From Pirellula sp. (lineage in GTDB: Bacteria > Planctomycetota > Planctomycetia > Pirellulales > Pirellulaceae): a stretch of 44,296 bases of DNA. Positions 1 to 44,296 of this stretch are shown here, one piece after another (position 1 is the stretch's first letter; the number at the start of each line of letters is the position of its first letter). The notes beneath the pieces were generated by a model that had not been told where the DNA came from, made no database searches, and was given only the letters and a program-made list of their open reading frames with translations. The position numbers and the translations under genes are program-made. The stretch is taken from positions 1-44,296 of the forward strand of contig JALOQZ010000003.1 in the NCBI GenBank assembly GCA_025459245.1. The letters run 5' to 3'.

Positions 1-69
1 AGACTCGTCCGCTAACCCATTCGCTGATGGCCATACTCGGGAGGTTTACTTCTAACGCGTGTGCGATAA

Positions 70-906
70 CTAAGGTTTTCGTGGATTGGCAGGGGCATTG
101 GGGTTGTTCGCAGGGGGCTGCCCAAATGGATCTGCGGCAGGATTCGCGCCAGGATTGGCACCTGGATTGACTCCTGCTGGCATGGGCCCGCCTGCTGGAT
201 TCGGAAATGCTGGTCCGACTCCTGCTGGCTTCTTGGGATCGTTCTTGTTGGCATTCGGTGGATTGACTGGTTTCTTGACTCCGCTTTGGGGTTCGCGAAT
301 TTGACCACCGCCGACCGGGATCATCGCCCCACCCTGCATCGCACTCGAGCTTTCCAAGGTACGGTTCCACGGAATCGTGTAGGCGGCAAAAAATCCGCTC
401 TTGGTGTCGACCACGTAGACCAAACAAGCAGCGGGTCGGATGTTGCTGCCGGCAGAGACTGGCTCGGCGGCCCCGGTGATCAATAGATACTCAGGATTCT
501 TGCTCATCCCCAACTGGGCCTGAACGTTGGTATAGAACATCCCTCCGAACGCTCCTTGGCGCGGGTAGTAAACCCAGCACTTCAAGTCGCCGGTCAAAAA
601 GTCCAATGCAAAGAAGCCTTCGGAACTTTCATCGATCTGGCCGGTCGCAATCGCTAGATTGGCCCCGCCATGCGTTGCAGATGCCTGCAGCAACTCAGCG
701 GGAACTCGGTCGCGAGGAATGCCATTCCAATCCCCCGACTGCTCGGCGAATCGTTCGTCAATTGCCGTTAGCCTTCCAATCCCGTATCCGACTCCCGCGA
801 TGGCTGCGAGGGATAGACCAAGAACAATTCCTTTTGCGAAAGGAGTCCATCGGCAGCATGCCCTTGCTGTCGGTTCACCGTCCAAGATTGGTAATCGATT
901 CATCAT
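70..906 (-). CDS. Membrane-anchored protein of unknown function, Pro/Asn-rich tail
   Basis: The 278-residue product has a short cytoplasmic N-terminus and one hydrophobic segment at about residues 25-47 (GIVLGLSLAAIAGVGYGIG). A globular part at about 70-190 follows, with the phrases 'GGANLAIATG' and 'FALDFLTGDLKCWVYYPR'. The last 70 residues or so are low-complexity Pro/Asn/Gly/Ala. There is no cleavable signal peptide, so a single-pass anchor with the globular part outside the cytoplasm is likely. From memory, similar proteins are common in planctomycetes and have no assigned function. Two consecutive ATG codons open the frame; the upstream one is taken. It lies 187 bp downstream of the kinase/Hsp70 gene on the same strand and could be co-transcribed. 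Function unknown. Confidence 0.75.
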   Translation of the reverse strand: MMNRLPILDGEPTARACCRWTPFAKGIVLGLSLAAIAGVGYGIGRLTAIDERFAEQSGDWNGIPRDRVPAELLQASATHGGANLAIATGQIDESSEGFFALDFLTGDLKCWVYYPRQGAFGGMFYTNVQAQLGMSKNPEYLLITGAAEPVSAGSNIRPAACLVYVVDTKSGFFAAYTIPWNRTLESSSAMQGGAMIPVGGGQIREPQSGVKKPVNPPNANKNDPKKPAGVGPAFPNPAGGPMPAGVNPGANPGANPAADPFGQPPANNPNAPANPRKP

Positions 907-1093
907 TTCCGCCTACCCTTGTTTTATGTTCCTATGGGTCTACGAACCTAGCCCCAAACATGTAGCCGATCGTCCAAAAGTGCTTCCATGCCAGGGGCAG
1001 CCGATGGAGCTTTGCTATCCTGCTCAGTTTAGCGAATACGAAGTCTGCCGTAGACCCCAACCGCTAATTTTTGGTTTAGCCTGTGGGCGATCT

Positions 1094-3724
1094 TCAACCG
1101 TTGCAAAGCATCAAAGATTCGAGCCAATCGCCCCACTGTCGAATGGAAACGACATCCATCAGAGGTTCGTTGAGCGGGGAAACGGGGATTTGGTTGTTCC
1201 CCCCTGGCCAAATCACGATCCCCTGCCAAAAACCACTTTCGTCGACCTCCAACCTCAACTGAAGTGGATCGGACGAACGTCGACCTGAGAAGCATGTCTG
1301 CAGATCCACTCGCCCAAGCTTGTTCCAGGTCGTATTCCCCAACCGCGATCCTTCGACGAATTGCAGCACCGGTTGCCTCTCCCCCTCTTTCGAGAACCGG
1401 AGCGTTCGGCTGACTTGATGTGGTAATGGTTTGTCTCGGGGGATCAAGATGCGAGGAGCTGACACGCCGTTCGCATCTTGCATGACGACTCCTAGATCAT
1501 AGGCCGTGCTCGAAACCGCATGAGGTGAATCGGTGTCCATGGGAGGCATCAAATACTCGGCTTGAATGGCCGCACCTCGGGCAATGTGAGTTGACTTGAG
1601 CGGTATCAACGGAACTTTGGGCCCTGCCACTGCCGCTAACGCGTTCTGGATTCCGGGATACCATCGCGCATCCCCAAGCAGCAGGACTGCATCAAAGCCA
1701 CCCGCCTCGATTCCCGCACGCTCGGCCGCTTCTTTGGCGTAAGCCCCGCAATCGAAAGCCAGTTCATCGACCCACTCGTCGGGTTGATTTCGGTCCAGTT
1801 TCCCCTCGAACTTCCCACCGGGAACTTCGACGATGAAAGGAACAGCCGCGGCGGAACGCATGCGCTCAAACGTTCTCTCCACCGTTCGCTGAATGCGGGA
1901 CGCAATCCCTCGGTCCTCACGCGCACTGACTCCATGCCGTTTCTCTAGCTCCGTTGCGATCTTCTTCGCCATGCGATCATGCCATCGGACCATGCCGCGA
2001 CGCCAATCTCCGGCCGTTGTAATCAGTTGCACTTTCAAGCCGTCGACTTTCACCACGGAGACTTCACAGGACGAACCGCTGAGCATGGCGACGAGGAAGG
2101 TACGTCGATAGACATCGTCCGAGGATGCCTTGGCCAAACGGGAGTCGATCTCGACGTGCGCCAACGTTGCAGCCAAAGGCTTTTCAAGCAACTGCAGCAG
2201 CTCAATTCCAGCGATCGAACAAGCGGTCTTGGTGCTGCATCGGTGCATCTGGTCGTAACATGCAGGTACTGTCACAACCGCATGGGAAGCGCTCGGCAAA
2301 ACGTGCCGCGTTGCATTCACCATCTGTCGGATGACAGCGGCCACCAATACCTCGGGAGGAACTTGCCTACCTCCGAAAGGACGCTCGAGCAACGGCAATC
2401 CATACCATCGCTGCATCCCGTAAAAGATGTGATCAGGTTTACTCGCTCTGAGCTCGGCAGCCTGCGATCCCACTGCGATTTGCTCTCCATCGCTATAGAG
2501 CATGTTGCGAAGCGTATACGACTCTCCGTCTACCGGCACCTCCTCTACTTTGTGTTCCCGATCGATATAACTTACTCTCGAACGGATCATCCCCAGTTCA
2601 ATTCCAATCGCCGCCAACTGCCGCTGTGACGTCGAGGGTGCCAGCCCAAAGTCGGTGGGCCGGATCGGCGAAATCTTCGGCAGTACGGACTCTCCTTGCC
2701 TCGATGATGGCTCCTGCCCGTCGATCAAATTTAATCGATGCAGTTTATCCACCAACTCCGCTGCCGATTGCAATCGTTCATCGGGATTCTTAGCAACCAA
2801 CGACTGGAACACCGAATCCAACCGTATGTCGACATCTGCACGAACTTCATACAACGCCGGCGGACGGCGGTGGACTTGCGCTAAAGCGGTCTGCACCAAT
2901 TCTCCGGAAAACATGGGCCTACCGGTCAACAAATAAAACACCGTAGCCCCGAGCGAGTACAAATCGCATCGATGATCCACTCGGTCGGGTGCATTGATCT
3001 GTTCGGGGGCCATAAATTCGACGGTCCCGACAATCTGAGAACGGCTGCGGCTGTTACCGCTTTCCATGCGATCTCTCAATACTGCCAACCCAAAATCGAG
3101 AATCTTCAGCGTCCCGTTTGGAGTGAGCATCATGTTGCTGGGTTTGATGTCGCGATGGATGATGCCCAGCGAATGAGCATATTCCAATGCCGATGCCGCT
3201 TGTATCAAAACATCGACAACGCCCTGGGTCGACATCGGGCCCGATTGAGCGATCCTTTGGGAAAGCAAATCTCCACGAATCAACTCCATAACCAAATAGT
3301 GCACCTGGGTGTTACCTGCGTTATGGCACCCCGCGTCAAAAGCGGTGACGATATTGGGGTGCATCAGCTTTGCTGTCGCTCGCACTTCTCCGTAGAAACG
3401 CTCGCGGGCAACAGCGTCGTGGGACATCGCTTGGGGGAGAATCTTCAATGCGACTTCGCGATCCATCGTCCGGTGCTTGGCCCGAAAGACTTGTCCCATC
3501 CCTCCGGCTCCGATCCGTTCCAGGATCTGATACTCGCCGAGGACAGGAACGGTAAGTTGCAACTCGTTGCCAGCGCGATCCAACGCAATAATCCCCGGCT
3601 GCAATTCGAATTCTCCCGAATCCTCATTTCCCCCTTCGCTCAACGCGTGCAAATCGATCTCCTGCGTCACGGCTGGGCGACGAGCAGGACGCGGCGAATT
3701 GGGGTCAGACGGACGATCGGACAT
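1094..3724 (-). CDS. Ser/Thr protein kinase fused to a degenerate Hsp70-like region
   Basis: The 876-residue product begins with a Hanks-type kinase domain at about residues 64-335: Gly loop IGAGGMGQV (71-79), Lys94 in VALK, HRDIKPSN with Asp192, DFG at 210-212 and an APE motif near 239-241. After a linker, residues about 370-745 follow the order of an Hsp70 ATPase domain ('AAIGIELG', 'HAVVTVPACY', 'AGIELLQLLEKPLAATLAH'). The final ~130 residues resemble an Hsp70 substrate-binding sandwich ('ILIPRDKPLPHQ', 'LRLEVDESGFW'). The Hsp70 phosphate loops are altered: IGIDLGTT reads IGIELGMI, and DLGGGT reads MLSGSS. ATP turnover by that half is therefore doubtful. I chose the ATG at 3724. The same frame extends to a TTG at 3808, but that part is low-complexity and neither start has a clear ribosome binding site. 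No transmembrane segment is seen, so the protein is probably cytoplasmic. Confidence 0.9.
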   Translation of the reverse strand: MSDRPSDPNSPRPARRPAVTQEIDLHALSEGGNEDSGEFELQPGIIALDRAGNELQLTVPVLGEYQILERIGAGGMGQVFRAKHRTMDREVALKILPQAMSHDAVARERFYGEVRATAKLMHPNIVTAFDAGCHNAGNTQVHYLVMELIRGDLLSQRIAQSGPMSTQGVVDVLIQAASALEYAHSLGIIHRDIKPSNMMLTPNGTLKILDFGLAVLRDRMESGNSRSRSQIVGTVEFMAPEQINAPDRVDHRCDLYSLGATVFYLLTGRPMFSGELVQTALAQVHRRPPALYEVRADVDIRLDSVFQSLVAKNPDERLQSAAELVDKLHRLNLIDGQEPSSRQGESVLPKISPIRPTDFGLAPSTSQRQLAAIGIELGMIRSRVSYIDREHKVEEVPVDGESYTLRNMLYSDGEQIAVGSQAAELRASKPDHIFYGMQRWYGLPLLERPFGGRQVPPEVLVAAVIRQMVNATRHVLPSASHAVVTVPACYDQMHRCSTKTACSIAGIELLQLLEKPLAATLAHVEIDSRLAKASSDDVYRRTFLVAMLSGSSCEVSVVKVDGLKVQLITTAGDWRRGMVRWHDRMAKKIATELEKRHGVSAREDRGIASRIQRTVERTFERMRSAAAVPFIVEVPGGKFEGKLDRNQPDEWVDELAFDCGAYAKEAAERAGIEAGGFDAVLLLGDARWYPGIQNALAAVAGPKVPLIPLKSTHIARGAAIQAEYLMPPMDTDSPHAVSSTAYDLGVVMQDANGVSAPRILIPRDKPLPHQVSRTLRFSKEGERQPVLQFVEGSRLGNTTWNKLGRVDLQTCFSGRRSSDPLQLRLEVDESGFWQGIVIWPGGNNQIPVSPLNEPLMDVVSIRQWGDWLESLMLCNG

Positions 3725-4000
3725 GTCGGTCACGAATGGCGAAAGGGAGGAATGTCGGATCTGAAGGGGCGAAGTCACAAGTCCCTCAGGAGTCCCCTCT
3801 GTCCTCAATAATCACTTCGATTCAGGCGGAAAAAAGGCAAAAAACGTTCAATTTGGCAACAATCTGCCTCCCCGTTGGCGGTCGTGAGGCATTCTCAGAA
3901 TCGTTCGCCTGGCCGCCAGCCCAATTCCCCGCTTGCCCCCACACCCCGCGTCTGTCTATCCTCCCGCCACTCCCTTCGAATCGCACGTCAGGATGGCGTC

Positions 4001-4675
4001 ATGGAAACCTCCCTACACCGAGAACTCAAAAAACTGTACGCCGCCTCCCCCGACGCGATCGAAGTGGCCGAGTCGAACTATCGTATCGACGCAATCGACC
4101 GCTCAGGTGCTCTCGTCGAAATCCAACACGCGGGCCTCGGAATCCTCCGCCGAAAAATCCTCTCACTCCTTGAGGATGGCCATCGAATCCGCATCGTGAA
4201 GCCTTGGATCGAGCGGAAAACGATCGAGACCTACGACAAGAAATCGGGCGAGCTTCTTCGCAAACGAAAAAGCCCCAAGTCTCAGCGTCCCATCCAGTTT
4301 TTTGGCGAACTGATCCACTTCACTCAAGTCTTCCCACATCCTCGCCTTTCGATCGAGATCCTCTCGGTCGAGTGCGTTGAGCGCCGCATCGATACGCCCA
4401 GAAAGGGACGGCGAAAGCAATACAAATCGCTCGACGTCGCGCTGGCCCAAACCCCTGACCCTAAAACGGCCACCCAGCTCCGTACGACAAAAGACCTCTG
4501 GAAACTCATGGGGCGCCCAAAACTGCCGAAAACATTTGACACGATGGAGATTGCGCAAGCCATCGGCGAACCTCGCTGGCTCGCCCAGCAAATTGCCTAT
4601 GTCCTAAGCCGCTGTGGTGCCACCGAACAACACTCCAAACGGGGCAACGCGATCGTCTACCACCGCGCCGCTTAA
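4001..4675 (+). CDS. Unknown protein, possible PD-(D/E)xK-like core plus C-terminal helical domain
   Basis: The product is 224 residues from the ATG at 4001. The frame is open upstream, but that part is low-complexity. I do not recognise a named family. Residues 1-70 have a restriction-nuclease-like order: a helix with Glu8, a strand pair with Asp30 and Asp33, then LVEIQ (Glu40-x-Gln42), followed by a basic helix 'ILRRKILSLLEDG'. Some PD-(D/E)xK enzymes carry ExQ in place of ExK. The middle is Lys/Arg-rich. The C-terminal ~60 residues ('FDTMEIAQAIGEPRWLAQQIAYVLSRCG') look like a winged-helix DNA-binding unit. It is divergent from the kinase gene and 95 bp upstream of the helicase gene on the same strand, so a nucleic-acid role is plausible but inferred. 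Confidence 0.7.
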   Translation: METSLHRELKKLYAASPDAIEVAESNYRIDAIDRSGALVEIQHAGLGILRRKILSLLEDGHRIRIVKPWIERKTIETYDKKSGELLRKRKSPKSQRPIQFFGELIHFTQVFPHPRLSIEILSVECVERRIDTPRKGRRKQYKSLDVALAQTPDPKTATQLRTTKDLWKLMGRPKLPKTFDTMEIAQAIGEPRWLAQQIAYVLSRCGATEQHSKRGNAIVYHRAA

Positions 4676-4770
4676 ACCCCGAGCAATCCACCCCTTGGCG
4701 CTCTCTACATTCCCGCGCCTGCGTGTTAGTCTAATGGACACGACCCATTCTCCCCCGGTAGCCGCTGCTC

Positions 4771-6855
4771 ATGACTCCCCTCGACATTCAATCCATTCTC
4801 GGACCGGAAGGGAGGATTGCGCGCCGAATACGCAACTACGAGCACCGACGGGAACAATTGCAAATGGCCGATGCGGTGGCAAAGGCATTGCGGGATGGCC
4901 ATCACCTCGTCGTCGAAGCCGGAACCGGGGTCGGAAAGAGCTTTGGCTACCTCGTCCCGGCCATCCTCTTCGCCACAGAAGCGGAAGGGCTCATCGATGA
5001 CACTCCAACTCGCCGTCTTTCTCGGAAAGATCAAGACGAACTCGATGGCTCGGAGAAAGAGGAGTCAAAAATTCGCCGGGTGATCGTCAGTACGCACACG
5101 ATCAGTCTTCAAGAACAATTGGTCGCCAAGGACTTGCCACTCCTCAAATCGGTTATCCCTCGCGAGTTCACCTCTGTCCTAGTAAAAGGTCGGGGCAACT
5201 ACTTGTCCAAACGCCGACTTGGACTGGCGATCAGCCGCGCATCAAGCTTGCTGCAAAACGACCGCGATTATGATCAGCTTGAACAGATCACCGCTTGGAG
5301 CAAAGACTCTCACGAGGGGTCCCTCAGCTCGCTTCCGTTCAAACCGAGCATGTCGGTGTGGGATGAGATTGCAAGCGACTCAGGTAATTGCATGGGGCGA
5401 AAGTGCCCGAAGTTTAATGAATGCTTCTACTACGCCGCCCGCCGTCGCATTCACAATTCTCAGATCCTCGTCGTGAATCATGCTCTCTTTTTCAGCGACT
5501 TGGCCCTGCGGTCGCAAGGAGCTGGAATGCTCCCAGACTACGATGCGGTGATCTTTGACGAATCCCATACCATCGAGTCGGTCGCCGGCGAACACTTAGG
5601 GCTACAGATCAGCAACGCGCAGATCGATTACACCCTTCGCAAACTCTACAACCCTCGCAACGAAAAAGGGATCCTGTCGGCTCTGGGACTGCAGACGCTG
5701 TCGCGAGAAACGTATCGATGTATGGAGGCGCTCGATCAACTCTCCGAAGATCTCCTCTCCTGGCTTGCTACTTCCACCGCCGGCAATGGGCGTGTCCACG
5801 ATCTCCTCGATATACAAACCGAATTACCGGTCTTCCTTCAGTCTCTTTCCGAACAATTAGAGCGTTTTGGCCAAGACTTGAAGAATGCAAACGATCGTCT
5901 GGAATTGATGTCCGCCAGTAAACGTCTCACCGCTCTGGCAAACAGTCTTGACCAATGGCTGAAACAGAAAGAGACCGACGCCGTTTACTGGCTTGAGAAA
6001 AGCGAGTCGCGAAATCAGCATGGGCGCGGTGCGACGCGAGTAACGATGCGGAGCAGCCCCATCGACATTTCGAAGCATCTGAGAAAGACTTTGTTCGATA
6101 AAGTGCGAACAGTGGTACTCACCAGTGCGACACTTTCGACCAGCAAATCTCAAGGGTTCCAGTTCTTTCAAAAGCGAATCGGTGCCGACAAAGCGACAGC
6201 GCTCCAAGTTGGCAGCCCCTTTGACTACAAGCGACTGGCGAGGCTTGAACTGGTTACCGATCTCCCGGATCCCTCCCAAGACAAAGCCAATTACGAACGG
6301 ATGATTCTGCCGACCATACGGCATTACATTGCAGCCCGAGATGGCCGCGCGTTTATCTTGTTCACCAGCTACGATATGCTGCGAAAGACCTGCGAAGCCC
6401 TCCGGCCTTGGATGCAGGAGCGCGGCTTGACCGTCTATTCCCAAGCCGATGGTACGCCTCGCACCCAACTTCTTCAGGACTTCAAAGCCAACCCAAAAGG
6501 TGTCCTCTTCGGCGCGGAAAGCTTCTGGCAAGGGGTCGATGTTCCGGGAGACGCTCTCCAATTGGTCATTATCAGCAAACTACCCTTCAGCGTTCCCGAC
6601 CACCCGCTCCTCGAAGCCAAGCTCGAGGACATTCGACGTAAAGGGGGAAACCCGTTCCGCGATTACCAACTGCCCGAAGCGGTAATTAAATTCAAGCAAG
6701 GATTCGGAAGATTAATTCGAACCGCGACCGACTCCGGCGTTGTCCTAGTCACCGACCCGCGGATTGTGACCAAACCGTATGGCAAGCTCTTTGTCGAGTC
6801 ACTGCCGGATTGCCAAGTTATCCATGTTCGGGCCAAGACAGAAGACTTGAGATAA
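4771..6855 (+). CDS. dinG: DinG/XPD-family ATP-dependent DNA helicase
   Basis: This 694-residue superfamily 2 helicase would unwind DNA 5'-3' by analogy with DinG and XPD. Walker A is AGTGVGKS (50-57), motif Ia 'VSTHTISLQEQL', and the DEAH-type box is DESH (263-266). 'VLTSATLS' and a C-terminal motif VI 'QGFGRLIR' follow. Cysteines 207, 212 and 218 match three of the four Fe-S ligands of DinG, including the 5- and 6-residue spacings. The expected first ligand in 'KGRGNYLSKRRL' is Ser146. A charged ~30-residue insertion lies between Walker A and motif Ia (about 72-102). ATG at 4771 is used. The stop lies 22 bp before the cca start, in the same direction, suggesting an operon. Confidence 0.9.
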   Translation: MTPLDIQSILGPEGRIARRIRNYEHRREQLQMADAVAKALRDGHHLVVEAGTGVGKSFGYLVPAILFATEAEGLIDDTPTRRLSRKDQDELDGSEKEESKIRRVIVSTHTISLQEQLVAKDLPLLKSVIPREFTSVLVKGRGNYLSKRRLGLAISRASSLLQNDRDYDQLEQITAWSKDSHEGSLSSLPFKPSMSVWDEIASDSGNCMGRKCPKFNECFYYAARRRIHNSQILVVNHALFFSDLALRSQGAGMLPDYDAVIFDESHTIESVAGEHLGLQISNAQIDYTLRKLYNPRNEKGILSALGLQTLSRETYRCMEALDQLSEDLLSWLATSTAGNGRVHDLLDIQTELPVFLQSLSEQLERFGQDLKNANDRLELMSASKRLTALANSLDQWLKQKETDAVYWLEKSESRNQHGRGATRVTMRSSPIDISKHLRKTLFDKVRTVVLTSATLSTSKSQGFQFFQKRIGADKATALQVGSPFDYKRLARLELVTDLPDPSQDKANYERMILPTIRHYIAARDGRAFILFTSYDMLRKTCEALRPWMQERGLTVYSQADGTPRTQLLQDFKANPKGVLFGAESFWQGVDVPGDALQLVIISKLPFSVPDHPLLEAKLEDIRRKGGNPFRDYQLPEAVIKFKQGFGRLIRTATDSGVVLVTDPRIVTKPYGKLFVESLPDCQVIHVRAKTEDLR

Positions 6856-6872
6856 CAGAGACTTGAGATAAC
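6843..6872. repeat. 16-bp direct duplication at the dinG-cca junction
   Basis: The 14-mer AGACTTGAGATAAC occurs at 6843-6856 and again at 6859-6872, a period of 16 bp. The first copy carries the dinG stop codon (TAA at 6853-6855); the second fills the spacer just before the cca ATG. It looks like a simple slippage duplication. Confidence 0.85.
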
Positions 6873-6877
6873 GCAGC

Positions 6878-8227
6878 ATGCCTGTTTGGAACGAATCATC
6901 CGACTTATACCAGTTCGCGCGCGACATTGTCTCGCGTCTACAGAGAGCGGGATATATCGCCTACTTCGCTGGCGGCTGTGTCCGCGACGCTTTGATGGGC
7001 AATCCACCCAACGATTACGATGTTGCCACCAGCGCGAGGCTGGAGCAAGTCATCGAACTCTTCGGCCCAAAGAATACGCTGGCGATCGGTGCTGCGTTCG
7101 GAGTCGCTTGTGTCCATCGGCGAATCCATGGCCAGCGTTATCAAGTCGAAGTGGCAACGTTTCGTTCTGATGGTACGTATAGCGATGGCCGGCACCCCGA
7201 TTGGGTTCGATTTTCACGTCCCGAGGAAGATGCTCAGAGAAGGGACTTCACCATCAATGGAATGTTTTTCGACCCGATCGCAGGTGAGCTCAAGGATTAC
7301 GTCGGGGGAGCGAGTGATTTAGCGGCGAAGCGGATCCGAGCCATTGGAGAAGCCGATCATCGTATCGAAGAGGACAAGCTTCGGATGTTGCGAGCGGTGC
7401 GCTTCGGTGCACGATTTGGTTTTGATATGGATCGCGAGACGGCGGAAGCGATCCAGAGGCATGCCAAAGAGATCTTGGTTGTGAGTGGTGAGCGGATTGC
7501 GGCAGAGATGTCCAAACTTTTCGAGACTGCCAAACGGAGTTGGGGGATTCTTGAATTGCATCGTTTGGGGCTTCTGGCTTATTTGTGGCAGGAGTTAGAG
7601 CAACGGTGGCGTGACGACCCGGAGCGATGCGAAAGAGCGGGTCGGTGGCTTGGAGCGTTGAGGAGTGAGCTTGATAGCGAAAGCACGATGGCGGCTTCGA
7701 TGGCGTTGCTTTGGTTGTCATCGCAGTCTGGGGGTGGATGTGCATTGGAGAAAGGGGAGGCGAAGGGAATCGTGCAAGCGATTCAGTCGCGGTGGAAGCT
7801 GTCGAATCGGGTGGTTGAGCAAGCGATTTTCGCGATGAGCCATGTGGTGGAGTTGCGGGACGGATCGGAGTTGCCTTGGTCGGTAATCCAGCCGATTTTG
7901 ATTTCGGAGCACGCCAGGGTTGCGGTCGAAGTCGCATCTGCGGTGGTCGAGAGCGAGGGGGTGGCCGCACAAGGAGTAGAGTACTGTCGTGCGGCGCTCG
8001 AGCGACCTAGGGAGGAGCTCAATCCGCCCCCGTATTTGACCGGTCGGGACTTGCACATAGCGGGATTACGACCTGGTCCTCTTTTCGCGGAACTTTTGCG
8101 AGAAGCGAGGGTTTTGCAGCTCGACGGCGGTTTGCAAAGCCGTGAAGCCGCCCTCGACTGGCTCTCGGGCCACCCCAGTCTCCCCCGTGAACGGCACGGG
8201 CGCAAGCCCTCCGGTGACCCCCCATGA
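6878..8227 (+). CDS. cca: CCA-adding tRNA nucleotidyltransferase (class II)
   Basis: The enzyme completes or repairs the 3'-CCA of tRNAs. The 449-residue product has the class II head: AGGCVRD (31-37), the metal-binding pair Asp46 and Asp48 in NDYDVAT, RRDFTINGM (121-129) and 'RAVRFGARFGF'. A helical neck/body and a C-terminal region follow. An A-adding or poly(A) polymerase relative cannot be excluded. It starts 22 bp after the dinG stop, just past a 16-bp duplication. The last ~15 residues (…RERHGRKPSGDPP) are encoded by the first of three 38-bp repeats, and the stop codon lies in the second. The natural C-terminus may therefore have been extended by repeat insertion. The tRNA-Arg gene downstream has no encoded CCA, which fits a need for this activity. 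Confidence 0.92.
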   Translation: MPVWNESSDLYQFARDIVSRLQRAGYIAYFAGGCVRDALMGNPPNDYDVATSARLEQVIELFGPKNTLAIGAAFGVACVHRRIHGQRYQVEVATFRSDGTYSDGRHPDWVRFSRPEEDAQRRDFTINGMFFDPIAGELKDYVGGASDLAAKRIRAIGEADHRIEEDKLRMLRAVRFGARFGFDMDRETAEAIQRHAKEILVVSGERIAAEMSKLFETAKRSWGILELHRLGLLAYLWQELEQRWRDDPERCERAGRWLGALRSELDSESTMAASMALLWLSSQSGGGCALEKGEAKGIVQAIQSRWKLSNRVVEQAIFAMSHVVELRDGSELPWSVIQPILISEHARVAVEVASAVVESEGVAAQGVEYCRAALERPREELNPPPYLTGRDLHIAGLRPGPLFAELLREARVLQLDGGLQSREAALDWLSGHPSLPRERHGRKPSGDPP

Positions 8228-8294
8228 ACGGCACGGGCGCAAGCCCTCCGGTGAGCCCCTTGTGAGCGGCACGGGCGCAAGCCCTCCGGTAACC
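8186..8294. repeat. Three tandem 38-bp repeats with GNRA-loop hairpins
   Basis: Units begin at 8186, 8224 and 8262, an exact 38-bp period. The conserved core is GGCACGGGCGCAAGCCCTCC. Each core can fold as GGGC-GCAA-GCCC, a stem capped by a GNRA tetraloop, with flanking CAC/GTG able to pair across an asymmetric bulge. The first unit is translated as the cca C-terminus and the second contains the cca stop codon. There are no unique spacers, so this is not a CRISPR array. From memory the motif recurs in planctomycete genomes; this was not checked. Confidence 0.9.
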
Positions 8295-8386
8295 ACCGTC
8301 CCGCATGGCTCCAAGTTTGGCTCTTTTTTCAGGGCTAGAAAATTCTCGGCGACCGCGTACAATTCGGCCTGTTGGACCACCAACAT

Positions 8387-8460
<74 letters not shown>

Positions 8461-8461
8461 T

Positions 8462-8483
8462 TTGGGTTTTACCCAATTTTTTT
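8462..8483 (+). terminator. Intrinsic terminator after tRNA-Arg
   Basis: The stem TTGGGT (8462-8467) pairs with ACCCAA (8471-8476) across a TTT loop and is followed by seven T residues (8477-8483). It lies 2 nt past the tRNA 3' end and would end transcription of the tRNA and of any read-through from cca. Confidence 0.8.
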
Positions 8484-8943
8484 CTTGGTCGGACGCCACT
8501 CTTCGGCGTTCCGAGATTCTCTCCGAGTTGGGTCTAGGAGATTTCAATACACCGAAATCGGGTTTTCCCTCCCGGATGCCCAAGCCACCGAAGCTTGAAT
8601 CAGTTGATGGAGCTAAGTGACATCACTGGTCTGTCGCGATGGGATTTCGAATCTTGAAAAAGAGGCCGATGATCTCTCGCTCACGCGTCGGGTTGGGATA
8701 GTCATCTGGTGATGAAAGACTTCGTTCGCCATCCATTCACGTCCAACCTGCTTGCTACCTCACCTAATCGCTCCTCTGTTGCATGCGAATAGGAGCGAGT
8801 TGTCTGAAGGTCTGTCGTTACCGGATGTAAGATCGACCGAAAGAAGTAGTCGGTGCATCTTCTTGCTCGCATGCGGCTCTCTGGCCGCCATTTTGCGTCC
8901 CCTCGAGCGATAGGCTTGCAGGGAATTACCCCCGCATGACCGA
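8484..8943. other. Gene-free stretch with one likely dispersed repeat fragment
   Basis: No convincing gene is seen. A minus-strand open frame at 8702-9091 has an irregular Cys/Arg-rich composition and overlaps the more plausible small membrane-protein gene, so it is not called. The segment 8671-8697 (GATCTCTCGCTCACGCGTCG and following) resembles, from memory, a short repeat scattered in Pirellula-group intergenic DNA. Only this copy is visible here, so the assignment is weak. Confidence 0.4.
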
Positions 8944-9285
8944 TCAAACCCAAAGTCCTCCGAATCCGCCTAAACAACGAATCGCATAAAGGACGGACGC
9001 AATGGGAACGTAAAGGACCAGAACGAACAGCAAAGTCCTGCTGGTGAAACTTCTTTGTGAAAACACTAGTACATACATAACAGCGACGCATAAGACTGCG
9101 AGAGGGTCTGATTGGTTGAGCAAATACCTCAAGTAGTCATAAACCGAGAACGCGAAAAAACCGAGAAGCCCGTCTATGCTGCTCGAATAGGATGGTTCTA
9201 TTGCAAACAGAATCAAGCTGGGTGCGTGGATAGCAATGGCAGCCGCGCAAATGACAAGAAGCGGTTGCATCGCCTTGGTGCTCAT
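8944..9285 (-). CDS. Small putative polytopic membrane protein
   Basis: The frame encodes 113 residues from ATG, strongly hydrophobic, with three to four likely membrane spans at roughly residues 7-29, 38-56, 61-78 and 85-106. It ends in 'LGGFGGLWV'. Hydrophobic periodicity separated by short polar loops argues for a real protein. No ribosome binding site is clear and the surroundings are repeat-rich, so a degraded or orphan gene remains possible. No family is recognised. Confidence 0.5.
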   Translation of the reverse strand: MSTKAMQPLLVICAAAIAIHAPSLILFAIEPSYSSSIDGLLGFFAFSVYDYLRYLLNQSDPLAVLCVAVMYVLVFSQRSFTSRTLLFVLVLYVPIASVLYAIRCLGGFGGLWV

Positions 9286-9299
9286 TGGCTTCTACGGGT

Positions 9300-9400
9300 T
9301 TCGTCCCTACCGGGACTTCGGGAAACGGGGGACCCAGGTCCCAGCGTTGAAACTCTAGGCTAGTTTCCGCCGTCCCTGCGGGGGGTAAAACCAAACGATC
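9300..9400. repeat. Degenerate hairpin-rich intergenic element
   Basis: This stretch holds the perfect short palindrome GTCCC-TACC-GGGAC (about 9305-9318), an imperfect inverted pair around 'CCCAGCGTTGAAACTCTAGG', and a second 'CCGTCCCTGCGGGGG' motif. The pattern resembles non-coding hairpin repeats of planctomycete genomes (from memory). It lies just upstream of the small membrane-protein ORF on the minus strand. Confidence 0.45.
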
Positions 9401-9443
9401 GAACAATATCCTAACCGAAGATGCGCCCCGTCGGTGCGAGTAC

Positions 9444-9567
9444 GCCTGGCGGCTGACTGTTAAACGGAGCGTAGGCCCGTCGGCTGACAGGTAGGCGGAG
9501 TGTACGCCTTGTGGCTGACTGTTTAACGAAGAGTATGACTGGCGGCAGAATGGTGAGCGAAGAGTAT
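9444..9567. repeat. Four tandem degenerate 31-bp repeats
   Basis: The units are 9444-9474, 9475-9505, 9506-9536 and 9537-9567, each exactly 31 bp. They share a G(C/A)C(C/T)-start, a central (C/T)GGCTGAC-like block and a CG(G/A)AG(C/A/T)GTA-like end. A partial unit follows at 9568. The copies differ at many positions yet keep the period, so the array is old or actively diverging. Frames through it are shadows of the repeat. Confidence 0.85.
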
Positions 9568-9757
9568 GCCTGGGTGAGGGGGAATCCAGCGAAATCCTCG
9601 TCGGCCAAGCTCTCATTTTGCTGATTTTTTTCTCAAAAAGCCTTCGCAGAATCCACCGGAAAAGCCCAAATCCATTTAGGATTGGACGCATGCGATTATC
9701 GCTCTATTCGCTACGTCCAGCGAATTCGGCACACACTACAACGAAGGCTTGCACGTC

Positions 9758-12700
9758 ATGAAGTTTCGCGCGATTGGGAAGAATGTACGTCTCCGTCCCG
9801 TCTTGGAAAGGCTTGAGCTTCGCCAGCTTCTCGCTGCCGATTTACCTTGGAACGCCCTCAGCCCATTCCATTCCCCATCCGGGATGCACCCATCTGGGCT
9901 GCAAGGTGAAGGTGAGGCAGCTCTCTACTATGTCGCTGGTAAAGAGATCATCCCTCTCGAAATCCATCCCACGAAGATCGCAATCGGTCTCGAATCTTCC
10001 ACGTCGCCTGAGTCCTTGCTGGATGGGAAGCTGGATTGGTCGCGCGGGGTCAATGGGCGTCTGCAAGTCTACGAATCGGAATCGTCCTATGATCCGTCGA
10101 TTCTTGAGCAACTTCGCTCGGCTGGGGGGGTGGAGTACACGACCCCAGTGTTTGTATCGGGGCAATCCGAAATGGTGTTGCTCGATGAGATTATTGTCGG
10201 CCTGAAGCCGAATCAAACCATCGAAAGCTTGTTGAGCGATAAGCCACAGCTTGAAGCGGTCTCGCTCATGTTCGGTACAACCGATCAGTACGTGCTCCGA
10301 GTGAAAGATAGTTTGGGAGTGAAGACGCTTCAGCAAGCCAATGCACTCTTGGCGGAGCCAGAGGTGGCTTGGGTCTCACCTAATTTCTATCAGAACTGGA
10401 AGAAGTTTTATTTCCCCAACGACCCATTGCTTGGTGAACAATGGCACTTGAATAACACCGGACAAGGTGGTGGGTTGATCGACGCGGATTCGGATGTCGT
10501 CGAGGCGTGGGATATCAATCGAGGAGGCTCTGCGAACCTCGTCATCGGAGTGATCGATGATGGCGTTCAAGGGACACACCAGGACATTCGGCCTTGGGTC
10601 AATACCGGTGAAGTCGCTGGAGATGGAATCGACAACGATGGGAATGGTTACGTCGATGACATCAACGGCTGGAACTTTGTATTCAACACGAATCAATCCC
10701 AGCCACAGAATCCTGGCGATGCGCACGGCACATCGGTCGCCGGCGTTGCTGCCGCACGCGGTAACAACGGTGAAGGGGTCGCAGGAGCGTCGTATAACTC
10801 TTCCGCTATCAGCATTCGGATGTTTGACGGAAGCAGCGTTGCCAGCGATGCGAGAATCGCACTGGCGCTGCGTTACGCTGCCGTCCATTCGGACATTGTA
10901 AATAACTCGTGGGGTGGTGGGGGAGTGAGCACCGCTATCAACACGGCGCTCGATTGGGGGGTGGTCAACGGGCGGGGAGGGCGAGGGACGTCTTATTTCT
11001 TTGCTACGGGAAATGACTTCAGCGCCTCCATTAGCTATCCAGCCAGCCAAGCGTTGGTGAACAATGGTGTCGTTGCGGTTGGAGCGACCAATAATCGGGG
11101 AACCCGTTCGAACTACAGCAACTACGGCCAGGGGACCGACTTTGTTACCCCGAGCAATGATACGCGATCCGGCTATTTAGCCATTCAAACCACCGACCGA
11201 ACGGGTGCAGCTGGGTATGCTGCAGGCGATTACACCGGCACAGGATCGACCGGGTTCGGTGGAACCTCTTCCGCCACCCCGCTCGCGACGGGTATCGCAG
11301 CGCTTGTGTTGGCGCAAGCCGAGAATCTCAATGTGAATTTGAATCCGGCGCAGCTGAAATCCTATTTGCGAAATACGACCGATCTGATCGGTGGTGTTTC
11401 TTATGACATTGTTTCTGGATTTCATCCGGAGTACGGGCAAGGTCGTTTGAACGCGTTCACCGCCGTTTCGGGAGTTGGAAAGCCTGAGATCTCTGTCGTC
11501 GACTCGTTGGTGGAATATCAATCGAGCAGCGCGTATGGCTTCGGCTCATTGTTTGTTGGGCAATCGGTTACCAAGACGTTCCGAATCCGCAATCAAGGTA
11601 CCGAGCCGCTTCAGTTAACCAGTCTCACGGTGCCCGCTCCGTTTAGCATCGTTTCAAACTTTGCTGATAGCAGTCTGGGAATCGGGGAATCGACGAATAT
11701 TACGCTGGCCTTTGCACCTGTAGCGGGTGGCAGTTTCAACGAAACCGCCGTCATCTCGTCCAACGATGCGAACGAAGGTGCTTTTTCGATCGTGCTGACA
11801 GGGACAGCGACGTTTGCTGACGTCGCGGGGAACATCTACGAAGATTTCGCGCGAGATTCGGTGAAGAGTCCATTCGATGGTGGAGTCGACGTAGGTGCGT
11901 TTGCTTATGTCGATGCCAACGATTCCGGTACATTTAACGCGGGGGAAACGCAAGCCTTCATTGATGCAACAGGAGCGTTCTACTTTGGTACGCTACCGAT
12001 CGGTACGCATATCATTCGCAGTAACTCCACTGGCTGGCAGTTGATATCCCCGGCGAATAATAGATACACCGTCACCATCGTTGATGAGACCAGCAACTTC
12101 CAAGGGCTTGAGTTCGGGTATCAAAAGAACTCCCGCGCCTATGCGAGGGTGTTCAACGACCGCGATTTGGATGGTGTGTTGGATGCCGGTGAGTTGCCGG
12201 AGTCAGGTTTGTTGATTTATACCGACACCAACTCGAACCAACGCTTTGAGCCTTCCTATTTCCAGAATTCGCCTGTACCTGTATTAGATTTGGAGACATC
12301 GGTATCGACGATTGTGGTTCCCGATAGTTTTACTATTCAGGATTTGAATGTCTCGATACGCATCACCCACACTTGGATGTCCGATATGATCGTGACCCTT
12401 GTGTCTCCATCGGGTGCTCGCGTGTTGTTGGCTAATCAAAGGGGAACAAGTCAAGACGGGTATATCAACACGATATTCGATGATGAAGCGACGGTCGCAA
12501 TCGGCGCTGGTACTTTCCCTTACACCGGTCGGTATCGTCCGGAGCAAAGCTTGACCGCGGTCGACGGGACCGATGCTAGGGGGACTTGGAGGTTGGAGGT
12601 ATTTGACGTTTTCGGTGCCGATGAGGGCGTCATTGAAGCTTGGTCATTAAACTTTGGTGGTACGGAAGTTGGAAAGCGTTCGAACGGCGATGGCTTTGTG

Positions 12701-15700
12701 GGCGTTGACGTACCTGGCGGTACGACACCTTTGCAACTGGAATTGAGTGGAACCTATGAATACACCGTTCCGAGCAACGGGGTTCGAAACGTAACGGGCT
12801 CCGCGAATCCAATCAATGGATTGTTGTTCGGGGTTATCAATGAGAACTTCCCGCCTACGAATCTCTTCTTGAGCAATTCGAGCGTGCCAGAGAATAGACC
12901 CATCGGCACAACCGTCGGACTGCTGACGACGCAAGACCCCAATACGCGCGACGTATTCACCTACAGCTTGGTGGCTGGCGGAGTCGACAACTCGCGATTT
13001 AGCATCGCTGGAAACGCGTTGCAAACGGGTGCGATATTCGATTATGAAACCAAGAATAGCTATTCGATTCGTGTTCGAAGCACGGATTCAGGTGGGTTGT
13101 TCACGGAACGAGATTTGGTGATTTCGGTTACGGATGTCAATGAAGCGGCGACGCGAATTTCCTTGAGCAACAACGTGCTACCGGAGAATGAGCCTGCACC
13201 CCGTTTCATTGGTACTTTGAGTACAGATGATCCCGATGCAGGAGATTCGGTGACGTTTGCTTTAGTTCCAGGTGCAGGTTCTGCGGATAACAGTCTTTTC
13301 CGGATTCAGGGAACGGCGTTGGAAGCGATTGTGTCGCTCGATTTCGAGGCAAGGCCCATTTATCGGATACGAGTCCGCGCAACGGACTTCGCTGGATTGA
13401 GCATCGACCAGCAATTCACGATTTTTGCGACCGATGTCAATGAAAGTCCGCAAGCCATTCAGATTAGCAATACGCAGATTCTCGAAAACCAACCAGCAGG
13501 AACGTCGATTGGCGATTTCACCGCGATCGATCCTGAAAACAATGTGATTCAATACGCGTTGGTAGCAGGAGATGGCAGCGAGGACAACGGTCGGTTCACG
13601 ATCGTCGGTCAGCAGCTTCGATCTGCGGAGCCGTTTGATTTTGAAACGGTCAAACGTTTGGCCATTCGGGTGCGAGCCACCGATGCGGGTGGTTTGAGTA
13701 TCGATCGAAACTTTGTCATCGGCACGTTGAATGTCAACGAGAACCCGACGCTTTTGGAGCTATCCAGCAACACGGTCGATGAGTTTCGACCGGTGGGTAC
13801 GATCGTAGGTTCGTTCACCACAACGGACCCGGATGTCGGCGACCGGTTTACCTATTCTTTGTTCGGTACAGCCTCCTTCCCCGATAACTTGCAATTCAAC
13901 ATCGTAGGGAATGAGATTCGAACCGCTAGCGTGTTCGATTTTGAGTCCAAGAGCCAGTATGTTGTTCAAGTTCGAACGACCGACTTGGGCGGTTTGTCGT
14001 ACTCCATCCCGTTGACCGTTCGCATTCGCGACGTGAATGATCCCCCGAGCGACATCGGTTTATCTTCTAATATCGTTGCAGAAAACTCCCCGATCGGACA
14101 AGTGATTGGGAAGTTTAATACGTTTGACCCCGACAGTGGTGATACGTTTGTTTACACGCTCGCGACAGGAACCGGTTCGGCCGATAACGGGTCGTTCAGC
14201 ATCGTGGGAGACGAGCTAAGAGCATCGGCTACGTTTAACTTTGAGGCGCGAAGTAGTTATTCGATTCGTGTTGCTAGTGTCGACTCATCTGGTAGTCGTA
14301 TCGAAAAGGTTTTTGCGATACGAGTTACTGACGCCCCAGAAGCGCCAACTACGCTGACACTCACTGGCGACCAATTCCCGGAGAACGCAAGTCCAGCTTA
14401 TTTGATCGGTAGCTTTTCTTCCGTCGATCCCGATGCTGGCGATACGCTGTCGTACTCCCTCGCGGTGGGATCGGGAGATAGTGATAACGGACTTTTTGAA
14501 GTGTCCGCGGCTGGGCAATTGAGAACGAAGTTGGGTGCTGCGTTCGACTTTGAGACCAAGTCCTCTTTCACGATTCGCGCTCGAGTGCAGGACAGCGCTG
14601 GTCTATCGCGAGAGGGTGCGTTCACGATCCGGCTTACCAATGTTAACGAGGCACCGCACTCGCTGGATTTAAGCTATTCTCTCAGCGAAAACATGCCAGC
14701 TGCGACGCAGCTCGGACAATTGGTAGCTCTCGATCCAGACACTCCCGACAGTCTGACCTTTACGTTGGTCACAGGTACGGGTAGTGATGACAACGGATTG
14801 TTTGCATTGACAGCCGCGGGGCAATTGCGATTGTTGTCACCGGCGGATTTCGAATCAAAGAGTTCCTATTCGATTCGTGCGCGAGCGACCGATGCTGCTG
14901 GTTTGTGGGTCGAGAGAGCGTTCGTACTGAGCGTTACCGATGTTCCGGAGGCACCGCTTTCGGTAAGTCTTTCTCCAAATATCTTGGTTGAAAACTCCGA
15001 AATCGGTGCAGTGATTGGTTCGTTGAATTCGGTGGATTCCGACGCGAACGAATCGTTTACTTATTCTTTTGTTCCTGGTGACGGTAGCGTTGACAACAAT
15101 CAGTTCGCAATTGTTGGAACGACCGTTCGTTCGTTGTTCGTGCCCAATTTTGAGGTAAAAGAGCAATATCAGATTCGCATTCGTTCGACGGATAAGGACG
15201 GGCTCTTCGTGGAGAGTCCCTTCGTCATCTCGGTTGTGGATGTGAACGAATCGCCGAGCACGCTCGCATTGAGCGGTAATTTGCTCGCTGAGAACTCGCC
15301 TGCCTTGAGCTTGGTAGGTCGATTCAGCGCTTTGGATCCGGACCGCAATGATACGCTCACGTTTCAGTTTGTCTCCGGATCTGGTGATCTGAGCAATTCC
15401 TTGTTCGAGATTCGTGGCGACGAATTGATCGCAAAGGATCCGTTCGATTTCGAAACGGCACCCGTTCATACCGTACGCGTTGCGGTGCGCGATGCTGGTG
15501 GATTGCAAATCGAGCAATCGTTTACGATTTTGATTCAAGACGTCAACGAGGCGCCAACACCTCCCGTGCTTTCGACCGCGAGCATCGCCGAGAATCGTCC
15601 TGCGGGGAGTGTTGTGGGCCGTCTTTCGTCGAGCGATGAGGACTTTAATGATCCGCCCCGTTTTGAGCTGGTGAGCGGTTTTGGTGATGCTGCAGAGTTT

Positions 15701-18310
15701 GCCGTTTCCAACGGCGAGTTGCTCGCTATGAACTCCTTCGACTTTGAATCCAAGAGCAGCTACGTGTTGGCAGTTCGTGCCATGGATCGATCTGGAGACG
15801 GACCAACCTCGACCTTTACTATCTCGGTTTCCGATGTGAATGAAGCGCCGACAGCTATTGTGTTAGCGAGCAACGAGGTGGATGAGAACGTGTCGATTCC
15901 TTGGTCATTTGGGCCTCTTTCGCACAATGACCCCGATACGAGCGATGTGTTGACATGGTCGCTGGCTTCGGGGAGTGGCGATGCAGACAACGGTCGATTC
16001 GAGATTGTCTCGGGAGAATTACGGCTTATCACTTCGCCTGACTTCGAATCGCAGAGTCAGTACCTCGTTCGTTTGAGGGCTGAAGATCTCGGAGGATTGT
16101 TCGTCGAGCAGAGCTTTGTTCTCGGGGTTCGGAACGTCGAAGAATTGCCGGTTGATCTGGCACTTTCCAACGTGTCGCTTCCAGAAAGCAACGCGACAGA
16201 TCGCGTCGTAGGTGTTCTTTCGGCCACGGATCCAGATGGGTTGCCTATTGAATTTTTGCTTGATTCGGGATTTGCAGACGCTTCGAGTTTTATGATTCAA
16301 GGCAACGAGTTGAGGCTCGTAACAGCGACGGACTTTGAATCGGACGAAAATTACACGATTGGTGTGATTGCTCGCGATGCAGCGGGAAATGAGATCGAGC
16401 AAACCTACTTGATTTCCATTACCGATATTGAAGAGGCTCCCACATCGATCGCCTTGAGTCGAGCGTCTGTGCCAGAGAATTTCCCGATCGACGCACCGAT
16501 TGGTGTCTTCTCTACTGTTGACTCCGATCGCAACGAATCGTTTACTTATTCCCTTTTGAGTGCAGCTCAATACGGTCTTTACATTGTCGGCGATCAACTC
16601 TTCGCCGGTGCAAATCTCGATTATGAATCGTTGGCTTCGACATCTGGAGCCATTTCGCTGACGGTTCGCGCGACCGATTCAGCCAATTTGTTCGTCGATC
16701 AGACAATCACGTTGCAAGTTCTCGATATCAATGAAGCTCCGACTCGAATCGTATTGAGTCATTCAGAGACATTTGAAAACAACGCGATTCCGAGCGAGAT
16801 CGGGGTGTTAAGCACCGATGATCCGGATGCGTTTACCGTCCCAACCCTCTATAGTCTGGTACCTGGGGATGGAAGCGTGGACAACGCCCGTTTTGAAATT
16901 CTGGGCGATCGGTTGCTGTTGATCGAATCCACTGACTTCGAGCAGTCGAGAGCGTTGCAAGTACGGATTCGGGCGACCGATGAGCAAGGTGCGTTTGTTG
17001 AGCAAACCTTCTCCATCGGAGTCGTGAATCAAAACGAGACCCCATTCAATCTTCAGCTGTCGAACACCACTTTAGCGGAAGGGCCGGTTGTGGGGCGACT
17101 GGTGGGCTTGCTATCGGCTACCGAGCCGGACGGCAGTCCATTGACCTATGTCCTACCGGTTGGCGAAGAGGACAACGAAGCATTTGGAATCGTTGGCAAT
17201 CAACTCCGATTGATCGGTGAAGCCAACTTTGAAGTCCAGTCTTCGTACACTGTTGTTGTTCGTGCTGTTGACCCCGAGGGGCTTTTCACCGAAGCGACAT
17301 TTGCAATTTCGATTACCGATGTTGACGAAGCACCTGTGGGGTTGTCACTTAGCAATGGCTTCATCGATGAAAATGTTGCGATTGGATCTGTGGTTGGACA
17401 GTTCACGACAAACGATCCCGACTTGGGTGAAACATTTAGCTATGCCATTTTGAGTATTGATGGCGACGCTAGCGATACCAGCTTTGTGATTGTCGGCGAT
17501 GAATTGCGTACCAATTCGCGCATGAACTTCGAAACTCAAAGCGGATATCTACTGCGAATACAAACGACCGATAGCGCAGGTCTGCAGTTTGACCGCTTGA
17601 TTCGAGTTGAATTGAATGATCTGGTTGAGTTGCCACCGCAAGCGTCCAATGACAGTGGTCGCACAGCCATCGGGCTCATGATGGTCATGTCGGTCCTCTC
17701 GAACGATATGGATCCGGACGGACTGATCGAACCGGCGACTGTGGAGATTGTCGGATTGCCGGTGCGAGGAACCGCAAGGGTTATGTCAGACGGGCGAATC
17801 GAATACACGCCGTCCATCAATACCCAAGTCGGATCTGTGTTTACCGATTCCTTCACCTATCGAGTACGCGATAATCAGGACGAGTGGAGCAATGTTGCGA
17901 CGGCCAATATCACCGTCGATTCTGCGTTCTACAATCGCCAGAACCCATTTGATGTCGATGCGGATGGTTCGGTATCACCATTGGACGTGCTCGTGCTCGT
18001 GAACGAAATCAACGTGTCTGGCAGTCGTGTTCTGCCAAGACCCGTTCCATTCTCTGCCCCGTACATCGATCCTACCAATGATGGGGTCCTCGATCCGCTC
18101 GATGTTTTGCAAGTTGTGAATTACCTGAACAACTTGCGTGACTTAGGGCCTGGACCGGAGGGGGAAAGCGATGCGACTGAGTCATCCATGGGGGCGGAAA
18201 GTGCCGCAGACGTGGACATGATCTACAGCCAATGGGATGATATCGGTATCGCCGCTTTATCAGGGGCCGGTGAGACGGATGTGATAAGACGATTGCGAGG
18301 AAGAAGATAG
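9758..18310 (+). CDS. Giant secreted subtilisin-like protease with P-domain, 16 cadherin-like repeats and dockerin
   Basis: The product is 2850 residues from the ATG at 9758; a TTG three codons upstream is also in frame. The N-terminus carries the planctomycete export-type motif 'LERLELRQLLAAD'. A peptidase S8 domain (about 220-575) has Asp267 in VIDDGV, His323 in HGTSVAG, Asn419 in ATGND and Ser504 in GGTSSATP, so the triad is intact. An ASPM/HYDIN-like Ig domain (586-686), an SdrD-B-like segment (687-790) and a proprotein-convertase P-domain (846-966) follow. Sixteen ~100-residue cadherin-like repeats span about 1031-2626, each with an 'LSNxxxxEN' start, DPD and 'VNEAP' linkers. Next come a VCBS/Big-like domain ('VLSNDMDPDG') and a type I dockerin (about 2727-2795, 'DVDADGSVSPLDVLVLV'). 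The tail is acidic, ending RRLRGRR. It is probably exported and surface-associated with Ca2+-stiffened repeats. Its substrate is unknown. Confidence 0.93.
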   Translation: MKFRAIGKNVRLRPVLERLELRQLLAADLPWNALSPFHSPSGMHPSGLQGEGEAALYYVAGKEIIPLEIHPTKIAIGLESSTSPESLLDGKLDWSRGVNGRLQVYESESSYDPSILEQLRSAGGVEYTTPVFVSGQSEMVLLDEIIVGLKPNQTIESLLSDKPQLEAVSLMFGTTDQYVLRVKDSLGVKTLQQANALLAEPEVAWVSPNFYQNWKKFYFPNDPLLGEQWHLNNTGQGGGLIDADSDVVEAWDINRGGSANLVIGVIDDGVQGTHQDIRPWVNTGEVAGDGIDNDGNGYVDDINGWNFVFNTNQSQPQNPGDAHGTSVAGVAAARGNNGEGVAGASYNSSAISIRMFDGSSVASDARIALALRYAAVHSDIVNNSWGGGGVSTAINTALDWGVVNGRGGRGTSYFFATGNDFSASISYPASQALVNNGVVAVGATNNRGTRSNYSNYGQGTDFVTPSNDTRSGYLAIQTTDRTGAAGYAAGDYTGTGSTGFGGTSSATPLATGIAALVLAQAENLNVNLNPAQLKSYLRNTTDLIGGVSYDIVSGFHPEYGQGRLNAFTAVSGVGKPEISVVDSLVEYQSSSAYGFGSLFVGQSVTKTFRIRNQGTEPLQLTSLTVPAPFSIVSNFADSSLGIGESTNITLAFAPVAGGSFNETAVISSNDANEGAFSIVLTGTATFADVAGNIYEDFARDSVKSPFDGGVDVGAFAYVDANDSGTFNAGETQAFIDATGAFYFGTLPIGTHIIRSNSTGWQLISPANNRYTVTIVDETSNFQGLEFGYQKNSRAYARVFNDRDLDGVLDAGELPESGLLIYTDTNSNQRFEPSYFQNSPVPVLDLETSVSTIVVPDSFTIQDLNVSIRITHTWMSDMIVTLVSPSGARVLLANQRGTSQDGYINTIFDDEATVAIGAGTFPYTGRYRPEQSLTAVDGTDARGTWRLEVFDVFGADEGVIEAWSLNFGGTEVGKRSNGDGFVGVDVPGGTTPLQLELSGTYEYTVPSNGVRNVTGSANPINGLLFGVINENFPPTNLFLSNSSVPENRPIGTTVGLLTTQDPNTRDVFTYSLVAGGVDNSRFSIAGNALQTGAIFDYETKNSYSIRVRSTDSGGLFTERDLVISVTDVNEAATRISLSNNVLPENEPAPRFIGTLSTDDPDAGDSVTFALVPGAGSADNSLFRIQGTALEAIVSLDFEARPIYRIRVRATDFAGLSIDQQFTIFATDVNESPQAIQISNTQILENQPAGTSIGDFTAIDPENNVIQYALVAGDGSEDNGRFTIVGQQLRSAEPFDFETVKRLAIRVRATDAGGLSIDRNFVIGTLNVNENPTLLELSSNTVDEFRPVGTIVGSFTTTDPDVGDRFTYSLFGTASFPDNLQFNIVGNEIRTASVFDFESKSQYVVQVRTTDLGGLSYSIPLTVRIRDVNDPPSDIGLSSNIVAENSPIGQVIGKFNTFDPDSGDTFVYTLATGTGSADNGSFSIVGDELRASATFNFEARSSYSIRVASVDSSGSRIEKVFAIRVTDAPEAPTTLTLTGDQFPENASPAYLIGSFSSVDPDAGDTLSYSLAVGSGDSDNGLFEVSAAGQLRTKLGAAFDFETKSSFTIRARVQDSAGLSREGAFTIRLTNVNEAPHSLDLSYSLSENMPAATQLGQLVALDPDTPDSLTFTLVTGTGSDDNGLFALTAAGQLRLLSPADFESKSSYSIRARATDAAGLWVERAFVLSVTDVPEAPLSVSLSPNILVENSEIGAVIGSLNSVDSDANESFTYSFVPGDGSVDNNQFAIVGTTVRSLFVPNFEVKEQYQIRIRSTDKDGLFVESPFVISVVDVNESPSTLALSGNLLAENSPALSLVGRFSALDPDRNDTLTFQFVSGSGDLSNSLFEIRGDELIAKDPFDFETAPVHTVRVAVRDAGGLQIEQSFTILIQDVNEAPTPPVLSTASIAENRPAGSVVGRLSSSDEDFNDPPRFELVSGFGDAAEFAVSNGELLAMNSFDFESKSSYVLAVRAMDRSGDGPTSTFTISVSDVNEAPTAIVLASNEVDENVSIPWSFGPLSHNDPDTSDVLTWSLASGSGDADNGRFEIVSGELRLITSPDFESQSQYLVRLRAEDLGGLFVEQSFVLGVRNVEELPVDLALSNVSLPESNATDRVVGVLSATDPDGLPIEFLLDSGFADASSFMIQGNELRLVTATDFESDENYTIGVIARDAAGNEIEQTYLISITDIEEAPTSIALSRASVPENFPIDAPIGVFSTVDSDRNESFTYSLLSAAQYGLYIVGDQLFAGANLDYESLASTSGAISLTVRATDSANLFVDQTITLQVLDINEAPTRIVLSHSETFENNAIPSEIGVLSTDDPDAFTVPTLYSLVPGDGSVDNARFEILGDRLLLIESTDFEQSRALQVRIRATDEQGAFVEQTFSIGVVNQNETPFNLQLSNTTLAEGPVVGRLVGLLSATEPDGSPLTYVLPVGEEDNEAFGIVGNQLRLIGEANFEVQSSYTVVVRAVDPEGLFTEATFAISITDVDEAPVGLSLSNGFIDENVAIGSVVGQFTTNDPDLGETFSYAILSIDGDASDTSFVIVGDELRTNSRMNFETQSGYLLRIQTTDSAGLQFDRLIRVELNDLVELPPQASNDSGRTAIGLMMVMSVLSNDMDPDGLIEPATVEIVGLPVRGTARVMSDGRIEYTPSINTQVGSVFTDSFTYRVRDNQDEWSNVATANITVDSAFYNRQNPFDVDADGSVSPLDVLVLVNEINVSGSRVLPRPVPFSAPYIDPTNDGVLDPLDVLQVVNYLNNLRDLGPGPEGESDATESSMGAESAADVDMIYSQWDDIGIAALSGAGETDVIRRLRGRR

Positions 18311-18317
18311 GTTGTCG

Positions 18318-19316
18318 TTAGCTGATCTCTCGGACCAAGCGAGCGATACAATCCTCGACCGATACTCCTTCCGCCTCCGCTTTGTAGCTGAGCAAGATGC
18401 GGTGGCGAAGGACGGGGTGGATCAGCGCTCGAATATCGTCGTGGGAAACGTGCGATTGGCCCGCCAGTAGAGCGCGAGCCTTAGCGCCCAGGACCAGCAT
18501 TTGCGCAGCGCGTAGCCCTGCGCCCCAGCTGATCCATTGGTTGACAAAATCGGGAGCCGCGCTCCGGCCTGGCCGGGTGGCATCGACGAGCTTCACCGCG
18601 TATCCGGCTACTTCTTTGGCAATCGGCATCCGGCGAACCATTTCATGAAACTTGAGAATGTCTTCGCCGGTAAAGAGTGGCTCGATCGGATCGGAGCGTC
18701 GACTAGTCGTATCGAGCACTACTTGTAGCTCGTCCTCGAATGGTAGATAGTCGATCAGGACATTGAACATAAAGCGATCGAGTTGGGCTTCTGGGAGGGG
18801 GTAAGTCCCTTCCATTTCGATCGGGTTTTGGGTTGCGAGAACGAAAAAGGGTTCCGGCAATCCGTATCGTTTTCCTGCTGCGGTGACTTGGTGCTCCTGC
18901 ATTGCTTCCAGCAATGCAGCCTGGGTCTTTGGCGGGGTGCGGTTGATTTCGTCCGCCAAGATTACGTTTGCAAAGACGGGACCGGGGACGAACTGGAGGG
19001 CTCGGCGACCATCGACCTCCTCTAGGATTTCCGTTCCTGTGATATCTGCCGGCATCAAATCGGGGGTGAATTGAATTCGTCGAAAATCCAAGTGAAAGAC
19101 TTGAGCAACGCTTCGCACCAACAGAGTTTTAGCAAGCCCTGGTGCTCCGGTAATCAAGCAATGGGAACCTGAGAATAGGCAAACAAGCAATTGCTCGATG
19201 ACATCCTTTTGCCCCACGATCGTTTTAGAAAGTTCGCGATAGATACGATCTCTTCCCTCTCGGATTTGGGAGACGATGGCTTCTTCTTCGTCAGGTGCAA
19301 TGGTGATGTGTCTCAA
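18318..19316 (-). CDS. MoxR-family AAA+ ATPase
   Basis: The 332-residue MoxR ATPase is likely a chaperone-like factor for assembly or activation of partner proteins. Walker A is GAPGLAKT (57-64) and Walker B 'VILADEINR' (Asp122-Glu123); 'LATQNPIEMEGTYPLPEAQLDRF' follows in the sensor region. The start is TTG at 19316: no ATG lies nearby, and AGGA sits 7 nt upstream. It follows the DUF4159 gene on the same strand, separated by a palindromic element. The DUF58/VWA partners usual for MoxR are not in the window. Its stop is 7 bp from that of the convergent giant gene. Confidence 0.9.
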   Translation of the reverse strand: MRHITIAPDEEEAIVSQIREGRDRIYRELSKTIVGQKDVIEQLLVCLFSGSHCLITGAPGLAKTLLVRSVAQVFHLDFRRIQFTPDLMPADITGTEILEEVDGRRALQFVPGPVFANVILADEINRTPPKTQAALLEAMQEHQVTAAGKRYGLPEPFFVLATQNPIEMEGTYPLPEAQLDRFMFNVLIDYLPFEDELQVVLDTTSRRSDPIEPLFTGEDILKFHEMVRRMPIAKEVAGYAVKLVDATRPGRSAAPDFVNQWISWGAGLRAAQMLVLGAKARALLAGQSHVSHDDIRALIHPVLRHRILLSYKAEAEGVSVEDCIARLVREIS

Positions 19317-19358
19317 AGTTGTTTTCCTACGTAAGTGGATATGTGCGAGAGATCTTAC

Positions 19359-19424
19359 AGCCTATCCGAAAACCATTAGCCGCTCTGGCGCTAGGCGCGA
19401 TTTCCGATGGTTTTCGGATAGGCT
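19359..19424. repeat. Palindromic dispersed element, copy 1 (18-bp perfect inverted repeats)
   Basis: The left arm AGCCTATCCGAAAACCAT (19359-19376) is the exact reverse complement of the right arm (19407-19424). The inner part is TAGCCGCTCTGGCGCTAGGC-like. The element starts one base past the stop codon of the minus-strand DUF4159 gene. A second copy is at 32560-32624. It could act as a 3' hairpin or attenuator before moxR, or be a MITE/REP-type mobile repeat; no target-site duplication is evident. Confidence 0.85.
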
Positions 19425-19425
19425 C

Positions 19426-20280
19426 TTAATGACTCATGGCATAGGTAACGATATTGATCCCTAATGGATATGCTTTCTTGACTGAGAACTCTTCGAAGTA
19501 CCAAGGGTCTTCGCCTTCTCTTTCCCAGCCATCGCCAAGGTCGGTGTTATGGCAAATGAAGACCATAATCCTTCCGCTGTCATCGGTGATAGCTCGGTAG
19601 TTTGCATGGCTGGTATCCGATCCGGAGCGAGGTTCCCAAATCACCCCTGAATCTCGCCCTGCCCAAGCTGCGTTGATGGAGGGGAGTTGAGGTTTCTCTT
19701 TCAAGTCGTAGACGCAGTGAAATATCTCATGCTCCAACGGGACATCAAAAGGCTCGCGATCAGGAAAGACCCGTTTGATTTCTTGGTAGAAGTTGTCGTA
19801 TTCTTCATCTCCCCAAAAGTCATCAACCATGAGGAAGCCGCCGTTTAATAGATATCTTCGCAGGGCGGCGACCTCTTCGGGGTAAAAAGTTAGAGCGCCC
19901 GGTTCGATGATGTAGATAAAGGGGTAGTCGAACAAAGCAGGATCGGTGAGTTCTAGAACGATCGGTTCGGGGTTCACTTTGATCGTGGTCATCTGCTGCA
20001 GACGGAGCGAGAAGTTCAGTTCGCTATCGCGAAAGTCGGTCGCCCATCCTCCTCCTCGTCTTCGATATCCACCCGAATCGTATTTGATGCGCACGAAGGT
20101 GAAGACGTCTTTCGCAAATTTCTTTTCCACCTCCCAAGTCGGAACGCCTTGTCGACCGACATCGCGGTAGTCGCGGCTTCGGCGTCCCCATTGAGGGCCT
20201 TGAGACCACAGGGCACCAGCAGCACCAAAGAGAAGAGCGATTAGTATCCCAGGTACGAGAAATGGCTTCGACGGCTTCAT
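19426..20280 (-). CDS. Secreted DUF4159-domain protein
   Basis: The product is 284 residues from the ATG at 20280, whose ATGA overlaps the stop of the upstream TPR gene, implying translational coupling. The frame stays open far upstream inside that gene, but the overlap and signal sequence fix the start. Residues 8-27 are a signal peptide (LVPGILIALLFGAAGALWSQ). The mature part matches DUF4159: 'FTFVRIKYDSGG' early, 'LTDPALFDYPFIYIIEPG', then 'LRRYLLNGGFLMVDDFWG', a phrase resembling a glutamine-amidotransferase-like fold. The biochemical role of DUF4159 is unknown. In planctomycetes it often sits near MoxR-type genes, as here. Confidence 0.88.
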   Translation of the reverse strand: MKPSKPFLVPGILIALLFGAAGALWSQGPQWGRRSRDYRDVGRQGVPTWEVEKKFAKDVFTFVRIKYDSGGYRRRGGGWATDFRDSELNFSLRLQQMTTIKVNPEPIVLELTDPALFDYPFIYIIEPGALTFYPEEVAALRRYLLNGGFLMVDDFWGDEEYDNFYQEIKRVFPDREPFDVPLEHEIFHCVYDLKEKPQLPSINAAWAGRDSGVIWEPRSGSDTSHANYRAITDDSGRIMVFICHNTDLGDGWEREGEDPWYFEEFSVKKAYPLGINIVTYAMSH

Positions 20281-22946
20281 TGTCCGATTACCTCCTTCTT
20301 CTTCTCGGGATCTTTCTCCTCCGGTGCTGATTGCTTTTGCAGGGACACCAGCATCTTTAATGCTTCGGTGAAGCGAGGTGATTCCTCCAGTGCGAATAGC
20401 AGATGCCGTTTTGCTTCCTCGGACTTCCCTTGCTGATCCAAGGCGACTGCGATTCGATACTCGATCCAAGCGATATCGAATGGATCTAGTTCCATACATG
20501 CCTTCCAGGCTGATTCTGCGATATCCCATCGCTCGCATTTCTCGGCCGCTTGAGCTCGTCTTTCTTGTACATCGAACCGCAGTGGCTGGACGGCGTGCAT
20601 GCGCTCGCACCATTCCAAAGTCTCTTTTGCACGACCTGCAGTCCAATCGAGCTCACTCGCTCGCAGCATCGCATCGAGTGCGTCGGGGGAACGGTCGAGC
20701 AGCTGTGCCAATTCTTTGCGTTCGTCTTCGGTAGAGCCAAGTTCGCGATAGACACGGCTTAGCATGGCGTAGCAGCCGTCGACTCGATGATCCTCTGGCC
20801 ATAGAGATTGCAGCTCTTTGGCAAGTGGCAACGCCTCGTCCCATTTTTTGTTTTGAATGGCAGTTCGTGCCGCTCGTTCAAGACTGTAATATGACTTTGG
20901 GTTCTCACTGTACCAAGCCTCTAGTTCGGATCGATCCGTTACGGTCGGCTTCGTCCAATCAGCGTTGGGTGCTAGGGCATTCGCCTGCTTCTTGATAAAG
21001 TCTTCAAACTCTTTATCGAGAGCTTCCAAGCTTCCGGGGGCGCGGCGAAGCGCGTCGTTGGTGGGCATTCCAAGCGATAAATCATCGAGTAGTTTAAGCA
21101 TTGCTGGCATGCCATAGGTTTCGATGAAGAATTGCACAGCGAGCGATGACTCAAAGTAAGCGAATTGAATGTGCATCGGCGACTTGGCGTTCAAGAAGGC
21201 GCTGCTCAGCTTGCTAAGCGGTACCAAGTCTTCTCCGAGAATCATTTCCCGGAATGTGGGATCCATGTTTTGTCCCCAAGTCTTATCTCGCAGCTTCTCT
21301 TCATAGACAGAGATCCCTTCGGAAAGCCATCGAGGCATCTTGTTCTTTGTCTTTTGAAGCGTGACGACGTGGCAGTACTCGTGCCACAAGACCGATTTCC
21401 AATTCGAGTCGACTTGAAGGGCTGCGGGGGAGTTGGCCGTAATGAGGCGGCCAAAGCAAACGCCCAAGAAGCCTTGTCCACCAGGAAGTCCGAATGTTCG
21501 AATAGCGAAGTCTTTTTGCTTTGGGAAAATCTCGACATAGATCGGCTCTTCTAAGACGGTCGCATACTTTTCGGTCAAGACTTTGCGAGCTTCCGAGAGA
21601 AGAGCGACGACGTCAGCGCCATAAATCTTGGCTTCCTTTGCGTCCATGCGAATGACGAAGCCCGGCGCTTCCAAGGTGGTGAATCGTTCCAATTCTTTTT
21701 GCAATTGCTTTAGATTGAAGATCGTGACGTCATAAGGATCCTCGGTCCTAACTTTGTCGACCCAAGTCCAACCGTCGTCGGTTTTGCCCAGTCGAAGCAA
21801 GTCTTGTGCAAGCTGTGTTTGGGCTGGAATATAGCGAGGCTCCATGGTAAGCGCGCGCTTTTGATAATCGACCGATTCGGAAAAGCGGTAGTGCATAGCC
21901 AAGTGCTTTCCGATGGTATGATCGACCTCCGGATTGAGCGACCAAGGTTCGAGGGCCTTCATACGATGGCTTCCTTCCTCCTGGAAGCGACCCGCGAGAT
22001 GTGCGATTGCCGCGCGGAGTGCCCACAGGGAAGGATGCTTTGGGTTGATCTTTTCGATCTCGTTCAATACTTCCAAGGCTGTGTCGTAGGATTCTTCGTT
22101 CATCTTTTCTTCGGCCACCATCACAAGAGATGGAATGAACCGAGGGTTGATCGCGAGGGATTCTTTCAAGTGTTTGGTTGCGCGTTCTGGTTCGGAGGAG
22201 GACCAAGCCTTAGCGAGGAGATAGTGGACTTCAGGGGACTTCTCATTGAGCTTGAGAGCTTTCGCTAAAGCTTGAGATGCCACTTTCGCATCGTTTTTGC
22301 TCAGCGCCATGCGAGCAGTTGCTAAATGCGCGTCGATCATGGAGGGATCGGCTTTGATCGCTTGGTCGAAACAAGCCTTCAGAACTTGTTTGGGATCTTC
22401 CCCGCGCAAGAGGAAATACTCGCCGAGTGGTACGAGTTCTGTGGATCCCGTATATCGCCATGGACTGCGTTGGACCATGGTATCGATAAGTTCGAACTGC
22501 TCTTTGGCTTTCGAGCTCTCGTTGTTCATTCGATAGACTTGGATCGCCAGTAGGCGAATACGTAAGCTATCACCGAAACGAGTTAATGCGTCTTCGAGAA
22601 CGGGGAGAGCATCCGAGTAGCGGCCGATGGTGAGATAGGTCTCGATCAGTGTGGCAGGCCACTTTTCGTTCCAAACCCGTTTCTCAACCTGTTCTTTGGC
22701 AATCTCTATGCATCGATCGTAATCGCCGACGCGTACGGCTTCTTTGGCCGCTTCTTGGTCCGAGACGGACTGAGCAATGGCCGTTGGAGCAAGGACGACA
22801 AGGAAGCAGTAAAGTGCAAAACGGCGTAGCCCATTTCGGAGAAGGTTGGCATCGAGTCTCAAGTCGTTTATTACCATTCCGAGCAATCCCATTGCATCCT
22901 CGAGCCACCGAAAGAATCGTAAGACGGTTAAGCCTAACGGGTTCAT
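20277..22946 (-). CDS. TPR protein with internal gluzincin metallopeptidase-like domain
   Basis: The 889-residue product has a hydrophobic export segment at about 42-58 (RRFALYCFLVVLAPTAIAQ) preceded by a long N-terminus. The true start may be an internal ATG at 22877 or 22892; no ribosome binding site decides. TPR helical repeats fill about 60-380 and 690-870. Between them, residues about 430-640 hold HEYCH (522-526) and Glu543 in 'WLSEGISVYEE', the HExxH-17-E pattern of gluzincins such as peptidase MA-type domains. The protein probably acts outside the cytoplasmic membrane. It is first in an apparent operon, overlapping the DUF4159 gene by 4 bp, with moxR behind. Proteolytic activity is inferred from the motif. 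Confidence 0.85.
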   Translation of the reverse strand: MNPLGLTVLRFFRWLEDAMGLLGMVINDLRLDANLLRNGLRRFALYCFLVVLAPTAIAQSVSDQEAAKEAVRVGDYDRCIEIAKEQVEKRVWNEKWPATLIETYLTIGRYSDALPVLEDALTRFGDSLRIRLLAIQVYRMNNESSKAKEQFELIDTMVQRSPWRYTGSTELVPLGEYFLLRGEDPKQVLKACFDQAIKADPSMIDAHLATARMALSKNDAKVASQALAKALKLNEKSPEVHYLLAKAWSSSEPERATKHLKESLAINPRFIPSLVMVAEEKMNEESYDTALEVLNEIEKINPKHPSLWALRAAIAHLAGRFQEEGSHRMKALEPWSLNPEVDHTIGKHLAMHYRFSESVDYQKRALTMEPRYIPAQTQLAQDLLRLGKTDDGWTWVDKVRTEDPYDVTIFNLKQLQKELERFTTLEAPGFVIRMDAKEAKIYGADVVALLSEARKVLTEKYATVLEEPIYVEIFPKQKDFAIRTFGLPGGQGFLGVCFGRLITANSPAALQVDSNWKSVLWHEYCHVVTLQKTKNKMPRWLSEGISVYEEKLRDKTWGQNMDPTFREMILGEDLVPLSKLSSAFLNAKSPMHIQFAYFESSLAVQFFIETYGMPAMLKLLDDLSLGMPTNDALRRAPGSLEALDKEFEDFIKKQANALAPNADWTKPTVTDRSELEAWYSENPKSYYSLERAARTAIQNKKWDEALPLAKELQSLWPEDHRVDGCYAMLSRVYRELGSTEDERKELAQLLDRSPDALDAMLRASELDWTAGRAKETLEWCERMHAVQPLRFDVQERRAQAAEKCERWDIAESAWKACMELDPFDIAWIEYRIAVALDQQGKSEEAKRHLLFALEESPRFTEALKMLVSLQKQSAPEEKDPEKKKEVIGQ

Positions 22947-23097
22947 GGAGTGAAAGCCACTGTTTTAGTGGGGTGAATCCTTCTCACTCCCCTCTTATCT
23001 ACGTGTGTTTGTTAGACTCATTGGAGGGACCAACGTCCCGTTCCCACCGCCGCTCCCCATCCTCTCCCATTCCGCATCGCAGTTGGAGGCATCCATT

Positions 23098-24378
23098 TTG
23101 AGACACACCTTGCGCTACTTGTTCTCGATCCCGTCGCTTGTCGTGGTACTTTTTCTACAGGTTTCGTTTGCGCAGTCGGAGTTGGTAAACGATGGTTTTG
23201 TCGTCTCCAAGGGGGATTGGCCTTGGTGGCGCGGCCCCAATCGCGATGGTTCCGCGGACTCGACGCAGACGGCGCCAAAGGAGTGGGATGAGTCCAAGAA
23301 TATCGCTTGGAAGTCCCCCATTTCAGGGCGCGGTTACGGGTCGGTATGTCTCTCCGGCGATCGACTCTTCTATTTGACGTCTGACGAGGAAAGCGGATCC
23401 CAAAAGCTTGTTTGCTTGAACAAGCGGACTGGCGAGTTGCAGCACGAAACGACTGTTCATCCGTCCGGAGGGATGCGTAAGAATGCTCGGTCGACAGCCG
23501 CTTCGACGACACCCGCGACCGATGGCAAGCTTGTTTTTGTGACGCTGCCAAATAGCGATGCGATCTGGTTGACGGCGATTCGCCAGGAGGGGGGAGTTGA
23601 ATGGCAAGTTCGCGTGAGCGACTACATTGAGCATCAAGGCTATGGTGCTTCCCCTGCTCTGTATCAGGATTTGGTTATCGTTTCTTCTGATAATAAAGCA
23701 GGTGGTGTTATTGCCGCTTATTCCAGGTCCAAGGGGGAGTTAGTGTGGAAGCGAGAACGGCCCAAGCTCCCGAACTATCCTTCGCCGATCCTGTTGCGAG
23801 CTGCTGGGCGTGATCAAGTTGTTGTGACAGGCTGCGATCGCATCACCAGTTTGGATCCGAAGACGGGAGAGACGCTCTGGGAGACGGAGGGGGCTACCAC
23901 GGAATGTGTCACCTCGACCGTGACCGACGGAAAACGCGTCTTCACGAGCGGCGGTTATCCAAAGAACCATATGTCCGCTTGGTTGGCCGATGGGTCGAAG
24001 GCGAAGGCTTGGGAGAATGAGAACCGGCTTTACGTCCCTTCTCCCCTGCATCGGGACGGGATTCTTTATGGGGTGCTCGATGCAGGGATCGCGATGGCTT
24101 GGGATTCCGAGACCGGCAAGGAGCTTTGGAAGCAGCGGCTGGGAGGGACCTTTTCCGCTTCTCCTGTGTTGGTCGGTGATGTGATTTATGCCACCAACGA
24201 GTCTGGGGAGACGTTCTTGTTTCAGGCCAATCCCGAGAAGTACGTTGGGTTGGGGAGGAGCAAGCTGGGGAGAGAGGTTTTCGCGACGCCGGTTTTTTGC
24301 GATGGAGCCATTTACTACCGATGCACCGAATCGGGCGAGGGAGAGCGCCGCGAAATGCTCTATTGCATTCGGCCTTGA
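23098..24378 (+). CDS. Secreted PQQ-type beta-propeller protein
   Basis: I place the start at TTG 23098 because GGAGG lies 8 nt upstream and a signal peptide follows directly (YLFSIPSLVVVLFLQVSFAQ); the frame is open to a GTG at 23005. The 426-residue product starts its mature part with 'DWPWWRGPNRDGSA', typical of planctomycete PQQ-propeller proteins, and shows blades such as 'LVCLNKRTGELQHE', 'VIAAYSRSKGELVWKR', 'ITSLDPKTGETLWE' and 'AMAWDSETGKELWKQ'. The fold resembles BamB and PQQ dehydrogenases, but no catalytic cofactor residues can be assigned. It is divergent from the TPR operon. Role unknown, probably periplasmic. Confidence 0.85.
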   Translation: MRHTLRYLFSIPSLVVVLFLQVSFAQSELVNDGFVVSKGDWPWWRGPNRDGSADSTQTAPKEWDESKNIAWKSPISGRGYGSVCLSGDRLFYLTSDEESGSQKLVCLNKRTGELQHETTVHPSGGMRKNARSTAASTTPATDGKLVFVTLPNSDAIWLTAIRQEGGVEWQVRVSDYIEHQGYGASPALYQDLVIVSSDNKAGGVIAAYSRSKGELVWKRERPKLPNYPSPILLRAAGRDQVVVTGCDRITSLDPKTGETLWETEGATTECVTSTVTDGKRVFTSGGYPKNHMSAWLADGSKAKAWENENRLYVPSPLHRDGILYGVLDAGIAMAWDSETGKELWKQRLGGTFSASPVLVGDVIYATNESGETFLFQANPEKYVGLGRSKLGREVFATPVFCDGAIYYRCTESGEGERREMLYCIRP

Positions 24379-24409
24379 TCGGTTCCCCGAAGCTTGCCTG
24401 CCGATGAAC

Positions 24410-24437
24410 TCGACGCTCTGGCCCCCCCGCGTATAAT
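24410..24437 (+). promoter_or_regulatory. Probable sigma70-type promoter for sucA
   Basis: TCGACG (24410-24415, four of six matches to TTGACA) is followed after 16 bp by a perfect TATAAT (24432-24437). Transcription would start near 24444, giving a leader of about 130 nt before the sucA start at 24577. Confidence 0.5.
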
Positions 24438-24528
24438 CGCACGGGCTCCGAAAATTACCTTGGCATTGCATTTTGTCGTAGGATCTCCTAGTAACCCACA
24501 TAAGTGGAAGCCATAATCAGGACTCCCC

Positions 24529-24572
24529 ATGGCTATCCAAGGCCAGCGTCACAACTTTTGATGAAACTCTAG
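24529..24572 (+). promoter_or_regulatory. Two short leader ORFs before sucA
   Basis: An ATG at 24529, with AGGA seven bases upstream, opens an 11-codon frame, MAIQGQRHNF-stop (24529-24561). It is in frame with sucA and closed by two successive TGA codons. Its last base begins a second frame, MKL-stop (24561-24572), just before the sucA ATG at 24577. They may be a leader peptide pair or chance; nothing here proves translation. Confidence 0.35.
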
Positions 24573-24576
24573 AAAA

Positions 24577-27324
24577 ATGAATACCTACAGTCTCGATTAC
24601 ATCGACGACTTATACGTTCGTTACATTCAAGATCCCAGCAGTGTTTCGGATGTATGGCGAAAGTACTTCGAGGAGTTTTCGCTGGCCACGCAATCGGAGG
24701 GGCTTTATGCCGGGTCGGAGCCGGACCGCGTCGGCGGAGGCGAGGTCCCAGACGCCCTTTGGTTGGCGCGGATGCAGGAGCGGGTGGATCAGCTAGTTCG
24801 CGAATATCGCGTGCGCGGGCACTTGATGGCTAAGATCGATCCCCTCGGCTTGAATCGCAAGGGGCCACCGGAGCTTGATCCACAATCGCATGGTTTGACC
24901 GAAGAGGACATGAACCGTCCGTTTACTTCACCGACGTTGGAGTATGCGAACGGCCGAACGGTCGGCGACATTATTGAAAAGCTGCGAACGACTTATTGTC
25001 GAAGCATTGGGGCTCAGTTCATGCATGTCGACAATCGCAACATCCGCGATTGGTTGCAGCGCCGCATGGAGTCGACAGAGAATCGGCTGGCGCTCTCTCG
25101 GGAGGTGCAAACTCGGATTTACACCAAGCTCGCTGACGCGACGATTTTTGAAGAGTTCGTACGAAAGAAGTATGCAACCGCGAAGACCTTCTCGCTCGAA
25201 GGAGCCGAGAGTTTGATTCCTTTGTTGGATCGAGCGCTTGAAAAGGCGGGGCAGCATGAGGTGAAAGGAGTCGTCTTGGCGATGGCTCACCGAGGACGGT
25301 TAAACGTGCTCGCTAATATCATGGGCAAGCGGCCGCAAAGTATCTTCTGGTCGTTTGACGATCCCAATCCCGAGCTTTTCCGGGGTGGTGGTGACGTGAA
25401 GTATCACATGGGGTACAGCTCCGATTGGACGACGAGCACAGGGCAAACGATTCACATTTCGCTCTGCTTTAACCCTAGTCACTTGGAGTTTGTGAACCCC
25501 GTTGCTTTGGGGCGATGCCGAGCCAAGCAAGATCGAGCAGGCGACATTACTCGCGGTGAGCACATGACCATCTTGATCCATGGTGATGCAGCGTTCATTG
25601 GCGAAGGTGTTGTTCAGGAAACGTTGAACTTGAGCGAGCTGCCCGGGTATCGAACCGGCGGTACGTTGCACATTGTTTTGAACAATCAAATCGGTTTCAC
25701 CACAGAGCCAGCCGAGAGTCGCAGCAGCACGTACGCGAGCGACATCGCAAAGATGCTTCAGATCCCGATCTTCCATGTGAATGGGGAAGATCCAGAGGCG
25801 GTCGCGCAAGTCGTTAATTTGGCGATGGACTTCCGCAAGGAGTTCGAAAAAGACGTCGTGATCGACATGTACGCCTATCGTCGCTTGGGCCACAACGAAG
25901 GGGACGAGCCTCGTTACACCCAGCCGGTCATGTACGCGGCGATCGATGCGAAGAAGCCGGTTCGCGATAGCTACCTTGAGCATTTGCTCAGCATGAACGA
26001 GTTGACTCGCCAGGAGGCGGATGCGATTGCCGAGGTTCGGCATAATCGCTTATCTCGCGAGTTTGAATTGGCAAAGAGCGAGCCATTCGTCCACGACTTG
26101 ACCTCCCTGACAGGGATTTGGGATGGATACTTTGGCGGCCCCGAGCCTGTGAACGAGCAAGTGACGACGGGTATCGCGCGCGGCGTTGCCGGCGAATTGC
26201 TCGCGAAGGCTTGCGATGTTCCGGAAGGCTTCCGTCCGCACCGCAAGCTGTTGCGAATCTTGGACGACCGGCGCGAAATCGCGGCGGGCCGACAGCCTTT
26301 CGATTGGGCATCCGCAGAGATTTTGGCGTTTGCTTCGTTGATCACGGAGGGCCATCCGGTGCGATTGACTGGGCAAGATTGCGAGCGAGGAACATTCTCC
26401 CAGCGTCACGCCGTCCTTCATGACGAGAAGGACAATCGCAAGCACATGCCACTCAAGCATCTATCGCCCAATCAAGCGATGATCGAAATCATCAACAGTC
26501 CTCTCTCCGAGGCTGCTGTTTTAGGCTACGAGTACGGATATAGCTTGGATTGCCCGGAAGGACTTATCGCTTGGGAGGCGCAGTTCGGGGATTTCTCCAA
26601 TGTGGCTCAGTGCGTGATCGATCAGTTCATCGCCAGTGCCGAAGACAAGTGGAAGCGACTGAGTCGATTGGTCATGTTGCTACCGCATGGTTTTGAGGGG
26701 CAAGGTCCTGAGCACTGCAGCGCTCGACTGGAGCGTTATCTCTTGATGGCAGCCGAGCACAATGTGATTGTTGCCCAACCTTCTACACCCGCTCAGTACT
26801 TCCACTTGTTGCGCAGGCAGGTCAAGTCGAAGTGGAGCAAGCCGTTGATCGTTCTCACCCCCAAGAGTTTGCTTCGAAACAAGTCCTGTGTCTCGACGAT
26901 GGACGAGATCGAGCATGGCAGCTTCCGCAAGATCTTGCCGGATGACCGACCTGCAGGGACGCCGACTTCGCGCATCATCATGAGCAGCGGCAAGGCTTAC
27001 TACGATTTGCTAGAAGAGCGAACTCGTTTGGGGCGAAATGACGTCGCTTTGGTTCGCATCGAGCAGTTCTATCCACTGGAGGCGAGCAAGGTGATGGAAG
27101 CGCTCAGCGTCTACGAAGCAGGAACTCCTGTTTACTGGTACCAAGACGAGCCTTCCAACATGGGAGCTTGGCAGTTTGTAAAGATCCATTGGGGAGATGA
27201 GTTGGCCACGCGGTTCCCGTTCCAGCGAATTTCGCGGGCGGAATCGGCGAGCCCATCGACCGGTTCTTCGCGGGCGCACAAACTGGAAGAACGAGACTTG
27301 CTCAACGCAGCTTTTGGTCTTTGA
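24577..27324 (+). CDS. sucA: 2-oxoglutarate dehydrogenase E1 component
   Basis: The 915-residue thiamine-diphosphate enzyme decarboxylates 2-oxoglutarate in the TCA cycle and passes the succinyl group to E2. The N-terminal segment 'LDYIDDLYVRYIQDPSSVSD' is the E2-interacting region typical of SucA. 'AMAHRGRLNVLANIMGK', 'GDAAFIGEGVVQETLNLSEL' and 'IVLNNQIGFTT' form the ThDP/Mg site. 'RRLGHNEGDEPRYTQP' and the C-terminal transketolase-type domains follow. Length is normal. The ATG at 24577 is preceded by AAAAA rather than a good ribosome binding site, which fits coupling to the short leader ORFs. The E2 gene (sucB) is not adjacent; a small unknown gene follows after 28 bp. Confidence 0.95.
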   Translation: MNTYSLDYIDDLYVRYIQDPSSVSDVWRKYFEEFSLATQSEGLYAGSEPDRVGGGEVPDALWLARMQERVDQLVREYRVRGHLMAKIDPLGLNRKGPPELDPQSHGLTEEDMNRPFTSPTLEYANGRTVGDIIEKLRTTYCRSIGAQFMHVDNRNIRDWLQRRMESTENRLALSREVQTRIYTKLADATIFEEFVRKKYATAKTFSLEGAESLIPLLDRALEKAGQHEVKGVVLAMAHRGRLNVLANIMGKRPQSIFWSFDDPNPELFRGGGDVKYHMGYSSDWTTSTGQTIHISLCFNPSHLEFVNPVALGRCRAKQDRAGDITRGEHMTILIHGDAAFIGEGVVQETLNLSELPGYRTGGTLHIVLNNQIGFTTEPAESRSSTYASDIAKMLQIPIFHVNGEDPEAVAQVVNLAMDFRKEFEKDVVIDMYAYRRLGHNEGDEPRYTQPVMYAAIDAKKPVRDSYLEHLLSMNELTRQEADAIAEVRHNRLSREFELAKSEPFVHDLTSLTGIWDGYFGGPEPVNEQVTTGIARGVAGELLAKACDVPEGFRPHRKLLRILDDRREIAAGRQPFDWASAEILAFASLITEGHPVRLTGQDCERGTFSQRHAVLHDEKDNRKHMPLKHLSPNQAMIEIINSPLSEAAVLGYEYGYSLDCPEGLIAWEAQFGDFSNVAQCVIDQFIASAEDKWKRLSRLVMLLPHGFEGQGPEHCSARLERYLLMAAEHNVIVAQPSTPAQYFHLLRRQVKSKWSKPLIVLTPKSLLRNKSCVSTMDEIEHGSFRKILPDDRPAGTPTSRIIMSSGKAYYDLLEERTRLGRNDVALVRIEQFYPLEASKVMEALSVYEAGTPVYWYQDEPSNMGAWQFVKIHWGDELATRFPFQRISRAESASPSTGSSRAHKLEERDLLNAAFGL

Positions 27325-27352
27325 TACGCAGTCTGGGACGAGAGGGCAAACC

Positions 27353-27829
27353 ATGGATCGATATGTCGATGTAGCTTTTGATTGTTTGCCCCTACGCAGC
27401 ATCACGAGGCTGGATCCACCGTTGGACGCGTCCCCAGGTTTGGTAGCGAAGTTTCATCGCATCAAAGGGGCTATCCAGCAGCATGGAACGCACAACACCT
27501 ATTATCTGCACAACGCCAAGTGCAGGTTCTTTGTTACCAATGATCCCAATCACGGGATGATTGCGTTCACCTTTGAAGGGGTTTTGTTCACCGATGATCG
27601 CGATGAGTTATCGCGGCATTGCGAGCTTCAAGTCACGTTGGACAAGGAGACATGTCCATGGCTTGAGCAACATGTTGTGAACTGGTTTGCTGAAAGCGTG
27701 AATCATGCGGTGATGGTCGAGTTCAATCGCTTCATCGAAGCGGGGGGCTCTGAGCAGACCAAGGATCGAATGAAGCGTTTAGAGAAGAGCCTGGAGGAGT
27801 CCGGCGGTTTCCTTGGGATGCACTTGTAG
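27353..27829 (+). CDS. Conserved small protein of unknown function
   Basis: The 158-residue product has no signal or membrane segment. Recognisable stretches are 'CRFFVTNDPNHGMIAFTFEG', 'ELQVTLDKETCPWLEQHVV' and the C-terminal 'SGGFLGMHL'. From memory, similar proteins occur across planctomycetes. No enzyme motif is visible. The ATG at 27353 is preferred over upstream in-frame positions that overlap sucA; AGGG lies 7 nt before it. It follows sucA by 28 bp and is probably co-transcribed, but a link to the dehydrogenase is only contextual. Confidence 0.75.
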   Translation: MDRYVDVAFDCLPLRSITRLDPPLDASPGLVAKFHRIKGAIQQHGTHNTYYLHNAKCRFFVTNDPNHGMIAFTFEGVLFTDDRDELSRHCELQVTLDKETCPWLEQHVVNWFAESVNHAVMVEFNRFIEAGGSEQTKDRMKRLEKSLEESGGFLGMHL

Positions 27830-27847
27830 GTCCTATTCGAATGGCAC

Positions 27848-27864
27848 CTAGGCTCGCCGCCTAG
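27848..27864. terminator. Hairpin between convergent genes
   Basis: CTAGGC (27848-27853) pairs with GCCTAG (27859-27864) over a 5-nt loop. It lies between the plus-strand gene ending at 27829 and the minus-strand histidine kinase ending at 27951. There is no T tract, so its role as a bidirectional terminator is tentative. Confidence 0.4.
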
Positions 27865-27950
27865 CTTCATCGTCGAGCTTCATTCTGGATCGCCGCCGAT
27901 GACGATAACCTGTGGATAGGTCCGTTCATCGCAGAGAGATTTCGGGGAGC

Positions 27951-28829
27951 TTACGCGGACGGTACGGATTCGGTCGCGATGGGAATGCGGATGGAGAAAG
28001 CGGTCCCTTTGCCTAAGGTGCTTTCGACGCGAATTCGGCCATTGTGGTTTTCGACGATTTCCTTGCAAACGCTCAGCCCCAGGCCTGTACCGCCCTTTCC
28101 GGTTTCGTCTGGCCCTTTTTTGGTGGTGTAAAAGGGTTCGAAGATCCGTGGTAACTTTTCGGCCGGGATTCCGCTTCCGGAGTCTCGGATGGTTAGCGCG
28201 ACGGAGTTCGATTTCTTATCGACGCTGAGTTTGATGCGAATGGTCCCGTTTTCACCGATGGCTTGTCGAGCATTGGTGAGCAAATTGAGAAGCAATCTCT
28301 GGATTTGGCTCGGGGAGGCCATAACGGCCGGTACTTCATCCAGCTGCTTTTCCACAAAGATGCGGTATTTTTGCATTTCTCGTTCGAGGAGAACGAGGGT
28401 GTCTTCAACGACTTGGCCCAGTTGGCAAAGTTCCATGTCGTTTGAGCGATTGCGCGAGAGACCGAGCACGGTGGAGGTGATCTTTGCGCCGCGATTGGCG
28501 GCATCCAAGATCCTCGTGAATGCTTTTTCACGAGTCGGCTCGTCTTTGTAGCGCAGCCCCATTTTGGCGTAGTTGATGATCGTCATCAGAAGGTTGTTGA
28601 ACTCGTGCGTCGTCGTGCTCGTCAGTTCACCCACGGCGGCCAAGCGTTCGACCTGCATCAATCGAGATTGCAACTCTTCGAGCCATTGGGAGGAAGTTGT
28701 GTCGTTCGAAGGCTCCTCGAGCGCGTGGTTCGACGCACAATTTGCGGGAGTCGAGAGCACGCTTCCTGGACAGTTCGTCCTAGGGGTAGATGTTCTAGCG
28801 GCAGGGGAGGAAAGCTCTTGATTTTGCAT
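27951..28829 (-). CDS. Soluble sensor histidine kinase
   Basis: The 292-residue product has a Ser/Thr/Pro-rich N-terminus, then a dimerisation/H-box helix with His75 in 'THEFNNLLMTI'. The HATPase domain follows: N-box 'LLLNLLTNARQAI', G1 'DSGSGIP', F-box 'RIFEPFYTTKKGP' and G2 'GGTGLGLSVCKE'. It is of the NtrB/atypical HWE-free class by overall layout. There is no membrane segment and no recognisable PAS or GAF sensor, so input must come from a partner or from the N-terminal helix (about 48-65). No response regulator lies next to it. ATG at 28829 is used; no strong ribosome binding site was seen. Confidence 0.88.
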   Translation of the reverse strand: MQNQELSSPAARTSTPRTNCPGSVLSTPANCASNHALEEPSNDTTSSQWLEELQSRLMQVERLAAVGELTSTTTHEFNNLLMTIINYAKMGLRYKDEPTREKAFTRILDAANRGAKITSTVLGLSRNRSNDMELCQLGQVVEDTLVLLEREMQKYRIFVEKQLDEVPAVMASPSQIQRLLLNLLTNARQAIGENGTIRIKLSVDKKSNSVALTIRDSGSGIPAEKLPRIFEPFYTTKKGPDETGKGGTGLGLSVCKEIVENHNGRIRVESTLGKGTAFSIRIPIATESVPSA

Positions 28830-28997
28830 GGGGTTCGCAAAGGAAGAGTAGTCGGTTCGATCTGGCGACGTGCACAGTGAAAGTTTATCGTCCTGGGAGA
28901 AAGAAGACCTGGAGGCTTACTTTGAGCTTTTTGGTCAAACATCGCATGAGATCGATTAGCGAGTTTGGATGCCGAGCGAGCTTGGGAGGTTTGCGGA

Positions 28998-29270
28998 ATG
29001 CAGGGAACGGTAGACAGGCTAGAGCGGGTGCTAGCAATCGCTTTGGAAGAGGGGATTCAAGTGCGACGCGAGTGGCTTCGAGGGGTTCGAGGCGGTCTGG
29101 TCCGAGTGGGGCGTTCCCCCATTCTTTTCGTCGACGATTCCTTGGGAGTCCCAGAACAATGGGATCAAGTTCGTGCCGCATTGGCACAGTTGGACTGGTC
29201 GGAAACGCCGTTTGGGGAGGAAATGGCTCGATTATTGGAGCTTGCATCTCCGTCGGTGCCAGCATTGTGA
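28998..29270 (+). CDS. Conserved small protein of unknown function (90 aa)
   Basis: The product is 90 residues from the ATG at 28998, with GGAGG about 8-9 nt upstream; an extension to 28965 would place that ribosome binding site inside the gene. The pattern 'RLERVLAIALEEGIQVRREW' followed by 'GGLVRVGRSPILFVDDSLG' and 'EQWDQVRAAL' resembles a small conserved bacterial protein found near many unrelated genes (from memory). It has no membrane segment. It is divergent from the histidine kinase and 184 bp upstream of the acyl carrier protein gene. Confidence 0.7.
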   Translation: MQGTVDRLERVLAIALEEGIQVRREWLRGVRGGLVRVGRSPILFVDDSLGVPEQWDQVRAALAQLDWSETPFGEEMARLLELASPSVPAL

Positions 29271-29454
29271 ATACCGACAGCCTGGAGACGCAAAACGAGA
29301 AAAACCAGCATGGGGCTAGCCAACAAACGGCAAAAACGTTATCTAAATGCTTCGATTTTGGCGATAAAGCATAACCTGTTCGCCTTTTCCAACATTCGGG
29401 CCCTGCGTGAAGCGGTGGGCCATATTTCGACCAAAGGTTCGAGGAATCATTGAA

Positions 29455-29841
29455 ATGCCAGTGAGTGAAGAAGTCTTTACCAAAGTCCAGGCCGCGTTGA
29501 CCGATGCGCTCGGAGTCGATGATTCCGATGTCACCGAAAGCGCAACGTTGGTGGGAGATTTGGGAGCTGAATCGATCGACTTCCTCGATATCGTTTTCAA
29601 GCTTGAGAAGGCCTTTGGGATCAAGATCGCGACAGAAGATCTGTTCCCCAAGGATATTCTTACCGACAGTCAATTCGTTCAAGACGGTAAGGTGACGGCA
29701 TCTGGGATTGCTGAGCTCAAGAAGCGAATGGCTTGGGCGGACCTGTCCAAGTTCGAGCAAAACCCTCGCGTTCAAGACTTCGGAAACTTGCTGACCGTCA
29801 GCGATCTTTGCCGATACGTCGAATCCAAAGTAGCAGCGTAA
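29455..29841 (+). CDS. Acyl carrier protein with C-terminal extension
   Basis: The 128-residue product carries an ACP core at about 8-85 with the phosphopantetheine site Ser40 in 'GDLGAESIDFLDIVF'. Typical ACPs have about 80 residues; here some 45 extra residues follow ('KKRMAWADLSKFEQ' onward), ending in 'LTVSDLCRYVESKVAA', which resembles the last ACP helix, so the additional part may be an insertion before it. The ATG at 29455 is chosen, with GAGG 10 nt upstream. It is 9 bp upstream of the hotdog gene and forms a unit with the synthase gene, so it probably carries the acyl chain for them. Confidence 0.85.
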   Translation: MPVSEEVFTKVQAALTDALGVDDSDVTESATLVGDLGAESIDFLDIVFKLEKAFGIKIATEDLFPKDILTDSQFVQDGKVTASGIAELKKRMAWADLSKFEQNPRVQDFGNLLTVSDLCRYVESKVAA

Positions 29842-29850
29842 GTAGAGCCG

Positions 29851-30402
29851 ATGCGTTGGTTTTGGATCGATCGATTTACCGAGTTCGTGCGCGACAAGCG
29901 TGCTTGCGCGATCAAAAATATCTCCTTTGGTGAGGAGCCGCTGGACGATTATCAGCCCGGCCATCCGCATTACCCCCATTCCCTCATGATTGAGGGAATG
30001 GCTCAGACGGGTGGGTTGTTGGTTTCGGAGCCTGGCGGATTCAAGACGAAGACGGTTTTGGCGAAGGTATCGAAGGCGGTGTTTCACCGTTTGGTCGTGC
30101 CTGGCGATCAAATCCATTTCGAAGCGGTGATTCAAGACAAGCAGCCTACCGGTGCCATCATCGCTGGGACGATCCGAATTGGCGGGGAGCTTGTTGCGGA
30201 GCTAGAGCTTTGGTTTGCTTTTCTGGATGAGCGATTCGGGGAATCTGCCCTTTTCCCGCCTGAAGATCTCCTGCGAACACTTCGCATTCTGAAAATGTTC
30301 GACGTTGCTGTCGACCAGAACGGCAATAGAATAGGTCCTCCTGCCCATATGATCGAGGCGGAGAAAGAAGCGGCAAAGACGTTCGCTAAGGTGGCCAACT
30401 GA
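29851..30402 (+). CDS. FabZ-like hotdog protein, catalytic His replaced by Tyr
   Basis: The 183-residue product is a hotdog-fold relative of beta-hydroxyacyl-ACP dehydratases. The signature region reads 'DYQPGHPHYPHSLMIEGMAQ'. Aligned with FabZ GHFPGNPVMPGVLxIEAMAQ, Glu48 is kept, while the position of the catalytic His, 14 residues before it, is Tyr34. Other His residues (38, 40, 43) lie nearby and could substitute. A second block 'VFHRLVVPGDQIHFEAVI' is normal for the fold. The C-terminal ~45 residues are an extension. It is between the ACP and ketoacyl synthase genes, so it acts on, or binds, ACP-linked chains. Dehydratase activity is uncertain. Confidence 0.85.
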   Translation: MRWFWIDRFTEFVRDKRACAIKNISFGEEPLDDYQPGHPHYPHSLMIEGMAQTGGLLVSEPGGFKTKTVLAKVSKAVFHRLVVPGDQIHFEAVIQDKQPTGAIIAGTIRIGGELVAELELWFAFLDERFGESALFPPEDLLRTLRILKMFDVAVDQNGNRIGPPAHMIEAEKEAAKTFAKVAN

Positions 30403-30454
30403 TTGCTTTTGAGCCCCAGCCCGGTTCCTTTCTGCATTTTGGAGTGATAGTTTA

Positions 30455-31738
30455 ATGCGTCGACGCGTTGTCGTTACAGGAATTGGGATGATCAATCCTC
30501 TTGGTCATGACGTGACCACGGTATGGTCCGCCTTGAAAGAGAGCAGAAGCGGGGTCGGCAAGATTTCGTTGTTCGACCCAACGGGGTATCCCACCACCAT
30601 CGCTGCGGAAGTGAAGTCGTGGGATGTAAGTCAGTGCGGAGAGGATCCTGCTCAGTGGAGTCATCGAGGCCGCCATACGCGATTCGCAATCGGAGCGGCG
30701 CATCAAGCGATGAAGCAGTCGGGAATTCTCGACTCGGGGCTCGACCCCACGCGTTTGGGAGTTTACATGGGGGCTGGTGAAGGTAACCAAGACTTTCATA
30801 ACTTCACGACCATGATGGCCGCTGGGGTTCAGAACGGTCCTTTCGATCTCGCCGCATTCCTTCGCAAAGGGCGCGAAGTGCTTGATACCAAAGCGGAATT
30901 GGAGCAAGAGCCGAACATGCCGGCGGCCCATCTGGCTGCGCGTTTCAATGCTCAAGGCCCCAACTCCAACTGCTTGACCGCGTGCGCTGCGAGCAGCCAG
31001 GCGGTTGGCGAGGCTACGGAGTTGATTCGCTGTGGCGATGCGGATGCGATGATCGCAGGAGGGGCGCATAGCATGATTCACCCGTTCGGTCTGACAGGCT
31101 TTAGTTTGCTCACCACGCTTTCTCAACGAAACGATGCACCTGAGCGGGCCTCTCGTCCTTTTGACAAAGAGAGAGATGGGTTTGTCCTTGGAGAGGGGGC
31201 GGCCATCGTCATCCTGGAAGAATACGAGCATGCCCGCAAACGGGGCGCTGAGATTTTTGGCGAGATCTTGGGATACGGAAGCACGGCCGATGCTTACCGA
31301 ATCACAGATATTCATCCGGAGGGACGTGGAGCGATCGGGTGTATGAAGCAAGCGATCGCGGATGCCAAGTTGAATATTGAAGAGATTGGATACGTGAATG
31401 CACACGGAACCAGTACCTCGGTCAACGACCGGACGGAAACGCTTGCTTGCAAGGGTGTGTTTGGTGATTACGCTAGATCCATCCCGGTTTCTAGTACCAA
31501 GAGCATGATGGGGCACCTTATTGCGGCGGCGGGTGTCACGGAGATGATCGTTTGTCTCATGGCCATTCGCGATGGGGTGCTTCCCCCGACGATCAATCAG
31601 GAAACCCCGGATCCCGATTGCGATCTCGATTATGTGCCCAACGTAGCTCGATCGGCGAAAATCAATGTCGCTCTCAACAATAGCTTCGGTTTCGGCGGGC
31701 AAAACGTGACGTTGGCAGTCGGCAAACTTCGGAACTAA
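30455..31738 (+). CDS. fabF: Beta-ketoacyl-ACP synthase II-type enzyme
   Basis: The 427-residue condensing enzyme extends an acyl chain on ACP by decarboxylative addition of malonyl-ACP. The Cys-His-His triad is present: Cys177 in 'LTACAASSQA', His317 in 'NAHGTSTSVND' and His354 in 'MMGHLIAAAG'. The C-terminal 'NNSFGFGGQN' is typical. Compared with usual FabF a variable region around 110-155 ('HNFTTMMAAGVQNGPFDLAA') seems specific to this group. GGAG lies 10 nt before the ATG. It follows the hotdog gene by 52 bp. A role in a dedicated acyl pathway rather than bulk fatty-acid synthesis is suggested by the trio but not shown. Confidence 0.9.
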   Translation: MRRRVVVTGIGMINPLGHDVTTVWSALKESRSGVGKISLFDPTGYPTTIAAEVKSWDVSQCGEDPAQWSHRGRHTRFAIGAAHQAMKQSGILDSGLDPTRLGVYMGAGEGNQDFHNFTTMMAAGVQNGPFDLAAFLRKGREVLDTKAELEQEPNMPAAHLAARFNAQGPNSNCLTACAASSQAVGEATELIRCGDADAMIAGGAHSMIHPFGLTGFSLLTTLSQRNDAPERASRPFDKERDGFVLGEGAAIVILEEYEHARKRGAEIFGEILGYGSTADAYRITDIHPEGRGAIGCMKQAIADAKLNIEEIGYVNAHGTSTSVNDRTETLACKGVFGDYARSIPVSSTKSMMGHLIAAAGVTEMIVCLMAIRDGVLPPTINQETPDPDCDLDYVPNVARSAKINVALNNSFGFGGQNVTLAVGKLRN

Positions 31739-31755
31739 TACGCACTCCAAAACAG

Positions 31756-31770
31756 CTTGGTCGCACCAAG
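31756..31770 (+). other. Short hairpin after fabF
   Basis: CTTGGT (31756-31761) pairs with ACCAAG (31765-31770) over a 3-nt loop, in the 39-bp gap before the next gene. There is no T tract, so it is at most a weak terminator or processing site. Confidence 0.3.
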
Positions 31771-31777
31771 TAAACAC

Positions 31778-32179
31778 ATGTTACCCTTCAACGACGCAAC
31801 CCTCTTGGCTTATATCGAAGAGGCATTGCCGGCCGAGCAAATGGCCGAGCTTGAGAAGCGATTGCGGGAGGATGCCACCGTTCGCGATCGGTTGTCGCAG
31901 CTGGTCGCCCAGCGCGACAACGGCGTTCATTCGATTGGTGATATTTGGAGGCGGCATCGATTGAGCTGTCCTAGTCGAGAAGAGATCGGCAGCTACATCC
32001 TCGGCGCGATGAGCGAGGAACGAAGGGACTATATCCGATTCCATATCGAAGAGATCGGATGCCGATTTTGCCAATCGAATTGGGAGGATCTTTCAGAGAG
32101 CCATCATCAGGAAGCGGTTCGTGCTCGCCGCCGCAAATATTTTCAAAGTAGCGTAGGCCGCATCAAGGCCGAAGGTTAG
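31778..32179 (+). CDS. Anti-sigma-factor-like small protein of planctomycete type
   Basis: The 133-residue product starts at the ATG at 31778; the frame is open a little upstream. The N-terminus 'LLAYIEEALPAEQMAELEKR' resembles the acidic helical start of zinc-finger anti-sigma proteins. The middle 'LSCPSREEIGSYILGAMSEE' and 'YIRFHIEEIGCRFCQSNWED' include a Cys-x-x-Cys pair and His in a ZAS-like order (HxxxxxCxxC). There is no membrane segment, so it would be a soluble regulator. No sigma factor gene is adjacent. It ends 7 bp before the cold-shock gene. Confidence 0.7.
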   Translation: MLPFNDATLLAYIEEALPAEQMAELEKRLREDATVRDRLSQLVAQRDNGVHSIGDIWRRHRLSCPSREEIGSYILGAMSEERRDYIRFHIEEIGCRFCQSNWEDLSESHHQEAVRARRRKYFQSSVGRIKAEG

Positions 32180-32186
32180 GTAGCTC

Positions 32187-32558
32187 ATGCGAGTCGGTAC
32201 CATTGTCAAATTGGTGGAAGATCGAAAGTTCGGATTTATTCGGACCGAGCACTTTCGCGAGGATGTGTTTTTTCACCAATCGACTTTAAAGGGTTTGGTC
32301 TTTCGTCGGTTGCAAGTCGGGCTCGAAGTCGAGTTCGAGATCAATGAAATACTTCGTATGGACGAGCAGAAGCTTGAGGCGACGCTCGTTCAAGCGGCTT
32401 CTCGACCGCTGTCGAAGTCGCTGACCGAGCTACCGATGCGAGAAATGCTCGCTTCTCACCACCCTCGCGCGCGACAAAGAAAACCGACTTGGCGGGAAAA
32501 AAAGGAACCCGCCACTCCGAACGACGATTCTGCACCACCACCTGAAACGTTAGACTAG
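32187..32558 (+). CDS. Cold-shock-domain protein with basic tail
   Basis: The 123-residue product has an N-terminal OB-fold of cold-shock type (1-70): 'GTIVKLVEDRKFGFIRTEHF' and 'EDVFFHQSTLKG' correspond to RNP1 and RNP2 (GFI and VFFH), which bind single-stranded RNA or DNA. The last ~50 residues are a basic, then Pro/acidic disordered tail ('HHPRARQRKPTWREKK'). AGGT sits 7 nt before the ATG. It is 7 bp from the anti-sigma-like gene and surely co-transcribed with it. A repeat element begins right after the stop codon. Confidence 0.85.
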   Translation: MRVGTIVKLVEDRKFGFIRTEHFREDVFFHQSTLKGLVFRRLQVGLEVEFEINEILRMDEQKLEATLVQAASRPLSKSLTELPMREMLASHHPRARQRKPTWREKKEPATPNDDSAPPPETLD

Positions 32559-32559
32559 G

Positions 32560-32624
32560 GGCGTATTCGAAAACTATTAGCCGCTATGGCGCTGGCCGCG
32601 GTTTCTGAGGGTTTCGGATAGGCT
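32560..32624. repeat. Palindromic dispersed element, copy 2
   Basis: This is about 65 bp, similar to 19359-19424 in the same orientation. ATTAGCCGCTATGGCGCTGG and TTTCGGATAGGCT match closely, but the left arm is degenerate (CGTATTCGAAAACTAT), so the palindrome is imperfect. It begins two bases after the cold-shock gene stop codon (TAG, 32556-32558). Confidence 0.8.
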
Positions 32625-32674
32625 CTAATGCCGTCATGGCATTTGTTTCTCACTCGAGCAATCGCATCGGCATA

Positions 32675-33700
32675 ATGGTAAACGTTGGATTGGTTGGTAT
32701 CGGATTCATGGGGTGGATCCATCAACTGGCTTATCGTCGCAGCGACAACGCTAGATTGGCTGCGTTCTGTTCGCGGGATGCAAAGAAGCGAGCGGGAGAT
32801 TGGCGAGGCATCCAAGGCAATTTTGGTCCTCCAGGAGATCAAATTCTTCTCGATGGCATTCAAACCTTCGAGACCTACGACGCGATGCTTCGCGACGCGA
32901 ATATCGATGTTGTCGACATATGCCTGCCACCTCACATGCACGCCGATGCAGCGGTTCAAGCCATTGAGCATGGCAAGGATGTTTTTTGTGAGAAGCCCAT
33001 TGCTCTCACGGCTGCCGATAGTCAGCGGATCATGGAGGCGGCCAATGCGAATGGCCGCATTGTTATGGTCGCTCATGTGCTTCCCTACATGGGTGCTTTT
33101 GCTTTTGCCACGGAAATGGTCCGTAAGGGAACCTACGGACGACCGATCGGTGGTTATTTCAAGCGGGTCATTTCCGACCCGACTTGGATTCCCGACTTCT
33201 ACGATCCAAGTCGTGTTGGCGGCCCGCTTGTTGATTTGCACGTGCATGATCTCCATTGGATTCAGCTTCTCTTCGGCAAACCGAAATCGGTGGAAGCGAT
33301 TGGACGCATGCGAGGAGCTGTGGCTGAGTATGTGCACGTGTTGTATCGCTTCGAAGATCCCAATATCTGCGTCGCTAGTAGCTCGGGAATCGTCGATGCC
33401 CCCGCTCGTCCGTTCACACACGCATTCGAGCTGCACCTTGAGAATGCTGCGCTGCAACATGAGTTCGCCGCGTTCTCCGACACACCCGAAACCATGCCCT
33501 TGAAGATCCTCACGCGCGACGGACAAATTCTCCGTCCCGACCTCCCTGGAGGAGATGAAATCGACGCCTTTGTCGCAGAGATTCGCGACATGGCAGAAAG
33601 CGTTCGGACTCGACAAGTCGCGCCGAGGTTGAGCGGGCAATTGGCCGGCGAAGCGGTCGAGCTGGCTCTCGAAATTCAGTCGCAGCTGGCTAATAAGTAG
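32675..33700 (+). CDS. Gfo/Idh/MocA-family oxidoreductase
   Basis: The product is 341 residues from the ATG at 32675; an ATG at 32636 would add 13 residues overlapping nothing, but the Rossmann strand begins at residue 2 of the shorter form. The dinucleotide motif is GLVGIGFMG (5-13), 'CEKPIAL' (Glu106-Lys107-Pro108) is the family's active-site block, and 'GGPLVDLHVHDLHWIQLLFG' is the conserved C-domain helix with the His pair. It probably oxidises or reduces a sugar or related polyol with NAD(P). The substrate cannot be read from the sequence. No sugar-pathway neighbours are present. Confidence 0.88.
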   Translation: MVNVGLVGIGFMGWIHQLAYRRSDNARLAAFCSRDAKKRAGDWRGIQGNFGPPGDQILLDGIQTFETYDAMLRDANIDVVDICLPPHMHADAAVQAIEHGKDVFCEKPIALTAADSQRIMEAANANGRIVMVAHVLPYMGAFAFATEMVRKGTYGRPIGGYFKRVISDPTWIPDFYDPSRVGGPLVDLHVHDLHWIQLLFGKPKSVEAIGRMRGAVAEYVHVLYRFEDPNICVASSSGIVDAPARPFTHAFELHLENAALQHEFAAFSDTPETMPLKILTRDGQILRPDLPGGDEIDAFVAEIRDMAESVRTRQVAPRLSGQLAGEAVELALEIQSQLANK

Positions 33701-33746
33701 CCAGCTCTAGACTCAGGTCAGCTATCGCAGCGGGAGTCCATGGCGA

Positions 33747-35054
33747 ATGCAACCTTACAAGCATAGCTGGCGAGCGATCGCGATGAGGCTGATCGCTTTG
33801 TTTGCGTTAGTGCACCTTTTTGTTCTTGAAGGGTTCGCTCAAGAGATCCGAAAAACTAGCGAAGGCTTCAACGAGTTGGTAGCTCCGAACATGCGGCTCA
33901 TCACCGATTTGGAGATCGACAGCGAGTTGATGCAATGGCCTGTTTACTTGGAACAAGCGACGGAGCAATGGAAACGAGTCTTTGCGCCCCCTCCGGCAAA
34001 AGTTGGAAGTCTAGCACCAGTGGTCCATTTGGTCGGTGACCGAAGGCGATGGGAACAAAGCGGGCTGCTTTCGCAAGTTCCTCGATTCGAAGATGGTTTT
34101 CAGCTTGGCGACCAACTCTATGTCGTGGAGCAAACGAGTGTGTATTACCGAAGGCTTCTGTTCCTTCACGAAGCAACGCACTGGATCATGTATCGTTGGC
34201 AAGGTGGAGCAGGATCGCCTTGGTTGATGGAGGGAATGGCGGATCTGTTCGGGACACACCGATTCGATCAGGCCAGATTGGTATTGGGATACTATCCTGC
34301 TACGCCAGAGGAGGTGCCGGGCTGGGGCCGGCTAAGACTGATCAAAGAAACGATAGAACAAAAAAGTGCACCCAAGCTTTCGGCGATCGTCGGTTTTCCT
34401 GACATGAAACAGCAGCGCATGGAACGATACTCTTGGAGTTGGGCTGCTTGTACATTCCTGATGCGACATCCCGAGTTGGCGGATGACTTCCAAGCGATCT
34501 ATCGCGGTAACCTCGATTATGGAATGACATCCTCGCAACGATTTTTTCAAGCGATGGAAAGCCAGTGGGGCGGTTTGTCGCTCCGATGGAGATGCTTTGT
34601 CGATGAGCTCGGATTCGGAATGGATGTTCCTCGGTCCTCGCTTCTGCTAAGCGACATCAACCTTTCAGAAATCTCGCAAAAGCAGATTCATTCGTCGGTC
34701 GCAGCGGATCGGGGTTGGCAAGCTGTTTACGGCCCCGTGCCGCCAGGTACCAAGCTGCAGATACAGGCTTCGGGACGTTTTGTGGTGCGGCAGTTGGCAT
34801 CAGGAGCGAACTGGGAGTCCGAGGCGGCGGGAGTCAGCGTGGAGTATCATCGCGGAATGCCGCTGGGCTGCTTGATGGGTGTGTGGGCGGAAGTCGAGGG
34901 GGAGCAACCTTCGGAGCCTTGGATCCCCATCCGGATCGGCAAAGAGGCTTTGCTCGAATCCCCTTCGCGACCTGCTGTGCTGCTCCTGCGAATCAATGAG
35001 CCCGCAGCGGGCTTGGTCGACAACCAAGGCTCCTTGGATATTGCGATCCGATAA
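33747..35054 (+). CDS. Secreted gluzincin metallopeptidase-like protein
   Basis: The 435-residue product has a signal peptide at about residues 13-32 (MRLIALFALVHLFVLEGFAQ). The zinc motif HEATH (141-145) and Glu162 in 'WLMEGMADLFG' give HExxH-17-E, as in peptidase MA/DUF1570-type gluzincins. The C-terminal ~150 residues look like a beta-rich domain ('GWQAVYGPVPPGTKLQIQAS'). Starting at 33747 is supported by GGGAG 10 nt upstream; ATG 33783 directly at the signal peptide is an alternative. It follows the Gfo gene by 46 bp and converges on metG (45 bp). Activity inferred from the motif. Confidence 0.8.
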   Translation: MQPYKHSWRAIAMRLIALFALVHLFVLEGFAQEIRKTSEGFNELVAPNMRLITDLEIDSELMQWPVYLEQATEQWKRVFAPPPAKVGSLAPVVHLVGDRRRWEQSGLLSQVPRFEDGFQLGDQLYVVEQTSVYYRRLLFLHEATHWIMYRWQGGAGSPWLMEGMADLFGTHRFDQARLVLGYYPATPEEVPGWGRLRLIKETIEQKSAPKLSAIVGFPDMKQQRMERYSWSWAACTFLMRHPELADDFQAIYRGNLDYGMTSSQRFFQAMESQWGGLSLRWRCFVDELGFGMDVPRSSLLLSDINLSEISQKQIHSSVAADRGWQAVYGPVPPGTKLQIQASGRFVVRQLASGANWESEAAGVSVEYHRGMPLGCLMGVWAEVEGEQPSEPWIPIRIGKEALLESPSRPAVLLLRINEPAAGLVDNQGSLDIAIR

Positions 35055-35099
35055 GAGAATCGAGCTGTACTGCGCGATTCAGGCGACGGAAGCGATCGG

Positions 35100-37157
35100 C
35101 TAGTGAACTCGCTGACCGGGGACTGCGCCGCTGTCGACACCGAGCAAGAAGACTTCTGTTCCGCCGGGCCCTGCAGCGGTGACCATTCCTTCGCTCAAGC
35201 CGAATTTCATTTGGCGAGGTTGGAGATTGGCGACGATAACCACTAGCCTGCCTTGCAGTTGCTCCAGGGTGTAAGCCGCTTTAATGCCTGCGAAGACGGT
35301 GCGGGTGTTGTCGCCGCCGAGCGAGACCGTGAGCTTGACCAGCTTCTTTGCTTCGGGGACTTCTTCCGCCTTGATAATGCGCGCAACTCGCAAATCCACC
35401 TTGGTAAAGTCTTCTATGGTGCAGGTTGGCGCCAGGGGTTCTGCGGCGAGTGCGTCACCCGAATCTTGAGGAGCGACAACCGCTTCGGTGCTTGGGCTTG
35501 TTTCGGCTTGGGGAGTCGTTTCGACTTTGCTTTCTTCGATCATGGCTTGTACTTTCTCAGGTTGGAGTCGTTGGAGGAGGTGTTCAAATTTAGAGACGGG
35601 TGTGCCGACCAAAGGGCTCTGGCTATCGTTCCAGTGTTGAATTGGACTTTGAAGGAGTTGTCCGCACTGGTCCGCAAGCCGTGGCAAGACGGGAGCCAAG
35701 TAAACACAGAGTTGTCGGAACAAGTTGAGTACGATCGTGCAGACTTCTTGCAATCGAACTTGTTGAGTTGGATCTTTTTTCAGCGTCCATGGAGCCGAGT
35801 TTTCGACGAACGCATTGGCTTGATCGGCGATCTCCATGATGAGTCGCATGGCTCGTGCATAATCAAGTTGTTCGTAGGCTTGGGCGATTTTCTCGCCAGC
35901 CGATGCCGCGGATGCAAAGAGTCCGCCATCGTGCGGGTACTCGGGAGCGAGCCCCATCGATTCAATGAATCGGGCTGTTCGGCTCGCCAAGTTGACAACC
36001 TTGCCGACCAAGTCGGAGTTCACCTTGTTAGCAAACTCGGTGAGGTTGAGATCGATATCATCCAAGCGGGGGCCAAGTTTCGACGCATAGTAGTATCGAA
36101 GGTAGGCGGGGTCCAAGTGCTTTAGATATGTGGCCGCTTGGACCTGCGTACCCTTGCGCTTCGCCATCTTCTCCCCGTCGACGGTGAGGAAACCGTGGAT
36201 GTGAACAAACTGCGGCAGGGAAAACCCGGCCGAATGGAGCACGCCTGGCCAGAAGAGGGTGTGAAAATAGGTGATGTCTTTGCCGATGAAGTGATGGATT
36301 TCGGTCGAGTCGCTTTTCCACCAATCGTCGAGGTTTTCGTTGTTCTTTTTGCACCATTGCCACGTGGATGCGATGTAGCCGATCGGCGCATCGAACCAAA
36401 CGTACCAATAGTTTCCAGGGCTATCTGGGATTTCGAATCCAAAGTAGGGAGCGGGGCGCGAGATGTCCCAGTCGCGGAGCGGTTTGCCTAGGAAGTGCCC
36501 CTTGAGGTAGTTCGCAATTTCACTTTGAAGATGCTCACCGGACTGAGTCCAATTCTCGAGAAACGAGTGCAGGTTTTCCAGGCGAACGAACAAATGCTTC
36601 GCGGTTTTTACGACCGGGGTCGCGCCGCTCAGCGTACTCACTGGATCGATGAGTTCGGTCGGAGAATAGGTTGCTCCGCACTTGCTGCAATTGTCCCCGT
36701 ATTGGTCAGGGGCTTTGCAGGATGGGCAAGTCCCTTTGACGAAGCGGTCGGCGAGGAAGGTGCCCGCTTCCGGATCGAAGAGTTGTTCCACATCGTCTTC
36801 AACGATGAGATTGGCGTCGCGAAGAGATTGCCATATGGCATTGCAAAGAAGCCGGTTTTCTTCGCTGTTGGTGCTTCCGTAATGGTCGAACGAAATATCG
36901 AAACCAGCGAAGTCCCTTTCGTGCGACTTTTGCATGTCGGCGATCAGTTCCACTTCGCTTCGCCCTTCTTGGCGAGCTCGAATCATGATCGCGGTGCCAT
37001 GCGTGTCGTCAGCACAAATGTAGATGCACCGTCGTCCGTTCAAGCGTTGATAGCGCACCCAGATATCGGTTTGAATGTACTCGACCAAGTGGCCCAAATG
37101 GATTTGCCCGTTGGCGTAGGGCAAAGCGGCAGTCACCAGGAGTTTGGGTTGGGTCAT
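35100..37157 (-). CDS. metG: Methionyl-tRNA synthetase with C-terminal tRNA-binding domain
   Basis: The 685-residue class I synthetase charges tRNA-Met. The HIGH motif is HLGH (20-23) in '[16 protein letters not shown]'. The zinc knuckle has Cys144, 147, 157 and 160, and the second signature is KMAKR near residue 330 (KMSKS variant). The anticodon-binding helical domain follows. A Glu/Pro/Thr/Ala-rich linker (about 550-580) leads to an EMAP II/Trbp111-type domain (about 585-685, '[20 protein letters not shown]', '[11 protein letters not shown]'), which promotes dimerisation and tRNA binding in other bacteria. Downstream of tdh on the same strand, with 138 bp between. Confidence 0.96.
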
Positions 37158-37295
37158 GAGTCAGCTTTCAAAGGAGCAAAGAGGGAGAGCGATCCATCCG
37201 GTGGGGGGGATTGTATCCGTTCAAGGCAGAATCCAAAACCGATCGCACGAAGCATGTGAACGACATTGGCGGCATGCGAAGGACAACAGCGACGG

Positions 37296-38327
37296 TCAAG
37301 CGTCACTCCAATCCAATACCACCTTGCCGCACATTCCGCTCTGCATCGCTTGGAATCCTTTTTCGAAGTCGCGAAAGGAAAATCGGTGCGTGATGACCGG
37401 GCTGATATCCAATCCGCTTTCGAGCATGACCGACATCTTGTACCAAGTCTCATACATTTCGCGTCCGTAGATCCCTTTGATCGTTAGCATGTTAAAGACC
37501 ACGAGATTCCAGTCGATGGCGATGGGTTCGGAGGGGATGCCCAGCATCGCGATCTTGCCACCGTGGCACATGTTTTCGAGCATCGATCGCAATGCGGCGG
37601 GGGAGCCAGACATTTCGAGTCCGACATCGAATCCCTCTCGCATATCCAATTCTTTTTGCACGGTGGCAAGGGATTTTTCGCGCGGGTCGACGGCGATGGT
37701 TGCTCCCATGCGGCGTGCAAGGTCGAGGCGATAAGGATTCAAATCGGAAACAACGATGTGGCGAGCTCCTGCGTGTCGGACGACGGCCACCGCCATGAGA
37801 CCGATCGGGCCAGCGCCGGTGATGAGGACATCTTCGCCCAAGAGATCGAAACTGAGCGCGGTGTGGACCGCGTTGCCGAGCGGGTCGAAGATGGAAGCGA
37901 TATCGCGATCGATATCGCTCTTGTGATGCCACACATTGGTCATCGGTAAAGCGATGTACTCGGCGAAGGCGCCGGTGCGATTGACCCCCACACCGGATGT
38001 GTCTTTGCAGAGATGGCGTCGTCCGGCCAAGCAATTGCGGCATCGTCCGCAGACAACGTGCCCTTCACCCGAGACAATTTCCCCGGGAAAGAAGTCAGTG
38101 ACGTTCGATCCCACCTCGACGATTTCGCCCACAAATTCGTGGCCAACGACCATGGGTACAGGAATCGTTTTCTGGGCCCAAGCGTCCCAGTTGTAGATGT
38201 GCAAATCGGTCCCGCAAATACCCGTCTTGTGAACGCGGATCAGACAGTCGTTAATACCGATCGTCGGTTTCGGGACGTCCATTAGTTCCAGACCGACGTC
38301 GCGCTTTGATTTGACAAGCGCCTTCAT
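37296..38327 (-). CDS. tdh: L-threonine 3-dehydrogenase
   Basis: The 343-residue zinc medium-chain dehydrogenase oxidises threonine to 2-amino-3-ketobutyrate with NAD. Catalytic zinc ligands Cys38, His63 and Glu64 ('[10 protein letters not shown]', 'VGHEFVGE') and the structural zinc Cys93, 96, 99 and 107 are all present. '[11 protein letters not shown]' is the NAD-binding loop. '[12 protein letters not shown]' and '[14 protein letters not shown]' are typical Tdh blocks. AGGTGA precedes the ATG. The partner 2-amino-3-ketobutyrate ligase (kbl) is not adjacent. The next gene downstream on the strand is metG. Confidence 0.93.
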
Positions 38328-38400
38328 GACTCACCTCGTTTGCAAAAGAGCGGACTTCCGAGGTGAGAAAAGATAGTGCAAGCCCTTAGGGTATGCTAGA

Positions 38401-39138
38401 TCAGCGAGATCCCTCGAGGCGACGAATCTGAATCCAGTGCTGCACCAGCTGAGACAGCGAGTTGACTCCAAGCTTCGCCATCGCTCGCGATCGACGGGAT
38501 TCGATCGTTCGCAGGGCGACGCCGAGCTGAGCAGCGATTCGTTTGTTCATCTGACCGTCCACGACGAGTTCGACAACTTGGCGCTCGACCGCGGTAAGTG
38601 AAGCCGCTTTTTCCAGCAGGCGCTTTTGTTCGTCGGGAGAGAGATTTAGCAAGTTAGATTCGGATAGGTTTCTCAGAATCCCCGTGGTTCCGACCATGAT
38701 CCCGTGGTGAAGGACCGGTACTATCCAGCACTCTACTTGAATCGGCTTGCCCGGTTCAAATTCCAATTCGCACTGCTGTTTGGTCGGAACATACTCCGTC
38801 GACGAAATCCAGTTAGTTAGTCGAAACGACTCGTTCGATGGTGAGTCGGTTAGAAACTCGGAGAAGGAACGTTCAAGCAACACGGCTCGCGGGACGCCAA
38901 GGACGGTTTCGCACGCATCGTTCAAATAGGTAATCCGACCCTGGTTATCTTGGCTGAAAAAGACGACGTCTTCTCGGAGGCTGCGCGCGAGAATCGGTAA
39001 AAAGTGTTCGGGTTTCGACAGGACTTCGTGTGCGGCTGTCGTCGGAAAGCCGGATGGATTCATGGAAACGGGTTCAATACCTGAGAGGTGAGTGTGTGGT
39101 TGACGGTACGACATCGCATGGGGCGAATGAAAGGACAC
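38401..39138 (-). CDS. PAS-LuxR transcriptional regulator
   Basis: The 245-residue product has a PAS domain (about 48-165: 'DVVFFSQDNQGRITYLNDAC') and a LuxR-type helix-turn-helix at 178-238 ('LTAVERQVVELVVDGQMNKR', 'TIESRRSRAMAKLG'). There is no receiver domain, so it is a one-component sensor or acts with a partner kinase. A GTG start at 39138 is chosen, since GGGAG lies 8 nt upstream; internal ATGs at 39114 and 39063 have no such site. It stands alone, upstream of tdh by 73 bp on the same strand. Regulation of tdh/metG is possible but untested. Confidence 0.85.
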   Translation of the reverse strand: MSFHSPHAMSYRQPHTHLSGIEPVSMNPSGFPTTAAHEVLSKPEHFLPILARSLREDVVFFSQDNQGRITYLNDACETVLGVPRAVLLERSFSEFLTDSPSNESFRLTNWISSTEYVPTKQQCELEFEPGKPIQVECWIVPVLHHGIMVGTTGILRNLSESNLLNLSPDEQKRLLEKAASLTAVERQVVELVVDGQMNKRIAAQLGVALRTIESRRSRAMAKLGVNSLSQLVQHWIQIRRLEGSR

Positions 39139-39509
39139 AGAACGGTCTCCCTGAAAAACAAATTCAATCTCGAAACCTTGGACAAGAAACGTCCTGTCGA
39201 GGTGTTGTGGTAGCCCGCGACAAAAGGGGGCGCTACCCGCAAGAAAACTGTTTAAATTTTGCTTAATTCCGGTTTGATGCCGGAACGGGTGAGTTGTTTT
39301 GGCACACTTTTTGTTGACGGCGAAGGTCCAATGGGGCGTTGGGTCCCCGTAGACGGTCCTGCTGTCATTCTTGGGAGAAGTGCGCTAGCAAAAGGGGTTG
39401 GCGAAAATTGGAGGTGGCGCTGTCGAACAGGAGGCAAGCGGTTTAGAATATTAAATCCGCTTCTGATGCTGATGTTGTACTTTTTCGGTGCATCGCGCAT
39501 GCTATCGCT
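39139..39509. other. Intergenic region between the PAS-LuxR gene and the membrane-protein gene
   Basis: The 371 bp hold the divergent control region. An imperfect hairpin with perfect outer arms GGTAGC (39209-39214) and GCTACC (39232-39237) lies in the LuxR leader. TAGAAT (39444-39449) could be a -10 for the downstream gene, but no -35 fits. A plus-strand frame from TTG 39259 ends in an ATGA overlap with the next start; its composition is irregular and it is not called. Confidence 0.4.
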
Positions 39510-40982
39510 ATGACCGATTTCTTATCGAACTACTTGCGACTCGAGCCGCCGACCTGGGTGTTTTTGTCGACATTCCTGGCGATTGGTTTGTTTCTCATGT
39601 TCCATCGATTTTGGTCCTTGAGAAATCTCGACATCATCTTGATCCTTCTCTTCACCCCTGGATTGATGATGGTGTTTGAGGGGAGCAAGCAGGTTTCGCA
39701 GCCTCCGGTCGGTTTGGTGAAGAACGAGCTGCCACGCGATACGGCGGACCCGGCCCGCGATGCTGCGGATCCTGGCGGAGCTGAAGCGGTAGCCGCAGGT
39801 CCCGAAGGGTTAAAGGAGGTGGCACCCGCACCCCTGGATGGGCCGAGTGCAGCGGAAAGAGCATTTCAGGCGACCCTTCAAAGCCCCACACTTCTCTATT
39901 TCGGCTACCTGTGGTTGATCATCGTCGCCAGTCTCTTGGTGATTCGATTGTTGCTGGATACCGCCATCGTGCGGCGGCCCATGCTGGATCCGAATCTGAG
40001 CAGTGGCGGGATGTTGTTTTTGGGGACATCGATGCTGGTGTACCTCTTAGTCAATGTCGCGGTCAGCCAGCCTTCGTATTCGGGGAGGGATTTGACCAGC
40101 GGTGGTCCGGGCTACATTCTCATGGCGGCCTTGCCAGACATATCGACGGTTCCGATGTCGGATCTGGTGGACGAGACCGGCGAGGAGCCCAAGCCCCCAT
40201 CGAGATTGAAACTGTTGCTTTCTCGGTGTATGTCGATCGGCGCCAATTTGGTGATGGTGCTGAGCATTGTCGCGATTGGCTATTGGCATTTTGGAAATTT
40301 CAAAACGGGAGTTGGAGCAGCGACACTCTATTTGCTGCTTCCCTACACAGCTTATATGACAGGGCGGGTTGACCATGTTGTCCCCAGCGCGTTGCTGTTG
40401 TTGGCGGTGCTCCTTTACCGGCAGCCTTTTGCGGCGGGGCTTTGTTTGGGCTGTGCGGCGGGTGTTGTTTATTACCCATTTTCGTTGTTGCCTCTTTGGT
40501 GCAGTTTCTATTGGCAACGGGGAATCCGTCGTTTCACGGGTGGCTTTGTGACCTCGATTGTCGGGTTGGTGGTCGCGATGATCATCTTGCATCCCAACAA
40601 TGTGCTGCAGCACCTCGGATACATGTTTGGAGTGAAGCAGATTGCTATGAACGGTATGGATGGCATTTGGGGGTTGGGCTGGTATCCCGTCATGCGCATT
40701 CCGTTGATTGTCATCTTCGTCCTCCTGAGCATCTCTTTCGTCGCTTGGCCGGCTCAAAAGAGTCTCGCGACCTTGATGAGTTGTTCTGCTGCGTTGATGG
40801 CGGCGACGCAGTGTTGGCATGGGTTTGGGGGTGGGCTTTATTTGGCTTGGTTCGTACCGCTCGCCCTTCTAACAATCTTTCGCCCCAATTTGGACTACTG
40901 CGTTGCTCTAGAGGTAGTAAGGCCTCGCAAACGCAAGCCTGCCAAGGTTTCGCCACCGGTCGAAAAAGCGACTGCCGCTTGA
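39510..40982 (+). CDS. Polytopic membrane protein of unknown function
   Basis: The 490-residue product has about 9-10 hydrophobic spans: two near the N-terminus (about 17-35 and 42-58), a Pro/Ala-rich extracytoplasmic or cytoplasmic linker (about 65-125), then spans from 130 onward, and a basic tail (RPRKRKPAKVS). Phrases such as 'LYLLLPYTAYMTGRVDHVVP' and 'AAGVVYYPFSLLPLWCSFYW' recall GT-C-type polyprenyl-phosphate glycosyltransferases, but no catalytic Asp motif can be pointed to. It may be a membrane scaffold or transferase; I do not assign a function. It stands alone between the LuxR gene and the next plus-strand gene. Confidence 0.8.
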   Translation: MTDFLSNYLRLEPPTWVFLSTFLAIGLFLMFHRFWSLRNLDIILILLFTPGLMMVFEGSKQVSQPPVGLVKNELPRDTADPARDAADPGGAEAVAAGPEGLKEVAPAPLDGPSAAERAFQATLQSPTLLYFGYLWLIIVASLLVIRLLLDTAIVRRPMLDPNLSSGGMLFLGTSMLVYLLVNVAVSQPSYSGRDLTSGGPGYILMAALPDISTVPMSDLVDETGEEPKPPSRLKLLLSRCMSIGANLVMVLSIVAIGYWHFGNFKTGVGAATLYLLLPYTAYMTGRVDHVVPSALLLLAVLLYRQPFAAGLCLGCAAGVVYYPFSLLPLWCSFYWQRGIRRFTGGFVTSIVGLVVAMIILHPNNVLQHLGYMFGVKQIAMNGMDGIWGLGWYPVMRIPLIVIFVLLSISFVAWPAQKSLATLMSCSAALMAATQCWHGFGGGLYLAWFVPLALLTIFRPNLDYCVALEVVRPRKRKPAKVSPPVEKATAA

Positions 40983-41128
40983 TCGAGCCAGCGAGTTCAT
41001 GGATTTCATGCGAGTTTGTGGCGTGATAGCGCAATCGTTAAATCCTGCAATCTCTACGCAGTCGGTAGGGTTTCTTTAGGTGTTGTTCCGTTGGGAGTGA
41101 TGTGCGCCGTGATTCATGATCTACGGTT

Positions 41129-41150
41129 CCGAAGCATTCTGTTACTTCGG
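41129..41150 (+). other. Hairpin just before the 41167 gene
   Basis: CCGAAG (41129-41134) pairs with CTTCGG (41145-41150) over a 10-nt loop, ending 6 nt before the GAGG ribosome binding site. It could affect translation start; no ligand-binding fold is evident. Confidence 0.3.
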
Positions 41151-41166
41151 TCCATCGAGGCGCAAT

Positions 41167-41703
41167 ATGGCTCGCTACAACGCATCCTCTCCATCAATCG
41201 ATCCAGGCACATTCGTCAACGCTTTGGCATGGGACCAACTCCGACGCGAGGTTGCTCAGCGCGAAAACAAGACCTTCCGATCTCGATCGCGAGCCGTTGA
41301 ACGGGATCCAGCGCTCGCGGCGGCTTGGAGTTGTATCGAGGGGGAGGCCATGCGAATGGTTACCCCGGGTGAAGCGTACCGAATCGTTCTTCAAGACTTA
41401 GGGGACTCGCATGCTTACTCGCCCATCTCGAATGTTTTGTCGTCCGGTGCTTCGGATGCGATACCCGCGTTTAATGAATTGGAGACCATCGCCGTCGACG
41501 CATGCTTCGAGCAATGCGATGATTGGTTGATCTCAGAACAAGGTCATGCACCTGTTGATAACTACGATCAAGAGCTTGGATTGCTCGAAAGCGTCCAGCA
41601 GATATCGCTCGAGCTGCAGCGAGAGAATCAGGGGAGTCCATCCAAGGGATCTTCGTGTATAATCCAAGGAACCGAGTCACAACGCGAAGGACAATCCGTG
41701 TGA
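41167..41703 (+). CDS. Unknown soluble protein (178 aa)
   Basis: The start is the ATG at 41167, with GAGG 6 nt upstream; the frame is open to 41116. The product is acidic overall with a basic patch 'ENKTFRSRSRAVERD' and helical segments; no signal, membrane span or motif is recognised. 'MVTPGEAYRIVLQDLGDSHA' and the acidic 'YDQELGLLESVQQISLELQR' are the most regular parts. It lies 42 bp upstream of the Ala-rich lipoprotein gene in the same direction, near the fliG/fliH pair. Function unknown. Confidence 0.6.
   Translation: MARYNASSPSIDPGTFVNALAWDQLRREVAQRENKTFRSRSRAVERDPALAAAWSCIEGEAMRMVTPGEAYRIVLQDLGDSHAYSPISNVLSSGASDAIPAFNELETIAVDACFEQCDDWLISEQGHAPVDNYDQELGLLESVQQISLELQRENQGSPSKGSSCIIQGTESQREGQSV
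41658..41663 (+). promoter_or_regulatory. Possible -10 box for the lipoprotein gene
   Basis: A perfect TATAAT lies inside the end of the upstream gene, 83 bp before the lipoprotein ATG. No good -35 is found at 16-18 bp, so the call is weak. Confidence 0.3.
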
Positions 41704-41745
41704 CCATTGGATTTTCGAGCTCGATCTCTTTGAAAGGTAGTCATT

Positions 41746-42345
41746 ATGAAACGCTCTTGGACCTCTATGGCATTGGTCGCCATTGTTTCCGTTCCGATGT
41801 TAGGCTGCACCCCTGAGGCTGCAAAGAAAGCCGAAGAAATGAACAAGGAAGCAGTTTCGGCAGCAAAAGATGCTGCTGAGTCTGCCAAGGACGCTGCGCA
41901 AAACGCTGCGAGCGCCGCGAAAGATGCCGCATCAGCTGCCAAAGAAATGGCCAAAGATGCTGTCGAGGCAGCAGGATTGGATGACCTTTACAAGAAGGCT
42001 ACTGAGTCGCTGGCTTCCGTCGAAGGTGGCGAGGCGATGTTGAAGGGAATCCAAGAGTCGCTTGGAAAGATCTCTTCGACGCTCGCGGGTGTCACCGATG
42101 GCGACACTGCGAAAGCGGCTGCCCCCGTCGTCACCCAACTGACAGAGACATTCGGTTCGATGAGCGATTCCTTCGGAAAGCTACCCGATGCTGCCAAGGG
42201 GATCGTCTCCAACATTTTCGCAACGGCTGCGAAAGACCTGAAGCCAATGATCGACAAAGTTTTGGCGATTCCAGGTGTTGAAGAAGTTCTCAAGCCCGCA
42301 TTGGAAGCACTTTTGGCCAAGCTGAACGAATTCAAAGCTAGCTAA
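41746..42345 (+). CDS. Ala-rich lipoprotein
   Basis: The 199-residue product has a lipobox MLGC with Cys21 after a short signal (SMALVAIVSVPMLGC), so it is likely lipid-anchored in a membrane. Residues about 24-75 are Ala/Lys/Glu/Asp repeats of the 'AAKDAAESAKDAA' kind, resembling amphipathic helices of apolipoprotein- or LEA-like proteins. The remainder is also helical ('MLKGIQESLGKISSTLAGV', 'MIDKVLAIPGVEEVLKPALE'). A purine-rich AAAGG precedes the ATG by about 7 nt. It sits upstream of fliG; whether it relates to the flagellum is not known. Confidence 0.85.
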   Translation: MKRSWTSMALVAIVSVPMLGCTPEAAKKAEEMNKEAVSAAKDAAESAKDAAQNAASAAKDAASAAKEMAKDAVEAAGLDDLYKKATESLASVEGGEAMLKGIQESLGKISSTLAGVTDGDTAKAAAPVVTQLTETFGSMSDSFGKLPDAAKGIVSNIFATAAKDLKPMIDKVLAIPGVEEVLKPALEALLAKLNEFKAS

Positions 42346-42360
42346 TAGCGTTGTCTCAGA

Positions 42361-42382
42361 GTGGCGGAGTTCGCTCCGCCAC
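42361..42382 (+). terminator. Stable UUCG hairpin after the lipoprotein gene
   Basis: GTGGCGGAG (42361-42369) and CTCCGCCAC (42374-42382) form a perfect 9-bp stem closed by TTCG, the very stable UUCG tetraloop. It lies 16 bp after the stop codon. No T run follows, so it may be a mRNA-stabilising or factor-dependent terminator structure rather than an intrinsic one. Confidence 0.55.
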
Positions 42383-42419
42383 GATCTGATCTGGACTTGC
42401 TGCTGGCAAACTAGGTAAA

Positions 42420-42445
42420 GAAGGAGACATTCATTCGTCTCCTTC
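42420..42445 (+). promoter_or_regulatory. Perfect 9-bp hairpin upstream of fliG
   Basis: GAAGGAGAC (42420-42428) pairs with GTCTCCTTC (42437-42445) over the 8-nt loop ATTCATTC. The left arm holds a ribosome-binding-like GGAG, but the fliG ATG is 21 bp past the hairpin, too far for ordinary use. It may be a leader structure or a second terminator half. Confidence 0.4.
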
Positions 42446-42465
42446 AACAAGCCTCTGCATCGTTC

Positions 42466-43716
42466 ATGCCAGCAGCCGATCAACGCATTCGCCAAGTCGC
42501 TATCGTCTTGCAATCTTTGGATGCGAGCACGGCCAAAAGTTTGCTTGGTCAACTACCTCCTGATATGGCGCGATTGGTCAAGCAGGCGATGACCAAGCTG
42601 GGGACGGTATCCGCGTCGGAACGGAGCCAGGCGATGAGCGACCTTCAAGGATTGCTTCACGCATTGCCTTCGAATGCTCCCAAGAAGGCTGCCTCGCGAC
42701 GTGACATTGCTGCCGATTCTCCTGCGGCAGCTCTTCTCGCTGAGTCCGACCGGCATGACAAAATTGAGTGGAGCTCAGGAGCACAGCACTCTGGAACCAC
42801 ACCGAACGCTGCGACTGACGTCTCTGGCACGGGGGTAATCGAGAGCGAGTTGCCATGGTTGGGATGGGAGCCATCGTCGCTCGCGACGTTGTTAGCCAAC
42901 GAACGTCCCACCGTCATCGCTACAGTGTTGAATCAACTGTCACCGGAGCGAGCCAAGGCATTGCTGGATCATTTGCCGGTGGAAACAGCGGGGGCAACGC
43001 TGGCCGCGATCCCCAATCTGTTCTTGGTCGATCCCAGCATTTTGACCGATATTCTTAACGAAGTTGAAAAGAAGCTTCCACGTCAGCAGCCTACCCCGAC
43101 AACAGCAACCGTCGCCGGCATCGCGAAGCTCGCCGCTATCGTCGAACAGTTTCAAGGGAGCCAGAAGCAGGCTTGGCTCAAAGCGATCGCCGCACAGAAT
43201 CCCGATGTGGCGATGCAACTAGGTTGGAGCGAAAGCGAGAAGCTAGCGGTCGAGTCCGAAGCGGTCGCAACTGCCCTCGCAACGAACGAACCAAACGATA
43301 TTTTTGAAGCGCCTCGTATTCTTTCGATCGAGTCGCATCGAAAGCATAAGGTTGAGTCTTCGATTGCTAGTTCAGATGAACAAGGGCCTGCGCCGGAGAT
43401 CAGCAAGCCAGATCGTTCTTTTGATGATTTGCTTCGATTCCAAGATGGAGATTTGGTAACGCTCCTTCATTCCTGCGATCGAACAGATGTCCTGCAAGCG
43501 TTGAAGATGTCGAGTCCTGAAATGATTCAAAGAATCGAAAGGTTGATCCCCAATCAAGACATCAAAAAATTTCGCGACTTCCTGCGAAAGATGCATGTTC
43601 AAGAAAAAGCGGAATGGACTCGTTCACAAGAGACGATTTTGGAACAAGCGGAGCGTTTGATGGCCGCTGGTCGAATTGCTCGAGTTGATCGATTCACTCA
43701 GCTTGCTGCAGCTTGA
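42466..43716 (+). CDS. fliG: Flagellar motor switch protein FliG (divergent)
   Basis: The 416-residue product is longer than typical FliG (about 330-340). FliG-N-like helices are at 1-45 ('IRQVAIVLQSLDASTAKSLL'). A Ser/Ala-rich linker follows (about 70-125). The middle domain has 'ERPTVIATVLNQLSPERAKA' in place of the EHPQ motif of FliG-M. The C-terminal motor domain (about 320-410) keeps the order 'FDDLLRFQDGDLVTLLHSCD', 'DVLQALKMSSPEMIQRIERL' and 'SQETILEQAERLM' seen in FliG-C. FliG couples the rotor to the stators and to the MS ring FliF. No fliF is adjacent upstream. No ribosome binding site is obvious before the ATG. fliH follows after 53 bp. Confidence 0.8.
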   Translation: MPAADQRIRQVAIVLQSLDASTAKSLLGQLPPDMARLVKQAMTKLGTVSASERSQAMSDLQGLLHALPSNAPKKAASRRDIAADSPAAALLAESDRHDKIEWSSGAQHSGTTPNAATDVSGTGVIESELPWLGWEPSSLATLLANERPTVIATVLNQLSPERAKALLDHLPVETAGATLAAIPNLFLVDPSILTDILNEVEKKLPRQQPTPTTATVAGIAKLAAIVEQFQGSQKQAWLKAIAAQNPDVAMQLGWSESEKLAVESEAVATALATNEPNDIFEAPRILSIESHRKHKVESSIASSDEQGPAPEISKPDRSFDDLLRFQDGDLVTLLHSCDRTDVLQALKMSSPEMIQRIERLIPNQDIKKFRDFLRKMHVQEKAEWTRSQETILEQAERLMAAGRIARVDRFTQLAAA

Positions 43717-43769
43717 TGAGAGTTGCCACGTTGATGAAACGGCCAACCTAAAGAGAAGGAACGACTGTC

Positions 43770-44296
43770 ATGGCGAGTGTTTTCAAATCGCGAGCGATCC
43801 CGGCGGGTTCAAATACCGCGCAAGCGGAGGTCTTCAATTGGGAGGACGTAGCGACTCGCGCAAAGGAATACCTTGATACAGTTCGGCAACAGGCCCAACA
43901 GCTTATTAAAGAGAGCCAGGCGGAATGCGATCGCATTCGCGCTCAAGCGCAGCAAGACGGTTTGAAGAGCGGACAGAGCCAAGTGGAAAAGATGGCTCAA
44001 CAGTTGGCCAACCAGCTGGCAAGTGAAAAGGCGCAGCAATCGACTCAAAGTGTCGATCGCTTTTGTAAAGAGCTAGAAGCTGCCACCGAACAATGGCTTC
44101 GTCAATGGCAACATGAAACGATTGCATTGGCCATTGCGGTCGCAGAGAAACTGTTGATACGGCAGATCGAATCGGATCCAACCATCCTGCTGGATTGGAT
44201 CCAAGACTCGATTCGATTGGTGGCGGGCCAAAAAAACATCACGATTCGTCTCCATCCCGAAGACGCGGAACGACTCTCGGAGGGGCTTTCTTACAT
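43770..44296 (+). CDS. fliH: Flagellar assembly protein FliH, truncated by the window edge
   Basis: The frame opens at the ATG at 43770 and runs without a stop to the last base, so about 175 residues are seen. AAGGA lies about 10 nt upstream. The middle has the long Gln/Ala/Glu/Lys coiled coil of FliH/SctL ('EYLDTVRQQAQQLIKESQAE', 'GQSQVEKMAQQLANQLASE'), and the visible C-part 'ALAIAVAEKLLIRQIESDPT' and 'VAGQKNITIRLHPEDAERL' is the FliI-binding domain. FliH regulates the export ATPase FliI. Its place directly after fliG is the usual flagellar order. Confidence 0.8.
   Translation, partial: MASVFKSRAIPAGSNTAQAEVFNWEDVATRAKEYLDTVRQQAQQLIKESQAECDRIRAQAQQDGLKSGQSQVEKMAQQLANQLASEKAQQSTQSVDRFCKELEAATEQWLRQWQHETIALAIAVAEKLLIRQIESDPTILLDWIQDSIRLVAGQKNITIRLHPEDAERLSEGLSY

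Follow-up and report, generated by a model that had tools for sequence, protein, structure and literature searches.

A planctomycete Ser/Thr kinase fused to an Hsp70-like half that has lost its core nucleotide-site residues

The DNA analysed here (the window) comprises 44,296 nucleotides from Pirellula sp. (contig JALOQZ010000003.1 of assembly GCA_025459245.1) and contains a gene whose single frame carries Pfam matches to both Pkinase (E 6.4e-49) and HSP70 (E 2.9e-33, 115 bits, profile positions 95–478; Table 1). The kinase match (PF00069) scores 167 bits against a curated cut-off of 31.7, and the Hsp70 match (PF00012) 115.4 bits against 20.6. A TTG at 3808 is an alternative upstream start that would yield a 904-aa product. 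Within positions 1–9000 of the window, one tRNA was the sole Rfam match. Around the fusion loci, where a minority of the neighbours was scanned, we found no conserved operon partner and no neighbour that would name a pathway, and operon evidence is weak. Of 17 loci in one sub-clade, two of which are short 4.5-kb loci, 12 have a HemC-like gene (named by eye) divergently upstream, and a transglutaminase-like gene lies upstream at six loci of the window's genus group (Pfam, run on L067). A PP2C phosphatase lies beside one locus (L007).

Table 1 Features of the fusion gene in the window; residue numbers refer to the 876-aa product.
Feature	Position	Strand	Remarks
Kinase and putative pseudo-Hsp70 gene, 876 aa	1094..3724	-	ATG at 3724, stop at 1094-1096
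N-terminal tail, residues 1-58	3551..3724	-	predicted disordered, pLDDT <50
Kinase domain, ~residues 65-331	2732..3532	-	Pkinase match, invariant catalytic set, predicted fold
Disordered linker, residues 336-368, PTD/PTS...STS motif	2621..2719	-	alignment and model
Hsp70 NBD fold, ~residues 371-727	1544..2614	-	nine core nucleotide/phosphate residues all replaced
Former phosphate loop 1, IGIELGMI, 373-380	2585..2608	-	E376 at DnaK D8, M379 at T11
Q438	2411..2413	-	at the place of DnaK Lys70
VTVPACYDQMHR, 484-495	2240..2275	-	P487 and R495 are the retained equivalents of DnaK Pro143 and Arg151
K515	2180..2182	-	at the place of DnaK catalytic Glu171
Former phosphate loop 2, VAMLSGSSCEVS, 545-556	2057..2092	-	starts VAMLSGSS (545-552); M547 at D194, E554 at D201
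Former adenosine motif, LLLGDARWYPGIQ, 681-693	1646..1684	-	
SBD-beta-like sandwich, ~residues 735-848	1181..1522	-	alignment and predicted structure
C-terminal helix, residues 858-875	1100..1153	-	matches first DnaK helix after SBD-beta; ends Hsp70 half

A sequence-only reading of this gene had described a Hanks kinase with all catalytic residues, and both the profile match and our alignments bear this out. G74, G75, G77, K94, E113, H190-R191-D192, K194, N197, D210 and G212 are invariant among 31 fusions with similarly altered Hsp70 motifs (hereafter degenerate; alignment A1) and among 44 mixed fusions (A2), while G72 is invariant in A1 and conserved in at least 90% of A2; judged by these residues, the kinase is apparently active. 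Thr20 in the N-terminal tail is kept in most aligned relatives, is nearly invariant in A2 and may be an autophosphorylation site, and T357 and T365 of the linker are conserved in at least 90% of the 31 degenerate fusions of A1. The best NCBIfam match of the kinase is to PknB-type PASTA kinases (NF033483), but its 273 bits fall below the cut-off of 450, no PASTA domain appears in the Pfam listing, and, unlike those kinases, the window protein has no clear membrane span, given a best 19-residue hydropathy mean of 1.36. The best reading of the kinase's location is cytosolic. The best 25 of 34 PADLOC matches all lie over the kinase domain, many of them to PD-T4-6 and other kinase profiles alike; these matches, including that to anti-phage PD-T4-6, are generic and show only kinase identity.

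The remainder of the protein had been read as following the Hsp70 order through a complete NBD and SBD. The order stands, with an NBD, an SBD-beta and one helix, but the completeness does not: the C-terminal helix aligns to DnaK up to residue 527 (and is presumably helix A), and the rest of the lid is absent, leaving no full SBD-alpha. Trp800 of the SBD-beta does not vary among the 31 degenerate fusions of A1 or the 28 of A3, and W864 and W867 of the C-terminal helix are invariant in the 31 of A1. A phmmer search of the PDB with the C-terminal 518 residues matched DnaK and BiP (best E 8e-26), with the N-terminal phosphate loop aligned only in a stretch of its own that is weak by itself (i-Evalue 14).

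AlphaFold predicted the anticipated actin-ATPase fold C-terminal to the kinase, and the high scores of the Hsp70 half (pLDDT 92, pTM 0.92) allow a confident assignment of the modelled structure to an actin-like NBD plus SBD-beta fold; for the whole protein pTM was 0.63, and the model does not resolve the kinase–Hsp70 arrangement. The predicted half aligned to the ATP-state Hsp70s 6asy, 5e84, 4jn4, 4b9q and 5nro with TMq 0.85–0.86 at 3.3–3.6 Å (538–549 columns for ATP-state DnaK/BiP) and to ADP-state structures with TMq 0.56 (2kho), 0.58 (1yuw) and 0.59 (2v7y). The model thus appears to fit docked, ATP-state Hsp70s better than ADP-state ones, though this comparison covers degenerate members only and AlphaFold may dock any lid-less Hsp70. 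For these models, VIA-align Z separates Hsp70 states poorly: values were 44–45 to several docked forms, 38.2–41.7 to others (7krt, 5e84, 6asy), and 40.3–40.6 to the 'stimulating' forms 7kru and 7krv, at a larger rmsd of 5.6–5.7 Å. VIA-align rescored Foldseek's list only, and families outside that list may still match.

Aligned with the DnaK of its own genome, the window protein keeps none of nine core nucleotide/phosphate residues: DnaK T11, K70, E171, D194, G198, T199, G229, K271 and G342 (in what we take to be E. coli DnaK numbering) are replaced by M, Q, K, M, S, S, M, F and D. The altered motifs first seen by eye (IGIELGMI, MLSGSS and LLLGDARWYPGIQ) had been quoted exactly, and the same alignment rules out phosphate loops that are intact but shifted, showing replaced residues instead. 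Chance or a misread motif is also ruled out, since the degenerate motifs recur throughout the clade. The interdomain linker, hydrophobic in DnaK, is not conserved (SPHAVSSTAY in the window protein), DnaK D393 is kept in 0 of 36 degenerate and 0 of 19 intact fusions, and the residues lining the peptide groove look altered by eye. The nucleotide and catalytic motifs, D393 linker and full lid of a canonical DnaK-like Hsp70 are all lacking, and the residue pattern supports regarding the Hsp70 half as a pseudo-ATPase.

The degenerate form is widespread in one part of the host family. Of 116 genomes from 15 genera, 113 carry it (best matches account for 111, and contig-split pieces in G420 and G494 for the other two), and in none of 125 genomes from the family's other 53 genera did the best match fall within the degenerate range, a count that rests on each genome's best match, such that a fragment behind an intact match could escape it. 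At most six candidates were scored per genome, among the matches listed, and genera were counted by hand from the survey table; a partial match in G478 (330 bits) was counted by genus and frame and confirmed by reading, and the 336-bit match in G348 is to L051, which stands alone and is intact. No copy was seen in three genomes from the 15 genera, one of them 66% complete; G315 and G439, which are 97–99% complete, lack the fusion protein, indicating that it is dispensable.

Loss of the nucleotide site is nearly uniform across 112 distinct degenerate copies, of which 104 keep 0 of the nine core sites and eight keep one, counts that are partly definitional, as visual inspection of the scored motifs had served to assign the first 36 fusions to the degenerate group (and 19 to the intact one), and that include four copies gapped at one to three sites. 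The position of E171 is Lys or Arg in all 111 scorable copies, that of D8 is Asp or Glu in 111 of 111 and that of D201 in 111 of 112, and R151 is retained in 111 of 111 scorable copies; none of the 112 keeps K271, and 2 of 109 scorable copies have the second Gly of the adenosine motif. Profile score was the basis for choosing a further 78 fusions, and 41 proteins were taken as stand-alone because they had no kinase match; a fragment without the kinase (L283) was kept among the 112, and an intact protein from outside (L297) was left out. In 77 of these 78 later loci, which come from many genomes, a single frame encodes kinase and Hsp70. Apparent premature stops in four matches (G504, G390, G481, G335) proved not to be so, the frame reaching the C-terminal Trp helix before the stop. 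In seven close degenerate pairs dN/dS was 0.025–0.120 for the Hsp70 half and 0.016–0.135 for the kinase; the Hsp70 half is under strong purifying selection.

Phylogenies suggest an apparent single origin of the degenerate clade. All 36 degenerate Hsp70 halves of the first set lie on one side of a branch (SH-aLRT 100) in a tree built by a short search, with the DnaK row cut at its N-terminus, long branches flagged, and two fragments (L036, L068) and L004 left out. The kinases of these 36 fusions likewise lie on one side of a branch (SH-aLRT 94, against the program's mark of 95) in a tree that used the best domain of L059, which has two kinases, and omitted non-fused kinases below 150 bits. The branch leading to the degenerate clade is long (1.18 in the Hsp70-half tree). 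In the kinase tree, 58 fusions (all but L163 and L172) need three changes, so a single fusion event is at best possible, and in the Hsp70-half tree the 19 intact fusions need six and are intermixed with stand-alone Hsp70s. Sister fusions with intact motifs exist, and an intermediate group lies between intact and degenerate forms. Intact kinase–Hsp70 fusions of the same family (such as L042, L046 and L133) share the domain order, a related kinase and the lid-less Hsp70 group, but 19 of 19 (a set sorted on these motifs) keep 9 of 9 core residues, and the N-terminal extension differs in the 11 of them aligned in A2.

A confident fold, site loss throughout the clade and purifying selection together uphold the central proposal of the sequence-only reading, a pseudo-ATPase Hsp70 attached to a kinase that is apparently active. 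The dead chaperone is most likely the kinase's sensor or docking part, and may sense a ligand or client and control the kinase. Our preferred reading, offered tentatively and at somewhat less than even confidence, is a soluble Ser/Thr kinase with a nucleotide-independent, Hsp70-derived module that would bind a polypeptide or partner, control the kinase and report proteotoxic stress or client state. The C-terminal Hsp70 would stand permanently outside the ATP cycle: since position 171 is always Lys or Arg and the acids at 8 and 201 are kept, a buried salt bridge may substitute for metal and nucleotide and hold the lobes, with the SBD-beta docked as in ATP-bound Hsp70. This fixed, lid-poor module would bind its polypeptide or partner fast and weakly, in the manner of Ssz1, and binding would gather kinases or free them for autophosphorylation, perhaps at Thr20 and the linker threonines, which would in turn pass on to targets a signal of proteotoxic stress or of a particular client's state. 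Ssz1, of the fungal ribosome-associated complex, is a functional parallel at most: as described in the parts of the sources drawn on here, it is lid-less, does not hydrolyse ATP and binds nascent chains transiently (PMC7083937) via its SBD-beta (PMC7083937, PMC9197937), but it binds ATP, works with a J-protein partner, carries no kinase and is related only within the Hsp70 superfamily.

Partner docking without stress sensing fits the data nearly as well. A rival that we consider possible if somewhat doubtful makes the Hsp70 half a docking scaffold rather than a sensor, one that would bring the kinase to a set partner or substrate, be it a protein, the ribosome or a complex of Hsp70 with its client, while the kinase is controlled otherwise. 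Loss of the ATPase cycle suits such a static role, as does the absence of a conserved interdomain linker and D393 from degenerate and intact fusions alike, and the clade-specific invariant Trp residues could form an interface; retention of the SBD-beta and of the Pro143/Arg151 pair, which we take to serve Hsp70 interdomain signalling, nevertheless goes beyond a simple scaffold's needs, and intact sisters of the same layout suggest that the ancestral module cycled. We regard as doubtful the most specific version of the sensor reading, a one-protein, chaperone-gated stress kinase in which an Hsp70 locked in the ATP-like, docked state by the Lys/Arg–acid bridge is a nucleotide-independent receptor for unfolded polypeptide that switches its own kinase.

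It is improbable that the protein acts as Hsp110 does, with the pseudo-Hsp70 pairing with a true Hsp70 (DnaK or an intact paralogue) and the kinase phosphorylating that Hsp70, a co-chaperone or a client. Sse1, a divergent Hsp70 of similar overall arrangement but without a kinase, ranks high structurally (Z 42), and besides DnaK the window's genome encodes two J-domain proteins, an Hsp70-like protein of 580 aa whose motifs are intact and a 603-aa frame that matches Hsp70. However, Hsp110 binds ATP and acts as an exchange factor, and its ATP-binding residues are not retained in the window protein; the rmsd to Sse1 (4.5–4.7 Å) is larger than that to ATP-state Hsp70s, and no close intact relative of the fused Hsp70 is listed in this 82% complete genome. 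Less probable again is a rebuilt pocket, in which the new Lys/Arg would contact a nucleotide or small anionic ligand and make the Hsp70 half a metabolite sensor for the kinase. A basic residue is strictly retained at the former phosphate site and actin-fold proteins are versatile, but both phosphate loops are altered, K271 and the adenosine-motif Gly are lost as counted above, and the acids kept beside this Lys/Arg point rather to an internal bridge. A decaying or chimeric gene, its Hsp70 half a relic or assembly artefact, is scarcely credible, for although the long branch and the three genomes without a copy would suit it, the shared frame in many genomes and low dN/dS rule it out.

A 977-aa degenerate fusion comes from a genome that we take to be Rhodopirellula baltica SH1, and gi|32474490 of this organism, named 'Pirellula sp.' at the time, is therefore probably a member of the degenerate clade. 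That entry, a planctomycete kinase with C-terminal Hsp70 homology like the window protein, was listed by Krupa and Srinivasan in 2005 (PMC1262709), whose account, in the parts drawn on here, gives the architecture only and is silent on the loss of ATPase residues, on sisters with intact sites and on the fusion's origin and distribution. The earlier statement that no mechanism had been described for such a fusion holds in the literature searched, where we also found no description of an inactivated kinase–Hsp70 fusion, but the architecture itself had been reported. The sections consulted of a stress study of R. baltica name a few kinases as induced, though not identifiably the fusion gene (PMC2754498), a term search found no Hsp70 in a paper on Ca. 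Uabimicrobium kinases (PMC11032199), and in the portions used of two conflict-system papers (PMC8195603, PMC7159879) Hsp70 appears in other settings. Against the literature searched, the inactivation, the apparent single origin and the conservation look new; the architecture was already known.

Pseudokinases and pseudophosphatases are well studied. If our reading is correct, this protein, retained in 15 genera together with a kinase that is apparently live, would be a clear bacterial pseudo-chaperone signalling module. One family still holds intact, intermediate and dead versions of such fusions, which allows the change from a chaperone cycle to a fixed sensor or scaffold to be traced one residue at a time, and the strict Glu-to-Lys/Arg swap offers a sharp, testable prediction of how an Hsp70 may be held in the ATP state without ATP.

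The fusion gene of the window (see table) encodes in one frame a protein kinase (Pfam, E 6.4e-49) followed by HSP70 (E 2.9e-33), as the sequence-only reading had it; an alternative TTG start at 3808 would give 904 residues. A phmmer search with the C-terminal 518 residues returned chains of DnaK and BiP (E down to 8e-26), the N-terminal loop of the Hsp70 half aligning only as a weak separate stretch. The kinase has its full set of catalytic residues, as also read from the sequence, and these do not vary across 31 degenerate fusions (those whose Hsp70 half has lost its nucleotide motifs); in 44 mixed fusions they are invariant except for the first glycine, G72, conserved in at least 90%. No strong membrane span was found in the window protein by 19-residue hydropathy mean (best 1.36); maxima across 62 fusions had a median of ~1.4 and reached 1.92.

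Aligning the Hsp70 half with the source genome's own DnaK (L001), we compared nine sites (T11, K70, E171, D194, G198, T199, G229, K271 and G342 in E. coli numbering), which we take to be phosphate, metal or adenosine contacts in Hsp70. The window protein keeps none, confirming that its phosphate loops are changed. In a first set of 36 degenerate fusions, 33 retain none and three retain one, and all nine are kept in 19/19 intact fusions and in 41/41 stand-alone Hsp70-like proteins; the two fusion classes had been sorted by eye on the same motifs, the stand-alone proteins had not. Three intermediate fusions (L150, L155, L167) keep seven or eight and carry Lys instead of Thr199; two odd fusions keep eight (L165) and three (L166). 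Among scanned examples, the HSP70 Pfam score drops in parallel with core-residue loss, from 381–392 bits (L163, L042) through 253 (L150) to 115–120 (window, L048, L166). These alignments show loss of the predicted nucleotide site of the Hsp70 half, with kinase residues intact. The C-terminal end of L150 and L155 resembles that of the degenerate clade (RWREWVETVMLC).

A profile from 28 degenerate Hsp70 halves was searched against 241 genomes of the Pirellulaceae. The best match was a degenerate copy in 111 of 116 genomes from 15 genera; with two genomes (G420, G494) that hold the fusion as pieces split at contig ends, this conservation survey, suggested by the earlier reading, places the degenerate form in 113/116. 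It detected no degenerate copy in G439 (99% complete), G315 (97%) and G495 (66%), and since two of these are 97–99% complete, some losses look real. None of the best matches listed for the 125 genomes of the other 53 genera scored within the degenerate range: the top one, from G348, is an intact stand-alone protein, though hidden fragments may exist in these genomes. Across 196 genomes of the Pirellulales (at least 35 from the Pirellulaceae), matches outside the family reached at most 348 bits, the score of an intact stand-alone protein (G583). Judged by these profile matches, clade-wide retention of the degenerate fusion is shown.

Among aligned relatives whose assemblies are named (Pirellula and various planctomycetes), the closest ten share 62–67% identity; Rhodopirellula sp. 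SM50 has a degenerate fusion in a 971-aa frame with the kinase also matched, and G474 one of 977 aa. No family genome whose long frames were read held degenerate and intact kinase fusions together, and further long Hsp70 frames of such genomes (L152, L156, L160, L211) gave no kinase match. Variants also occur: two genomes of the window's genus carry a second, longer degenerate fusion (L231 in G431, 1185-aa frame; L232 in G441, 1160 aa) with 0/9 core residues, and a Pirellula staleyi-labelled assembly has two tandem kinase domains before a degenerate Hsp70 (L059:7668-11426, 1253-aa frame). In the degenerate fusions L157, L158, L164, L151 and L171, the best match to the window kinase spans only about half the kinase domain, a hint of inserts inside it.

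The residues at the former nucleotide site of degenerate copies are, by their alignment, non-random. Among 78 further degenerate loci, selected by profile score, the kinase is in the same frame in 77, the exception (L283) being a fragment. Of 112 distinct copies scored, four with gaps at one to three of the nine sites, 104 retain no core residue and eight retain one. The Glu171 position is basic in 111/111 scorable copies (Arg 70, Lys 41), Asp8 is Asp in 84 and Glu in 27 (111/111), Asp201 is Glu in 93, Asp in 18 and Asn in one, and Thr11 is Met in 99/111 scorable; Arg151 (111/111) and Pro143 (109/111) are retained. Because the basic residue at Glu171 and the acids at Asp8 and Asp201 are conserved, we infer that an internal salt bridge may substitute for metal and nucleotide.

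A tree built from 102 Hsp70 halves places all 36 degenerate halves on one side of a branch (SH-aLRT 100), adjoined by the three intermediates (87). This tree takes in the altered columns; the kinase-domain tree does not, and there, too, a single branch separates the kinases of the same 36 fusions from the rest (94). Kinase and Hsp70 may have joined more than once: L163 and L172 appear to be independent fusions, the fused kinases are interspersed with two non-fused ones, and intact fusions intermix with stand-alone Hsp70s. In seven pairs of closely related degenerate fusions whose synonymous sites were usable (two window-containing pairs, saturated, were left out), dN/dS was 0.025–0.120 for the Hsp70 half and 0.016–0.135 for the kinase.

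AlphaFold modelled the whole window protein with mean pLDDT 84 and pTM 0.63; the tail (1–58) and linker (336–368) are predicted disordered, so the model does not fix the placement of kinase relative to Hsp70. Modelled alone, the Hsp70 half (pLDDT 92, pTM 0.92) is predicted to have the expected Hsp70-like fold C-terminal to the kinase, but it is not the complete NBD-SBD proposed earlier, having no lid past one helix. Its nearest solved structures in Foldseek (6asy, 5e84, 4jn4, 4b9q, 5nro; TMq 0.85–0.86, rmsd 3.3–3.6 Å) are ATP-state or AMPylated docked forms; 'stimulating' DnaK forms were intermediate (0.70–0.72), and ADP-state or undocked forms fitted worse (2kho 0.56, 1yuw 0.58, 2v7y 0.59). 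VIA-align Z by itself did not separate Hsp70 states (44–45 to several docked DnaK/BiP chains, 42 to Sse1, 38–42 to other docked chains, 40–41 to stimulating forms at rmsd 5.6–5.7 Å). The models, all of degenerate proteins and thus an uncontrolled comparison, support a docked, ATP-like Hsp70 half.

Neighbours of the fusion differ between loci, and because no shared operon was found among those compared (many loci being short), it looks like a stand-alone signalling gene. By eye, the N-terminal part of the 278-aa neighbour includes a hydrophobic segment, and its tail is rich in proline and asparagine; this protein again follows the fusion on the same strand in L054 and L055. Relatives of the 266-aa neighbour occur in another genus, where they flank the intact fusions L169 and L170 on the opposite side. 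Also upstream of the window fusion and divergent is a long gene that looks helicase-like by eye.

Features of the window and tandem Hsp70-like loci of other families
Feature	Position	Strand	Remarks
278-aa protein	70-906	minus	downstream of fusion, same strand; no Pfam match
Kinase-Hsp70 fusion gene	1094-3724	minus	876 residues from ATG at 3724
266-aa protein	3875-4675	plus	upstream of fusion, divergent; no Pfam match
tRNA gene	8387-8460	plus	Rfam RF00005, 63.5 bits
Tandem Hsp70-like pair	L300:2104-5943		genome G612
Tandem Hsp70-like pair	L301:1557-5888		genome G541

Tandem pairs of Hsp70-like genes are frequent in other families of the order, one member being lid-less (~520 aa) and the other ~670–820 aa long; at the two loci measured (L300, L301), the longer protein has a strongly hydrophobic, membrane-anchor-like C-terminal stretch, and both L300 proteins have intact ATPase motifs by eye. 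Such pairs are putatively a membrane-tied Hsp70 and a soluble twin.

The combination Kinase + HSP70 is given by Krupa and Srinivasan (2005; PMC1262709) for a Pirellula sp. protein, gi|32474490, which probably belongs to the degenerate class. The architecture is therefore already known; inactivation of a kinase-fused Hsp70, of which we found no report in the literature searched (few subscription journals covered), is apparently new within that literature. A useful analogue is Ssz1, described in two papers (PMC7083937, PMC9197937) as lacking the lid, unable to hydrolyse ATP and binding nascent chains transiently via SBD-beta (the substrate-binding sandwich). Ssz1 still binds ATP, so the window fusion, if it binds none, would stand one step beyond it. 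On the preferred reading, the pseudo-Hsp70 half would be a weak, fast binder of polypeptides or a partner, and such binding may gate or place the kinase.
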